64,000 nucleotides of DNA from Thraustochytrium sp. TN22 (lineage: Eukaryota > Sar > Bigyra > Thraustochytrida > Thraustochytriidae): assembly GCA_013306675.1 (NCBI GenBank), contig JABLUY010000051.1:1-64000 (forward strand), written 5' to 3'. The position numbers and the translations under genes are program-made. The notes under the pieces are model-generated. The model was not told the origin of the DNA. It did not search any database and saw nothing but the letters and a program-made list of their open reading frames with translations. Below are positions 1-64,000 of this stretch, piece by piece (position 1 is the stretch's first letter; each line of letters opens with the position of its first letter).

Positions 1-123
1 CCCCCCCCCCCCCCCCCCCCCCCCCCCTACCCCCCCCCCCCCCCCCCCCCCCTCCCCTCTTTCCTCCACCCCCCCCCCCCCCCCCCCCCCCCCCCCTTCT
101 TCCCCCCCCCCCCCCCCCCCCCC
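1..123. repeat. Near-pure poly-C tract
   Basis: The first 123 bases are almost all C, broken only by a few T and A bases, and run into an A8 stretch. There is no telomere-like unit. It is either a homopolymer C array (i-motif or G-quadruplex prone) or a sequencing or assembly artefact. The following bases up to 316 hold no supported gene. Confidence 0.85.
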
Positions 124-316
124 AAAAAAAACAACGGCGCATCTTGAATACAAACAGACGTGGCGGCCTGTTTTCCATTCTAGCGACATGCTTCACAAAG
201 CCTCTTCGCAAAGGCGTATGCCTTGGCGCCTGCCTGACTGTGTGGTATGCAGAAGCATGCGCTGCAAAGACCTGCTGCGGCTCGGACCTCGGAAGCATGT
301 CTGTTGCTACTGAATA

Positions 317-1894
317 TTAGAGCTCGTCGTGCTGTGACTCGGACGCAGCCACTTCCTCGCACTGCTCCATGTCCTCGCACTGCTCCCTCTCGGCCTTCTC
401 AGTCTCCTCAGTCTCCTGGTCCTCATCGTCGTCCATGTCGTCCATGTCACCCACGTCATCGTCATCGTCATCGCCATCGTCATCGTCATCGTCTTCCTTG
501 TCCAAGTCTTGTAGTTCTTCATCCTCGAACTCCTCGTCCTCGAAACGCCTGAGGGACTCCGCGTCCAGTACGGGCTTCGCTTCTACAATTGGCGGGGCGT
601 ACAGGCCCTTGGACCCAGGCACGACCCGATTGAACCAGTCCGGGTCGTCCTTGGGCCGATAGTGGAAGAAGACATTGGTGTAAGCGTCACCCGCGAGCGG
701 CTTGGGCCGCCCATGCATGCAGCGCGCGCTCTCGTAGAGCATCGTCTCGCCGACCTGGAGGTCCGAGTACTTCGGCTCGCCGAGGATGTTGAAGATCTCC
801 AGTTCCCAGTCCTCGTCAATGCCAGCCTGGTCCACGTTAATGATGGCGGAGACCGCGTGCGTGGTGTGGCGGTCAATGTGGCTCCGCAGTACCGCACCGC
901 GCTGGTACGTGCGAATGCCGTACAAGTCGGTCGGCTCGAGCGCCGTGCCACACCACTCCTCCAAGATCGGCTGCAGCCATTTGTGCCATCGACCCTTGAG
1001 ACCGAACGGCGGCGGCACGAGCTTCGTGTCTACGACCCACGTGTTGATGTGCAAGCCACCACGCATGTTCTCCTCAAAGGCGCTGTCGCGGTTCGCGTTC
1101 AGGTATCGGCGCACGTCGCCTAGCAGCTTGCGCGGCGTGCGGATGCGCTTGTACCCGTCCGCGGTGAAGTTGACCTTGATCAGGTCGAGCCGGCTACGCT
1201 CGCTCGCCTCCAGCCGCTCGTAGGCTGTCTCGGGCGGCGGGGCCCGCTCACCGACGCTGCTAGGCGCCTCGCCAAGCCTGTGAAATTCGTCGCCGCGGAG
1301 GCGAAACTCGAACGTGCGCCCATCCGGATGCTTTACGACAAAACGGTGGCCCATGTAGCTATGCCGCCACGCGGTGTGCGGCTCGCCCTGCGCCAGGATT
1401 CCCTGACTCACCAGCTCACGAGTGTGTTGCGGGCGCCAGAACATCTCCAGCGGCGCGTCCATGAAGTTGACGAAGCCAACTTCCACTTTGGTCATTTGCT
1501 GCAGCCAGTTCGTCACGGGCTGCCGCGGCCCGGGCGGCTTCGAAAACGTTTCGTTGCAGTAGGCGAACTCGAGGCCGCGCGGCAAGAAGATGGGGCCCGC
1601 GTGCTCGTAAACCTCGTCGAAGCGATCCAGGACCGCCACGACTGCCATGTCCTCGATAAAGAGACCCCGCGTTGCGCTCACCAGCAGCTCCGCCTCCTCG
1701 TTCGACCTCGTCACGATGACTGCCTTGTCCAAGAAGCCGCGGCCCTTGGGGTCCACAACGGCGCGCGTGCGCGCGTCGCCCTCCAGCGCATCCACGGATG
1801 CCAGGCGCACCACGGGAGTCGCGGCGCTCGCCGACGCCACGCACAACGCCGCCAGCGCCGCCGCCGCCAGCGCCGCCCGCACCGCCCGCGTCAT
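317..1894 (-). CDS. ER-resident prolyl 4-hydroxylase-like dioxygenase with a VHL-like beta domain
   Basis: 525 aa. The start is set at the ATG that opens a clear signal peptide (MTRAVRAALAAAALAALC); the frame stays open upstream but without targeting features. The C-terminus is HDEL, the classic ER retrieval signal. The catalytic part (about 280-415) fits the 2-oxoglutarate/Fe(II) dioxygenase fold: iron ligands H339 and D341 in RSHIDRH, and distal H394 in CMHGRPKPL. The usual basic 2-OG anchor about ten residues after the distal His is not obvious (GDAY there), so co-substrate binding needs care. Residues about 139-190 (VGFVNF then HSYMGHRFVV) resemble the VHL beta domain. About 70 residues before HDEL are Asp/Glu-rich, as in calcium-binding lumenal proteins. 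The expected role is lumenal prolyl hydroxylation. It lies 250 bp downstream of a same-strand ankyrin gene. Confidence 0.8.
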   Translation of the reverse strand: MTRAVRAALAAAALAALCVASASAATPVVRLASVDALEGDARTRAVVDPKGRGFLDKAVIVTRSNEEAELLVSATRGLFIEDMAVVAVLDRFDEVYEHAGPIFLPRGLEFAYCNETFSKPPGPRQPVTNWLQQMTKVEVGFVNFMDAPLEMFWRPQHTRELVSQGILAQGEPHTAWRHSYMGHRFVVKHPDGRTFEFRLRGDEFHRLGEAPSSVGERAPPPETAYERLEASERSRLDLIKVNFTADGYKRIRTPRKLLGDVRRYLNANRDSAFEENMRGGLHINTWVVDTKLVPPPFGLKGRWHKWLQPILEEWCGTALEPTDLYGIRTYQRGAVLRSHIDRHTTHAVSAIINVDQAGIDEDWELEIFNILGEPKYSDLQVGETMLYESARCMHGRPKPLAGDAYTNVFFHYRPKDDPDWFNRVVPGSKGLYAPPIVEAKPVLDAESLRRFEDEEFEDEELQDLDKEDDDDDDGDDDDDDVGDMDDMDDDEDQETEETEKAEREQCEDMEQCEEVAASESQHDEL

Positions 1895-2004
1895 CCTCTC
1901 AATGAGCCACGCAGTGCCACGCTGGATTGCAATTTTGCTGCGGTCGCCGGGTCGCCGGTGCTGGTACCTAGCCAGGGGTGCAACCACAGCGATCTCGAGG
2001 ACAC

Positions 2005-2071
2005 GGCAGCAAGGCGGCAGCATGGCGGCAGCAAGGCGGCAGCAAGGCGGCAGCAAGGCGGCAGCAGGCGC
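2005..2071. repeat. 11-bp tandem repeat (gcaaggcggca)
   Basis: About six near-identical 11-bp copies lie just upstream of the prolyl-hydroxylase start, one with a T for A change. They are probably in its leader or promoter. Confidence 0.8.
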
Positions 2072-2144
2072 CAATAACGTCCCCAAGGTCGAACTTGGCC
2101 TGACAGGGAAGCCTAGCCTACTTGTATCATGAAAGCTCAATCAC

Positions 2145-3398
2145 TCACTCACTCCCTGTAATGCCAAGCATGGCGTGGAGCTCGTCGGTTCCGGCGGCCA
2201 TGGCCTTTTCAAGGGCCTCACGGTCCTCGCGCCATGAAACAGAAGGTCCATCCTCGGCCTTGGACTCAAAGCGCGCCTCGAACGGTCTATCGTCGTCCAC
2301 GAGTGAGACCGACGGAGGGCCGGGCGGGGCTGCTTCCGCGCTGAGCGCGGCGCGCGAGCTGTCTTCCTTCGCGGCGACAGGCGGGTCAGCCTTGCCCCTT
2401 TTGTCGCGTAAGCCGCATTCCTGCGGCGCGTGGTCCTCCGCCTTCTTGTCGTGGACGTCGTCCCCCTGCGGCGCGTAGTCCGCCGCGTCCAGCTCGGGCC
2501 CCTCCATTGCAGAGGCCTCAGCCCAGTCGCCCGGCAAGCGGCCCGAGTCGTCGCGTTGCGCCGCGAGCGAGTCGCCGTGCGCCGAGGCCAGCAGCCAGTC
2601 GCGCACGTCGTCGTGGCCCAGCATGGAGGCCAGATGGAGCCCGTTGTGGCCCTCGGCGTCCGCCGCGCACACGTCGGCGCCCAGCTCCTGCAGCAGCCTG
2701 CAGGTCACGAGGCAGCCCTGCTCGCATGCGAGCAGAAAGGCCGTCCGGCCCATGGCCTCATCGCGGGCCTCGAGCACCTCGGACTGTGCGGAGGCGGTCT
2801 CGGGCAACAGCGCCTGCAGACAAGCGGCGCTCTCCGGCGAGCACACCACGTGCCGCAGCAGGCCCGGCGTCGTCCAGAGCAGGTCTGCGGGCGCGTCGCT
2901 GTGCGAGGCCAGGGCGGCCAGCACCTCGGGCGCGCCGCATCCCAGGTGCAGAGGCGTGAGCTTGCGCGCGTCCGGGATGCGGAGCGCGCGCGCCGCGAGA
3001 CCCTTGGCCTGGAGTGCGTCCAGAAGCGCCTGCACGGCACCCACGTTTTTGCTCTCAGCTGCCAGGTGCAGCGGCAGGCGCGCCTTGCCGTCCAGGCTGA
3101 GCAGGTCTGGGTTGAACTCCAGCAGCGCCTCAATGCTGGCCGCGTGCCCGCTCACGCACGCCACGTGCAGTGGCCGCAGGCCCGTGCGGTCGCTCGCCAC
3201 GCGCTCCAGCGCCAGCCGCAGCGCCGCCTCGCCGCCGCTCGCCGCCACCTCTCGCAGCGCCTCTCGCGCTCCCTCCGCGTCGCCTGCCAGCAGGGCCGTC
3301 TGCAGTGCGCCCTGCGTCATGCTGCCTGCGCGTCCGCTCGCCCGCTGCACGTCCTGCGCGCGCGCGCGCGACTTGGGTCTGCGCATGTTCGTTGACAT
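2145..3398 (-). CDS. Ankyrin-repeat protein
   Basis: 417 aa from the ATG at 3398 (MSTNMRR). An alternative ATG at 3320 (MTQGALQ) would give 391 aa, and upstream in-frame sequence is a 17-bp tandem repeat, so it is unlikely to be coding. Ankyrin helices are visible across the N-terminal two thirds: GLRPLHVACVSGHAASIEAL, ARLPLHLAAESKNVGAVQAL, KLTPLHLGCG, GRTAFLLACEQGCLVTCRLL and GHNGLHLASMLGHDDVRDWL. The last 130 residues are charged, low complexity and without a recognised domain. It is probably a protein-interaction scaffold; the partner is unknown. It is divergent from a second ankyrin gene about 560 bp away, but the two share no obvious close identity. Confidence 0.8.
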   Translation of the reverse strand: MSTNMRRPKSRARAQDVQRASGRAGSMTQGALQTALLAGDAEGAREALREVAASGGEAALRLALERVASDRTGLRPLHVACVSGHAASIEALLEFNPDLLSLDGKARLPLHLAAESKNVGAVQALLDALQAKGLAARALRIPDARKLTPLHLGCGAPEVLAALASHSDAPADLLWTTPGLLRHVVCSPESAACLQALLPETASAQSEVLEARDEAMGRTAFLLACEQGCLVTCRLLQELGADVCAADAEGHNGLHLASMLGHDDVRDWLLASAHGDSLAAQRDDSGRLPGDWAEASAMEGPELDAADYAPQGDDVHDKKAEDHAPQECGLRDKRGKADPPVAAKEDSSRAALSAEAAPPGPPSVSLVDDDRPFEARFESKAEDGPSVSWREDREALEKAMAAGTDELHAMLGITGSE

Positions 3399-3415
3399 TG
3401 GCAGGCTTGCCGGTG

Positions 3416-3490
3416 GGCCGCGAGCAGCTTGGGCCGCGAGCAGCTTGGGCCGCGAGCAGCTTGGGCCGCGAGCAGCTTGGGCCGCGAGTG
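3416..3490. repeat. 17-bp tandem repeat, about four copies
   Basis: The unit gccgcgagcagcttggg repeats four times almost perfectly, upstream of the minus-strand ankyrin gene. Confidence 0.85.
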
Positions 3491-3746
3491 GCGGCATGGG
3501 TGGCGTCACGTCGCGCGGACAGCCCTCGTGTGAGCGAGAGCTCGCGGTCGCTCGCACGGCGAGATCCAAGTCTAGAGGCTCGGCGCGCGCTGATTTTAGA
3601 TGATTGCAGAGGCGTCTTCGTTCTTGACTGGCCGGGCAAAGCGAGCCACCGCGTTGATAGCTCCCACAAGGCTGGCTGTGCGACGCCTGTCGAGGGTTCT
3701 ACGATAAGTTAGCTGGCTAGTAGCTTGGCGACGCAACCAGCAACCT

Positions 3747-3816
3747 GCGAGAGCACGAAGTCGCGAGAGCACGAAGTCGCGAGAGCACGAAGCTGCGAGC
3801 ACGAAGCGCGAGTGTC
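3747..3816. repeat. 16-bp tandem repeat, about three copies plus a partial
   Basis: The unit gcgagagcacgaagtc occurs three times followed by a degenerate partial copy, upstream of the plus-strand ankyrin gene. All frames stay open through it, which falsely lengthens the neighbouring reading frame. Confidence 0.85.
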
Positions 3817-3955
3817 CCGCGAGATGGTCTTGCCTTGCCGCGTTGATCCATCCATCCATCCCTGTCGCGCTCTGCTTGGACGCAGCTGGCTGAATGGATG
3901 CCGAAAGCAAAGCAAAGCGCCAAACGGCGCCGACGCGGCGCCTTGGCTCGCGAGC

Positions 3956-4930
3956 ATGGCGGGCGCAGGCGGCGTGCGGCTGCGCGCGGCGGCGCGAGGC
4001 AACCTACTGGGGCGGCCGGAGCGCGCGTACCGCGCTGGCGCGCCCGCGGCCTCGGGCGGCGGCGCCGCCGCGGTTGAGGCGGGCCTGGAGCGGCTGGCGC
4101 AGCGCGTGGAGGAGCTGCGCAAGGAGCAGGACGTGGACTACCAGGAGGCGGTGCGGCCGTGGCCGCGGCGGCAGGCGGAGGGCCAAGACTTTTTGCTGCT
4201 GCAGCTGCAGAGCACAGTTGTGCGCGGCGGCGACGAGTTCGGCTTTGACGACGACGAAGAGGAGGACGGCGAGGACGGCGAGGCGCACACGAGCTTCCTG
4301 GAGGTGTGCCTGGTGCAGGTGTCGACGGGCGACGTGTACGACGCGACGCCGGAGCAGCTGCCGGAGTGGCGGCACGGCGTGCGCGCCAACGTGCTGGACC
4401 TGGCGTCCGTGGAGAACGCGCTGGACCCCAAGGTGGGCGCGCTGCGCCTGTTTGGCGACACGGTGGCGGAGCTCGTGTTGTCGCTGCGCGTGCCAGTGGA
4501 CAGCGCGAGCGCCTTTGGCGAGACGGCGCTCATCCAAGCGACGAGCGCGGCGCACGCGGAGGTGTGCGCGTGGCTCGTGCGCGAGGCCAAGGCGAACGCG
4601 CGTGCTGCGACGCGCGCCGGCGCAACCGCGCTGCACGTGGCGGCGGACAACGGGTCCAAGGAGCACGAGCCCATTATTCAGCTGCTGGTGACCGAGGGTC
4701 AGGCTGACGTGAACGCCGCCAATGCGTGGGGCAAGACGGCGTTGCACTTGGCGGCTTTTCGCGGGAATCTGAGCGTTGTGCAGCTGCTGCTGGACCTTGG
4801 CGCGAACAAGTTCTGCAAGGACCAGGACGGCAAGACGCCGGGCGACTACGCGCACGAGGACACGTGCTATCGTAGTTCGGACGGGACGACACACTACGAT
4901 GCAGAGGTTGAGTCCATCCTTGCTGCATGA
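3956..4930 (+). CDS. Ankyrin-repeat protein
   Basis: 324 aa from MAGAGGVRL. The open frame extends upstream, but only through a minisatellite, so this ATG is preferred. The N-terminal half has a short coiled-coil-like stretch (GLERLAQRVEELRKEQ) and an acidic patch (DDDEEEDGEDGE). Ankyrin repeats occupy about 180-310: FGETALIQATSAAHAEVCAW, GATALHVAADNGSKEHEPII and GKTALHLAAFRGNLSVVQLL, ending with DGKTPGDYA. It is probably a cytosolic or nuclear binding protein. No catalytic domain is visible and the function is unknown. Confidence 0.82.
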   Translation: MAGAGGVRLRAAARGNLLGRPERAYRAGAPAASGGGAAAVEAGLERLAQRVEELRKEQDVDYQEAVRPWPRRQAEGQDFLLLQLQSTVVRGGDEFGFDDDEEEDGEDGEAHTSFLEVCLVQVSTGDVYDATPEQLPEWRHGVRANVLDLASVENALDPKVGALRLFGDTVAELVLSLRVPVDSASAFGETALIQATSAAHAEVCAWLVREAKANARAATRAGATALHVAADNGSKEHEPIIQLLVTEGQADVNAANAWGKTALHLAAFRGNLSVVQLLLDLGANKFCKDQDGKTPGDYAHEDTCYRSSDGTTHYDAEVESILAA

Positions 4931-5318
4931 TGATCCACAAGAAGGAGAAGGAGAAGGAAATGGAAATGGAAATGGAGAGAGGGAGAAGGAGAACATTGGA
5001 AGAACTCGGGAACAGGGGAAGATGAAGGTGAAGGAGAAGAAAGCATTGTTCTTTAGCACACATGACCAGGCTCCCCGCTGCAAGAACTTGGCGCCCGTCA
5101 TCTCAGCCGTCGTTGTCGTCGTGACAACAACGGCGCACCGAGCGTCTTGTCAAGGGAGGATGGTGACTTGCCGACCGATGCGCAGGTCGGCGGCATCCTC
5201 GATGGGCGCGCGCTCATTGTTGTCAGGTCACTTGCTGACCGATGCTCAGGTCGGCGACATGCTCGATGTGCGCACGTTCGTGTCGACGCCCCCCAAAGAA
5301 TCCCAGCGCGTGTCGTCG
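4931..5318. other. Intergenic region with a polypurine tract and coding-derived duplicates
   Basis: 4938-5045 is purine-rich (gaaggagaaggag). 5154-5279 holds two imperfect copies of a segment of the neighbouring phosducin-like coding region. There is no independent gene. Confidence 0.7.
5154..5279. repeat. Two imperfect copies of a phosducin-like coding segment beyond its stop codon
   Basis: 5154-5220 and about 5219-5279 each match 5423-5484 inside the phosducin-like gene. Read on the minus strand in the same frame, the copies give NERAPIEDAADLRIG and ERAHIEHVADLSIG against NERAQTEDAADLRAG in the gene. This looks like a local tandem duplication of the 3' coding end. Confidence 0.7.
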
Positions 5319-6479
5319 TCACCAGTCGTCATCGTCGTCGTCCGCGGCGGCCTGCTGGCGGCGCACCTCGAGTTTGGAGAGGCGGTTGCCGAGCAGGTTG
5401 ACAGACCCAAGCGTCTGTTCATGGGAGGACTGCCACTTGCCGGCGCGCAGGTCAGCAGCGTCCTCGGTCTGCGCGCGCTCGTTGGCGTTGACGTCAACGC
5501 CCTGCATCTCAATGCCATAGTGGGAGGCGAGGAAGAACTCGAGGTCGGTGAGCGAAAAGTCGGGCCCGCCGAGCTGGTCCTCCCCGACGGCCACGGTGGT
5601 GTCGTTGACCATCTCGCCGGCGCGGTAGACGAGAAAGGCGGGCAGCGCGCGGTGCGAAAGCGTCTGGTCGGCCTCTGTGGCACGCAGGCGGAGCACCTTG
5701 ACGTGCGACTGTTTGGGCGCAAACTGGTCGAGCACCTTGTTCACCTTTTGGCAGGCGGTGAGGTAGTCCTCGAAGATGTGAATGACAACGAAGGTGCGCG
5801 GATCTGCATTGTCGATCTCGTCGAGAAAGGCGAACTTGTCAACGTCGATGACGCGGCCGAACTGCGGCAGCGCGCGCAGGCTGGTCATCTGGCTGACGCG
5901 CTGCTGGCGGTAGGCGGCGAGGAAGGCCTCGTCGTCCTCGTCGGAGTCGCCCTCGTCGGAGTTGTCCTCGGCGTCAGCGTCGTACTTGCGCAGGTGCGTG
6001 CCGGTGAGGCCCTGCTTCTGGCGCGCGTTGTACGAGATGGACTCCTCGGTCGTGGTGGCGCCATAGGCCTGACGGCGGAAGGCCTCCATGTCCTGCAGCT
6101 GCTTGGTCTCATTGCGGCGGCGCATGATGGCCTTGGCCTCCTCGTAGTCGGCCTTGACGCCCTTGGGCCCGGTATTGTTCTTGCGGCGCACCTTGGTGAG
6201 CACGTCAGCCCAGTTCTCGCGCTTCTTGCTGGTGGCGCCATCGTCGCCCACCTCGTCCGGGTCTGGCACGAGCTCATTCTCCTCGTCCTCGTCCACGCTG
6301 ACGTCGGAGTCCAGCTCGAAGCGCGCGCGCGCGCCGCCGTCCTCGTCGGAGTCCTTCTCGCGCGCCAGGTCTTGCGAGAGCAGCTGGCGCTCCATGTCTG
6401 CGCTCAACGTCTTGATCTTCTGCGGCCCACGCTGCACGGCGCCATCGCCCAGGTAGCTCGCCGCCGTGGCCTCGTCCAT
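5319..6479 (-). CDS. Phosducin-like protein (PDCL family)
   Basis: 386 aa from MDEATAASYLG. The N-terminal half is acidic and helical and carries the family signature GPKGVKADYEEAK, then FRRQAYG. A thioredoxin-like fold follows (about 205-345): FGRVIDVDKFAFLDEI, TFVVIHIFEDYLTACQKVNK, LPAFLVYRAGEMVNDTTVAV and FSLTDLEFFLASHYGI. There is no CxxC, as expected for phosducins. Family members bind G-beta-gamma and help the CCT chaperonin fold G-beta and other clients in the cytosol. The C-terminus is an acidic DDDDDDW. It is divergent from the GT8 gene with 279 bp between start codons. A G-protein chaperone fits the GRK-like kinase found elsewhere in the window. Confidence 0.88.
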   Translation of the reverse strand: MDEATAASYLGDGAVQRGPQKIKTLSADMERQLLSQDLAREKDSDEDGGARARFELDSDVSVDEDEENELVPDPDEVGDDGATSKKRENWADVLTKVRRKNNTGPKGVKADYEEAKAIMRRRNETKQLQDMEAFRRQAYGATTTEESISYNARQKQGLTGTHLRKYDADAEDNSDEGDSDEDDEAFLAAYRQQRVSQMTSLRALPQFGRVIDVDKFAFLDEIDNADPRTFVVIHIFEDYLTACQKVNKVLDQFAPKQSHVKVLRLRATEADQTLSHRALPAFLVYRAGEMVNDTTVAVGEDQLGGPDFSLTDLEFFLASHYGIEMQGVDVNANERAQTEDAADLRAGKWQSSHEQTLGSVNLLGNRLSKLEVRRQQAAADDDDDDW

Positions 6480-6758
6480 GGTAGCCGGCTGGTCGGCCAC
6501 GAGCGAGAGCGCGCGCGCGACAGAGAGAGTGCGCCGTCCTGAGCCCGCACCGCCACCGCCACCGCCGCCGCCGCCGCCGCCGCCAAGAAGAAGAAGAAGA
6601 AGAAGGTCTGCTGCACCGCTTTGGCACGCGCGTTGCCAGGATGGCAGGAATGGCGTTGGGCGGCCTCGAGAGTGGAGACTCGGCGCCGAGCGCGGTGGCG
6701 CAGAGCGCCAAGCTGGCGTTGCGTTGGCGGCGTTGACGGCGGCGGCGCGGCGCGCGCC
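6480..6758. promoter_or_regulatory. Shared divergent promoter region
   Basis: 279 bp separate the start codons of the phosducin-like (minus) and GT8 (plus) genes, so both promoters must lie here or overlap coding DNA. It contains a (GCC)n run at about 6551-6583 followed by a (AGA)n run to about 6606. No TATA-like box is seen. Confidence 0.55.
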
Positions 6759-7865
6759 ATGGTGAAGGAGAACAGCGGTGCCGCGCGGCGCGCGCGGCTG
6801 TGGCGCGGCGCGGCGGCCGTCCTGGCCGCGCTCACGCTGCTCGCCTTCCTCACAGCATGGACCGACCTGCCGGAGGCGCCGCGCAGCGTCCCGCCGCCGG
6901 GCGAGCTCGCACGCGCGACGACGCCGGACGCCGGCGGCCTGCGCGGCGACGCGGCGGGCACCGGTCGTCTCAAGGTGGCCTACGCCATTACCATCACCAA
7001 GGATGGCAAGTACCTGGACGGCGCGGCCGTGCTCAAGCACTCCATCGACAGACTGGGCTCGGTGCACGACGTGGATATGGTGGCCATCGTGCACCCGTCC
7101 GTGAGCAGGACACGCGACGGTCTTCGGCAGCTCGGTATCAAGATCCTCGAGCGTCCCGAGCCCATCAAGTCCAGCGAGATTCAGGGAAAGCACCTGCGCG
7201 AGACCATTGACAAATCCGGCTGCTGCGGCGCGCTCGAGCTGCTCAAGCTGCGCGCCTTTGAGCTCGTCGAGTATGACCGCGTCGTCCTGCTGGACATGGA
7301 CACGCTCATCGTCAAGAGTCTCGACCACCTTTTTGCGCACCCGGAGGAGATGCTCTTCACCTATGACCACGCCATGGACGGCGGCCACAGCGCCGCGCCG
7401 CCCGTGCAGGGTGGCTTCATGGTGCTGCGTCCCAGCGTGCGCACCTATGAGCGGTTGGTGGACATCGTGCGCGAGGGCGACTTTCGCCCTAGCACAGGCT
7501 GGGGCGGCCAGCACATTGGGTGGTGCTGGGGCGGCCAGACCATTCAGGGACTCATCTCCTATTACTACAACCGCGTCGAGCCTGACCAAAAGGTCGTCCT
7601 TGACTACTGCCGCTATAACGCCATGGTGTCCACCGAGGACTGCCGCCCCACGCCTTTTGGCGAGGTCTACTCCATCCACTACACGGTGTGCCAGAAGCCA
7701 TGGGACTGCCACGAGCACAACCTTGGGCTCTGCCGCGAGATGATTGCCGAATGGTGGCGCGTGCGCCAGAGCTACGAGCGCGCCCACGGCCTCCCTGTTT
7801 CCACCGTGCTCACTTGCAAGCACAAGCGCGATTACGTGCCTCTCTTTCAATACGACGATGCTTGA
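6759..7865 (+). CDS. GT8-family glycosyltransferase, type II membrane protein
   Basis: 368 aa from MVKENSG. A basic N-terminus followed by one hydrophobic segment (about 15-35, LWRGAAAVLAALTLLAFLTA) indicates a type II Golgi or ER membrane anchor. The lumenal domain starts with VAYAITITKDGKYLDGAAVL, and the metal-binding DxD is D179-M-D181 in VVLLDMDTLIVKS. Later come VQGGFMVLRPS and GWCWGGQTIQG, typical of glycogenin/galactinol-synthase-like GT8 enzymes that transfer sugar from a UDP-sugar. The membrane anchor argues against cytosolic glycogenin, and the acceptor is unknown. The final 30 residues have no anchor. The 36-bp satellite begins within 100 bp of the stop. Confidence 0.85.
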   Translation: MVKENSGAARRARLWRGAAAVLAALTLLAFLTAWTDLPEAPRSVPPPGELARATTPDAGGLRGDAAGTGRLKVAYAITITKDGKYLDGAAVLKHSIDRLGSVHDVDMVAIVHPSVSRTRDGLRQLGIKILERPEPIKSSEIQGKHLRETIDKSGCCGALELLKLRAFELVEYDRVVLLDMDTLIVKSLDHLFAHPEEMLFTYDHAMDGGHSAAPPVQGGFMVLRPSVRTYERLVDIVREGDFRPSTGWGGQHIGWCWGGQTIQGLISYYYNRVEPDQKVVLDYCRYNAMVSTEDCRPTPFGEVYSIHYTVCQKPWDCHEHNLGLCREMIAEWWRVRQSYERAHGLPVSTVLTCKHKRDYVPLFQYDDA

Positions 7866-7904
7866 TCATGTAAGTTATTTGAACGATTCGTGGCGCCGTG
7901 CAGG

Positions 7905-8672
7905 TGTGGACGAGCTCAAGCCCGACTTTATTTGATGATCAAACAAACTCGGGCTCGAGCTCGTCTGCTTGTCTGCGGATGATCCGCAGACGAGCTCAAG
8001 CCCGAGTTTGCTTGATCATCCGCAGACGGGCTCGGGCCGAGTTTGCTTGATCATCCGCAGACGAGCTCAAGCCCGAGTTTGCTTGATCATCCGCAGACGA
8101 GCTCGAGCCCGAGTTTGTTTGATTATCCGCAGACGAGCTCAAGCCGAGTTTGTTTGATCATCCGCAGACGAGCTCGAGCCCGAGTTTGTTTGATCATCCG
8201 CAGACGAGCTCGAGCCCGAGTTTGTTTGATCATCCGCAGATAAGCTCAAGCCCGGGTTTGTCTGATCATCCGCAGACGCGCTCATGCCCGAGTTTGTTTG
8301 ATCATCCGCAGACGAGCTCGAGCCCGAGTTTGTTTGATCATCCGCAGACGAGCCCAAGCCCGAGTTTGTTTGATCATCCGCAGATGAGCTCAAGCCCGGG
8401 TTTGTCTGATCATCCGCAGACGCGCTCATGCCCGAGTTTGTTTGATCATCCGCAGACGAGCTCGAGCCCGAGTTTGTTTGATCATCCGCAGACGAGCCCA
8501 AGCCCGAATTTGTTTGATCATCCGCAGATAAGCTCAAGCCCGGGTTTGTCTGATCATCCGCAGACGCGCTCATGCCCGAGTTTGTTTGATCAACCGCAGA
8601 CGAGCTCAAGCCGAGTTCGTTTGATCACCCACAGACGAGCTCATGCTCGAGTTTGTTTGAACATCCGCACAC
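7905..8672. repeat. 36-bp satellite array with 144-bp higher-order period
   Basis: About twenty head-to-tail 36-bp units (core catccgcagacgagctc, then agcccgagtttgtttgat) fill the region downstream of the GT8 gene. Variant units recur every four copies: the agata/agatgagctcaagcccggg type sits at 8241, 8385 and 8529, exactly 144 bp apart. The first unit (about 7942-7985) is inverted relative to the rest, giving a local palindrome around 7940-8020. Because 36 is a multiple of three, several frames are open with 12-residue repeats; these are not taken as genes. Confidence 0.92.
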
Positions 8673-8798
8673 TCCCAGCACATGAACTCACTCGTGGTGT
8701 GGCGCGTTCACTTGACATTTGAAAAGGATACTCAGGGAAAGTAAGGTACTGGCACGCCTCAGGAGAACGAACACATGCATGCTCTTGCGGGCCATCAA

Positions 8799-9355
8799 TC
8801 AGTTGCGGAAACAAAGGATCGGCGTGCCGAGCGGCTCGAGCACATCCTCCGCGACGCTGGCCTTGATGCCAGGGCTGCGCTTGATGCCGCGCACCTTGTG
8901 GTGCTTGCTGCCCTCGGCCAGGCCGATCACAGTCTCGATCTGAGGCATAGTGCTGTGCGCGTCCAACGTGTTCTTGTCAGGGCGCGGCGGGCGCACGGGC
9001 TGACGGCCGAAGCTGCGGCGCGGCGTGGCCGTAGGCTCCTGGCGCGCCAGCTCCGGATGCTGCATGTGTTGCATGTGTTGCATCTGCTGCTGCGTGTGCT
9101 GCTGCGCCTGCTGTGTATGCATCTGCTGCTGAAGCATGACGCGCTTCAGCTCGGCCTGCTGCTGCTCCTGCTGCTCCTTGAGCAGCTGGTTCTGGGCCAG
9201 GAGTGCCTGGTACAGGTGCATGGGCACCTGGTCGGAAGGCTCTGCCGCTTGGTGCAGAGGCGCGCTCGGCTCCTTGCGCGAGCCCTGCAGCGGCGACGCC
9301 AGTGGGCTCTGCATCTGCACCTGCTGCTGCTGCATCTGCACCTGCTGCATCTGCA

Positions 9356-9389
<34 letters not shown>

Positions 9390-9662
9390 GTTGGACGGCT
9401 GGGGCGTCTCGTAAAAGCCGCCGGCCGTCGTCCAATCCTCGTAGTCGTCGCTAAAGGTGACCTTGCCGTCGCGGCTGCCGCCGCGCATGGACCACGCCGA
9501 GCGCCAGCGGCCGCTCGAGCTGCGCACGACCGTGGCGGGCGGCTCGGGCGGGCTCGCCACCGACGACGTCACGTCCGGCACCTCCTCGGGCTCCATGCCC
9601 AGCGTCGCCGCCGCCGCCTTGTCCGAGCGGCGCCGCGCGCGGCGGCCCCTGCTCAGCATCAT
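8799..9662 (-). CDS. Q-rich low-complexity protein of unknown function
   Basis: 287 aa from MMLSRGRRARRRS. A basic N-terminus is followed by an acidic/aromatic patch (VTFSDDYEDWTTAGGFYE), a long Gln/Met-rich region with a pure Q10 tract and MQ repeats, and a predicted helical, coiled-coil-like stretch (ALLAQNQLLKEQQEQQQAEL). The C-terminal 45 residues are not low complexity: TMPQIETVIGLAEGSKHHKV and IKASVAEDVLEPLGTPI. No family is recognised. The non-repetitive C-terminus and the single complete frame favour a real gene. The opposite strand is open only as Leu-rich shadow. Confidence 0.6.
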
Positions 9663-12462
9663 GTCGCCGCTCGCTCGCTCCTGCTCCTGCTCCCGCTGCT
9701 CCTGCTGATGCTCTGCTCTCGCGCGTCACGTCCAGGATCTGCTCGCAACTCGCCGAGCTTGGCCCGCCGCGCCAAGTTCCCGTGCCTCGCAGGCTTCCTG
9801 CAAGCTAGCCCGTAGCTAGGCGACTAGACCCGACTAGCCCTCGCCCCGAGTCGCCCGCTCGACTGGTCCTCGTCGCTCGGCGGCCCGCCGCCCTGCTTCC
9901 ACTGGCCGCCGCCGCCTTCCTGCCAGCCGCGCCGCAGCAGTTGCCGCTCTGCAGCCTGCAGCGCCGCCAGCGCGGCGTCACGCCGCCGCCTCCGAGGCCG
10001 AGGCTCGCCCCCGAGCGCGCGCCCAGGTCAGCTGCTCCGCCAGCAGGCAGCCACAGCTGCTGGCCAGCTACTAGCCGCCAGCTAGCTAGCTAGCCAAATG
10101 GCAGCCAGCTCGGGATGGTCGCCGTGGCCGCCCCCGGCTGCGCCGACACCGACGCCCGCCGCCGCTGCCAAGGTCCCGACGGCCACGCGCTCGGCCCGCG
10201 CCAGAGCCAGCCGCCGCCCCAGGCTCGCGCGCGCCAACGGCCGCAGGTGGCCGGGGCTGTGCAGCTCGCTGGCACTGGCAGCGCGCGGCGCCGCGGCGGC
10301 TGGTGGTGGATACCACTGCCCCTGGCTGCCGCTGGTCGATCGATTGCCGGTCTGCGCCGCCGTGCGCTGCTGCGCTGCAGCGCGCCCGAGCCTGGCGCCC
10401 GAGGGCCTCACGCCCGCGGCGCGCGGCTCGTTCGCGCGGCGCAGGACCGCCTGCCACGCGGGCGCGGCAAGATCGAGCCCGGCGGCGAGCGAATCGGTGA
10501 CAGACGAGCGAACTTGGAGGACAGGACAACTTGAAGCAAGCAAGCAATAGCAGGCAGCGAGCGCCGCGCGGCCTGGCAGGCAGGCGGCGCGGCTCGGGGG
10601 CGGCCGCGCGCACGAGAGGGAGAACGCGCGCCCGGCGCTGCCCCGGACCGACTTGTCGGACTTGTCGCGGCGTGCTTGTGCAGGGGCTGGAGCTGGCGCG
10701 GCGCGACGACGTCGTCGACGGCGGCGAGCGCCCCGGCCCGGATCGTGCTGGCCGCCACGCCGGCGACGGCGCGGCGTGGCTCGCCCCGCTACCGCAGGCG
10801 GTCGAGAGCCGCCTGCAGCGCCTGCAGCGAGCGAGCGAGCGAACGGGCTGCAGGCGAGGCGCGGCCGCGCGGCGCGTGGCGCTCCTCGGCCATGAACAGG
10901 AGCAGCAAGTCAGCAAGGCTCAGCAAGTCCCTCCCCGCCACGTGCCGGTGCTGCAGTAGTACCACGCGGCTGAAAACATGGCCGCGAGCATCCGCTAGCT
11001 AGCGAGTGGGCGCTAGTGGCCGCTGGCACGAGTTCTGCCTGGCAGCTTGGAGGTCAGCAGCAGGCGCGCGGACGCGGAGCCGGCGGCCTCGGAGCCACGC
11101 GAGCCACGGCCGGCACGAGCGCTGCGGTGCAGCAGCGCTGCAGGCTGCAGCGGTGACGGCAGCACTCGTGCAGCCGACTGTGCGCCGCCTGGCCGTGGCC
11201 GCTCAGGCTGCGGCGTGACGGCGGCCACGGACGGCGCGCCGTGGTCTTCGCCGTCTGTCGCGGCAACATTCTTCAGGACCGCTCGGCCGAAAGCGGGACC
11301 GGCCAGTCCGGCGCTAGCTCGCTAGCTACTAGCCTGACTGTGAGCGCTGCGCTGCCACTGCTGCACTGCAGCGCACTGGCAGAGCCCACCGCCGACTCGG
11401 ACCGGGCCGGACTCGCGGAGCGTCGCGGAGACGACTCGGAACCGGGCCCTCCCGAGTGCCACTACAGTGACCTCTGCTCGTTCAACTTGAAGACTTCTAC
11501 TACTCGGATAGGATGACCGCCCGGCACGGCAGAGTGGCCGCCGCATGGAGATCGCCGGTGACGGATGATCATCAGGATCATTAGTGACAGATGACGGTGC
11601 ACACCAGCTTTTGCGCTTTTTCGGGTTGTTCAAGCTGGCACACAATGCCTGGTCTTTGGCCTGGTCTTTGGCCGCCTTTGGCCTGGCCTTCGGCCCGAGT
11701 CAAGTTGCCTGGCCATGCCATCATGACTGGTGGGTGAGAGGGCGTGAGAGGGTGAGAACGCATGTTCAAGTTCTCTCCTCTCTCTCATGCTCTCTCATGC
11801 TCTCTGAGCCTCTCTCATGGCAGTGACATCACCGAACGGCGAGTCCGTCACCCCGTTTCTGCAGCCCGCGCCATGGAAAGCGCCCTCAGGCTGACAATGA
11901 ATGCTTCCAGCTGTAGCGCACTTCACGGTCCTGCAGACAGCAGCTGTCCCGCCGGTCAGATGCAGACTTCGGCCGCTGGCCTCCCATCAGGTGCAGCTCC
12001 TGCCAGCGCGGCCGCGGCGACGACTTTTGCTGAAGAGCGACGAGATTTGAGAGCAATGAGGCGACTACAGACAACCTGCTGCTCTGTTACGGAGCTGGAC
12101 GATGCTTGAACTCCTTTAGTTAGCAAACGCTAAGCTATCCCGGCGTGTCCGCCGATTCGGCGTGCGCACACTCCTCCATTGTCCGCCATGGCCAGCGATG
12201 AACACGCGCCAGGCAGGAAGGCGCGGCGCGGCGGCCGCGGGCGGCGCTGCTGCTAAGCTGCTTTGCCTTCGCTCAGATGTCTTCCTACTCGACAGTTCGA
12301 GCCACTCATCCTGGGGCCGAGCTATTGCGCCACGATTTGCGCCGCCGCGAGGGACGCGCAGCACGCGCTGCTGCCGCTGCTGCTGCTGCCACCCAAGCCA
12401 GGCGAGCAAGCAGACGCGATCCAATCCAGGCAAACCCCGAGCGCGCGCGGAGCGCGAGCGAG
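9663..12462. other. 2.8-kb gene-poor region
   Basis: No ORF here resembles a protein. It is GC-rich with scattered gctagctagct runs, repeated ctggca/tgcagc words, a block of ggtctttggcctgg repeats near 11655-11695, and a run of ctctctcatg repeats near 11775-11820. Two copies of the recurring 10-mer CAACTTGAAG lie at 10527 and 11483. The last few hundred bases presumably include the promoter of the VSR-like gene. Confidence 0.6.
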
Positions 12463-14368
12463 ATGGCGGGCGCGGCGCGCGCGGCGCTGCTGGCGGCGGC
12501 GCTGGTGCTGGCACTGGCGGCGCGCGAGACCGATGCGCGGGCAACGCGTAGGTTTGACTGACTGACTGGCTGGTGGCCATCGGACTGGCGGTGGCCGCGG
12601 GCACGCCGTGCAGCGGGCCTCGCCCCAGCGCGAGCGAGAGAGCGAGGGCGCGAGGCTGCGTGGAGCAAGCCAGGCGAGGCCAGGCGAGGCCAGGCGAGGC
12701 GAGGCGAGGCGAGGATGACTGACTGACCGACGCACTCTGATCCGACTCGCAGAGGTGAGCGTGTCCCAGGGCCCGCTCAACGGCGCGCTCTCGGGCGTCG
12801 TGGAGGAGGATATCGGCAAGGTGGCCTTCCACAAGGTGGACCAGGTGTCGGGCGAGGTGGTGCTGGTGCCGGAGAGCACGGAGGAGTGCAGCCCGGTGCT
12901 GACCAATCTGGACCTGAATGGCAAGGTGGCCTTCCTGGACGCCGACACTCAGTGCGACGCGGAGCTGGCGTCCATGGCGCGCACGCTGGTGGCCGCCGGC
13001 GCCGTGGCCGTGGTGCTGCCGGCCGAGCAGTGCCTGTGCTCGGCGCGCGGCACGGTGCGTGACGACGCAGGCGTCACCTGCTCGGCCACGAGCTGCCTGC
13101 AGTACCTGCAGCCGCGCGGCGAGCCGCAGGCCGATACGCTGGACGGCCCGCTCGTGACGCTGTCCCGCGAGGACTACGGCACCATCACCGACTGCCTGGG
13201 TTCCACGGACGCCGTCGACAAGGACACCCAGGACGAGTGCGAGTCCGTTCTCCTCACGCTTTCCTGGACCTTTGTCCAGGCCGCCGCGGGCGAACTCAAG
13301 ATCGACTTCTTCACGCAAATCGGCGAGGAGGTCACCCTGAGCCTCTTCAAGACGCAAGACTTCACTGACGAGGGCGGCGTGCTCGACTCGCTCTCCGACA
13401 TCGTCAGCACCTGGAGCGTCAGCCATCAGGTTCTCGACGGCTCGGCGCTCGAGGTGGACTCCACGCTCACTGGCGACGGTACGCTTAACTGCACGGCGCC
13501 GCCCGCCGCGGACCAGGCCCTCTGTGACGAGCTCTGCACCAACGGCGGTCGTTACTGCCAGACGAACGACGAGCGCGGCGATGGCTCCCAGGCCTACACC
13601 GTCACCGGTGCCCTCCTTGTCGCCGAGTCGCTGCGCCAAATTTGCGCGCTGCGGCAGGTGCAGGCCGATGCCTCGCTGCTGCGTTCCTACTTTAGTTACC
13701 TGCGCGCCGTCGACCAGACCTGCCTTACCACCGCCGACTCGCTCACGGAAGAGTGCTCGCTTGCGCTCCAGGATACCTACGGTCTAGACCGCACCGTCAC
13801 GATGACTTGTGTCTCGAACAGTGGCGGCACCTCGGCGGACGCCGTCAACACCATTCTTGAACCGCTCAAGCGCACGCCCGAGCAGTACATGGACGAGTAC
13901 GACCTCATCAAGACGCCCTCCTTCCGCGTCAACGATGTCACCATCCCCTTCGGCAACACCTGGGGCAACGTGCTTAGCGCCATCTGCGCCGCCGTCCAGG
14001 GCACCGAGCCCTCCCTGTGCTCCTGCATCTACGATGACTCCGCCAAGGCGCTTCGCTCCGAGGCGGACATCCTCGCCTCCTGCTTCTCTCTCTCCTCCGA
14101 CACCGCCGATTCCAGTGATCAGGGCCTCATCATCGGCCTCACCGTCACCGCCGTCGTTCTCCTCGGCCTCGTTGGCTTTTTCACCTACCGCCGCTTCCAC
14201 CGCAACTCTGCTGTTGTCGCGCGCCGTGAGCAGGAGCTCCAGGCCATGGACTGGACCCCGGACGACGAGGGCGCCACCGGTGCCTCGAGGAACCCCTTGT
14301 CCCGACTCTTTGGCAAGAAGCCCTCTGCCGACGCGCGGTACCCGGTCAAGGCGCTCACCTCCGTATAA
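12463..14368 (+). CDS. Vacuolar-sorting-receptor-like membrane protein, two exons
   Basis: Proposed join of 12463-12547 and 12753-14368, 566 aa. Exon 1 gives a signal peptide (MAGAARAALLAAALVLALAA). The intron of 205 bp has donor GTAGGT and acceptor CGCAG and joins in frame. A PA-like domain follows (KVAFLDADTQCDAELASMAR, then AGAVAVVLPAEQ), then a Cys-rich lumenal part. The segment SFRVNDVTIPFGN...AICAAVQGTEPSLC resembles the conserved segment before the EGF repeats of plant VSRs. No EGF repeats are seen. One transmembrane helix (GLIIGLTVTAVVLLGLVGFF) is followed by a tail of about 65 residues. The expected role is cargo sorting between Golgi and a lytic compartment; the tail has no clear YxxΦ motif. 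Confidence 0.78.
12548..12752 (+). other. Intron of the VSR-like gene
   Basis: GTAGGT donor at 12548, acceptor ag at 12751-12752. The interior has gactgactgactgg repeats and an aggcgaggcc tandem repeat near 12672-12712. Splicing is required to place the signal peptide in frame with the receptor. Confidence 0.7.
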
Positions 14369-15308
14369 TTGGATCACTGAAATGATACCATGCGTGCCAG
14401 TAAGGAGGGGTAGAGGGGGGAAACGGGATGGCTGCGCTTGGCGACCCATCAAGGAGTGCGACCGAGATACACGGACACCTTGCTCAAGATACGATCCTGC
14501 CAGTGGTCGCCGACTGCGTGTGCGTATCCGGACTCGGACGAGAATGGTTTGAACCCTTGCAGCTCAAGAAGCAGCCTCTAATGCAGGGTACGCGCCACCT
14601 TGAGCCCGGGAAAAGTGGGTCTACGCCGTTTGAGGTTGTCTCTGATAGCTCTTTGGAAAATCATAGACGGAAAAGGCGACGAATGTTGGGCCAAGGGCTC
14701 GGGCGATCTCGAGGCCATCCAGAAAGCGGCGAGTTGGCGGCCCCGAGCCCAAGAGCGTTTCGGTTGCACGCTCACGAGCTCGCTGACAATCAACGTCGAG
14801 CTCGACTTGCACAGCCTTGAACAAAGGCATGAACTTTTGCAGCCGGACATGACAGACCAAAGCAGGCCAAGGGCGAGCCGGAGCCGTCGCGGCTGTAGAG
14901 GCGGGCTGCTCTCAGCAGGCTTTGCCTCACTGCGCTTGCAGCCGCGCTCTCGCTGTCACGTGTCCGAGCTCGGGGCAAGCCTTGGTTGGCACGGCACGCG
15001 CGGCGAGACGCGCCTCTGCCGCGCCGGCTGGCTGAACGAGAGGACGGCTCTCACTGACACTGGAGGGCGCCTTGCTGGAACAATGCAAATTGCGCGACGA
15101 ACCTCGGCTGCACGGCACTAAGCCGCGCTGCGGTGCGTGGCGGGCGGGCGGGCTGTGCGACTCGCAGCAGAACAGCAACGCGAGGAGAAGGAGAGGGAGA
15201 GACGTGCACAGGCAGAGCAAGCAAAGAATTTAAGCAGCCAGAAACCAGCTCAAGAAGCCAGGAACCACAGCCTGAGGCGAGGCGACCGAGCCGGCGAGGG
15301 AGAAGACG
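14369..15308. other. Intergenic region, nothing recognised
   Basis: 940 bp, visibly less GC-rich than the genes around it up to about 14860. Short ORFs on both strands (for example 14600-15121 plus) show no known motif. It includes the promoter of the DUF1348 gene. Confidence 0.5.
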
Positions 15309-15833
15309 ATGTGGAGCAGGACTGCAGCGCGTGTCGGCCGGCAGAGTGGTCTCGCGCGGCGCGGGCTGGCCTCGGAGCCGCCGCGGCTGCCGGTGCCGCC
15401 CTTCAACGAGGAGACGGCGCGGCAAAAGGTGCAGGCAGCGGAGGACGCCTGGAACTCCCGCGACCCGGCCAAGGTGGCCATGGCGTACTCGCCGGATACC
15501 CTGTGGCGCAACCGGTCGAGTTTCGTGCGCGGCCGCGATGAGGTTCGCGCCTTCTTGCAGGGCAAGTGGGACCGCGAGCAAGACTACAAGCTCAAGAAGC
15601 ATCTCTTCGCATTCACCGACAATAAGATCGCGGTCACCTTCCAGTACGAGTACCGCAGCGCCGAGGACGGCAAGTGGTACCGCGCCTACGGCAACGAGCA
15701 CTGGACCTTTGACAAGAACGGCTACATGCACACGCGAAACGCCTCCATTAACGACGTCCCCATTGAGGCCGACGAGCGCGTCATCCACGACGGCGCCGAC
15801 CTCGACGCCTTTGCGCAGGGTGTCAAGCGCTGA
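15309..15833 (+). CDS. DUF1348 (SnoaL/NTF2-like) protein, probably mitochondrial
   Basis: 174 aa. The first 22 residues (MWSRTAARVGRQSGLARRGLA) are Arg/Ser/Ala-rich without acidic residues, like a mitochondrial presequence. The rest is a full-length match in pattern to the DUF1348 family: AEDAWNSRDPAKVAMAYSPD, WRNRSSFVRGRDEVRAFLQ, KWDREQDYKLKKHLFAFTDN, KIAVTFQYEYRSAEDGKWYR, YGNEHWTFDKNGYM and ASINDVPI. This NTF2-like cone fold holds small enzymes and binding proteins; the family's own reaction is not established. A 30-bp-scale tandem repeat starts at its stop codon. Confidence 0.85.
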   Translation: MWSRTAARVGRQSGLARRGLASEPPRLPVPPFNEETARQKVQAAEDAWNSRDPAKVAMAYSPDTLWRNRSSFVRGRDEVRAFLQGKWDREQDYKLKKHLFAFTDNKIAVTFQYEYRSAEDGKWYRAYGNEHWTFDKNGYMHTRNASINDVPIEADERVIHDGADLDAFAQGVKR

Positions 15834-15932
15834 GGACCAAGGCGTCAGCCAAGCGCGCTGAGGACCAAGGCGTCAGTTAAGCGCGCTGAGGACCAAGCCG
15901 CAACGCGTTGAGGACCAAGCCGCAACGCGCGA
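15826..15932. repeat. Tandem repeat at the stop codon and 3' UTR of the DUF1348 gene
   Basis: Four degenerate copies built on gcgctgaggaccaaggcgtc begin with the last codons of the DUF1348 gene, so each copy carries a TGA in the same context as the true stop. The fourth copies drift to gcaacgcgttgaggaccaag. Confidence 0.8.
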
Positions 15933-16181
15933 ACCCTCATTTGTAGTTAGAAAAGTTAGTTGCCACCCACCAATCCATCGCCTCCGTTAGTTTGACAGAC
16001 TTTCGCGCACACCCTTTACTTCCTTGCTTTGACTCGCGAGTAGCACCACTCCATGCCGCCGTCTCACTCACGCGTACACGACGTCCTCACGTCCTCGACG
16101 TCCTCACGTCCTCGACGTCCTCCTCGACGTCCTCGCCGGACTGCAAAAAGGCAGAACAAAGCCCGTTCGCGCCGCCTCCAC
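15933..16181. other. Intergenic spacer with cctcgacgtcctcacgt repeats
   Basis: From about 16078 to 16135 the sequence is a degenerate repeat of tcctcgacgtcctcacg, directly upstream of the HEAT-protein start. No gene is seen. Confidence 0.6.
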
Positions 16182-19100
16182 ATGGCGTCGCGACGCGGGG
16201 CGCTGGCGCTCGGGGCGCTCGTGTCCGGGCGCCTGGACGCGCGCAAGGCGCGCTTCGAGGCGGCGGCGGCGCGCGCCGCGTCGGCGTCCGCCGCGGGAGC
16301 GAAACATGGCGAGCTCGTCGAGGCGCTGGCCGGCGCGGCGCACGAGGTGGAGCGCGGCGGCGAGGTGGCCGCCGCGACGCTGGGCGGCTTGCTGGAGGCG
16401 CTAGAGCGCGAGCCCGAGGGCGCCCACCGCAAGTTCCTGCTGCGCGTCTTTCGCTGGGCCGCAGAGCAGCAGCCCGAGGGCACCGCGAGCGGGCTGGCGC
16501 TCGTCCTGACACAGGCCACGCCCGTCGTGCAGCTCGAGATGCTGCGTGTCGTGCGCGGCGCCTTTAGTCGCGAGGCCGTGTGCCTGGGTGAGGACGTCGG
16601 GCGGCCCTTCGCGCGCGCCTGCGCGGCGAACGGCGGCCTGCTGGCTGCCGTGCTCGACGTCATGGCTGCCGCCACGCGCGTTTCGGACAGCTCCCGGTTC
16701 GCGGAGCGGACGCCGCTGGCGGCGGCGGCCGCAGACCTCTTCATGCGCTGCGTGCTTCTTCTCTGCAAGAGCGTGCACGAGGGCGAGGCCTCCTCGGCGC
16801 TCTGGTCGCAACGCAAGGGCGTGCAGCTGCATCTCAAGCTCGGCCTCCTCGACGCGCGGCGCACGGGGGCACCCGCCCTCCTGCTCGACGCGCTTCAGGA
16901 CCTCTGCCGCGACGTGGACTCCGCCATCGCACTTGGCGAGCGCTGCACGCGCGCAATTGCGGCGCATCTGCTCGCGTCCGGCGCGGCGCTCGTGGAGGGC
17001 GACCCCGCCTGCGAAGACGCGGCCGCTGCGGCAAGCGAGCTTGCGCTCTGCACTGCCGAGCTCGAGCAAACCACCGAGCGCACACGCATGGGGCGCGAGC
17101 GCGAGCAGGGCGCCGCCGCGGACGGGGATAGCACCACCCCGAGCTCGACCGCCCAACTCGACCACATCGCTCAAGTGCAAACGCGCCGTCTGTGCCTGCT
17201 CCTCGGCCGTATGACGCCCGAGGCGCGGGCCACTGCGCTCGCCGAGCGCGGACCGGACATCTTGCGCGTCGGGGTGCAGCAGCTGAGCCGCGCGTCGGGC
17301 ACCTGCGCGGCGCTCGCCACCACGCTCGTTGCGGCAACGCTCGAATCGCTCTGTGCGCAGAGTGGCGACCGCGACGAAGTTGTGGGCAGGGCGTACGCGC
17401 CACTCTTGGACCTGCTCAAAGCCGACGACGGCATCGGCCGTTGCGCCGCGGACCTCGTCGCGGCCGGCGCCGTCAGGCACCCGGGCCTTCTGCTGCCCGA
17501 CCTGCTCGGCATCGCCGCCGCAACTTCGGCGGGCCTCTGCGAGCGCGAGAACGCACTGGTGGCGCTGCGCGCCTACGTGCTGCGCCGCGGGGACGGCCTC
17601 GTCGACCCGGCGCTGCGCGACGTCTGCCGCGCGCGTCTCCTCGACCTCGTACAAGCGGACCAGCTCACGCTGCGCCGCGCTGCGGGCCGCGTGCTGGGCG
17701 CGCTGCGCCCGGACGCCATCGTGCCGCACCTCTGCGAAGCGCTAGCAGCGGACGGGGCGGAAGCCGTCGCGCGGTCCGCCGCGGTGGCGGCCCTCCGCGA
17801 GGTCTTCGCGCACCACGAGAACACACTCGCGGTTTTCAGGCTGTGGCTCGAGCACGCGGGCGCCGAGGCTGCAACTGACCGCCTTCGCGATGCCGCCAAG
17901 GCCTGGGCCCCGGTTGTCCCGGAGCACCTCTGGCCGGCCCTGACCCGCGAGCTCGTGCGCGCCTCCGAGAAGGCGCCTGAGGCCTCGGGCCCCATCGCCG
18001 TTGCGCGACGTCTCGCCGACCCGTACCTGGCCGCGCATGCCAGCGACGTGGTCCGTGTTGACCTGGTGCAGTTGCTGCAGACGCAGCGCGAGCTTTCCGA
18101 AGGGCTCCTCGCCGCCGAGGGCGGCGCCGCGGATGTCCGTCAGCTGCTCTTCCAGCGCATGTCCCCATTGCTCTACCTGGGCATGCTGCCGCTGGCAAGG
18201 ATGGACGTGGGCGATGCGCTCGTCACAGAGCTTCTGCGACGTTGCCTCGGCCTGTACGAATTCAAGGAGGTGCGCCAGCTGGCCGCGCAGGCGCTCGCGC
18301 AGCTCGACGCAGCGGCTGTTGTCTTTCCCCTGGCTGAGGCTGGCCTCGACGCCTTTTCGGACCAGAGCGGCGCGCCGTTGCGCGCGAACTCGGGCTGGGC
18401 GGGCGCCCTGCACGCGCTGGAGGCGAGCGCGGAAAATGAGCCGCTTTTGCCCCCGGACGCGACTGTGGCCACTGCCATCGTGGTGGCCGTGCAGCACGCC
18501 TGCTTGCGCGAGCCGAGCGCTCCGCGCGGCCTCCTGACACGGCTTGTGCGGCTCATGGGCGAGCCGCGGCTGCATGAGGGCGCCGTGCACGTTCTGGCCC
18601 AGCTCGCGGCTGGCTCAGACGAGGCCTGGGCCGCTGCTGAGGAGGAGACACAACGCCTCGCCGTGCAGGAGCTGAATGAGCCCGAGACCGAGCGAGAGGG
18701 CGGTAGCGAAACAGGGTCCGGGGTGGTCCTGGGCGGGCCCGGCGCGTGGGACTTTATCGTGGAGTCGCTCTGCACTGCGCAGCGGCCCGAGGTTGCGGCT
18801 GGCTGCGCCAGTGCCTTGCTCATGGTCCTTCGCAAGACGCGGCGCGCGGTCATGGCTGGCGAGACCCGCCTGCTCCGTCCGCTTGCCGCCACGACGCTGG
18901 CGCGCCTCAATCGGCATGAGGACTGCGCGGCGCTCGTGGAGCTGGTTTTCACTGCGTGTATGATGCTCTCCGGGTCCACCAAGGACAAGAGCGGCGGGCA
19001 GCTGGCCGCGGGGATCTCGTCGACGGTGACCGCGCAATTGACTCAGATTTGTGCCCTCGGTCTCGAGGACGAGGACTGCGAGCTGACCCGCGAGGCGAGC

Positions 19101-19250
19101 GTCAAGCTGAGCGGTGCGCTTCTGGCCCTACCTGAGTTGCCGGCAGGTGCTGCGGGCTCGCTCCTGCAGAAGCTCGCGGGGCTCGCGAACTTGGACCCGC
19201 ACGCCAGCGTACGCGCGCTCGCTGGTAAGCTCCGGCAGGTCCTGGTTTGA
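16182..19250 (+). CDS. Large HEAT/ARM-repeat protein, function unknown
   Basis: 1022 aa from MASRRGALALG; the open frame upstream crosses a repeat, so this ATG is used. The whole protein is Ala/Leu-rich and alpha-helical with recurring HEAT-like helix pairs, for example RRAAGRVLGALRPDAIVPHL, AVARSAAVAALREVFAHHEN, EVRQLAAQALAQLDAAAVVF and the last helices PHASVRALAGKLRQVL. A distinctive central segment reads LLFQRMSPLLYLGMLPLARM. There is no transmembrane segment and no catalytic motif. Such proteins scaffold transport, translation or degradation complexes; I cannot assign which. Length and continuous coding bias leave no doubt that it is a gene. Confidence 0.75.
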   Translation: MASRRGALALGALVSGRLDARKARFEAAAARAASASAAGAKHGELVEALAGAAHEVERGGEVAAATLGGLLEALEREPEGAHRKFLLRVFRWAAEQQPEGTASGLALVLTQATPVVQLEMLRVVRGAFSREAVCLGEDVGRPFARACAANGGLLAAVLDVMAAATRVSDSSRFAERTPLAAAAADLFMRCVLLLCKSVHEGEASSALWSQRKGVQLHLKLGLLDARRTGAPALLLDALQDLCRDVDSAIALGERCTRAIAAHLLASGAALVEGDPACEDAAAAASELALCTAELEQTTERTRMGREREQGAAADGDSTTPSSTAQLDHIAQVQTRRLCLLLGRMTPEARATALAERGPDILRVGVQQLSRASGTCAALATTLVAATLESLCAQSGDRDEVVGRAYAPLLDLLKADDGIGRCAADLVAAGAVRHPGLLLPDLLGIAAATSAGLCERENALVALRAYVLRRGDGLVDPALRDVCRARLLDLVQADQLTLRRAAGRVLGALRPDAIVPHLCEALAADGAEAVARSAAVAALREVFAHHENTLAVFRLWLEHAGAEAATDRLRDAAKAWAPVVPEHLWPALTRELVRASEKAPEASGPIAVARRLADPYLAAHASDVVRVDLVQLLQTQRELSEGLLAAEGGAADVRQLLFQRMSPLLYLGMLPLARMDVGDALVTELLRRCLGLYEFKEVRQLAAQALAQLDAAAVVFPLAEAGLDAFSDQSGAPLRANSGWAGALHALEASAENEPLLPPDATVATAIVVAVQHACLREPSAPRGLLTRLVRLMGEPRLHEGAVHVLAQLAAGSDEAWAAAEEETQRLAVQELNEPETEREGGSETGSGVVLGGPGAWDFIVESLCTAQRPEVAAGCASALLMVLRKTRRAVMAGETRLLRPLAATTLARLNRHEDCAALVELVFTACMMLSGSTKDKSGGQLAAGISSTVTAQLTQICALGLEDEDCELTREASVKLSGALLALPELPAGAAGSLLQKLAGLANLDPHASVRALAGKLRQVLV

Positions 19251-19526
19251 CGGAGAGTCCATGGTAATCATGCAAGAGTGAGTGACGACAAGCGGGAAAG
19301 GAAAAAATCAAAGGACAGACAGGCAGGCAGAGAGACAGACAGATAGATAGACAGCAGACAGAGAGACAGACAGAGAGACAGACAGACAGAGAGACCGACA
19401 GACAGACCGACCGACAGACCGACCGACAGGCAGGCAGGCAGACAGACACACTGACTGACAGACAGACATAGGCAGACAAACAGACAGCCAGGCATGCGCG
19501 CTCACAGTCCACTAGATGGCCTTGGC
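19251..19526. repeat. (CAGA)n-type microsatellite
   Basis: About 19313-19495 is almost purely cagacagacaga-like, with small runs of ccga and ggca. It lies between the convergent HEAT-protein and cyclin genes. The Cys/Leu/Ser/Val ORFs read from its complement are artefacts of the repeat. Confidence 0.9.
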
Positions 19527-20645
19527 TCACATGCTTCGCGAGTAAAGCGCGTTGCTTTGCGCCTCTGCGGTACGCTTCTCAAGCTGTTTTGATCCCGGCG
19601 CGTTGACGCGCATAATGTAATTGTATCTCCTGCGAAAGTCGCGACTCTCGTTGAGGGAGCGCAGCGCAAAGTAGTACTTGGCGTAGGCGGCCGCCGAAAT
19701 GAAGAGGTCCCACTGCAGGAGCTTGAGCACGTTGCTCTCGAGTGCGTTGATGCTCTGCAGCGTAAAATGCGGGTAGATACGGGCGAACTCGATGTTCCAG
19801 CTGGAGAGGTCCTGCCACACCTTGGACGCGAGCAGCATGCCGGCAAGCAAAATGGGCCGCCAGTTGGTCGCGAGCAGCTGCACATTGGCGCGCTCCATGA
19901 GGCGCTCGATGTAGATCAGGCAGACTACGCTGCACTCGCTGCTCAGCTCCGCCTCGACGAAGAGGTGGCGCGCGAAAGAGTAGATGCGCTCCACGGAGGG
20001 CACCTCGGGCGTCCGTTCGACCCGCTCCATGCGGTACGGCACCCAGAGAGGCAGGCGCGGCAGGCGCATAAAGGCATAGCGCCACTGCGACTTGAGGTAG
20101 CGGTCTTCGCAGAGCAGGTCGCTGGCGTCGCCGAAGGCGCTGACGTCTAGGCCCAGCGCGCCACGCCAGCGGCCCGGTTCGGCGCCAGCCGCGCCATTGG
20201 CGCCGTTGGCGCCGCCACCACCCACGCTGTCGCCCTCGTTCGCGTCCTCGCCCTCGCCCTCGTCGACGGACACCTCACCGCCCGTGCGATCTGACTCGAA
20301 GCGCGAGAGCCGCGAGCGGTGGCCGACGCTGGCGGCGCCAGCGCCGCCGGCCCCTCGCGAGTCCAGGGACTGGCCGCGGTCGCGCGAGATCTCCTGCATG
20401 TCGGACTCGGACTCGTAGCGCCGCGGCCCTCCGTGCACGTGCAGCGCGCCGCGCGCCGGCCCGCGCGCCTCGCGCGCCAGCCGCCGCCGCTCCGCCACGA
20501 GGATGTGCCTGTGCAGCACCGAGCACGTCCTGCGGAGCACGTCATCGCTATGCAGCTCAAAGATCTTGCGCTCCGACGCCAGGTTGGACATCTCCCCTGC
20601 GCGCTCATTCAGCGGCTTGTACTGCACGTGCCTGGCGTTGCGCAT
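19527..20645 (-). CDS. Cyclin Y-like cyclin
   Basis: 372 aa from MRNARHVQYKPLNER; the frame is open further upstream but only from a non-ATG codon in a GC-rich run. The C-terminal third is a cyclin box of the cyclin Y type: VERIYSFARHLFVEAELSSE, VVCLIYIERLMERANVQLLA, TNWRPILLAGMLLASKVWQD, SSWNIEFARIYP and LQWDLFISAAAYAKYYFALR. The N-terminal half is Ser/Arg/Gly-rich and looks disordered. Cyclin Y proteins activate CDK14/PCTAIRE-type kinases, and animal ones are membrane-tethered by N-myristoylation; this protein has no MG start, so a 5' exon may be missing from my model or anchoring differs. It is convergent with the HEAT gene. Confidence 0.82.
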   Translation of the reverse strand: MRNARHVQYKPLNERAGEMSNLASERKIFELHSDDVLRRTCSVLHRHILVAERRRLAREARGPARGALHVHGGPRRYESESDMQEISRDRGQSLDSRGAGGAGAASVGHRSRLSRFESDRTGGEVSVDEGEGEDANEGDSVGGGGANGANGAAGAEPGRWRGALGLDVSAFGDASDLLCEDRYLKSQWRYAFMRLPRLPLWVPYRMERVERTPEVPSVERIYSFARHLFVEAELSSECSVVCLIYIERLMERANVQLLATNWRPILLAGMLLASKVWQDLSSWNIEFARIYPHFTLQSINALESNVLKLLQWDLFISAAAYAKYYFALRSLNESRDFRRRYNYIMRVNAPGSKQLEKRTAEAQSNALYSRSM

Positions 20646-20805
20646 CGGCCCGAACGTCTCGTACGCCGGCTCGAACTTGGGCTCCCTCGCGCCGCCCGGC
20701 CTGTGCCTCGCCGCGCGCCCGCCGCCCGCGCCGCCCGCGCGCCGCGCCGCGCGCCGCTCGCCCGCGCCGCCGCCCGCGTCCGCGCCCACGCCGCGCGCGC
20801 CCGCG

Positions 20806-20838
<33 letters not shown>

Positions 20839-20852
20839 GCGCCCGCGCCGCC

Positions 20853-20885
<33 letters not shown>

Positions 20886-20959
20886 ACCGCGCCGCCGCCG
20901 CCCGCCGCCATCGCCGCCGCCACGCCGGCCTGCGCCATCGCCGCCGCCCAGATACGCGT

Positions 20960-20995
<36 letters not shown>

Positions 20996-22985
20996 GCCGG
21001 CCGTCCTCCGGCTTGGGGTCCTGGTCAGGGTCCGAGCCGCGCTGCGAGCCGTACTAGTACACGGCGGCCGCCGCAGCCTCGCTCGCGACGCTCTGCGCCT
21101 CGGAATCCTGCCCGGCGCGGCGCGCGCGCTGCGACAGCGGCGGCGCTCCTCGGGTGGCCGAGCGCAGGCCGCGCTGGGAGGGGAAGTCGGGGGCCGGCGG
21201 GCGAGCGGCGGCGCCGCGGTGACGCGTGGGCGGGTCCTGACAGGGGGTGCGCACTTGGGAAGCGGCGCGGGGACGGGGGGCTCGGGAGGTGCGGGGTGCG
21301 GGGACGGGCGAGGGCCGGGGAACCCCGGGGAACTTGAAGTTGAAGGCAGAACGCGCAGAACGCGCAGAATTCGGACTCGGACGACTCGGACTCGGAGTGG
21401 TTGATCGCCCGGCTGCAGCGGCGGCGGCGACGCCATGGAGGCGAGGGAGTGGGAGGGAGGGAGAGAGAGAGAGAGAAATTAGAATAAAGATCAAGTTGAG
21501 GGCGAGGGACGCGGAGAAGGTGGCATTGAAGAAGCGGACGAGAGGTTCGAGAAGCGAGGAAGCGAGTGCCGGCGCGGGACTGGATGCAGTGCAAGAGATC
21601 TTCGGATCGTGGCAGGATGTGGCGACGAAGAAAGCTGCGTGCCAAGAGCGAGACGCAGGCAGTGCAGGGCGAGCGAGGGAAGCCTCGATCGGGGGGGGAC
21701 GCGCAAGCGGCCGGTCGTTCGCTCAGCACGCCGCTCGGCCCGGGAACGGCTGTCAAGCGCGCTGCTCGTCTAAAGTCTCCTCACCGTCAGACTCATAGCT
21801 TAGCATGACAACGGCATTGCGACAACCGCACGAGGGCCGACGAGATTCCCTCTGCTCCGTGCACAGGTCATGAGCCCGGCCATGTACCGATTCAGCTGGT
21901 GCGGAAGCGGGCCGCCCGGACCTGACCAGCGCGCTTGCGTCCGCCGGCGCTCTGAATCGCTTGCAGACGGCCGTTCACGCTGTTGACCGATGCCGGCCGA
22001 AGTGAAAAGCGCCGCGTAGTGTGAGCAGACGCAGGGCACGTGAGCGTCTGCGGCAGGCACGTTGTGAGCTCATGATGATACAACGCAAGATGGTCCTCAT
22101 GTGCATCGAAGAGCAAGCAAGCAGCAGCTCGTTCAGCAAAGCAACCGGCTGCGTTGCGTAGCTACGACGTGTCCTGAGTTTGAATAGCCTAGTAGGCTAT
22201 GGTGAGGGCCCGGGTACTCGACTCTCGAGGTCAAAGTTGACCAACGGCGAAAGGGTGATGTCCCGAGTCGCCGCACCGGGTCCGGCGGGCTCGGGCTGGC
22301 GTTGTGCTTTTCACTTTACGAAAAGCTCTGACGGCCATGCCGAGATCTTGATCGGCCGTGTGGTGGGACCGAGATGCGGCGAACCTGGAAGCAGATGCGA
22401 TTGCAGTCATGCGGCCATGCCAGTGGTTGCCCATTATCTCAGCCTGGCAGGCTGACTGTGAGAGGGAGGTCGCATGTAACCGCAGGTGCCTGCGCGGCAA
22501 ATCGACGATCTCCCGGGAGAGGGTGCGAGACTTTTGCGCGCGACTCGCTGGCGCGCTTTGCCCGACGAGGATCTCACTGCCCAAGTCGCAGCGAGGACCG
22601 CGCAAGGATACAGAGCGATCGCGTGGCGCGACGCGCTGGCGCGATTCGCTTGGAGAGGATCTCGTCGTGCAACCAGGTCGCGACGGGACGTTTCCGGCTG
22701 CAAAGAAAGGCCCGCTGGTCGATCCGCTCGTGCACGCACAATCTGCGATGGTCCGCATGGAAGACTCCTCCGCGGCGCGCAAATGGTCCCGCATCGGCCG
22801 TCGGACGCTTTGAGTCACAAGGTGAATGATGCATGAACTCGCTTGTGGCTGGCACACCGATTCGTCGCCCCGACCCGGGCAGCAGCAAACCTGCAACCTG
22901 AAAAGCCAAAGCCAAAACCAAAGCCGAAGCCAGAGCCGGAGCACGCCAAGCACTCTTCAACTTTCGCAGCCTCTCAGCCCGCAAG
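20646..22985. other. 2.3-kb gene-poor, repeat-rich region
   Basis: 20820-20882 is (GCC)n-like and 20960-20993 is (CTGC)n. 21440-21480 is GA-rich. About 22542-22690 holds two degenerate copies of an 88-bp unit sharing ctggcgcg and gaggatctc words. No ORF has recognisable protein features. The region includes the promoters of the cyclin Y-like and spondin-N genes. Confidence 0.55.
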
Positions 22986-23795
22986 ATGATGACCAAGCTC
23001 GCGTGGATGGCCGTCGTAGCGGCGCTCTGCCTCGTCAAGGGCACGGCGGCAATGGAGATGGACCAGGACGACGTGCTCGGCCGTGAGCTGGCCAAGGTGG
23101 GCCGCAACGGCTACACGTGCCCGGAGGGCACGAAGCCGCGGCGCTACCGCCCGAACAAGTTCAAGCACTGCGACTGCCCGAGCGGATACGAGCGCGACGA
23201 TGACGCGGAGAACTGCTTCAAGACGTTCAACGTGACCATCAACAACCTGTCGTACCGGCAGGACTTCTCGCCCATCCTCGTGGTGATCCACGGCCCGGAC
23301 GCGACGCCCATCTTCACGCCCAACATGCCGGCCTCCGATGGCCTCCGCCTGATCGCCGAGGGCGGTGACGCCACGATGCTGCAGGCGTACTACGAGAACG
23401 CCACCGACGTCCTGTCTTCCGCGATCATGACTCCGCTCATCTTCCCGGGCATGGGCGTGACGGTGACGGTGCGCGCGACGGCGGCGCAGCACCGCATCTC
23501 GACGGCAAACATGTGCGGCAACACCAACGACTGCTTCGTGTCGCTCAACAGCGTCCCTCTGTACGACGGCTACATGACTGGCCTCCCAGGCTGGGACGCC
23601 GGCACGGAGGCCAACACCGAGTCCTGCACTGACGTGCCGGGCCCGGCCTGCCCCATGGGCAGCGGCAACGCCCAGGTCGAGGAGGGCGCGGAGGGCTTCG
23701 TCCACGTGCATCGCGGCATTCAGGGCATTGCTGACCTCAGCGGTGACTATGACTGGCGCAACCCGATTGCCGATGTCTACGTGACCGAGGTCTAA
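22986..23795 (+). CDS. Secreted spondin-N domain protein
   Basis: 269 aa. An N-terminal signal peptide (MMTKLAWMAVVAALCLVKGTAA) is followed by a short Cys-containing EGF-like stretch (YTCPEGTKPRRYRPNKFKHC, then CDCPSGYERDDD) and a spondin-N domain: FNVTINNLSYRQDFSPILVV, MPASDGLRLIAEGGDATMLQ, NTNDCFVSLNSVPLYDG, WDAGTEANTES and EGFVHVHRGIQGIADLS ending at DYDWRNPIADVYV. This domain is found in animal spondins and many bacterial and protist secreted proteins and is a C2-like beta sandwich. No transmembrane segment or GPI signal is seen, so it is probably extracellular or lumenal. A short polypyrimidine-rich leader precedes the ATG. Confidence 0.88.
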   Translation: MMTKLAWMAVVAALCLVKGTAAMEMDQDDVLGRELAKVGRNGYTCPEGTKPRRYRPNKFKHCDCPSGYERDDDAENCFKTFNVTINNLSYRQDFSPILVVIHGPDATPIFTPNMPASDGLRLIAEGGDATMLQAYYENATDVLSSAIMTPLIFPGMGVTVTVRATAAQHRISTANMCGNTNDCFVSLNSVPLYDGYMTGLPGWDAGTEANTESCTDVPGPACPMGSGNAQVEEGAEGFVHVHRGIQGIADLSGDYDWRNPIADVYVTEV

Positions 23796-23996
23796 GGCGT
23801 CGGAGCAAGACATTCCATTGTCTCGTCTCAGGGCGAGCTAGCCTAGCCAAGTTTCCCTCCGCAAGGAGAGAGCCCACCGAATCAATTTTTAGAGCAGCAG
23901 TTCCAGGTCTTTGTCTTGCTTCTACCGGGTGGTGGGTACCACCACCCTTTTACACACGTACATACAAGCACCAGCCGCCGAGCGCGCTGAAACTCG

Positions 23997-24449
23997 TCAC
24001 TTGGGGCGGAAGGGACATGCCGTGAAGCTGTCGCCATGGCGCTTGTAGACTGGGTTGTAGTCGAAGGCCTTGATCAGCAGCTGCACGCCGCGCTGATGCT
24101 GGCTCTTGGCGGCCTCGTAGAGGTCATGAATGTCGTTGGACAGCTCGCTGTAGTTGCGCTCGAACGGGCCTATGCCCTTGTCGAAGCCCTTGGCCCACTT
24201 GCCGGACTCCTCAAGGTGGCCCGTCAGGTGCGCGCGCTGGCGCTGCAGCAGCGCCATCTCATCCTCTAGCTCCTTCTTGCCGATACGGTCCGCCTTGATC
24301 TCTTGCTGCAACTCCTTGAGCTGCCCGCGCAGCACCGCGATCGTGTTGCCCAGCTCGCTCGCGTTCTTGCCCAACGCCTCCGCCTCGCGTTGCTGCGCCC
24401 GCCGCTGCTGAGGCGTGCCCCGCGCTGGCACCAGCGCGCGACCCGCCAT
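23997..24449 (-). CDS. Small coiled-coil protein, possibly ciliary
   Basis: 150 aa from MAGRALVPARG. The frame continues upstream to a GTG but has no earlier ATG, so a 5' exon cannot be excluded. Residues about 15-85 form a heptad-rich coiled coil (LGNTIAVLRGQLKELQQEIK, KKELEDEMALLQRQRAHL). The C-terminal part is compact: FERNYSELSNDIHDLYEAAK, then VQLLIKAFDYNPVYKRHGDS and FTACPFRPK. That tail has the look of conserved axonemal coiled-coil proteins, but I cannot name the family. The dynein gene in this window shows that the organism has cilia. Confidence 0.65.
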   Translation of the reverse strand: MAGRALVPARGTPQQRRAQQREAEALGKNASELGNTIAVLRGQLKELQQEIKADRIGKKELEDEMALLQRQRAHLTGHLEESGKWAKGFDKGIGPFERNYSELSNDIHDLYEAAKSQHQRGVQLLIKAFDYNPVYKRHGDSFTACPFRPK

Positions 24450-25686
24450 GCTCGCTGGCGCCTGCTGTCTGGCGACCCGCGCTTCCACTCCTCAGGCACG
24501 AACCGGTCGATGCCGGCGTCAATGGCAATGCCGCCAAAGCCGCCCAAGAACCTCAACACGACGGTCACTCTGCAAGGACACTCTGTGCGAATAACGGATC
24601 CTTCGCGTTGTTCCTGTGCCGAGTGAGCTGTTCCTTTGCCGAGCGAGCTGAAGGGAGAGATGGGCGCGGCCACGGCGCTCTCTCCCCTGGGGACAACCAC
24701 AAGCAGCAGACGCTGACTGGCATGACCGTACAGTGAGAGGCCACGTCGCGGGAAACCATCGTGTGCGTGAAGATGAAGCTGGATGTCGCGGAGATTCTGC
24801 GCGCCAAAAACTTCGTTCTGAAATGCACGAGGGGAGCCGATGAAGATGAAGGGTGCGACCAAGGCGTTTTCAAAGTCAGCTACCGCATGGGCCACCTCAT
24901 GGGCTGCTCTGCTCACTCGAACCGTCTCGGTCACCGGTAGAAAGGCCGGGATCGTTGCTGTAGGAACAGCCACAAGGCCGCAGGAACTCGACAATACAAA
25001 CATTACATTAGTTACTGCGACGTGCTCACATTGACAACTTGGCCTCTCTAATCCTCTGAACAGATGAGCCAATCCTGCGGTCGCAGCAGCGACGACGACT
25101 ACCTGCATGCACGGCGAGTCGCAGCGCGCATGCGCACGATCTCGAAGTCACGGATGCAGACGCACAGCGCAATGCATTCGGCGCATCAAAAGGCTAGCAG
25201 CACGCGCCAGCCCCAAGTTGGGTCCCTGCAAGCGGACCACTGCTCTCTTTCGCTCTTCGACACCGCATTGCATGCAGCCAGCAGAGAGCCCTCGCATTCC
25301 AAAGCCCACTTGACTCGGATCGTCCGCGGCGCCCGAGTGCGTCCGGCTAGGATGAGTTGCTCGGAGTGGCCTTCCGAGTCAAGTTCATCCCGGGGCCGAT
25401 GCGGGCGATGGCATTGGCATGCACTGCATCCAGCCCAGGGTGGCAGGGTCCTCGCTGCACTGCACTCGCCTCATCACTCCCAGCGTCGCCGTGATGACAA
25501 TGATCGCACCGCGACAAATCGTAAATCAAGAGTCCGAGCCGCGCGCGAAGAAACGCGCCGGCGCGCGAGGGGCCGCGCTCGCGGCGACGGGTGGCGCGGG
25601 CGGCGCACTGGCAGGCGCGCGCGCGGCGCGGCGCGGCACGGCACGGCACGGCACGGAGCAAGCGGCGTACGCGCATCACGACGGCA
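24450..25686. other. Intergenic region, no supported gene
   Basis: About 1.2 kb, less GC-rich between 24550 and 25300. A minus-strand open frame (up to 25108) contains HEVAH but nothing else of a metalloprotease and overlaps the coiled-coil gene in another frame. It contains the upstream regions of both flanking genes; 25630-25660 has a cggcacggcacgg tandem run. Confidence 0.5.
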
Positions 25687-28320
25687 ATGGAGGAGGCGGG
25701 GCGGCCGCTGCTGCAGTCGGGCGGCGCGCAGCAGCAAAACCCGGCGCCGGGCGTGGAGGAGGAGAAGGAGGACGAGGCCCGCCTCCAGCGGCTTGAGCAT
25801 CAGCAGGAGATCCAGCACCAGCACCAGCACCAGCAGAGGCTGTTCGAGCGGCGCGGGCAGCAGCAGACACGGAGTCGAGGCGCAAGGGCAAGCGACAGCG
25901 GGCGAGAGCTAGACAGCGGCGCGATGGGCCACAGCGGCAGGGGCGGGCATTTGGAGCCGCTGCTGGCGGACCAAGGCGGGCTTGGGCTAAATGGGCCCCG
26001 GCGCAAGTGGAACCTGGCGTGGCCGAGCGAAGAGAATGCCTCGTGCTTCTCGCGACTGGTGACAAGGATGCGGCGGCATTGGAACTCGCTACGCACACCC
26101 AACATCGAGGAAGGCCTTGACTTCGACGACAGCATGAACTCGCTGCACTCGCAGAAGCTGGCGGATATGTCCAGCCTGACGGGCGTCTTCAGCCATCCGG
26201 AGGCCATTCGCTGGCTGACGGCGCTCATCATTGCGCTCATCGTGGGCTGCCTCGCTATTATCGTGGACGTTTGCGTGGAGGCGCTCTCCGGACACAAGTG
26301 GGACGCGATGGACGACGCGCTGGAGACCGACGGTCCAGCGGCAGCCTTCATGCGGTACGCCGGCTATAACCTGCTCTTCGTGGGCATCTCCACCACGCTT
26401 GTCGCGCTGCTGGAGAAGCGCGCCGCCGGCAGCGGTGTGCCGGCCATCAAGGCGACGCTGAATGGGCGAAAGATCCACCGTGCTATCTCGTTGCGCACGC
26501 TCATCAGCAAGCTGATCGGTGTTATTTGCAGCACGTCCGGCGCACTCGTGCTGGGAAAGGAAGGCCCGATGATGCACGCGGGTGCCATCGTGGGGTCCAT
26601 CGTGTCGCAAGGTCGCGACGACCTGTACTCGTTTGGCTTTGACATCTTCTCCTTCCGCAGCGACAAGGAGAAGCGGTCCTTCATCTCCATCGGCTGTGCG
26701 TGCGGCGTGGCCGCGGCCTTCTCGGCGCCTCTGGGTGGCGTCCTCTTCGTCATCGAGGAGGCCGCCTCGTACTGGAGCGTCAAGCTGACGTGGCAGACCT
26801 TCTTTGCGACCATGGCCTGCGCGTCCTTTGTTGATGTTGTGCTCTCGGGCGTCAAGGACACGGCTGCCTGGGGCGTCATGTCGCAGTCCGCCGTGGTCTC
26901 CTTTGGCAGCTTCGAGGGTGCCTCGCGCGATCCGTGCTACCCGCATCAGCCGGGCTACCGTTTCATGCAGCTGCCCATCTTCGTGCTCATTGGTACAATC
27001 GGCGGCCTGCTTGGCGCGGCCTTCAACGCGACCAACCTCTACATTGCGCGCTTCCGCCAAAAGTACATTGTCGACCCGCGCCTGCGCTGGCTCGAGGCTC
27101 TCCTCGTGTCCATCCTCACGTCGGTCGTCTTTTTTGGCATGGCTACGGTCTATCCGTGCCGCCGCGTGGAGGATGTGCACTACACATCGTGGGGCGGCGA
27201 CGCTCCCATCGTGCCGGTGAACGGGACCTGCCCACAGGTCGCCATGTCGGGCCGTCTCTGCGAGGACGGCTATGTGAATGATGCGGAGACACTCATTCTC
27301 TCGTCGCTTGACGCCGCCGTGCGTCGCCTCTTCCACAGCCAGGCCATCTTCGAGTGGCCAGCGCTGCTGCTCTTTGGCATCACCGCCTTTGTCCTGGCGT
27401 GCATCACGTACGGTACGGCGCAGCCCTCGGGCCTCTTTGTGCCAACCATCCTCACAGGCGCCGCCATCTTTCGCGCGCTTGGCCAGCTGCTCTGGAGCAT
27501 GGACGATGGTGTCTTCAAGGAAATGTTCGGCACCATCGACCCTGGTACCTATGCGCTTATCGGCGGCGGCGCCGTCCTCAGTGGAGTCACGCGCATGACC
27601 ATCTCCATCGTCGTCATTTGCCTCGAGTGCTCCCAGAGTATCAACTATGCGGTCCCGCTCATGCTCACGATCATGACGGCCAAGCTCGTTGGTGACCACT
27701 TCACGCGCGGCCTGTACGATTCGTACATTGAGCTGGACGGCGTGCTCTTCCTCGAGGATGAGCCACCCGAAGCTGCGCACAAGACGCGCGTGCGCGACAT
27801 TATGGTCACCGATGTCAAGTGCTTCAATCTCTTTGAACGCGTCGGCGACATCCTGCAGACGCTTCAGGACTGCTCGCACAATGGCTTCCCTGTCGTGTCC
27901 AACATTTATGTGCCGCGCCGCCACCGCATGTCACGCCAGCACAGCAGCCACGACCAGCAGCATCAGCAGCCGTCCCCGGCCGCGGGGCCGCGAGGCACGA
28001 TGCGTCCGCATCTCTCCGCGGAGCACCAGCTCTTCGGGGACGACCCGTCGCTCGGCCGCCAGCTTTTTAGCATGCGCAGCCTCAGCGGGCGTTCCGACTT
28101 TGACTTTGACCTCTCCTTTGGCCTCAGCGGACGCGCTGGCAGCGGCGGCGGCCAGCGTACGCGCCCGACCATTGGCGGCAGCGGCAGCGGCAGCAACAAC
28201 GTCAACAACAGCAGCCAGACCAGCATCGGCAGTGGCCGCTCCACTCGGCGGCCGCGGCGGTCCTGGAGCGTGCGCGGCGAGGGCGCGAGCCCGCTCTCAC
28301 GCGCCTCGGGAAGCGCGGGC

Positions 28321-28355
<35 letters not shown>

Positions 28356-29217
28356 CGGGCTCGACGACGACGCCAACGAGCTGCGCGGCATGGGCATCTT
28401 CGAGGGCACGGTCCTGCGCAGCGAGCTTCTCATTCTGCTTTACGAGCGCGTGTTCATGGATGACAACCTGCCCGCTGAGGACCGCCTCAAGCGCAAGGGT
28501 GCCACCATCCATTGGCGCGAATTTTTGCGCCACTATCCGCGGTCACCGAGCATTCGCGATGTGCTGAGCCGCCTCACTGAGGAGGACATGGAGCGCGTCG
28601 TTGACCTACGTCCGTATCTGAACGCGGGCGCTCTCACCGTACACCACTCGGTCTATGTCTCCCGCGTGCACCAGCTCTTCCGCCAGCTCGGCCTGCGCCA
28701 CCTCACCATTGTCAACACCAGTAACATGGTGGTTGGCATTGTCACGAGGTACCAGCTTCACCAACTGGAGCACGGGGCGCACGAAGGTCACGACGCCAAC
28801 CCCCACGACGTGCTGCAAGCGCCGCAGGCCGGTACCCCCCACCCGGCACGAGTCGCTCCGGAGGCCGGAGCGACCGAGGAGCACGAGCGCCAGCGGGCGC
28901 CGCCCGTGCTGGTGGTGGAGGACGGTGAGGAGCCTCTCGCGGAGAGTAGCGCCACCGTAGCGGACGCCGATGCCCAGCGCGACGACCTCTCCAACGACGG
29001 CGTGAGCGAGCGCGAGCCGACCTCGGGGGCCGCGGGCGGCGAGCAGTCCGGCAACGACAACGATGGCGACGGCGAGGACAACGACAACGAGGAGGAGGAC
29101 GACGACGACGACGACGACACGGCCAGTCAGGCCGGCATCATGCCGCCATCTGTACGCGATGAGTTTTCTTGGCGCCGCCTTGCGACCAAGCGCAGCCAGC
29201 GCAGCGTACAACAGTGA
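25687..29217 (+). CDS. CLC-6/7-type chloride/proton exchanger
   Basis: 1176 aa from MEEAGRPLLQSGG. The N-terminal 150 residues are hydrophilic and Gln-rich with a possible acidic dileucine signal. The membrane core has all three CLC signatures: GSGVP with S249 (Ser predicts chloride rather than nitrate), GKEGP with gating glutamate E292, and GGVLFVIEEA with the proton glutamate at E357/E358, which marks an exchanger rather than a channel. PSGLFVPTIL and NYAVPLMLTIMTAKL follow. The cytosolic CBS pair is unusual: CBS1 (from about 700) is split after HNGFPVVSN by about 160 low-complexity residues (742-901, including a Gly run) before GTVLRSELLILLYERVF; CBS2 is at about 970-1027. The tail is acidic. 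It is probably on an endosomal, lysosomal or contractile vacuole membrane. It is convergent with NAA15. Confidence 0.9.
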
Positions 29218-29593
29218 GAGTGACAGACAGACAGCGGAGACTGGTACGGCTCTTCAGCACACACTGTGAACTGCACCGACGATGGCAAGCTAAGGACAAA
29301 GATCTGCCGATATCAGGAGATGGAGAAGGAAAACAGTTTTGTTTGCACAGTTGATGTTGAGTCAAATGACTCGGAATGAGACAGACAGAAGAAAAAACTT
29401 CGCGCCGGGCTGGTGGCCGGGAAGGCAAGTAGTTCATCAAATTGAAGTTGTTGCGTGGGAGGAGGAAGATGGATCACACACGCGCTCGTTAAGCGGCGGC
29501 CTCCTCATTTATGCCGCCGTGAGCGTCTCTCGTCAAGGGCCAGCGTGCGTGCCAGAGCGAGCGCACGCTGATTCGGCTCACACGCATGGTCGA
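29218..29593. other. Convergent 3' intergenic spacer
   Basis: 376 bp between the stop codons of the CLC and NAA15 genes. It must hold both polyadenylation regions. No gene and no clear AATAAA on either strand. Confidence 0.5.
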
Positions 29594-32500
29594 TCAGTGA
29601 GCAGCCTCCTCCTTGTCGTTCTCAGCAGCTGCAGCCTCCGCCGGAGGCGCCGGCTTGCTGCGCGGGAACCTGTCCTCGGTGGCCGCAAGGAGCGCGTCGA
29701 GGGCGGACTGCGGAGCAGCAAGGCCGCCCAGGGCATCTCGCAGCGCGACCATATCCTCAAAGACAACGCGGGCGGGCAGGGACTCGATGATTGCAGCGAT
29801 GGAGGCCTCCGAGGAGGCCGGATCGATGCGCACGAGCGCCTCAAGCGCACCAATGCGAGCCGCGATGGAGTCGCCATGCTTGTTGGACTCAAAGTACTCC
29901 TTGGCGGCCACCGCGGCGCCCTTCTCGAGCATGGGGTCGCCGAGGGCAGAGATGCAGGCGCGCACCGGGTCAGAGACCTCGAGCGGGACATCCACCGGCT
30001 TGTTGACGTCGCCCTTGCTGGTGGACTTGCCCGCCCAGGGCGCGTAGGTGAGCTTGCCGGTCTGCAGGGCATGCAAGAAGGGCGCGAGGCGCGAAAAGAT
30101 GGCCGGGTGGCGGCTGCCCTCGGGCGCCAGGTCCGCAGCGGCACGCAGGGCGCGCAGCGCCTGCAGGTACTTGCCGCGGCGCACCTCGACATCGAAGACG
30201 TCGAGCTGCGAAGTGAGACTCTCGGCTGCAAATTTGCGCAGCACCTCGCAAAGCTCGTGCGCGCGCTCCAGCGGCTGGTCCCCGTACTTGGCCAAGAGCT
30301 TGGCGCCTTTGGGGTCCGAGTCGGCGGCGACGCGGCGGCCCTTGCCGTTGCCATCGCCGTCCTCGTTGGCGCCGTCCTTGGTCTCGTCGGCGGCCTTCCC
30401 AGCCTCCTCCTCGCGCTTGCGGCGCGCCTCGTCCTTGCGCGCCTTGGCCTTGGCCTTCTTCTTCTCGGCGGCAGTCATGTTGGCGAACTCCGCCTCGTTC
30501 GCCTCCCCCGAGGCGCCGGCGCTGTTGCCGCTACTGTCGCCGCCCTTGCCGTCACCGAGGCGAGTCGCGTCGGTCTTGGCCTTGGACACAACCTCCCGGT
30601 ACGCCTCGGGCTGGTCGTGCAGCGCAAGCAAGCAGGTGACAACGCCGTGCGCGGCAACCGCAAAGGCCGGATTGGCGCGGATGCGGTCCTCCAGGCGCAG
30701 CGTCGACACGTAGGCGCGCATAGTAGTCCGGCGCAAGCAGTACGAGTGAAACTCGAGCTGGTCGTCCTCGAAGTCGTCGAAGAGCTCCACAATAAGGGCG
30801 TAGAACTTGAGCGCCATCTGGAGGTCGTCGGCGCGCATAAAGGCGGCGGCGATTTCGACGTGAAACCACATGGCCTGCATCTCCTTGAGGTAGCCCCGGC
30901 TGTCGCCCTCGTGCTTTGTAAAGAGGCCCACCACGTCCTCCGCCTTCTTGATTTGGTCCGCCCGCAGCAGGTACTTGGTGGCCTTGGAGTTGATCCACTT
31001 GTCTGCCAGGTCCAGCTCGCGGCCTGACTCGAGCGCCGCCGCGGCCCCCGACAGGTCGCCAGCGTGCTTGAGGATGCGGCCCTTAATCTGCGTGCGCAAA
31101 AAAAAACAGAGAGCGTGTTCGCGTGTCAGCACCGTGAATACCTTCCTTGCGCGCAAGTATGCCAACTCCGGGGAGGTGGGTGGAGAGCTGGGGCTGTGGC
31201 AACGCTCATCCGAGACGGAACCCAGGAGTGAAACAAACACTCCAGAGCCGTCGCACGAAGGATGAAGCAGCCTTTTCTCTCGAGGCGGGGCCTGGTCGTG
31301 ATGGATCAGCGCAATGGTGTTTTCACTGACGGAGCCCTTGGGCACCGCGCTCTAAAGGTGTAGAATAGAATTTTGGCCATCACATCCATCCAGACCAGAC
31401 CACACCGCGCGAGAGGTGCCCATACCTCATCCCAGCACCAACCAAACCGATTGGCTCCTCTTTGCCCTCCTTCTGCAAGAAAGAGCCCTTGTGTTTGTAC
31501 TTACCATGAAGAGGTCCAGGGTCGTGGGCGTGTGCTCAATGGCCTGCTCAATGAGCGTCAGGGCCTTCTCCTGTGGAGTCGCGTCGTGTCAGCTCTCGAC
31601 CTTCCGCGCCGATGCAACCACCCACACCACACCCCCCCTCAAACCGCCCCCTCCCCGTGTGTCGCTCCTTGTCCATCAGAATCCAAAGGTATTTGTCATC
31701 CTTCACGACGTTTTCGGTACAGGTCTGTGAAATGTTTCTTCCTCCCTTGGACACGCCACGCCACACCACGCCACAAATCCACACGCATCAGAGAATCAAA
31801 ACGTACATGCTCGCCGAGAAAGTCGTAGTGCTGCGCCAGGTAAAAAAGGGACCAGAGCTTGAAGGTGGGCGCCTCCGGCTTGATGGGCGCATCCTGGCCG
31901 CAGGCCGGCAGCGGCTGCGGCTCGGAGGCCTCCAACAGCTTGACGTAGCCCTCCACGAGCTCGCCAAGCATCTGGACGCGCTCCAAGGAGCGCCGCTGCA
32001 CCGCCTCCGGCACGGCCCTCCTGCCAAGGGCACGCTTGTAGATGGGGCGCAGCGACGAGAAGAGCGAGGGCACGCCCTTGCGCATGGACTTGCGCAAGAA
32101 GACATCCGCGTGGTCCCTAAAGGCCTCGCCCTCCAGGTAGCCCATGGGAACGCGGCCGGCAGTAAACGGCTGCCGCCGCATCGCGCCGAAGAGCGCCTCG
32201 TACTCCTTGTCCAGAGTCGCGATCTGCTCAGCAGACAGGCTGTGAGTGTAAAGGGCCGCGTGTGTCAGTTCTCCAGCCCAAACAGGACGATGTGGCGCAA
32301 CGGGGAGCAGCTGGGAGGATAGGAGCGGCTCATGGTTCTCAGACGGCACCCGTGGGCGCGTGTTCTCGCTCAACAAGGCTACTTGACCCCCGGAGGGTTC
32401 GTCCGCGTAATCGCGAATCCGAGGCAGAGAGCAACCTTCGGTTGGCGACGCGAGTTTTTCATCATCGAAGGCCAGGCTTGCCGCTCCCAGTCCCGCTCCT

Positions 32501-34147
32501 CGAGGGAGGCACGCGCAAAAACGTTGAAGAAAAACGTACTCTAGGAAGTCCGCGGGCAGTTCGTTCTTGGCCACGGAGTCGACGTCGCCCAGGCCCAAGA
32601 CGCAGATCTGTTTGGAGGGAGGAAACGAGTCAGTCAGTGTCTTCTCGTCTTCTCGTGCGCGCATCCTAAAGCATGTCGCCCTGCCCAGTCGAGACCCGCC
32701 GCGCCGACGAGACACGACGAGTCAAAGAGGGACCAGTCAGGGACATTCCTTTCCGCTGAACCGAGGCAACTCGTCCGGTATGCTGAAGACCAGCGAGTCG
32801 TGGCAGAAAGGTTCGCGTTCCCCCATCTCTCCCCTCTTTCTCTTCTCCGTTTTCGCATGAGCTCCACGTACCTGAAAGTTGCGGTGGTAGCCATAGTTCT
32901 CAGGGTTCCGCTTGAGTAGGAGCGTGATGGGCTCGCGCGCCTCGGAGACCATGCCCTGTGCCAGGAGGAGTTCCACGCGACTCTCGAGCCAGGCCGTGCG
33001 GTCGAGCACGTTATAAAATTGCTGGTCCAGGAAGGAGAGCGCGGCGGCCTTGTCGCCGATCTCCTGCAACACTTGCAGCTTGTACATGACGATCTCGCTC
33101 TCTTCGTAGGTGGCATCGCGGTCTGCGCTGAGCGTGCTCAGGTACTGATCAAGCACCGTGACGGCCATCTTGAGATTGCCGCTAAGGTGATGCGCCAAGC
33201 TGTGCGGGAGGGGGGTGCAATCCGACACCGTCAGTCGACCAGGATCTCGTGAAGATCTCCACACCTCACCCTTATTCTCGTCTCTCTCTCTCTCTGACAT
33301 GGTCGAAGGATCTGGGCCCCTTGGGTGATGCGGAAGTGGGTGGAGTTTACTGATGAACCACGCCGCGACCTTATAGGTGCCCTTGTGTGCGTCTCGGCTA
33401 TGTTTTGACTCGCCCAGGGTGAAAGGGCCCTGCAGCGAGCTTCGATCAAGCCTACGGTCGTGATTTTCTCTCGGGCCTCGACCAACGTCCTGCAGCGAGC
33501 TCCGATCAAGTCTTCCGTCGTGGTCCTCTTGGATCTCGACCAGCTGATCGTGTCCTTGTTCTCTCTCTCTCTCTCTCTCTCTCTCCCTCCCTCTCGCTCC
33601 CAATTGCAAATTGCACGTACCTGTAGCCGAGCCAGTTACTCCTCAAGCCGCCCTGCTGGGCAACGAGGTCCTTGCGGCTGGTGAGGAGACCAGCGTAGTC
33701 GCGCGTCTGCATCTGGAGCACGGCGAGCTCGCGCAGAATCTGCAAGTTGTTCGGGTTCATGCGCAGTGCGCTCCGCAAACACTTGATGGCCTCCGGATAG
33801 TTGCGGTCACTCCGGTAGATTATACCGTAGACGTGCCAGCAGACGCCGCTGCGAAGGTTGTTCTTGACGCCAAGCTTGGCGAGCTCGTACGCCTTGTCCT
33901 TCTCGCCCATGCCGTTGTAGGTTAGGCCCTTCATGGCGAGCGTCTCGCCATGGTCCGGCGACTTCCTGAGGATGGCGTCGGCCGCCTTGAGCGCCTTCTT
34001 GTACTGCTTGCTCTCCTGCAGGCGCACCAGCTCCTTGAAGAGGCCCTCCTCCTTCTTGGCGAGCGTCTGCGCCGCCGCGCCGCCGGCCGCCGGCGCGGCC
34101 GCCGCGCCGCTGGCAGCCGGCTTGGCCACGGCCTTCTTCTTGCCCAT
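29594..34147 (-). CDS. NAA15: N-terminal acetyltransferase A auxiliary subunit (NAA15), six exons
   Basis: Exons by minus-strand reading: 34147-33621, 33199-32872, 32607-32540, 32239-31807, 31570-31505 and 31087-29594; 971 aa with every junction in frame. Introns are 421, 264, 300, 236 and 417 bp; four donors are GTACGT and one GTAAGT, all ending in AG. The protein is a TPR superhelix: LFKELVRLQESKQYKKALKA, HGETLAMKGLTYNGMGEKDK, YPEAIKCLRSALRMNPNNLQ, HHLSGNLKMAVTVLDQYL, FYLAQHYDFLGEHEKALTL, IEQAIEHTPTTLDLFMIKGR, ILKHAGD and NSKATKYLLRADQIKKAEDV. The Lys-rich linker KKKAKAKARKDEARRKRE precedes the C-terminal domain, as in the family. It anchors catalytic NAA10 and the ribosome for co-translational N-terminal acetylation. 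Slightly longer than the human protein (866 aa). Confidence 0.93.
33429..33548. repeat. 60-bp duplication inside NAA15 intron 1
   Basis: Two direct copies starting at 33430 and 33490 share ctgcagcgagctccgatcaa, a cgtcgtg block and ctcgacca. A (CT)n run follows at about 33560-33590. Confidence 0.75.
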
Positions 34148-34873
34148 GGCGCCCGCGCGCTAGCCCCCGAGCACCCCGCAAGCAAGCGAGCGAGCGAGCG
34201 AGCGAGCGAGCGAGCGAGCCTCTACGACGCGGAGCCTCTACGACGCCGCCAGCGCGCCGCGCCGCCGCCCGCCGCCGCCGCCCGCCGCACCCCGCCCGCG
34301 AGCCGCCGCGCCGCCCGCGCGTGGTTGGTTTGAATTCAAATCACCGCGGCGTGCCAGCTGCTGGCTGGCTGGCGGAGGCGAGCAGGGTGGATCCTTCGCG
34401 GCGCTGCTTCGCTCCCGTCGTGCCTCGGCAACCCGCAGCGACTGGCGGCGGGACGAGCGAGCCGCCACTGGCAGGGCGAGCTGCACTGGCAGCGAAGCGC
34501 GGCAAAGCGCAGAAAGCGCAGCAAAGCGCAGCAAACTGACAGCCAGGCCCGCTGGCCGCAAGGCAGGCGGCACCAGCGCGCGCGAACTTCAACAAGAAGA
34601 AGGGAAAATGGTTGGTCGCCTTCGTTGGCCGCGGCCGCGGCACGGGTTAGGGCTGGGTGCGACCGGCGCCTGGACGCGCCGAAGTCCTTCAGTCGGCGCT
34701 GGGTTGTGCTTTCGAGAGCGTCCTGCAGCGTCTGCACAGCGTCTGTACACGACAGTGGCTCTTGATCTCTGGATCAAGTTGATCAGGACTTGGTTGATGG
34801 GCGTTGTTACGTCGTTTGTGGTTCGCTTTCCTGGCTCCTTGTGCAGCAGCTTGTAAAGCAGCAGCTGCCAAAG
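34148..34873. other. Intergenic region upstream of NAA15
   Basis: Contains a (GAGC)n array at 34185-34219 within 40-75 bp of the NAA15 start, a GCC-rich block to about 34320, and cgcagaaagcgcagcaaag repeats near 34497-34535. No supported gene. Confidence 0.6.
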
Positions 34874-35119
34874 CTAAGGCTTGTCCATGCCCATGGCACG
34901 GAGCTCCCAGGCCTGGTAGGACCTGCCCGTCGATGCGTCGTAGTAGGGCAGGAGGTCCTCCGTGAGCAGGCGAGGACGTGGCCGAGAGAGTCCAGCGGCA
35001 GCAGCGGTGCGGCGGAAGTGCACGTAGTCTAGCCAGGCCGTGAGATCGCCGCCGTGATCGAGCTGCAGCTGGCGCGCCAACGCGAGGTCTCTCGCGGTGC
35101 GGCCGCTGGAGGTTGTCAT
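34874..35119 (-). CDS. Small hypothetical protein
   Basis: 81 aa, complete from ATG to stop: N-terminal MTTSSGRTARDLALARQLQL, then DLTAWLDYVHFRR and LLTEDLLPYYDASTGRSYQA. Balanced composition with aromatic residues and little low complexity makes it more gene-like than other short frames nearby. No signal peptide, membrane segment or known family. It lies on the same strand as NAA15 and the GRK-like kinase, about 700 bp from each. Confidence 0.4.
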   Translation of the reverse strand: MTTSSGRTARDLALARQLQLDHGGDLTAWLDYVHFRRTAAAAGLSRPRPRLLTEDLLPYYDASTGRSYQAWELRAMGMDKP

Positions 35120-35825
35120 GCTTGGTTTGGGGTCTGGTATTGCGTGCGCGGCATCTGTTCATCAGGCGCACAGCAGGAGACGGCAAGAAGTAAACGGCTG
35201 TGGTGGTGCTGTGTGGGCCTGTGTTGCGGCTGAGTCGGTCGTCTCACGCCTGTGCAGTCACTGTGCGTCTTGACTCAACGGTCCGCCGTCCGAGTCCTGC
35301 ATCCGAATTGGCCCCCACTCCAGACTACCAAGGTGAACGCACTTGTTCTGGTGGCCAGATAGAAGTCGAAGCCTGGAGGACGCTCGGAACGACCACCAAT
35401 GCTGGAGCAAGTCCCACTTAAGTCCACAACGTCTGAGCCGATCGGGGGGGGGGGGAGACGCATTGACTCGCCTTGGCTCGCGAACAGTCAGGTGGTAGGG
35501 GATCAAAGCAAGGTGGGTAGGGGAACAATCCAGCACAGGCCGGGTATTAAGCAGGAATCGCTATGCAGCACAGGCGGATGGACTATTGCGGGGCTTGCAG
35601 CGCAACGCAACGCATCGCAGGCTCAGGCATAAAGACTGGCGGAAACGCGAGAGTAAAGTTCATTCTGGAAAAGTCGCGACACGGTGCAAACAAAAGAAAG
35701 AAATGGAGATTGCGGGTACCAGGGGCGACAACCTGATACTGTCGGGCGCGTCTCAGACGGCGAGCAGTAGCCAGGCTGGCTCTGGACGTGACAGCAAGTC
35801 AGCTACAGGACCCCCGGTACATCTC
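35120..35825. other. Intergenic region
   Basis: About 700 bp of less GC-rich sequence with a G10 run near 35446-35456. No gene is recognised. It includes the promoter of the small ORF and the 3' end of the GRK-like gene. Confidence 0.5.
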
Positions 35826-38201
35826 TCATGAGATGCAGCAGTTGGGGTGGCTGCGGCTGCGGTGGTCCGCGGCGCCGACCTCGTAGTCGACCTGGCAACT
35901 GGCTAGCTCTTCAAAGAGCGTCTCCGGGCGCACGTACTCGAGGGCATGAAAGGAGGCGCGATGGTGCTCGTCGGTGAGCATGGAGGATCGCCGCTTCTCC
36001 TTTTTAGTGGGCTCGCCGGCATCATAGTCGCCGGGCTGGAACTCGGCGTTGACTGAGCTCGCGCTGGGCACGAATGGAGGGACTACGTGACGCTTTTCGA
36101 GCTTGTCCCAGTCGATGCCCTCGAAGAAGGGGTGTTCCATGATCTCGCGCACGCCGCGCGGACCGCAGCCCAGACGCGTCGCCGGGTCGTGGTGCAGCAG
36201 CTTATGGACGAGGTCCTGCGCCTCGTAGGTGAGGCCAAGAATGGGCTTCTCCGGCGTGGCTGGCTCACGAGCGCGGCGGCGCAGCTCGCTGCGGTTTCGC
36301 TCGGCGCACTGCAAAGCGGACTCAGACCAGCGCACCTTGCCAAGGACCATGTTGCGCAACAGCGTTCGATGCGAGCGCTTCGGTCCTCGCGTAAAGGGCA
36401 TGCGTCCGAGGCAGTAGAACTGGTGCAAGATGACGCCCAGCGCAAACCAGTCCACCGAGACGCCATAGTTCGGGTACCGCGGCAGGCGGTCCGGATCGGT
36501 GGACGACCGCCGGATGGAGGCTGATGTGCTGTCCCCACGAGTCTGTGTATTTTCGCGGTCCTCCAGGTCCGGGAACTTGGCCTCGTCGTTCAGAAGCGGG
36601 ATTGCCGCGCCTGCCGGCCCGCCGCCGAGCGCAACGTTCGGTGAAAGCGGCGAGGCGAGATAGGTGCCCGGCGAGAACGGCGAGGGCGACCCTGGCGACC
36701 CGAGGAGCGGATTCTGAGGCGACCCTGGCGAGAGAAGGCCGCCATCGCCGGGACCAGTCTCAGGGCGACCCGTCTCCACCGCCAGCGCCGCCCCTACTTT
36801 GGTCCGCGGTGGAATCGTCTCCGTCTCGCCCCCCTGGCCTTTGTTCTCCTCTTCGCCATTGTCCTCGTTGTTGTTGTTGTTGTTGTTGGTCTGCTGCGGC
36901 CCCGGGACGGCGGGCTGCTGCGTGCCCAACTTTGCCTTGGAGTTCGATGCGGCTCCCCGCGCGAGTTGGGCGTTGCTCGGGTCGAAAATATCGATGCGAG
37001 CCGACTTGGACGTGAGGCCCCGCATAGACGACTGAAAGGTGGACAGCCAGGTCGTCTTGCGCGATGTCCCGCTCTTGCGCTTTGGCTCAGGCGGCTTGCG
37101 GCGGTCCCAGCACGGCCCTAGGTACATCTCCGGCGCGATGTAGCCTGGCGTACCGCAGCACTGGTCGTGCCGGAGATCCTCCGCTGAATTCGCCGTCACG
37201 CTGAGGCCAAAGTCACTCACTACGACATAGCCGCTGCTATCCAGCAGGCAATTGGACGGCTTAAGATCGCGGTGGATAATGTGGCGCGAGTGCAGGTACC
37301 CAATCCCCAGCACAAGACAGGCCATCCAGAATTGCGCCACGTCGTGCGGCACGACTGGCATACGCCGCAGATGAAACTTGAGTTCGCCGCCAGGCAGGAT
37401 GTCCAGCAGAAAGTAGATGTTGACCTCATCCTGAAAGACCTGATGCACTCGCGCCACAAAGGGGTAGTCCACCTTGCGTAGAATAGACGCCTCCGCTACC
37501 ACCGTGTTGAGCCGCTTCTTGGTGATGATGCGCACCTTGTTCATTTCTTTGAGAGCCCAAACCGCGTTCGTGTCCACAACGCGTACGGCATGGACCTTGC
37601 CGAAGCCGCCCTCGCCGAGCAAGCGCAAGCGCTCAAAGTCGCGCATCACGCGCGGCTTGAGAGCATAGTTCTCGAAGCTCGCCAGAGAGTACCCGTACGG
37701 GCCGTCGATAAAGTGCGGGACATGATCGTTGAGCCGGTCCAGCAGGTATGCCTTCACCATGGCGAGCGACTCGGGCGGCTCTTCGACAAACTCATTTGTG
37801 ACGCAGACGGCGATCTCCTCGTCCAGATGCGTCACAGACTCTGCACCCTCATCGCCGATGAAGTATGGTTTCCCTGGCGTCAGGTAGGTCAGACCAATAT
37901 GTCGAAGGAGGTGCAGCAATTTGGAGTCCCCGCTTCTCATCGCACTGGCCTCGTCGCATTGCTCGTAGCACAGGAGAATCTGCAACAGATTTTCATCTCG
38001 CAGGTACCGCCAGAAGAGGGAGCGCTTCACCGGGCTGGCCAGAATGGCGTCCGCCTTGAGGGTAGTGCGGAAGTTCGCCAACAGGTTTTGCAAGTTAGAA
38101 TACGTCAGCTGCCGCTTGGTCCTGTGCACCGAGAACCGTGCGATCGCCGTCTGGGCCTCCAGGTACCGGCGATCCTCGACCACCTGGCTGAGTAAGTTCA
38201 T
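35826..38201 (-). CDS. GRK-like AGC kinase with RGS domain and CaaX end
   Basis: 791 aa from MNLLSQVVEDR; the frame is open 3 codons further but without ATG. An RGS-like domain (about 45-182; FWRYLRDENLLQILLCYEQC) precedes an AGC kinase domain: Gly loop GEGGFGKV (196-203), catalytic lysine K218 in WALKEM, HRDLKPSN (310-317), DFG (330-332) and GTPGYIAPE (to 358). About 220 Ser/Pro/Asn-rich residues are then inserted before YGVSVDWFALGVILHQF. The kinase resumes through LLHHDPATRLGCGPRGVREI and an AGC tail. The C-terminus CCIS is a CaaX box, as in farnesylated GRK1 (CVLS). RGS plus AGC kinase plus prenyl anchor fits a G-protein-coupled-receptor kinase at the membrane. Confidence 0.88.
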   Translation of the reverse strand: MNLLSQVVEDRRYLEAQTAIARFSVHRTKRQLTYSNLQNLLANFRTTLKADAILASPVKRSLFWRYLRDENLLQILLCYEQCDEASAMRSGDSKLLHLLRHIGLTYLTPGKPYFIGDEGAESVTHLDEEIAVCVTNEFVEEPPESLAMVKAYLLDRLNDHVPHFIDGPYGYSLASFENYALKPRVMRDFERLRLLGEGGFGKVHAVRVVDTNAVWALKEMNKVRIITKKRLNTVVAEASILRKVDYPFVARVHQVFQDEVNIYFLLDILPGGELKFHLRRMPVVPHDVAQFWMACLVLGIGYLHSRHIIHRDLKPSNCLLDSSGYVVVSDFGLSVTANSAEDLRHDQCCGTPGYIAPEMYLGPCWDRRKPPEPKRKSGTSRKTTWLSTFQSSMRGLTSKSARIDIFDPSNAQLARGAASNSKAKLGTQQPAVPGPQQTNNNNNNNEDNGEEENKGQGGETETIPPRTKVGAALAVETGRPETGPGDGGLLSPGSPQNPLLGSPGSPSPFSPGTYLASPLSPNVALGGGPAGAAIPLLNDEAKFPDLEDRENTQTRGDSTSASIRRSSTDPDRLPRYPNYGVSVDWFALGVILHQFYCLGRMPFTRGPKRSHRTLLRNMVLGKVRWSESALQCAERNRSELRRRAREPATPEKPILGLTYEAQDLVHKLLHHDPATRLGCGPRGVREIMEHPFFEGIDWDKLEKRHVVPPFVPSASSVNAEFQPGDYDAGEPTKKEKRRSSMLTDEHHRASFHALEYVRPETLFEELASCQVDYEVGAADHRSRSHPNCCIS

Positions 38202-38210
38202 CCTGCGCAC

Positions 38211-39275
38211 CGCGCACGAAGCGAAGCGAAGATGATGGGCTCAGCGCAGTGCAGCGCAGCGTTGTGCAGCGTTGCGCAGCGCAGCGCAATGCAACGCAGC
38301 GAAGCAAAGCGCAGCAAAGCGCACTGCAGCAAGGCAAAGACAGGCGCGGAGACGTAAGAAATATGAGAGAGGCTAGCGCAGCTGCGCGCTTCTGCCTCAC
38401 CACGCGCTCGCCGCGCAGTGCCGTGCCGTGCCGTGCCGTGCCGTGCCGTGCTGCGCAGCGCGGTGCAGCGCCGTGCCGCGCAGCGCCGTGCAGCGCAGCG
38501 CAGCGCTACACCGTCTGCGTGTCAACTTGCCACGGCCGCACGCCTCTGCCGCCCCTGGGCGTCCGGTGTGCCCGCCAGGTCCGCGCTGTCGTGCAGGCTC
38601 GCCTGCTTGGTTCCCAAACCGCGACTTTCCAAAAAAAGTTATAAGGTCCGTTGAGATGCCAGGATTTGCTACGCCGTACTCTAGTAGCGCCCGCTAGCGC
38701 CGCCTAGCGCCCGCAAGGCCGGGGGATCTCGCTGGAAGTGTTACTTTCAGCGAGGTGTGCACCGACTTAGGGGACCATGCTACGGACGGTCGCGCTCAGG
38801 CACGCTCAGGCTCACGCTCACTGGCAGCTCCTGCCAGGATGCGGATGCACGTACTACAACGTCGCATCGCCACACTACCATTCGCCACCGCGATGGTTGG
38901 CAAATACAGCTGGCTCGCGTGTCGACTGGACGTACGGGGGGTACAGATTCGTTTCCTATGGCCCGGCCGCGGCCACTTTGAGGAACCCAAAAGAGAGCGC
39001 TGACGGAATTCCGCTCGCACCGGATCACCGTTTCTCCGCGGGACGCGCCTCACGTGTGCACAAAGAAGATGATGAGGTCATTTCTCACAGATTCATCACA
39101 GGAATGCTTATCTATCTTACGATCAGATCAGAGGCGTTCATCAGCGGAGCTTGGCCGAGGAGCGGCGCACGGAGTGGCGACGCGTTTCGTCCAGACTATA
39201 CTACCGTGGACTACAGAAGTACTGAGCCGTGGATTGAGTCTGCACGGAAAAGTCAGGACCGCCTAGGCCTACATC
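38211..39275. other. Intergenic region with pentanucleotide repeats and an AT-richer stretch
   Basis: 38228-38335 is made of gcagcg-like words, 38419-38450 is (TGCCG)n, and 38490-38510 repeats gcagc. From about 38640 to 39270 the composition is nearer balanced. A hairpin of about 11 bp per arm lies at 38728-38754. An ORF at 38777-39340 has no known motif and overlaps the RasGEF end, so it is not called. Confidence 0.55.
38419..38450. repeat. (TGCCG)6 pentanucleotide array
   Basis: Six perfect tgccg copies in the leader or promoter side of the GRK-like gene, flanked by gcagcgc-type repeats. Confidence 0.9.
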
Positions 39276-41267
39276 TCAACGAAGTTTGGCGGCGATGCGG
39301 CGGATGGAGTGGCGCGTGCGGCGGTTCTCGGCGCTGCTAAGTCTCGCCTTGAACTCGGCGTTGATGGTGGTCGCCTGTAAAAGGTCACAGAGAAGCGTGC
39401 GCACACGCGCGTGGCGTTCGCATGCAGCATAGGAGCGGCGGCAGCAGGCCAGCAGCTGCTGCGTGAGCGCGTAGGCGGCATAGGAGTCGAGCGCGTTGCG
39501 GCCCGCCTCGCGCGTATTGGCGCTCAGCAGCGAGCTTACGTCCTTGAGCCAGACGCCGACGAAGGGCATGGCGCCACCCACGGCGGGCTTTTGATCGCCC
39601 ACCGCAGGAAGGGAGACCTTGGTCAAATCCGAGCGATATACCCAGTAGTTGAGCCGGGGTGACACAACGCGCTGAAGGTTTTCAAAGGCGGCGCGATCAC
39701 GCGTCGGCACCATGGCCCAGACCCAGCCTAGCGTGGGCTGGCCCAGGCCCGCCACGAGCGCAAAGAGACAATGGTAGCTGCGCTGGGCGCGGCAGGCCAT
39801 CGCGGTGCGCAGCAAAAACACCAGGGCGCGCACGCGGCTTGAGGTGGTCTGGTGTGAGTGCGCAAGCACCTCCGTCTCGACCCACGACGCCACGGTCTCG
39901 AAGACGCTGACAAGGCGCTGCAGGTTCGGGCACAGCGCGGATCGCATGCGCCCGGCGCGCGCCGCGCGCGCCAGCTCGCCCTGCGTGAGCTGGCCGAAGA
40001 TGCAGTCCTGCACGAGGAGCGTCAGTTGCGCGGCCACCTCCTCGGGGGAGAGGCGCAGGAGCTGGCCCACGAGCGCTTGCTTCTCCACGCCGATGTCCAC
40101 AGCAGGTCGGGGCTCCTCTTTGCTTGGGCCCTGCGGCCGCGCCGGGCCGGGTTCGGACTTGGACCGCAGCCTCGCCAACAGCGATTTGACCGAGTTACGC
40201 CGGCGCATGGCCTTGGGCAGGGGAGACGAGGTCCAGGTGACCAAGGGGGCTGCCGTCTGCTCCTCGGCGAGCTTCTCCTCAGCAAAGTCCGCGCCGCTCA
40301 TACCGAACCAGTCTGTCTTGCGCCGCCGCGCGAGCTCCTCGTCAAGGAAGCGGATCAGGTCCGCCTCAGCCTCAGCGGCCACCGGCGGGAGCGACCTTGT
40401 TCTGGACGCTTCGGCCCTAGGCGCGATCAAGGCACCAGAGGTTGTCTCGGAGGCCAGCGCGTAGTCACTCGAGGGTTTCCTGTTCTTGTCCGAGGTGAGC
40501 ATACCCTCGGTGGCGAGTCCGCAGCTCTCAGAGGCAGGGTCCTGCACTTTGGACTCGGAGATGAGGTCGTCGTCCTCCTCCCCGGTCTGGTTGTCCACGG
40601 GCGGCACGCCCGCGCGGAGCAGCTCGCGCTCGGCGCGGCGCGCACGCGCCGAGCCGCGCTCGGCGCGGCAGGCCTGCATGACTTCAAACGCCGCGATCCG
40701 CAGCGGCGCCGCGCTGCGCAGCTCGCCGGTACCGTCCCAGCGCGTCAGCCACTGCTCCAGCACGTGGAGCGCAACGGACGCCGGCGAGACCAGGCCCTCG
40801 CCGCTTGGCAGCGGCAGCGCGGCACCGGCGGTCCAGGACTCCACGCTGTCGTCCTGCCTCTGCTCCGCGAGCTCCTTGCACCAGAGCAGCAGCGAAGCGG
40901 ACTTGGTCGCGAAGATGACCGTGTTCACGGCCGCCTCGACCTCGGCGGCGCCCAGGCCCGCCGCGGGCACCAGCACGCGGAACAGCACGTCCTTGGTGCT
41001 GCGCGCCTCGCGCAGCCTCGCCTCGAGCGTGGCCAGCCCGCTCTCCGCAGCCGTGGGCGGCAGGGAGGAGGCCGTGTGCCTCCTCGACGCGGCCCTCCGC
41101 AGCGCCACGGGCCTCGTCGCTCGCGCGAGCTCCTTGCCCGCGGTCTCCTGCACCTCCAGCAGCTCGCGCCGCGTCACGCCATCGCGCTCGCGCTCGCGCT
41201 CGCCCTCGCCGTCTTCTCGTGCGCGAGGCCGCAGCCCGGGCCGCGCCGCCGCCGCCTGCACGGCCAT
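39276..41267 (-). CDS. Ras-family guanine nucleotide exchange factor
   Basis: 663 aa from MAVQAAAARPGLR. A charged N-terminus is followed by a RasGEF-N-like region (about 75-210: STKDVLFRVLVPA, SPASVALHVLEQWLTRW), a disordered middle, and a CDC25-type catalytic domain (about 400-650): LSPEEVAAQLTLLVQDCIFG, LVSVFETVASWVETEVL, RALVFLLRTAMACRAQRSYH, CLFALVAGLGQPTLGW and MPFVGVWLKDVSSLL. It is expected to load GTP onto a Ras-like small GTPase at a membrane. No PH or other membrane domain is visible. It lies next to the same-strand GRK-like kinase but separated by about 1 kb, so independent transcription is likely. Confidence 0.87.
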   Translation of the reverse strand: MAVQAAAARPGLRPRAREDGEGERERERDGVTRRELLEVQETAGKELARATRPVALRRAASRRHTASSLPPTAAESGLATLEARLREARSTKDVLFRVLVPAAGLGAAEVEAAVNTVIFATKSASLLLWCKELAEQRQDDSVESWTAGAALPLPSGEGLVSPASVALHVLEQWLTRWDGTGELRSAAPLRIAAFEVMQACRAERGSARARRAERELLRAGVPPVDNQTGEEDDDLISESKVQDPASESCGLATEGMLTSDKNRKPSSDYALASETTSGALIAPRAEASRTRSLPPVAAEAEADLIRFLDEELARRRKTDWFGMSGADFAEEKLAEEQTAAPLVTWTSSPLPKAMRRRNSVKSLLARLRSKSEPGPARPQGPSKEEPRPAVDIGVEKQALVGQLLRLSPEEVAAQLTLLVQDCIFGQLTQGELARAARAGRMRSALCPNLQRLVSVFETVASWVETEVLAHSHQTTSSRVRALVFLLRTAMACRAQRSYHCLFALVAGLGQPTLGWVWAMVPTRDRAAFENLQRVVSPRLNYWVYRSDLTKVSLPAVGDQKPAVGGAMPFVGVWLKDVSSLLSANTREAGRNALDSYAAYALTQQLLACCRRSYAACERHARVRTLLCDLLQATTINAEFKARLSSAENRRTRHSIRRIAAKLR

Positions 41268-42420
41268 CTGCGCTCCGCTTGCGGGCTTGCGGGTCTGCTG
41301 GAGCCCTGCCCGGCCGAGGCGGAGCGAGCGCAGCCCTGAGGGCGGCGCCCTCGGCGTCCCGCAGGTGGCGGGCGGGCGCGCTCGGGCTCCGGAGCCAAAT
41401 GCCCAGGCGCGGGCCGCAGGTGCTGCGGCAGCGGGGGCCAGAGGCTACGACTGGCCTAGCAAGGCCGCGACCGGCGAGTCACCGCGCGGGGCTGCGGCGG
41501 CCTCCGGCGCTAGGCACTGGCAGTGCCAGCACAGCGCGCAGCACAGCACAGCCACCGGCGGCGGAAACAGGTGCACGCACGTGCACCGCGGCCACCACAG
41601 CGCGCCGGAGTCGGCAGGGCGGCTCGGGCCTGGCACACGAAACTGGCCGGCTGCGGGCGGCTGCGGAGCAGGTGCTCTGCTGCGGCAGCGCTTCGTAGCC
41701 TGCTCGCGAGATGTCGAGCGCCGCAGCTCGTGGGCCAAGGCTACGAGCTGCGGCCCTTGGCCCACGAGCTGCGGCCAAGGCGCAGCCCCGGCGCCGCAAG
41801 CCTGGTTGCTCGGGGGGAGCATTGCGGCGCGTAGCGAGGCATCGCGAGCCTGCGTGCACACCGGCATGGGACTCGAAGGCGTCTCGAGTCATCATCACCC
41901 GCCGGCGCGGCCGCTGGCTGCAGTGCTGCCCTCGCTGTTGAGGCCGCCAACTTGAAGCAAGCAGAGGCCCGGCGGCGGGGGGGCGACGTGGCACCGTGAC
42001 ACGTGCACGACCTGCTCCTCCAAAGTCTAACCTCAATAGAGGCTCCGCGCTCCGCTCCGCAAGCCTCCGAGTCGCGCCTCGATCGATCGGATCGAGCCTT
42101 GATGCCAGTGGCTCGAGTCGGAGCTGTTTAGAACCAGCGAGCCCGCCGTTCTTTTTCTCTAGATGGTTGTTCTAAAACGAAGCCCGCTCAGCTGAGGCTC
42201 AGCTCCTACTGTGACTCAGGCTCCTGGCGCCCTTGTTCTGAGAACGCGTTCTCGTTTCGGCGGTGGGCCTGCCGCCTCTCAGGCTGTCTGTGCCAGTGTG
42301 ACTGTGTCTCAGTGTCTGCGAAGCAGGGCCTGGCCGCGCGCCGCGCTGCGTGACGAGGGCGGAGCTCGCTCCGCCGCGCGCAGCGCAGCGCCGCGCAGCG
42401 CGGCAGACCGCGCCCGCGCG
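41268..42420. other. Divergent intergenic region
   Basis: 1.15 kb between the starts of the RasGEF and PDZ/coiled-coil genes; no supported gene. Contains repeats of gctgcggc/ggccaaggc and one copy of the 10-mer CAACTTGAAG at 41948-41957, exactly 473 bp before the downstream ATG. Confidence 0.5.
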
Positions 42421-43502
42421 ATGGCGGACGAGCAGGCGGAAGAGGCGGCGGCGGCGGCGGGCGCGGCGCGCGGCGCGGCCGCGGGCGGCGCGAGCGGGGC
42501 CGACGCGCGAAGCGAGGTCGGCGACGGGCCGCGGGAAGCCGGCGACGGCGAGGCTCGCGCCGAAGATCACGACGAGCAGCCGCAGCGGCGCGCGCCGGGA
42601 GACGGAGAGGCGCAGGCGCAGGCGCAGGCTGCGCAGCACGGGGCCGACGGCGGCGGTCCGGGCGCCGTGCAGACGTCGGACGAGCGCCCGGCGGACGCCG
42701 GCGAGCTGCAGCAGATGCCGGAGGAAACGCAGCTGCAGGAGCAGCAGCCCGAGGCTCAGGAGCTGCCCGTGGAGGACGGCAAGTCCGAAGTGACGGACCA
42801 GAGCAGCGAGGAGGGCGGCCGCGAGCACGCCGACACGCAGGTCGTGGAGGAGGACGAGGAGGAGGACGAGGAGGCGGCGGCGGCAGCGAAAGGGGCGGAG
42901 GAGGAGGAGGACGAGGAGGACGAGGACGAGGAGGTCGACGAGTACGACGGCGCAGATGCGACGCTCGGCGGCGCTGGCGCGCGCGCCGCGTACGGCATGA
43001 GCGACTGGATGAAGAGGACGCTGAGCACCGCGAGCACGGCCGCCAAGGGCGCGCAGTCGAGCCTGGGTGAGCTGCTGGCGCGGCCGGGCAGGCTGTACAA
43101 GGAGATGAGCCAGGAGAACATCGAACTGCGGCGCCGCGTGGCGGAAGTCAGCGAGGCGCTCGCCAGCGGGAACCTGTTGGTGGCCGGAGAGCTTACCACT
43201 GGCACGATGCTGTCGCTCAAGGACAAGGGCACGGGCGCCGCCGTGGGTGTGCAGAACGACGCCAAGATCCTTGACATCTCCTGGTGCCGCCGGGTCGCGC
43301 AGCAGAAGGATGGCGCGGCCGCGTGGCATACCATCCCAGAGGCAGGGAACCAAGGCTACTATCGGCTCAGCGAGGACGACGTGGGCTGCGTGGTGCGTGC
43401 CGAGGTGCGCATGAAGGAGCTCTTTTGGCGCCTCCTGCCATCGCACGCGGACTCCGAGACACCCGCGACGCCAGGATCCGCCTCGGCGCCCGTGCAGGGG
43501 GC

Positions 43503-43537
<35 letters not shown>

Positions 43538-46500
43538 CAGCGTCTTCGTCGGAGACGAGCGCCGCCACGGCGCCAGAGACGCCGGCGACGCCGACCTCGC
43601 CCGAGTCGCCGCTCACGTCCATGACACAACCGGCGCCGCAGCCAGAGGCGCCAGCGGCCACGCAAAACGGCGACCGAGCCCTGCAGACTTCGGCGTCTTC
43701 GGTTAGCCTGGCGTCGCTGGCGTCCAATACCTCTAGCAAGGACCGTGTGCTTCACCTCGACCCCGAGGGCGGGCCGGTGCGGCGGTCGCCCCAGGTGGAG
43801 GAGCTGCTGAGCGACCTGCTCAAGCGCTCGCGCGTGCTGCAGTTCGACGGCTTCAAGAACCGCGCAGATCCGGTCAACGATGCGCAGCTCCTCGTGGATG
43901 CCAAGGCCGAGGAGGCTTTCCGCGTCGTTGTGGTGCGCGCCGGCCAGCCGTGGACCGCTGCTGAGTCCGAGAGCGTGGACGGGGACGAAGACGTGGTGGG
44001 CGACGACCCGGGCGCCGCGCCAGTGTCGGCCGTCTACCCTCAAGACCGCTTGCAGGTCCGCACAAGCGGCACGCACGCGCGCGCAATCGCGCTCGTGCTC
44101 GGGAAGAAGTCGGTGCTGCTGCACGCAAGGTCCAACGCTGAGCGGGATGCCGTGGTGGCCCTCGTGCGCCATCGGCGAGATGCGGTGCCGGGAGAGGTGG
44201 CACCGCCACGCTCGTACGACTTTGCCCCGCTGGAGACGCCCAAGACGCGCGGCGAATCTGGCGCCGCCTCCATCTCCGGCACAATCTCGCTGCCGACCGT
44301 GACGGGCGAGGCGGCCCCGGACGCGCCGGGCTCGCTCGCCGTGGCCGAGTGCGGCTACGTTGAGGTGTGGGACCTCCTCGAGTACGAGAGCCTGGCGCGC
44401 GCGGCGCAGCAGCATCAGTCGAGCTCACAGCAGCAGCACCAGCAGCACCAGCAACAGCACGCGAGCGCCTCGCCCATGGGTGGCGCGGCGGCCGAGGCCA
44501 AGTCCGCCGCCGAGGCGGCTTCGTCAACCTTTTCGGCCTTTGCGCGGCGCATCTCATCGCGGTCCATCCCGCTGTCGCAGCTCCTGCGTGTGGGCGGCAA
44601 GAGCTCGAGCGCGCCGTCCGCCGAGGCTGGCTCCCCTGCAGGGGCAGGGGCAGCCGCCGCGGCTGCGGCCGTGGCCAAGGGGCTGGAGGCCGGCAAGGAG
44701 GCTGCAACGGCCAGTAGCAGCAGCGGCAGCGGCAGCGGCAGCGGCAGCGGCGGCGCGGCCGCGCATCCCGAGATTGAGGCGGAGCCGGAGACGGTGAAGT
44801 TCGACCTCTACTCGGTTGCAGGCTTCGGCGAGCACTTCGAGGTGGAGACGGACATGGTGGACGGCGAGGGGCTGGGCGTGACGCTGACGCTCTTTGACGT
44901 GGTGCGCAGGCCGGAAGACGAGGTCTTCCCTGACAACGGCGCCACGTGCGTGTGCATCAGTGGGTTTTGCCCGACGGTGGTGGCTGGCGAGGAGAGCCCG
45001 GGCCAGCTGGAGACGGGCGGGCGCGTGCGACCGGGCGATGCACTCGTGGCAGTAAACGGCATCCCGATCGAGCCCTCGCCGCCGGTCCGCTCGCGCAAGG
45101 ATCTCGAGTCGTACCGCAAGTGCACGCTGCGGTTCGTGGCGGAGCTAGTGGAGAAGGAGCGCCTGCAGGGCCGCGACAAGGAGGCGATGCGCGTGCCAAA
45201 CCCGGCCGCGAAGCTCCGATTCACCTTCGCGCAGGGACGGTCCGGCCAGGCGGTGAAGATTGCCTCGCACATGCGGCTGCGCGAGGAGTTGGAGGAGTAC
45301 AAGACGAAGCTGTACGAGGCAAACGCGCGCGCGAGCGGCGTGGTGGCGCAGTGCGAGCAGCGGCTCGAGAAGCAGGGTGTGCGCACGCGCAAGCTGTGTG
45401 AGGTGGTGGACGAGGCTCGCGCCGAGGCGGAGCGTGCCGGCACGGAGCGCGCGCTGGCGCTGGAGGAATGCGAGGCGCTCAAGCGGCAGGCCGCTGAGGC
45501 GGCCTCGGAGGCGAGCGCGCGCGAGGCGACGCAGCAGGCCGAGGCGGCCGCCCTGCGTGCCGAGGTGGAGCGTTTAAACCAACGCAAGGAAGACCAGGTG
45601 CGGCGCATCAAGCAGCTGGAGGCCAGCATGGAGGCCCTGGCGAACGAGGGCGAGGCCTGGGTGAACACCATCGGCACCAAGGAGGACGCGCTGCGCGCGC
45701 TGGAGAAGGAACTGCGCGCCATGCAGATCAAGTTTGACAACTCGCAGAGCCTGCTGGACAACGCTGTCGCGGAGCGCGACCGTGCGCGCGCCGACGTGGC
45801 TGCGCGCGACGCCCTCGTGCTGGACCTGCGCGCCGAGGCTGCCGTGGCGCAGGCCAAGCTGGATCAGGCGCACGATGAGGCGGATAAGCTCACGGCCCGC
45901 CTGCGTATGGAGGCCGAGGCGGCCGAGACGGAGATCGAGCGCGCCAAGCACGCGCGCGCCGAGCTCGCGCAGGAGCTCGAGGGCGTACGGGAGCAGCTCG
46001 TGGTGGCGCAGTCGCACGCGCGCGCGCTCAAGGAGGCCAGCGCCAGCGCGGAGCAGCGTGCTGATGAGGCGAGCGCGGCGCGCCAGGCCGCCGAGATGAG
46101 TTTGCACGACCAAAAGGACCTCGTCGCACTCGCGCACAAGAGGATCGCGCACCTCGAGGAGCAGCTCCAGAACGAGCGCACCGTGCACGAGCGCATGCGC
46201 CGCGACCGCTCGTCGCGCCGCGCCTCGGCCGCCTCGGTCGATGAAGCACACGCCGCGGACGCCGCGGCTGACGACGACGGCGCCTCCGAGATGGACGAGG
46301 CCTCGGTGCGCCGCGAGGAGGAGCTCAAGCGCCGCGCCACCGAACTCGAGGCCGCCAACAACATGCTGCGCTCGCAGGTCAAGTCGCTCAAGTCCCGCGT
46401 GCAGGGCCTCTCCGCCGAGGTCGCCAAGGTGACGCAGCTCGACGCCGTCGTGGCCGAGAAGAACGAGCTCATCGTCCAGGTCAAGCTCGAGGAGGCGCGC

Positions 46501-46695
46501 CGCCTGGAGGCCGAGGACGAGCTCACCGCCTACAAGGGCGCTTTGCGCAAGTACGCTCGCCAGGCGCAAAAGGACGAGCAGGAAGGCAACGGCGAGCCCT
46601 GGACCAACCGCCCCAAGATCTTTGATCACCTGTACCGCACGCTCCTGGCCGAGGACGGCCTGGACGCCAGCGGCAAGCGCGCCGGCGCCGGCTGA
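42421..46695 (+). CDS. Large PDZ / coiled-coil protein
   Basis: 1424 aa from MADEQAEEAAAAAG; the open frame extends 70 codons upstream but with a less gene-like composition. N-terminus: Ala/Glu/Gln-rich and acidic (about 1-180). About 265-340 (ILDISWCRR then YYRLSEDDVGCVVRAEVRM) resembles an A9-type Ig-like repeat of AIR9 proteins. Gln12 tract at about 362-373. About 440-595 may be a PH-like fold (LQVRTSGTHARAIALVLGKK, SVLLHARSNAERDAVVALV). PDZ-like domain at about 793-910: EGLGVTLTLFDV and GGRVRPGDALVAVNGIPI. A long coiled coil (about 940-1395) ends the protein. It looks like a cytoskeletal or membrane scaffold; no orthologue is recognised. Confidence 0.75.
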
Positions 46696-46992
46696 TTTTG
46701 ACTGACAGACAACAAAAAAGAGAGAATGATGCGCCGCGCCAGGCAGAGGCCGGCCGGCCGGCCGGCCGGCGTGGCGCTTCAGTTGTTACCACTTTTAATC
46801 TCACTGATCCCAGCTCTCTGGTAGCTAGCTAGCCTAGAGCAGTAAGCACGGTCTCGAGCTTGCCCTGCGCGAGCCCGCGCTTGAGCGCACGCTCGCACGC
46901 CCTGCCCTGCCACGCCCTGCCCTGCTCTGCCCTGCCCTGCTTGTGTCCATTGTAGATGCATGCATCCACTGCGCCTTTCTTCGGTTCGTTGC
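46696..46992. other. Convergent spacer
   Basis: Just under 300 bp between two convergent genes, with a (GGCC)n palindromic run at 46751-46770 and cctgccctgc repeats near 46900-46940. No gene. Confidence 0.6.
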
Positions 46993-47430
46993 TTAGGCCG
47001 ACAGGCGCTTGCGGCCATGCGCGCGGCGCCGGTTGAGCGTGTTGATGCCGTCCTTGCTCTTGAGCCGCCTGCGGAAGCCGTGCTTGCGCTTGCGGCGCAA
47101 GACGCTCGGCTGGTACTGGCGCTTGATCATCTCGAAGATGGGGATGACCTGCTCCTGCGCCGGCGCCGGCAGCGGCGCCGGCGCCGGCAGCGGCGCCACC
47201 GCCTCAGCGACCGGCATTGCCCGGGCCTGCGCCAGTCCCTGCGCCTGGCCCAGCGCCGCCCGCCGCGCCGCCGCCGCGAGCGCCGCCTCGAAGAGCGCCA
47301 GCGGCGCCTCGCGCGCGGCCGCCACCCGCGCCGGCGCCGCGCCGCTGCTCAGCGGCGCCGCGCCGCGCGGCAGCAGCGTCGCCGCCGCGGCCGCGCGCCC
47401 GCGCACCAGCGACCGCGCCGCCGCCAGCAT
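46993..47430 (-). CDS. MRPL34: Mitochondrial large-subunit ribosomal protein bL34
   Basis: 145 aa from [13 protein letters not shown]. The first 100 residues are Ala/Arg/Pro-rich and acidic-poor, matching a long mitochondrial presequence. The last 45 residues are a near-complete bL34: [20 protein letters not shown], then [20 protein letters not shown] and LSA. It binds 23S-type rRNA near the exit tunnel. A plastid location is possible in principle, but no other plastid-type gene is in the window. The frame is open upstream without a better start. Confidence 0.93.
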
Positions 47431-48658
47431 CCTCGCGCCCTCCTCGCACGCAGCTCCTCTCCCGCGCCGGCGTCGGCGGGGCGAGACCTTGATTGATTGA
47501 AGCGCCGCCGCGGGCGCCTGCCACTGCAGTGCGGCCACTGCCCGGCCAGTCGCAGTGCCGCGCCATGGCGCGATCGCGGCGCCGCGCGCGCGCCTCAAGT
47601 TAGGCCTGAATTCGAGCGGCGCGCTGGCGCCGTGGGCCCTCGAGACGAGACCTCTCGAGAGACCGGTCGACTCGGAGAAGGCCCTCTCGAGGCTTGCGAC
47701 CCGGCTTGCGTTAAGTCGGAGTCGCGCGCTTGCTCTTCGCCCAGTGTCCTTGTTTGGGCCGGGAGATGATGCGGCAGGCGTCAAGGTGAAGGCGCAGGTT
47801 GTCTGACGTTCCTGAGAAATGAAAGCTTTTAGCCTGGGCGTAGGCTCACCGTCCGGAGCTCCTTCAACTCTGGTTCTGCTTTGGAATAAGTTGAAGCTAG
47901 TAGCTAGCTAGCTAGCTAGCTAGCTAGCTCACTGTAGCGTTGCCAGTCGTGCTTCACGTAATAGCTCATCACAACAACCGGGTGAGGACGCTGCACGGCC
48001 TTGCTCCTCTGCCATGATCGCGGCTCGCTCATCACTGCAGTCGTCCTCGCTCACATGCGCCCCGCCGTGGCGTCTCATCATCAGTGACCCCTGGGCCTCG
48101 GCTGGACATTTGACTTGCGCAGCGCCCTCGGGCGCACCGACTGCTAGCTCCCCAGCGCATGAAACGCTAACTTCCCTCCCCACTCCAACTTGAAGTCGGA
48201 CTCGAGCTTTCTCTCCCTGGCTGACCAGAGGCAAGTTGAACTTGAGCTCCGCTGCACTGGCGCTGCGCTCGACTCGGACTCGGACTCGGGCTCGGACCCG
48301 GACCCGGCGACTCAACTCGACTCGACTCGACTCGACTTGTGGCCGACGCGACTCGCCTTGGAGGCCGCCGACTCCAAGTCGAGCGGCGCGTGCGCGGGCC
48401 GCACGCTCAGGCTCGCCGCTGCACAGCGAGCGAGGCTGCGCTACAGTGCATGCACAGCGAGCGAGCGAGAGACGAGCCGAGCAAAGCCGAGCTGGCGCGG
48501 CGCGGGCGCGGCGGCGGCGGCCGCGGCGGCGGCGGCGGCGGCGGCGGCAGAGGGAGGAGGAGGAGGAGGAGGAGGCGCGCGGAGCGCAGGGCGGCGGCGG
48601 CGCGGGCGCGGGCGCCGTGCAGACGGCCTGGCCTTGACCTGGCCTGGCCTGTGTGGCC
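47431..48658. other. Divergent intergenic region
   Basis: 1.2 kb with no supported gene. It has a (GCTA)n run at about 47902-47930, an actcggactcgg run near 48272-48330, a (GGC)n/(GGA)n block at about 48505-48580, and a CAACTTGAAG 10-mer at 48186-48195, exactly 473 bp before the downstream ATG. Confidence 0.55.
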
Positions 48659-49500
48659 ATGTGGCAGCGCGAGCGCGGCGCGCAGGGCGCGAGACGCGAG
48701 CCGGGCGCGCTGCAGATGGACAGGGCCGGCGGCGACCCGCTCGCGGAGGCGCAGCGCGTCAAGACGGTGCCGGTGAACCTGCTCAACAGGCACACCAAGC
48801 GCGTTCTGGGCAAGCCGGACGGCTGGGAGCGCAGCGAAGTGGACAGACTGCGGCGCCTGGAGCAGGAGCGCCGCGCGCCACGCCGCGATGAGGACGGCTT
48901 CCAGCTGCCGCCCGGGTCGCTGCTGCTCAAGTCGCCGCACAAGCCGAGCACGACTCGCAGCGGTGGCACGGCGGCCGGCAGCGTCACGGCCAGCTCCTCG
49001 AACGGGGCGCGCGACGACCAGGGCGGCCGCCGCGCCGCCATGCAGCACTACCGCGCGCTCCTCCTGGGCGGTGGCGGCGGCGGTGGCGACTTTGGTACCG
49101 ACAGCGGCGAGGCAGAGGATAACGCCTATGGTTTTGGCGCCAGCGGCGCGCTGTCTTCGCGCTCGCTACCCGCGTCGCGCTACGGCCGGCCCGAGGACTT
49201 TCTGCGGCCCGTGCCCGCTCAGCCCCGTGAGAACAAGCTGCTCAACAAGTACAGGGCGAGCATCGTGCCGCGTGGCATGAAACGCCCGCCTCACACGTAC
49301 CTGAGCGATGTCGGCCCGCCGCAGCAGCAGGACCCGGCGAGCGAGTCGAGCGCCGCCGGCCGCTCGCATGCCGACTCGGACGTGGCGGCGCGTGCCAACT
49401 GGGAGGCGCACTTGCGCGCGCCCACCACGGCCGACTTTACGGCGCGTTACTTTCAGTATGCTGAGGACCAGCCCAGCATGAATGGCCATGGCCCGCAGCC

Positions 49501-49540
<40 letters not shown>

Positions 49541-50422
49541 GCCCAGGCTGCCGAGGAGGATCTCCCGCCTCCATTTCACGCGCAGCACGACCCGCAGGCG
49601 GCCTCTGCGCCGGGCGACGCGTTGCGCTCTGGGGATGAGCGCAACGCTGCTGCGGATGAGCGCGACGCTGCTGGGGCAGCTCGGGAACCCACCGAGGCAG
49701 GCGAGGCAGCGCCACAGGACGCGCCTTCGCTTGCGCCAGATCGCCGCGATGAGTTCGAGTTCCGGGACGCCGGGAATGCGCGGGAGGAAGAGGACGAGGA
49801 CGCGGAAGAGAATGGCAACGAGGAAGACGAAGATGAGGAAGACGAAGAGGACGAAGAGGACGAAGAGGACGAAGAGGACGAGGACGAGGAGGACGAAGTC
49901 GAGGACACTTCGTTTTCGGCCAAGTATCTGGAGATCATCGGGCAGCTGACGGGCGAGCTAGAGCGCGCACAAAACCGTGTGGCAGACCTCGAGCGGCAGC
50001 GTGATGAGGAGCAGGAGGAGCTCGAGGAGGAGCTTGAGGAGCTGGACAAGGGCAACCTCGACCTCAAGGGCCAGACGGTGGCCCTGCAGCGACAGGTGCT
50101 GCGGCTGACCGCCGAACGGCAGGAGAACCTCGAGGAGCTGCAGCAGGTTGCCGACGCGAACGAGAAGCTCCGTGCCGACTACAACAAGATGGAGGAAATT
50201 GCCAAGGTGCTGCACCAAAAGGCTACTGTCCTGCAGAAAAAGCTGACGCAGGAGGAGGGCCGCACGGTGGAGCGCGCCGCCGAGCGGCGCGCGCGGGCGC
50301 AGGCGGGCGGCGCGCAGCATTCGATCGAGACCATGCAGGATGCGATGGACCGCATCGCGGAGCTGGAGGCCATGAACGAGGCGTTGCGCGCGGGCATGGC
50401 GCAGGGCTGCAAGCGCGTGTAG
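48659..50422 (+). CDS. PolyQ, acidic and coiled-coil protein of unknown function
   Basis: 587 aa from ATG at 48659 (MWQRERGAQ); the frame opens two codons earlier with GTG only. Order: basic N-terminus with KTVPVNLLNRHTKRVLGKPD; Gly/Ser-rich region; RPEDFLRPVPAQPRENKLLN then KYRASIVPRGMKRPPHTYLS; Gln tract (about 281-294); acidic run EDEEDEEDEEDEEDEE (about 380-425); and a C-terminal coiled coil (about 430-575; AKYLEIIGQLTGELERAQNR). The non-repetitive blocks between repeats argue for a real protein. No family is recognised; a cytoskeletal or scaffold role is possible. Confidence 0.7.
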
Positions 50423-50942
50423 GCAGGGGCGCCGTGGGGTAGGGAGGCAGCCACGGCCTGGGCACACGCGTGTGCGAGCGCCAATGACTTGAGCCATGCG
50501 TTTCAATTAGTCCACACCAAAGACATTGACCACATGTGTGTGCGTTTGTGTGATTGACATGAATGAATTCCAGGGGGGGGAAACACACGCCGCCGGCCCG
50601 AAGTCGGACGCGCGCGAGCAGCAACAGTCGCAGAGATAGATAATGCATTGGAGAACAGGGTGCTGCCAGCCTGTCCAGCGGAAGTGAAAGGAGGAGGGCG
50701 GAGGAGAAGTACTACGTTGGCTAGGCCCAGGACGTCAAGGCAGGGCTACGATTCATTCGCTTGGTGAGCGTGGTTCTGGGCCAAGATCTCGGGCGGGCTT
50801 GGTCTGAGCCTGGTGATGGAGATACTGTTCGGTACTGGCCTGTCTGTGCCTCGGGCGTGGTTGGACTGGGCTTTGTTTGGGGCTCGGGCTCGCTCGGATT
50901 CGCTTGCCTGCTGGCCAGCTCGAAAAATCGGGCTCGCACCTG
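50423..50942. other. Convergent spacer, nothing recognised
   Basis: 520 bp between the stops of the polyQ and PX genes; a G8 run at about 50573-50580. No gene-like ORF. Confidence 0.5.
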
Positions 50943-52400
50943 TCAGCAGAGGCCTAGAAAGCGCTGCACACGAATGTTACGGAGCGCCTCGAGGCGGAGG
51001 TCCGCGCTGGTGTCACTGCCGAAGACGCGCACGAAGAACTCCTCAAGACCGGCCATGCGGCGGCGCGAAAGGTCTTCGCTGCGGCGGCGCGAGCGCGAGG
51101 TGGCCAAAATGCCGGAGCCGGTGCGCGACGGGATGGGCGGCACGACGCGCGTGAAGATGGAATAGCGCGAGTCGTCGGATTCGAGGAGGTCCTCGAGCAG
51201 CTGGTGGAACTCGACGATGGCCGGATAGCGATGCCAGACGGTCCACTCGCGGCCGGGCGCCTTGGCGGCGGCCTGCGAGCCGATGGGCGAGGCGACACGT
51301 ACGGTGAGCTCGAACTCGGAGACAGTCGTGAGCCCCTTCTTGCGGCGGCGCACCTGCGTGACGTTGACGCGCACGTCAGGCACCTCGTGCTGCTCAAAGA
51401 GCGCGGCGGCGCGCGCCTGGGCCTCTGGCGAGGCGTGCACGCTGGGCGGCCGGGAGGGCGGGCGCTCCAACATGGACGCGCCGCGAGTGGACGAGCTGTC
51501 GGACGAGAGCGAGCTGGAGGTGGACATGGACGAGCGGTTCCGTACGTGGGAGATGCGGGCATGGTGTTGAGACTGGTGCGAGCCGATCGAGCGCCGCGCG
51601 CCGCTGGCCCGGCCCGCACTACTGCGGGCGCGAACGGGCGGGAGCGGGGATGGCACCACCGCCGAGTGCGAGTCCACGGCGGCGAGGTCCGCTGGAACAT
51701 TTGCGCCCTTGGGCGACCAGAAGAGCGCGAGAAAGAGCGCCGCGGTGTGAAACACGCACAGGAAGGAGGCCCAGACCCGCGACGGAATGAAGAGCATGAG
51801 TGGGACCTGCGAGAGCAGCAGAAAGCCTAGCAGGCGGCCCTTTTGGCCGTCTACGAGCGAGGCCTGCTCCGACGGGGCCTTGCAGCGCTTGAAATAGCGC
51901 GTTGCAACGACCAGGTCTGAGGCGGCTGGCACGGACGAGGCAGAGGCCTCGTCTGACGAGGCTGCCGCGTCTTGCACATGTGGCTGTTCCTTGGGCACGA
52001 TAGAGAGACGCTGCTCGAGACGCGTGCCATTGCGGAAGACGCGGCGCTCGTCCACGACGCGACCCTCCGGCGTCTCGTACTCGATGCGCAGGGGTGAATC
52101 CTCGGCGTCATCGTCGAGCGAGCATCTAAGCGCGCTGCTCTCGGCCTTGAGGTCAATCTCCAGCTTTTTGGAGCTGTTGAGTGGCGTGGACAGCACAAGG
52201 CGGTCGCCCTGAAACTGAATGTTTTGCACGTTCGCCGTGAGGAGCTCGTGCTGCGGATCGCTGCTCAGTGGGTCGGTGTCCATGCTGCCGTCCGTCGAGT
52301 ACATTTGCCAGACGCCCTTGAGGCTCGAGGTGCGTTCGGGAGCGGCGCCGTCATCGTTGCGGCTCGCGAACGGGCTGCGTAGTCGTGATGGCCACCGCAT
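50943..52400 (-). CDS. PX-domain membrane protein
   Basis: 485 aa from MRWPSRLRSPFASR. About 28-150 is a beta-rich region (LKGVWQMYSTDGSM, VQNIQFQGDRLVLSTPLNSS, GRVVDERRVFRNGTRLEQRL) of unclear family, reminiscent of lipocalin-like folds. About 193-235 has two hydrophobic segments (LLGFLLLSQVPLMLFIP and WASFLCVFHTAALFLALFW), so probably a membrane hairpin or two helices. A Ser-rich linker leads to a C-terminal PX domain (about 345-485): FELTVRVAS, REWTVWHRYPAIVEFHQLLE, VVPPIPSRTG and RMAGLEEFFVRVFGS then LRNIRVQRFLGL. PX domains bind phosphoinositides, usually PI3P, so an endosomal or contact-site location is likely. A CAG-type repeat abuts the start codon upstream. Confidence 0.8.
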   Translation of the reverse strand: MRWPSRLRSPFASRNDDGAAPERTSSLKGVWQMYSTDGSMDTDPLSSDPQHELLTANVQNIQFQGDRLVLSTPLNSSKKLEIDLKAESSALRCSLDDDAEDSPLRIEYETPEGRVVDERRVFRNGTRLEQRLSIVPKEQPHVQDAAASSDEASASSVPAASDLVVATRYFKRCKAPSEQASLVDGQKGRLLGFLLLSQVPLMLFIPSRVWASFLCVFHTAALFLALFWSPKGANVPADLAAVDSHSAVVPSPLPPVRARSSAGRASGARRSIGSHQSQHHARISHVRNRSSMSTSSSLSSDSSSTRGASMLERPPSRPPSVHASPEAQARAAALFEQHEVPDVRVNVTQVRRRKKGLTTVSEFELTVRVASPIGSQAAAKAPGREWTVWHRYPAIVEFHQLLEDLLESDDSRYSIFTRVVPPIPSRTGSGILATSRSRRRSEDLSRRRMAGLEEFFVRVFGSDTSADLRLEALRNIRVQRFLGLC

Positions 52401-52403
52401 GCT

Positions 52404-52408
52404 TCTGT

Positions 52409-52459
<51 letters not shown>

Positions 52460-52482
52460 GGCGGCGGCGGCGGCGGCGGTGC
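52404..52482. repeat. CTG/CAG array followed by CGG array in the PX-gene leader
   Basis: About 18 CTG/TTG triplets then about 8 CGG triplets lie a few bases upstream of the PX start codon. On the minus strand they read as GCC then CAG repeats, probably transcribed as 5' UTR. Confidence 0.85.
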
Positions 52483-54319
52483 TGGCGGCGGCGGTGGCAG
52501 CAGCGGAGAACGCCACTGATTTGCCTATCTGCCTGCCGTCACGGTGTACCTCGGGAAAGCTCGAGATTACGATGACGGCCGGCCCCTAAAATACGAGCAC
52601 GCTGCGATCGAGCGCTGCGCTCCCGTGCGCGGCGCGGCGACCTCGCGTGAGTGGCTAGCTGGCCGACTCGGAGCCGTCCGCCAACTCGTTGCAGGCGAAT
52701 GTCTCCTCGTCGAAGCACTGGTTCTCGAAGCGCTGGTTCTCGGCGTCCTTTGGCTGGACGACCACTTTACTCTTACTGTTCGTGCTATTACTACCAGCGA
52801 GACGACAACCCGGACCGCTTCAAGATCCCGCGCGCCACCGCGGGCGAGCGGGCGTAAGCCGCCCCGCCGTGGTTCTGGCCGCTCGCTGCGCCGCGCCGCG
52901 CCGCGCCGCGCCGCACACGAGGTGCGCCGCCCTGCGCCGTGCCGCGCCGGCCCCGGTTCCGCTGCCCCGCGCGGATGAAACCGCGCGCGCAGGCGGCGTG
53001 CGCCGCCACGCGCCGCTCGATGCAGCGCCTGCCCAGCCCAGCCCAGCCCAGCGCAGCCCAGCCCGGTCGCGCCAGATGGGGCCGGCGTCGCGCCGCGCGG
53101 CTCTGCGGCCCCGCGCCGCGCGCCGCGCGCTGCGCTCTGACCGCCCGCCGGCGCCGCGCGCCGCCTGGCGAGCAAACCTTGGCTTGTGGCGGTGGCCGGG
53201 AGATTCTGCCGGTCTCGGGCGGGGGGGGGCACACACGGCCGTGCCGAGCCCCCGCCGCGCCGCGCAAACAGGCCTGCCCGCCGCGTTCTCTCCCAGGACT
53301 CGCGCCGAGGCCCCTTCGTGTACCTGCGGTACGTACGACGGGATCTTGCTTGCACGGCCATGACCTGTGAAGTTTGGCTCTTTGGCAGAAAGTTTGGCTT
53401 CAGGATAGAATTTGTTGGTTGGTAGGCGGAGCCGCGGAGCAAGGGGCTGCGGCAGCCAGCCAGAGCGGTCCGCGAGCAACCTCGGGGCGTGAGAGGATGC
53501 CGCAGCCTGTGGATGCCCACAGACTCGGCACGTTCTAAATAAACTCAGGAGCGATCATCGAGCCATCGGCACTCCAGAGCGGCGATCCTCAGGTTCTTGT
53601 CAGTCAGGCTCGTGACGGCTGATGATTGCCACACATCCGGGAACGGGTCCCGCCGTGCCGTCGCTGCCGTCGCGGCGCTCTGAGTCGCCACCGGTTGAAG
53701 GCCGCAAGGGGCCAGTGCCACTGATGACTCACTGAGACTTAGAGTAAACCTGCCACCATGGCCACTGCAGGCCAGGCGCCATCATGCAGCCAGAGATGAC
53801 GGACTGCAGTGCAGTGCAGCCTTAGCCTGATCGACTTAACTGACTGGCTGGCTGGCTGGCCGAAGTGCGGCTGCGCGAGCCAGCGGGCCGTCATGGCGAC
53901 CGACAGCAGCCTGCCACTGGCGATGGCGGAGCCACTGGCAGCCTTGTACAACAAGCGGTCTCCCAAGCATCTATCTTAGCTCAGCCCGGGCGCGGCGCCG
54001 CTGATGGCAGGCGCGGTCAGCCAGCCCCAGCGCCCCAGTCGCGCGCGCCCGTCCAAATCTGGCGCCCGTCTGGCTGTCGCGGCAGCGCAGGAAGCTGACC
54101 GCTGGGCACTGCACGCCCGCCGGGGGCAACTTGAAGCCTTGGCAGGGCAAGGCAGACCCGAGCGTGCCCCACCGGTCGGCTTCCCTTTTTTTGCTGTTAG
54201 GCCGGTAACGCGGGGCTCTCCGTCTGTTCAGGGGATCCAGCGTCTGCGGGCGCTGGGAGGGCCCGGGCGGGCACCCGCTGTATTCGCACTCAAGATCGCC
54301 GCAGGTCACAGGTCGAGGG

Positions 54320-54320
<1 letters not shown>

Positions 54321-54379
<59 letters not shown>
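54321..54379. repeat. (CTGC)15 tetranucleotide array
   Basis: About 15 perfect units, with a complementary (GGCA)6 array 250 bp to the right (54627-54650), so the two could pair. Confidence 0.92.
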
Positions 54380-55435
54380 GCTACGGATGGCTGCGATCTT
54401 GCGAGCACAGGCCGGCCAGGCTGCCTTGTTCGTGCGGGTGCGACGAGGCCGCGTCCGAGTCCACCAGCATATCAACGGACCGCTCGTGCACCGAGAGTTC
54501 CATCGTCTGGTGGCGCCCGCCGGACCGCACGCGAGGCGACGCGCGGCGACGCGAGGCGACTCCAGCCAGCCAGTCTGAGCCAGGCGGCGCGAATCCCCAT
54601 TCGTTGTTGCTGGTCTGCCTGCCACTGGCAGGCAGGCAGGCAGGCAGGCAAGCTCCGGCAGCGGCTGCGGTGCCATGGACGCTGGCTGTGTTTTGCTTCT
54701 CTTTCGTGAGGGGTGAGCCGCAGCTGCGGGCCCGCAGCATGGCCGCGCCGTGCCGTGCTAGTGGCCGCGTCGCGTCGCCGCCGGCCAGCACCGCCTGCCT
54801 GCCTGCCTGCCTGCGCCTGCCTGCCCGCCCGCCCGCCCGCAGCGCCGGCCTGCTCGCCGGCCAGCTCGCCCGCCCGCCCGCCCGCCTGGCCGCGCGCGAG
54901 CCGCGTCTCAGCTCCCTCCACGCGGCGCCGGCCGGCGCGGTGCCGCCGTGCCGGCGCGAAAGCGGCCCCCGCTGGCCGGCCGGCGGGCGCGGCGGGCGCC
55001 AGGCGGAACCAATCCACAGCGGGGCGCGACCTCGAGTTGCGGAGTTGCGCATGCTTGCCGAGTTCAAGCTCCGCGTGGCCGCCGGCGCCCAGGCTTGCCA
55101 GTGGCGCCCGTGGCGCCTTAGCTCGGGCGCCAGCCGCAGCTTGCGCGGGCGCCCGCGCCGCGCCGGCCGCGGTCGCGACGCGAGGCCGGGCGCTCAGGCT
55201 CGCCGCCGCCTCGCTCAGGCTCACAGTCATCTGTCAGTCAGGCTCTCTCTCCCTCACTGGCAGGCTCCGAGTCCCTCCCTGTCAGCGCGGCTCAGGCTCA
55301 GGCTCAGGCTGGCCAGCGGGGACGCACACCGGGTCGTCCCGAGAGAGGCTTGCGTGGCGCAAAGCGGGCAGCGAGTCAGGGAGGGAGAGAGAAAGGAGGG
55401 CAGCAAACCGATTGGGCCGAGCGCGGCGCGCGGCA

Positions 55436-55475
<40 letters not shown>

Positions 55476-56100
55476 GCGGCGGCGGCGCGGGGAGAGCTGC
55501 GAGAGAGGGCGCGGCGAGAGCTCTGCTGGGCGGAGAGGACGGCGCGCGTGAGCAGAGGCAAGGGCGCTCGCAGCGCCTGTGCTGTCCTGTCTGTCTGTGT
55601 CTTCCCCGCCGAGTTGTCTCGTTTCGTCTCGTCTCGGCTCGTCTCGCGACGCGGCGCGGCGGGACGTGCCGGACGTGACGTGACGTGACGTGCGCGAAGC
55701 GGAGGGAGGCGCGCGGGGCAGAGCGCAGCGACGGCGAGCGGCGGCACAGGCACAGGCGCAGGCAGCGGCGCGCGGGGCGGAAGCGGCGGCGGCACCGGCG
55801 GCGGCGGCAGTTGACCACTCGGACCTCTCATCACTCACTCGCTCGTGGCACCAGTGGGCCGCGGCGCCGCGCACACAGGCAGGCGGAGCGGCCAGCAGCC
55901 CGCGCACAGAGCGCGAGGGAGCGCGGCTGGGGCAGCGAGGGAGAGAGGCCGCGCGGCGTGGAGCGCAGCCGCGGGCGGACAAGCTCTTGCTGACCCGCTC
56001 GCTCCAGCTCGCTCGCTGCACAAAGCATCTTCGGCATCGGCTGCGAGCCTTGGAGGAAGTAAAACACAGGGCCTCCTCGTACATTTCACCATTCGCCCGC

Positions 56101-56108
56101 ATCCCACT
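56101..56108 (+). repeat. Left target-site duplication ATCCCACT
   Basis: Eight bases identical to 61060-61067, abutting the left terminal inverted repeat. Confidence 0.92.
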
Positions 56109-56124
56109 GAGGGGTCGGTTGGTC
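56109..56124 (+). repeat. Left terminal inverted repeat
   Basis: GAGGGGTCGGTTGGTC; perfect inverse of 61044-61059. Confidence 0.95.
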
Positions 56125-56177
56125 GCTCTGGCGGCCCATATTAGCCTGGGAAGCGTTCCTCGCACAGTCCGCCGCGG

Positions 56178-56249
56178 TTCCGCGCTCGCTCGCGTAGCGA
56201 GTGCGCGTTATGAGGCTCTAGCGCTCGCTCGCGTGGCGAGTGAGCGCTA
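56178..56249. repeat. Subterminal palindromes in the left arm
   Basis: Two related hairpins. The second, 56219-56249, has 14-bp arms (tagcgctcgctcgc, one mismatch) around a gtg loop. The first, about 56181-56207, is a weaker version. Possible transposase-binding or end-structure elements. Confidence 0.7.
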
Positions 56250-56371
56250 GCTGAGCTCCCAGCGCGCGCGTTGTGGCGGCTGCGCGTGAGACTTACGCTA
56301 CACGTCGAGGCGGTGAGAGATCCAGATGATCGTCAAGTGATGCCTTTATGTCAAGTTCTTGTCCTTTCCTC

Positions 56372-59300
56372 TTAAGAGTTAAATAGTTTTCTTGCGCCGT
56401 TAGAGGCAGTGGCCGCCGCGTCGTTCATGGCCTCGCGCAAAGCCTTGGACGCCTGGTCCAGACGCTGCGCTGTCGATAGCAGCGCGCGAGTCACCTGGCT
56501 TTGGCGGAAGGCCAGCGCCCAGCCCATGGAGCTTCCCGCCGATTTGACTCGGACGATCTGGGCGAGCGTCTGAGCCGGGTTCTTGCCGAGTGCTGTGAGC
56601 GGAAAGTCCGCTTCAATGTGATGCTCGTTTGTAGCCAAGAAGGCTCGAATGATGGCCCTGCGCGGGTCGCTACCTCGGTTGCTGGAGCCATGGACTCCCA
56701 TCGGCTGGAAGCGGAGGCCGTAAACCTTCGACTGTGCTAGGATGACGACCGTTTTCTCTTCCCGGCGCCCTTCCCTCGTGATGAGCTCGATCGTGGGCTC
56801 ACGTTTGTTGGAGCGAAAGCCGAAAGATACCCAGAGCTTCTTGGACGGCTGTTGCGGCGAGCTTCCCTGCGTTGTCTTGAATGTTTCATGGCTCACCACG
56901 TTTGCGCCTTGTGTCATGTGTGCCAGGATCGCCGTGGTGCAGAGGACCTTGTGATTGGTCTTGCTGGTCGGTGCCTTGAAGCTTGTGACCTGCGCGCGAT
57001 CTGGGTCCCGCATCATGCTGAGCGCCTTGAATCCACCGCTATACGTCTGGTCGCGCGATGTGGAGGACCTTTGGCGTGCTCGTTCATTGACTTGCTCAGC
57101 ACTGGTCGCGCAATACCTTCTGAGCGAGTCGCGCAGCGTTGTTGTGCGTGCGCGATTCTCCATCTCGTACATCGCGCGCAGTTGCTCCGTCCACGCTTCG
57201 CACGTCTTTGGCAGTTTGGTTTCCTTGGCGCACCCGTCCCATGCGTTGTTGTAATACATGGGCCCGCAGAGTTTTTCGAATGGGTTCACACAGTCTGAGG
57301 ACTCGACACGAAGAAACTCGCCCGCCTCGATGCGCTCTCGCTCCATGGTCGAGTACTGCGCCATGATGTCCCGAGACGTTAGAAGGATGTACCCGCGCCT
57401 GGGCTCGGCGAGGACAGCCATGCGAAGCGCGCATGCGCCAAACTGGCTGAGGCCGGTCTTGATGCTGATGTCTTGGCAGGGCTCGCGGATCATGGAGTGC
57501 AGCGTCTCGTTGTCCATGGACTGGAGTGCGCGAGGGACGATGCTGTCTGCGATGCCTTCTTCGTGCGAACGTTGTTCTAGCTCCCGCCAGACGCTGCAGA
57601 AGCTGATGAGGTTGCGGAACGTTAGCGTGGAGATGAAACCGCTGGTGTTGGTCTTGCCGTTGATCGGGACGTGATAGTCGTGATACCAGGCCTCCAGCTT
57701 GACCTGGATATGCTGACCAGCGGCGGCGACCTCTCCGATGCTTCGGTCCTGGCGCTGTGTTCGTTTCACCTCACACGCCCGGAAGTCGTCTTTTTCGAAG
57801 ATGTAGTACATGTCTGTGCCGATCTGCATCAGCTCGGCGAGGACGCCCGTGTGCTCGCTCAGCTCTGCCATCCGCAGGACGCGTTGGACGGCAGGCGAGA
57901 TAAGCTGGAGTCGGAGCTTGCAGTTCATCGGATCAGAGTCGTCGAGCGCAGCCGGTGTGACGAGGATCCTCATGGCGTTGCGAATGGCCTCGTGAGCGGA
58001 AATCCGCAGCTTGGTTCTGCTCTCGTCGAGAAATGCGCTGGCCGGGAGCACCTTGGCGAGGCATTCGATGGACTCCGGCGAGAGCCCGCCAGCGAGCAAT
58101 TCTTGCAATGGGATGTCCGCGCTCCTGCACAGGCCTTTGGCGCTCAGGCATGGTTTGTTGTTGCGCAAACCGATCAGGAGCTCGATGAGCTGGTACGATT
58201 TGCCCTTGTGCCGGAGTTGTTTCCTACGAAGCTGCCCCACGAAGGCCTTGACAATGTGGTCCTTGTCCAGGACCAGCCTCGCAGGGGAGGCCGCAGGAGC
58301 AGCGGGAGGGTTGGCCGCCGCACTGTCCTCCTCACATCCGTCTTGATCTTGCTCGCGTACGTCGTGATCCTCGAGGTCTGAGTCGTCATCGTCCGCTTCC
58401 TCGTCCTCTTCGTCGACCCCGTTGGCCCCGGGCCGAGTGGCTTCGTCAGAGATTGCACTCTGGGCGAAACCCTTCTGGTTGCTTGCCGCGGCGTCCGAGC
58501 AGACCGCCATTGGCTCGAGCCTGTCCCCAGAAGCCTCCCGCACTCGCTCGACGACGTCGTTCACAATTCGGGAGATCGCGCTGGCGTTCTCGCTCCGCAC
58601 AGGGACGGCGGCGACCGGGATCCGAATGCGGTTGTCGGGACTCTTGAGGATGACTGTGACGAGCTTGGCTGCCGCGATGCTTCCGCGGAAGGTGAACAGC
58701 TCTTGCACAATGTCTGCCTCTTCCTTCCCCTCGTCCTTGTGCCTCGCGCGGATGCGCTCCTCTTCGTAGTAGTCGAGGCCGATCAAGTACGGCTTGCCTT
58801 CGAAGGAGGCCACCTCGAGGAGACCGTCCCTCTTTGCCTCGATCCCGTCCATCGTAATCACGTAAAGAAGCGAGCCTTTCGCGAGCATAGCTTTGCAGAA
58901 ACGCTCAATGCATCCGCTCCGGAACGGTGTGTAGGGCGAGCCGAGCCTCCCCACGCTCTTCTGCAGCGTTGTCACGGTCGGGATGGGTAGGTTGAAAAGG
59001 TGGATGTTGATTGGTCCCTTGTTGGCGTTGTTCCCGCGACCCATCTGGCCATAACCGTGAAGTGCATTTAGGATCCGCGAGGAGTGTGGCAGCATGTGAA
59101 TGAACATGAAGAAGGACTTCACCACACGCGAGTGTGGGTTTGTGTCCCAATGATACTGACCCTTGCCTGTCATGTAGGCCTCCATGGCGTGGTACATAGA
59201 GAACGTGAACTTGTAGAGGAAGTGTGACGACGGCACGTTTACACGTTCAATGAGCTCGACGAGCTCGCGCGTGGACTCGCTTCCCTCTGGCTCGCGGGGA

Positions 59301-60094
59301 CGCGCTTGCTCTGCGGTGATCCTCTTGATCTTCCTCTCGAGGTCCTCGTTGGTGCGCCGCATCCGCACGATCACCTCCACGAGCTTGTCAAACGTCACGT
59401 CATCGTCGAGCGTAACGTCCCGCGTCATGAGTGCCGTTCTCAGCCGGCACATGTAGGACCTGTTGCATGCAAACGCCTTCACGCACGCGTCACATCGTTT
59501 CGTCGCGGTTCCGCCCGTGCACGTCGTGCTCCACCCGGTCGTGCCGTTTGAATCGACGCTGTCAGAGAAGCAATAGGCTGCTGGAAAGCCTTGGCAGCGC
59601 GCTGCGGGCGGCGCAGGCGCGCCTCCGGTCTCGGGACCTGCGTTCCGCGAGGACCTAACCACCGGCTGGTCATCGGCGGGAGACGCACTCGCGTCTGTTC
59701 TCTGACGCTTGCAGCTGTACTCCTGAACAAGAGCCTTCATGCCGGACAGGAGGTCATTGAGCACCATCATTTGCTCGGGCGTGGGTGCATTGGGGCCACA
59801 GCGAAGGGCATCAACGTGCCCGCGGAGCGTACCTGGTTCGCTCCAGTTGCCTGCTTGCACGATGCAGAACCAGTGGCGCTTCTTCTTCCTCTCCTTGTCG
59901 TATAGCAGGCAGTACTGCCCACCATCGAGCTCGAGCACACATATGTTGTTTGCCTTGGTTGCGCGCCATCTCGACCAACGAGCGAAGCGAGATGGGATGT
60001 GGTTGGGTTCGGGCGACCACCAGAGACCCCACAAGCCAGGAGCTGAGGCGACGAGCTCCGACAGGCGCTCAACAAACCTTGTCTGATTCTCCAT
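56372..60094 (-). CDS. Transposase of the P-element-like transposon
   Basis: 1240 aa. The start is the ATG at 60094, which has a textbook context (gccaccATGG); the frame is open 25 codons further. Residues 1-140 are an unknown N-terminal domain (GLWGLWWSPEPNHI, YCLLYDKERKKKRHWFCIV). A Cys-rich cluster follows (about 165-230), then a helical stretch (EVIVRMRRTNEDLERKIKRI). RNase-H-like acidic motifs: D416 in LLYVITMDGIEAKRDG, D534 in MAVCSDAAASNQKG, and D610 with H613 and K616 in LVLDKDHIVKAF, which resembles the D-x-x-H-x-x-K motif of P/THAP9 transposases; the 534 to 610 spacing of 76 equals that between D303 and D379 in the Drosophila protein. An acidic run separates them. The final catalytic acid is unassigned; LLTSRDIMAQYSTMERE is a candidate site. 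It is uninterrupted, so possibly active. Confidence 0.8.
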   Translation of the reverse strand: MENQTRFVERLSELVASAPGLWGLWWSPEPNHIPSRFARWSRWRATKANNICVLELDGGQYCLLYDKERKKKRHWFCIVQAGNWSEPGTLRGHVDALRCGPNAPTPEQMMVLNDLLSGMKALVQEYSCKRQRTDASASPADDQPVVRSSRNAGPETGGAPAPPAARCQGFPAAYCFSDSVDSNGTTGWSTTCTGGTATKRCDACVKAFACNRSYMCRLRTALMTRDVTLDDDVTFDKLVEVIVRMRRTNEDLERKIKRITAEQARPREPEGSESTRELVELIERVNVPSSHFLYKFTFSMYHAMEAYMTGKGQYHWDTNPHSRVVKSFFMFIHMLPHSSRILNALHGYGQMGRGNNANKGPINIHLFNLPIPTVTTLQKSVGRLGSPYTPFRSGCIERFCKAMLAKGSLLYVITMDGIEAKRDGLLEVASFEGKPYLIGLDYYEEERIRARHKDEGKEEADIVQELFTFRGSIAAAKLVTVILKSPDNRIRIPVAAVPVRSENASAISRIVNDVVERVREASGDRLEPMAVCSDAAASNQKGFAQSAISDEATRPGANGVDEEDEEADDDDSDLEDHDVREQDQDGCEEDSAAANPPAAPAASPARLVLDKDHIVKAFVGQLRRKQLRHKGKSYQLIELLIGLRNNKPCLSAKGLCRSADIPLQELLAGGLSPESIECLAKVLPASAFLDESRTKLRISAHEAIRNAMRILVTPAALDDSDPMNCKLRLQLISPAVQRVLRMAELSEHTGVLAELMQIGTDMYYIFEKDDFRACEVKRTQRQDRSIGEVAAAGQHIQVKLEAWYHDYHVPINGKTNTSGFISTLTFRNLISFCSVWRELEQRSHEEGIADSIVPRALQSMDNETLHSMIREPCQDISIKTGLSQFGACALRMAVLAEPRRGYILLTSRDIMAQYSTMERERIEAGEFLRVESSDCVNPFEKLCGPMYYNNAWDGCAKETKLPKTCEAWTEQLRAMYEMENRARTTTLRDSLRRYCATSAEQVNERARQRSSTSRDQTYSGGFKALSMMRDPDRAQVTSFKAPTSKTNHKVLCTTAILAHMTQGANVVSHETFKTTQGSSPQQPSKKLWVSFGFRSNKREPTIELITREGRREEKTVVILAQSKVYGLRFQPMGVHGSSNRGSDPRRAIIRAFLATNEHHIEADFPLTALGKNPAQTLAQIVRVKSAGSSMGWALAFRQSQVTRALLSTAQRLDQASKALREAMNDAAATASNGARKLFNS

Positions 60095-60123
60095 GGTGGC
60101 CAGACCCTGACCCTTGCGCGGCG

Positions 60124-60230
60124 CGCAGCCGCGCCAAGGCGCAAGCGCGCCAAGGCGCAAGCGCGCCAAGGCGCCACCTCAGCCCGCGTCCCGCCCGCGG
60201 ATCCGCGCCCGCGGATCCGCGGGATGGATG
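60124..60230. repeat. Short direct and inverted repeats upstream of the transposase
   Basis: gcgccaaggcgcaa occurs about three times at 60131-60172, then cccgcggatccgcg twice at 60194-60222, each a palindrome around GGATCC. They lie in the probable promoter or leader of the transposase gene. Confidence 0.75.
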
Positions 60231-60479
60231 ATGCCTCACAACGATGGGAGCAGCCCGAGGCCGGGGCTTCGGCACGACCGCGCGCAGCGGATGCCTCGTA
60301 CGCGCACGCGCGCGTCGTACGCGCGCGCGTGCAATCCCTTTCGCTTTCTCAGCTCTCGCTCGCAGACCGCTCGCACGGCCAGTATACGCTGGGACAGGGC
60401 TTGCACGAGCAAGCTGGCAGAACCCGGCCCCGAGTCAACGCCTCATGCGACGAAGAAGGTGTGTACATGTCACACAAGA

Positions 60480-60960
60480 CAGCCTAACTTGGTAGTGCGT
60501 ACCCCCCATTTCTCTAACTACGGATTTGTACAGTGGCAAATACAACAAACTTCTCATGCGAAATATTCAATCAATTCATCTCAGACACAATCAAAATTGG
60601 CACAAAAGAAAGCTATGTAACCTTTATGTTCAATGGCCGAAGAAAATCACAATTCGATTGATTATTTCATGAGAAAACTTCAAGAGAGTTCGAGTTCTTT
60701 GAAGGACCTATAGATACCCGAGCTCGAATTTCAAGTGCACTACGAGGGCATGCGGACACCTCTCACCGTCTTGAGGCTCCTCTGTCGAAGGGAACACCCA
60801 GAACTGGAATGCTTGATCTACAGATGGTCACGAAGGTGTCATCTTCAATAATAGATAACAGCACCAAAAAAGAACCAACAACTATCAAAATTTCAGGAAG
60901 CGGAGCATAAAGCAATTGAACTATGTCTGGCTAAAGCATTGCTCTCGAGCGCATGTGGAT
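60480..60960. other. A/T-rich right arm of the transposon
   Basis: About 480 bp with visibly more A and T than any host segment of similar length here. No ORF of note. It is part of the element because it lies inside the inverted repeats. Confidence 0.7.
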
Positions 60961-60984
60961 CACAAGCGACATGGTCATGAAAAT

Positions 60985-61011
60985 AGACCGGGTTCGCCGT
61001 CGAACCGGTCT
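60985..61011. repeat. Subterminal palindrome in the right arm
   Basis: agaccgggttcg and cgaaccggtct pair across a short ccgt loop with one bulge, about 48 bp from the right end. Confidence 0.7.
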
Positions 61012-61043
61012 AATTTGCCCGCGTTGCGACGCCCTTTTCTAAG

Positions 61044-61059
61044 GACCAACCGACCCCTC
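61044..61059 (-). repeat. Right terminal inverted repeat
   Basis: GACCAACCGACCCCTC on the plus strand; perfect inverse of 56109-56124. Confidence 0.95.
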
Positions 61060-61067
61060 ATCCCACT
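61060..61067 (+). repeat. Right target-site duplication ATCCCACT
   Basis: Identical to 56101-56108, abutting the right inverted repeat. Confidence 0.92.
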
Positions 61068-61127
61068 CGCCTTCCAGTCACCTCTCGGGCTCTCGCACAA
61101 GACGCCTACGGGCTGCACGGCGGCGTG

Positions 61128-61130
61128 GCA

Positions 61131-61167
<37 letters not shown>
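61128..61167. repeat. (GGC)n array in the leader of the next gene
   Basis: About 13 GGC triplets, 40 bp upstream of the ATG at 61208. Confidence 0.9.
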
Positions 61168-61168
<1 letters not shown>

Positions 61169-61207
61169 AGACTTGCTTGCGCGCAGCAGGCCCGGCCAGG
61201 CCAGGCC

Positions 61208-62320
61208 ATGGGCGCCGAGTTCTCTTCGTGCTGTTCGCAGCACACAGACGGCGCCGACAACCCGTTCGGACCCATACGGCGCGGGCAAGAGGCGCGGCAA
61301 CGGCCGCTGCTGTGCCAGCCGCACCAGCTGCAGGAGCAGCTGCTACAGGAGCGCAGGCTATCGCGAGGGTCGCACGAAGGGCGCATCGTAGAGCAGGCTC
61401 TGCTGGAGGCGCAGGAGGTGGTGGAGTCCACCAGCCCGGCACCGCCGGCGGACAAACGCGACGTGCAGTCCGTGCCGCGTAGCATCCCCAAGACTGTGTC
61501 TGGCGAGGTGGTGCGCCGCGCGCGCACCATGAGTGGTCCGTCCTCGCGCAATGACGGCGCCGCGCACGTCGCGCAGCCGCCGCCGCGCGCCTCGCTGCGG
61601 CGCCTGCGCTCGGCTGATCCCTCCCTGAACAGCTTGGCCAGCGTTGGTTCCTTCGACGACGGCATCAGCTCATATCAGCCTGCGCGCGCGCCTGCCCTCC
61701 CTGAGGCCTGCCGCATCGGCGGCCTCGCCATGCACCGCAACGCGGCCATGGTCAACCTCGCCGACGTCGCGGCCCCGTACGAAGATGCCAGCGCCTCTGT
61801 CGCGGACGAGCGCGCCGCGGGCCGCCGCCACAACTCTGTGCTCTCACGCGTCTCCTCGGTCAGCGCCGGCTCGCTCGCCGACGACGAGGACGCCGAGGAG
61901 GAGGAGGACGAGGAGGATGCCAGCGAGCCCTTTGAGCAGGTGCTCTTGCCTGTGCGCGTCAACACACCCAGCATGCAGGGCAATCTGCGCTCCGTGCTTC
62001 GCGGCGAGGCACCAGCACTACCTTCACCGCCGCCTCGCGAGCGCTCCTGCGGGCATGGCCGCGACGTCTCAGAGACCAAGGCCAGCACGACGCCGACCAC
62101 ACTCACATCGTCCCTGCCCACGAAGCGCACGCAATCGCGCCGCCCGACCACGCTCGAGATGCGCGACGAAGAGCCGACGCAGCGGGCGCACCAGCAGCAG
62201 CAACAGCAACAGCAACAGCAAGCCACCTGGGATCTGATCAACATCGACAACTCCCCGCGCACCGACTCGGCCGCTGCGCTTCGGCGCAAGTGGGAGACCG
62301 CGACGCTCATGTGCACATAA
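61208..62320 (+). CDS. Probably lipid-anchored, disordered protein of unknown function
   Basis: 370 aa starting MGAEFSSCCSQ. Gly2, Ser at position 6 and the CysCys pair fit N-myristoylation plus palmitoylation, giving a plasma-membrane or ciliary-membrane anchor. The rest is largely low complexity: Gln-rich (40-60), basic and Ser-rich segments with phosphosite-like RxxS patterns (RASLRRLRSADPSL, RRHNSVLSRVSSVSAGS), an acidic run (DDEDAEEEEDEEDASE), and a Gln10 tract near the C-terminus followed by ATWDLINIDNSPRT. No folded domain is recognised. The transposon sits 140 bp upstream of its ATG. Convergent with the dynein gene. Confidence 0.7.
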   Translation: MGAEFSSCCSQHTDGADNPFGPIRRGQEARQRPLLCQPHQLQEQLLQERRLSRGSHEGRIVEQALLEAQEVVESTSPAPPADKRDVQSVPRSIPKTVSGEVVRRARTMSGPSSRNDGAAHVAQPPPRASLRRLRSADPSLNSLASVGSFDDGISSYQPARAPALPEACRIGGLAMHRNAAMVNLADVAAPYEDASASVADERAAGRRHNSVLSRVSSVSAGSLADDEDAEEEEDEEDASEPFEQVLLPVRVNTPSMQGNLRSVLRGEAPALPSPPPRERSCGHGRDVSETKASTTPTTLTSSLPTKRTQSRRPTTLEMRDEEPTQRAHQQQQQQQQQQATWDLINIDNSPRTDSAAALRRKWETATLMCT

Positions 62321-62467
62321 CCGACACTCGAGCTGGCCACGGCCGCTCCATTGCTCGCGCGTGAGTTTCGGAACTAGCTCGAAACTCGCGCCAGCAGCCA
62401 TCATGTGATTGTGAAGTAAAAAAGCAGCATTCTTACCTTTTATTTATCGCGCATCGCCGACCTCATC

Positions 62468-64000
62468 TCAGTCGTTCAGGTTGCACAGCATTGCCACGCC
62501 GCGCCAGATCCAAAAGTCTGGATCCACGTCGGTCGGCAGGTAAATCGGCAGCACGAAGTTCGTCGACATGCCAGTCGTAGACAGCGCGCCGGCGCGCGTG
62601 CTGGTCTTGTATACCGGGCACGCATACAGTGCTGGGTCTGGCTTGAAGTTCTCCGTCGGGAGGAAGTGGATCGAACGCATCGATGAGTACATCTGGCCCA
62701 CCGCTGCGTCCTGCACAGAATGGGTGTCCGGGTCCCAGCGCGCGCCCTCCATGTGCAAGCCCGCCACAATCACGCCATTGCTAGGCCGCTCCTCAATGTC
62801 CTCATCCTCGCACCGATACACCTCAAAATCAAAGCTCAGCGAGTTGATCGCCACCCGGTGCTTGCGCGCGTGTGTCTGCAAGATGCCCGTCATGAACCCT
62901 TGTGGGAAGAAGAACACCGGCAGCGGGAACAGGAGCGGCTCGCCCTCGCGCAGCCATGCGCGCAGAAACGCGACGCGCACCTTGAGGTCCTCGAACCACG
63001 ATGACAGCGGTCGCAGCGACGGATACGCCACCTGCGCCCACAGCGCCGGCACCTCGTTGTTCAGCGTGCTGGTGTACATCTTGTCCAGGTCGCCCGACAT
63101 CACCACGAAGCCCTTGATGGCCTTCACCAGCTCCGTCATTGACTCGCGCAGCCGTTGCAGCAGATTGTTGAACTTGACAATCTCCTGCTGCAAAAATGTC
63201 GCCAGCGGGTCGTACAGCCCGGTCTCCTCGTTCAGCACAAAGGTGCGCGTGCCGGCCTCCGTCTCCACGTCCAGCTCCTCAGGGAGGCCCTCCTGCATCA
63301 CCTCCACGAGCGCCTCCACCACCTCGTCCGGCGTCGCGCCGGCCGCACCGCCGCTGGCGCGCGGCTCGATGGACACCACCGCACCCACCATGGACATGCT
63401 CTCCTGCAGCTGGAAGGTCGTGTTTGCATTGTCGTGCATCCCGAACACCTCCGGGTCCTCGATGTCTGGCAGTCGCGCCACGAACGCGCGATACCCGGCC
63501 ATGTCCGAGTCCGGCGGCGACGTGTATCGGCCCGACCTCGAGAACGCGTACACCTCGCCCAAGATGCCTGGCGTGTAAAAGCGGCCCAGGATACTCAGCA
63601 GGCATCGCCGGTCCCAGTCGTCCGTGACGCGCCCGCCGTAGTTGATCTGGCCCGTCACGTACCGCAACGCGTCCCAAGGAATCACCTCCTGCTCATCCAG
63701 GAACCGCGCTAGCCCCTGCGCCGAGCACTCCAAATCGCTGTCGTCGAAGTCGTACCGGATGTTCCACCCAAGCGGCCCGAACTTGCGCCGCTCTTGGATG
63801 ATGCCGTGGAAGAAGCACAGCCCGAACAGCAGCTTGCGAAAGTCCTGTGGCCGCGCCGGGCAGCTGTCCAGGACGTCCTCGCGCAGCACCGTGTCGAACG
63901 AACGGAAGATGTTCGCGCGCAGGCCCTTGGGCGGCTCGTTCGTCAGCTTCAGGCCGTTCTGCAGCACACTCACGGGAAAATATGGCGCCGGAAACGAGGT
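62468..64000 (-). CDS. Dynein heavy chain, C-terminal part (runs off the window)
   Basis: 510 C-terminal residues in one exon; the frame is still open at the window edge, reading TSFPAPYFPVSVLQNGLKLT. This is the AAA6-to-C-terminal region of dynein heavy chains: NEPPKGLRANIFRSF, FGLCFFHGIIQERRKFGPLG, WNIRYDFDDSDLECS, WDALRYVTGQINYGGRVTDD, WDRRCLLSIL, then the C-terminal domain with FFFPQGFMTGILQTHARKHR and NFVLPIYLPTDVDPDFWIWR. The pattern is that of axonemal outer or inner arm chains rather than cytoplasmic ones (inference). The motor walks on doublet microtubules in cilia. The stop is 147 bp from the convergent neighbour. Confidence 0.93.
   Translation of the reverse strand, partial: TSFPAPYFPVSVLQNGLKLTNEPPKGLRANIFRSFDTVLREDVLDSCPARPQDFRKLLFGLCFFHGIIQERRKFGPLGWNIRYDFDDSDLECSAQGLARFLDEQEVIPWDALRYVTGQINYGGRVTDDWDRRCLLSILGRFYTPGILGEVYAFSRSGRYTSPPDSDMAGYRAFVARLPDIEDPEVFGMHDNANTTFQLQESMSMVGAVVSIEPRASGGAAGATPDEVVEALVEVMQEGLPEELDVETEAGTRTFVLNEETGLYDPLATFLQQEIVKFNNLLQRLRESMTELVKAIKGFVVMSGDLDKMYTSTLNNEVPALWAQVAYPSLRPLSSWFEDLKVRVAFLRAWLREGEPLLFPLPVFFFPQGFMTGILQTHARKHRVAINSLSFDFEVYRCEDEDIEERPSNGVIVAGLHMEGARWDPDTHSVQDAAVGQMYSSMRSIHFLPTENFKPDPALYACPVYKTSTRAGALSTTGMSTNFVLPIYLPTDVDPDFWIWRGVAMLCNLND

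Follow-up and report, generated by a model that had tools for sequence, protein, structure and literature searches.

A recently mobile DNA transposon of Thraustochytrium sp. TN22 with a transposase probably, and remotely, related to the P superfamily

At positions 56109-61059 of the 64,000-nucleotide stretch analysed here (the window) lies an element of 4951 bp, bounded by terminal inverted repeats (TIRs), flanked by target-site duplications (TSDs) and carrying one long transposase gene on the minus strand (Table 1). A repeat finder gives the TIRs as 17 bp, because the last T of the TSD pairs by chance. The open reading frame has a single stop, at its end, and starts in the context GCCACCATGG. 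An earlier note on this DNA had described 16-bp TIRs, an 8-bp TSD and one 4951-bp unit, an uninterrupted 1240-codon gene with this start, and D416, D534 and a D610-x-D-H-x-x-K motif in the product; the coordinates hold, with the ends fixed by other copies, and the residues stand in the protein as described. The element has a GC content of 59% against 66% for the window, and 44% in its final 0.5 kb at the right end. The earlier note had also placed the DNA in a GC-rich protist, a claim borne out in part by the GC content of the window and the eukaryotic proteins encoded in it; of nine neighbouring reading frames scanned, four carry Pfam domains (dynein heavy chain C-terminus, CLC chloride channel with CBS, protein kinase, PX). 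Set against the subterminal repeats of the P superfamily, there is a single imperfect 15-nt inverted pair (56305-56319 and 60760-60774, 87% complementary); besides the TIR, only one 9-mer is common to both ends within 320 bp, which chance can give.

Table 1. Features of the element, in window coordinates.
Feature	Position	Strand	Remarks
Left TSD, ATCCCACT	56101..56108	.	identical to 61060-61067
Left TIR, 16 bp, GAGGGGTCGGTTGGTC	56109..56124	+	
Transposase gene, 1240 codons and stop, no intron needed	56372..60094	-	identical 1240-aa protein from 5/5 full copies
E863 codon	57506..57508	-	pairs with catalytic E531 (MAFFT, permissive HHalign); absent from the earlier note
Residues 617-850, mostly helical	57545..58246	-	where P has its GTP-binding insertion; without Pfam support
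D610-K-D-H613-I-V-K616	58247..58267	-	pairs with the D(2)H motif of the P superfamily, D339-T-P-H-L-I-K (MAFFT, permissive HHalign)
Residues 552-605, acidic low-complexity linker	58280..58441	-	missing in the C69 relative
D534 codon	58493..58495	-	pairs with catalytic D303 (HHalign default and permissive, MAFFT)
D416 codon	58847..58849	-	pairs with D230, a catalytic residue in P transposase (MAFFT; HHalign default and permissive)
Residues 167-216, Cys cluster (C167, C192, C201, C204)	59447..59596	-	common to three aligned family members
Residues 1-130, N-terminal module	59705..60094	-	40-50% amino-acid identity between the window (type A) and C395 (type B); residues 131-1240 92-100%
Right module (N-terminal domain, 5' region, AT-richer right flank), type A vs type B	59708..60970	.	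identity per 200 bp falls from 96-100% to 37-57%
Right TIR, 16 bp, GAGGGGTCGGTTGGTC in inverted orientation	61044..61059	-	
Right TSD, ATCCCACT	61060..61067	.	

A DNA search of the host assembly (37.9 Mb in 453 contigs) returned 18 matches to the element, among them five full-length copies (on C400, the contig of the window, and on C52, C431, C321 and C48), all of which span 4951 bp from G to C. The latter four are identical to one another, the window copy is one base off at element position 4274, outside the gene, and the flanks of the five are unlike one another. Seven two-ended copies were examined: these five, a related element on C395 and a 934-bp deletion derivative with the same ends on C440. 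A perfect 8-bp TSD borders five of the seven (C400, C431, C321, C48 and C395), the sequences across these copies being ATCCCACT, CGGCCAGT, AACGAGTC, ACTCGGGA and CCGTGACG, and a 7-bp duplication borders the other two, C52 and C440 (AGGTGCG, GGCCGCG). Several insertions are recent, and the element has recently been mobile; the near-identity of the five copies bears out the view that it is young, and the proposed search for further copies with the same ends found them and confirmed those ends. The empty site reading one ATCCCACT that was also to be sought did not appear: of 38 matches to the left window flank, only the window itself is full length and none is an empty allele, the remaining matches being short pieces from the first ~110 bp of that flank. 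Three contigs stop inside element termini (C52:1-55, C229:37085-37138, C325:20361-20416); these contig-end matches suggest unassembled copies, so that the real number probably exceeds five.

When GC3-rich reading frames of 300 aa or more are considered, two of the seven insertion sites fall in the 200 bp upstream of one, compared with 6% of window positions; with a minimum of 120 aa, the figures are four of seven and 16%. The sites at L001, L005, L006 and L020 are 24-181 bp upstream of the start of a GC3-rich frame (at least 120 aa), and the C431 site, 144 bp from a reading-frame start, is left out of both counts. Seven sites are too few, and we claim no insertion preference near start codons.

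The copy on C395 (L006; TSD CCGTGACG) is a 4882-bp element that has an open frame and encodes a protein with 93% overall identity to that of the window. Over its first 3.6 kb it matches the window element at 96-100% base identity, which then drops abruptly to 37-57% per 200 bp and recovers only at the right end, where the last ~90 bp, including the TIR, are 89% identical. The C395-type right module (type B) is also present in C33, C440 and C118, and the window type (type A) is found beyond the five full copies only as a 77% fragment in C430. The difference reads as a swap of the right-end module encoding the N-terminal domain. Since types A and B have the left part and both TIRs in common, while their N-terminal modules and right flanks differ, the N-terminal module may read right-end sequences.

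A second, distant family is represented on C69 (L019) by a 5020-bp unit with 16-bp inverted ends of its own, GAGGGGGGAGTAACTG. Its protein is 33% identical to that of the window over residues 24-548 and 43% over 606-892, and the final part of the transposase lies in a different frame. The window and C69 families agree in length, order and terminal GAGGGG, which supports the ends as real. The C69 element is bordered (L019, 1880-1960 / 6900-6990) by a 12-bp flanking repeat, AACAGGTCAAAG, with an extra TA on the left and no clean 8-bp TSD, and near it lies a ~111-bp tandem repeat (L019, 1-1620) that is open in three forward frames. On C64 (L027, 1285-2418, minus strand) a transposase related to that of C69 but truncated, with 86% identity across 297 aa, continues in frame into apparently unrelated sequence. 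On C418 (L042, G000:C418, 1-2931, plus strand) a long open frame, which has tracts rich in Gln and Ser, contains a region, ending in NEIHLPIPPLPTL, that is 25-30% identical to the Cys cluster and the next helical part of the transposases, and searches from C418 back to the transposases gave E values of 3.6e-5 to 0.02. By eye no catalytic motif is seen across its 976 aa, and it is possibly a domesticated transposase fragment. Another candidate relative, C227 (E 0.08), was rejected; by eye it resembles a histidine-biosynthesis gene.

The affinity of the transposase was probed by profile-profile comparison with P transposases, for which 110 proteins were found and the 100 of at least 400 aa were used. 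The family profile, built from three members of which two were left after the HHalign redundancy filter, matched the P profile with a score of 56.4 (probability 85%, E 6e-6 for that single comparison); the reversed order scored 18.6, 100 global shuffles at most 29.9 and 100 local shuffles at most 26.5. Among single proteins, C69 scored 43.2 and the window protein only 29.5, a score no higher than the best of the shuffles reached. Of 24736 Pfam families, the top match of the C69 protein was PF21787 (TNP-like RNase H N-terminal; E 0.036), and the pieces covering D416-D534 named PF21787 alone (window E 0.03, C69 E 0.0024), all below the Pfam cut-off (18.6, 15.1 and 14.8 bits against a curated 24.6). 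The profile search that the earlier note had proposed thus found PF21787 for these pieces, below cut-off, and no family at all in Pfam or NCBIfam for the full window protein. For the pieces that span the insertion and E863, the window gave no family and C69 gave unrelated weak matches (FliJ, 0.043; COG5_N; Transketolase_C), so that PF21788 and PF21789 are unsupported; the N-terminal piece of C69 gave no Pfam family, and the full C395 protein matched TAL_effector alone, at chance level (E 0.15).

Alignment of the catalytic region points the same way. When residues 360-905 were aligned by MAFFT with 26 P proteins, to each of which they are 13-18% identical, D416, D534, D610, H613, K616, S733, E863 and G394 were invariant, and D610-K-D-H613, the [C/D](2)H motif after the second D, was kept in all 27 sequences. 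A scripted repeat recovered 7/7 key residues for both window and C69 and at most 6/7 in 60 local shuffles; by the looser count of P-invariant columns, the 13 of the real sequence were equalled by one shuffle in 60. The default HHalign alignment reaches D416-D230 and D534-D303 only, and a permissive one (mact 0.05) adds D610-D339, H613-H342, K616-K345, S733-S409 and E863-E531; these pairs are unchanged whether window or C69 leads the profile and are identical in MAFFT. The alignments thereby support D416, D534 and E863 as counterparts of the P catalytic triad, given as D230, D303 and E531 in PMC8230255. A fold model of the core (546 residues, 206 with pLDDT below 50) had P sequences in its input alignment, so that its match to the P fold is partly circular; residues 889-1240, modelled alone, gave a poor model (pLDDT 38.6). 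The proposal of a P-related transposase is hence supported by the profile-profile score with its shuffles, the sub-cut-off Pfam matches, the alignment of catalytic residues and, less independently, the fold match, and the better match to a different superfamily that would have spoken against it did not occur in the comparisons run.

Searches further afield gave little. Against PDB sequences, the protein query had one match (E 2.9) and the alignment query one (E 1.2), both at chance level, and the BFVD fold search had no match at E 0.001 or better. No homologue emerged from ~5.8 billion proteins with either a single sequence (7989 candidates scored) or an alignment (7994), a search that relatives sharing few common words could escape; at this sensitivity, the result fits the earlier suggestion of a distinct P-related family. 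Two short peptide patterns run against each of viral_contigs and genome_contigs gave no useful match, and a whole-genome query with PF21787 is uninformative, since it had no match either here or in the 14 controls. Among the titles and abstract beginnings listed from open PMC text, none reported a P-superfamily element of a thraustochytrid or other protist.

A 17-nt staggered cut and a need for GTP count among the marks of the P superfamily. The GTP contacts of the P transposase, as listed in PMC7776569, are D528, K385, K400, V401, S409, F443, D444 and N447. Of these eight, only S409 is clearly kept, as S733 within the helical stretch, in each alignment extending that far; K400, V401, F443, N447 and D528 read as altered, and the placement of K385 is inconsistent between alignments. 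D444, whose mutation abolishes fly P activity according to PMC8230255, pairs with the equivalent of D761 in one of four alignments (MAFFT with C69); in the remaining three (MAFFT with the window, and HHalign in either order) it falls on a Tyr or His three residues on, namely Y764 or the residue equivalent to it; the HHalign partner of D761 is D441. Most of the published contacts therefore read as altered at the level of alignment. The N terminus also differs: as the earlier note had held, the N-terminal domain and Cys cluster are not the usual THAP finger, with no PF05485 match in the window protein and the pattern C-x2-4-C-x35-53-C-x2-H, found in P0001, absent from the window, C395, C69 and C418 proteins. 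Only 23 of the 110 P-set proteins have the C2CH pattern within their first 120 aa, so that it is not defining for every listed member.

Compared with the Drosophila P transposase (PDB 6p5a/6pe2; PF21787/PF21788/PF21789), the element is alike in its DDE residues, the D(2)H-x-x-K motif, a motif resembling PLPSRTTL ahead of the first D (NLPIPTVTTL in this protein), an insertion that is mostly helical and bears a Ser like S409, the 8-bp TSD and the occurrence of internally deleted copies, whereas it has no THAP finger, one uninterrupted reading frame, 1240 aa rather than 751, and TIRs of 16 rather than 31 bp. THAP9 and zebrafish Pdre2, compared by description only, share the 8-bp TSD and a short TIR (13 bp in zebrafish, PMC7776569) and the DDE order as described in PMC8230255; their description includes a THAP finger, absent here.

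We consider it probable that the element is an autonomous DNA transposon of the cut-and-paste kind and that its transposase comes from a P-superfamily lineage that has diverged deeply. The protein (1240 aa) would use its N-terminal module and its Cys cluster to bind the element ends, and would pair both ends; a DDE site of D416, D534 and E863, in an RNase H fold split by the helical insertion, would then cut the ends, which would be joined to target DNA across 8 bp, leaving the 8-bp duplications. P-like cut-and-paste is the best-supported account, with the catalytic steps predicted from the residues. Membership of hAT or KDZ/Zisupton, with an 8-bp TSD and with the D(2)H motif and DDE residues merely common features of RNase H transposases, seems improbable to us. 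The RNase H fold with an insertion domain is shared by hAT (Hermes) and RAG1. Pfam at E up to 10 reported no KDZ (Kyakuja, Dileera, Zisupton) family. That the locus is a host gene or a lone relic resembling a transposon, as one long stop-free gene might suggest, is refuted by five copies with differing flanks and duplications at each, and a deletion derivative with the same ends.

A separate superfamily, sister to P, in which a P-like core goes with a distinct N terminus, Cys cluster and use of cofactor, is a minority reading that we would still weigh, favoured by pairwise identities of 13-18% with the 26 P proteins aligned, the lack of a homologue in ~5.8 billion proteins, the absent THAP domain and the changed GTP contacts. 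The catalytic residues nevertheless fit P, as do the order of the motifs, the place of the insertion and the length of the TSD, and rank is a convention that depends on a tree with more protist members; this reading overlaps that of a P lineage, differing in rank, and the probabilities we attach to the two are not exclusive. Unlikely in our estimation, and tentative, is the fuller proposal of a P-related lineage ranking beside P that has kept core and insertion, lost most GTP contacts and THAP, works without GTP or with another cofactor, and recombines its end-recognition module. On remote sequence evidence, the superfamily placement as a divergent variant of the P-type transposon is supported.

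The point of interest is an altered GTP site within an apparently intact and recently mobile family. P transposase is the sole member of the transposase/integrase superfamily described with a GTP cofactor (PMC7776569). With THAP absent and most of its GTP contacts changed, an intact-looking, recently mobile and distant relative of P offers a way to test whether the use of GTP is ancestral to the superfamily or arose on the animal side, and a young autonomous element of this kind could serve as a gene-delivery tool in a GC-rich protist.
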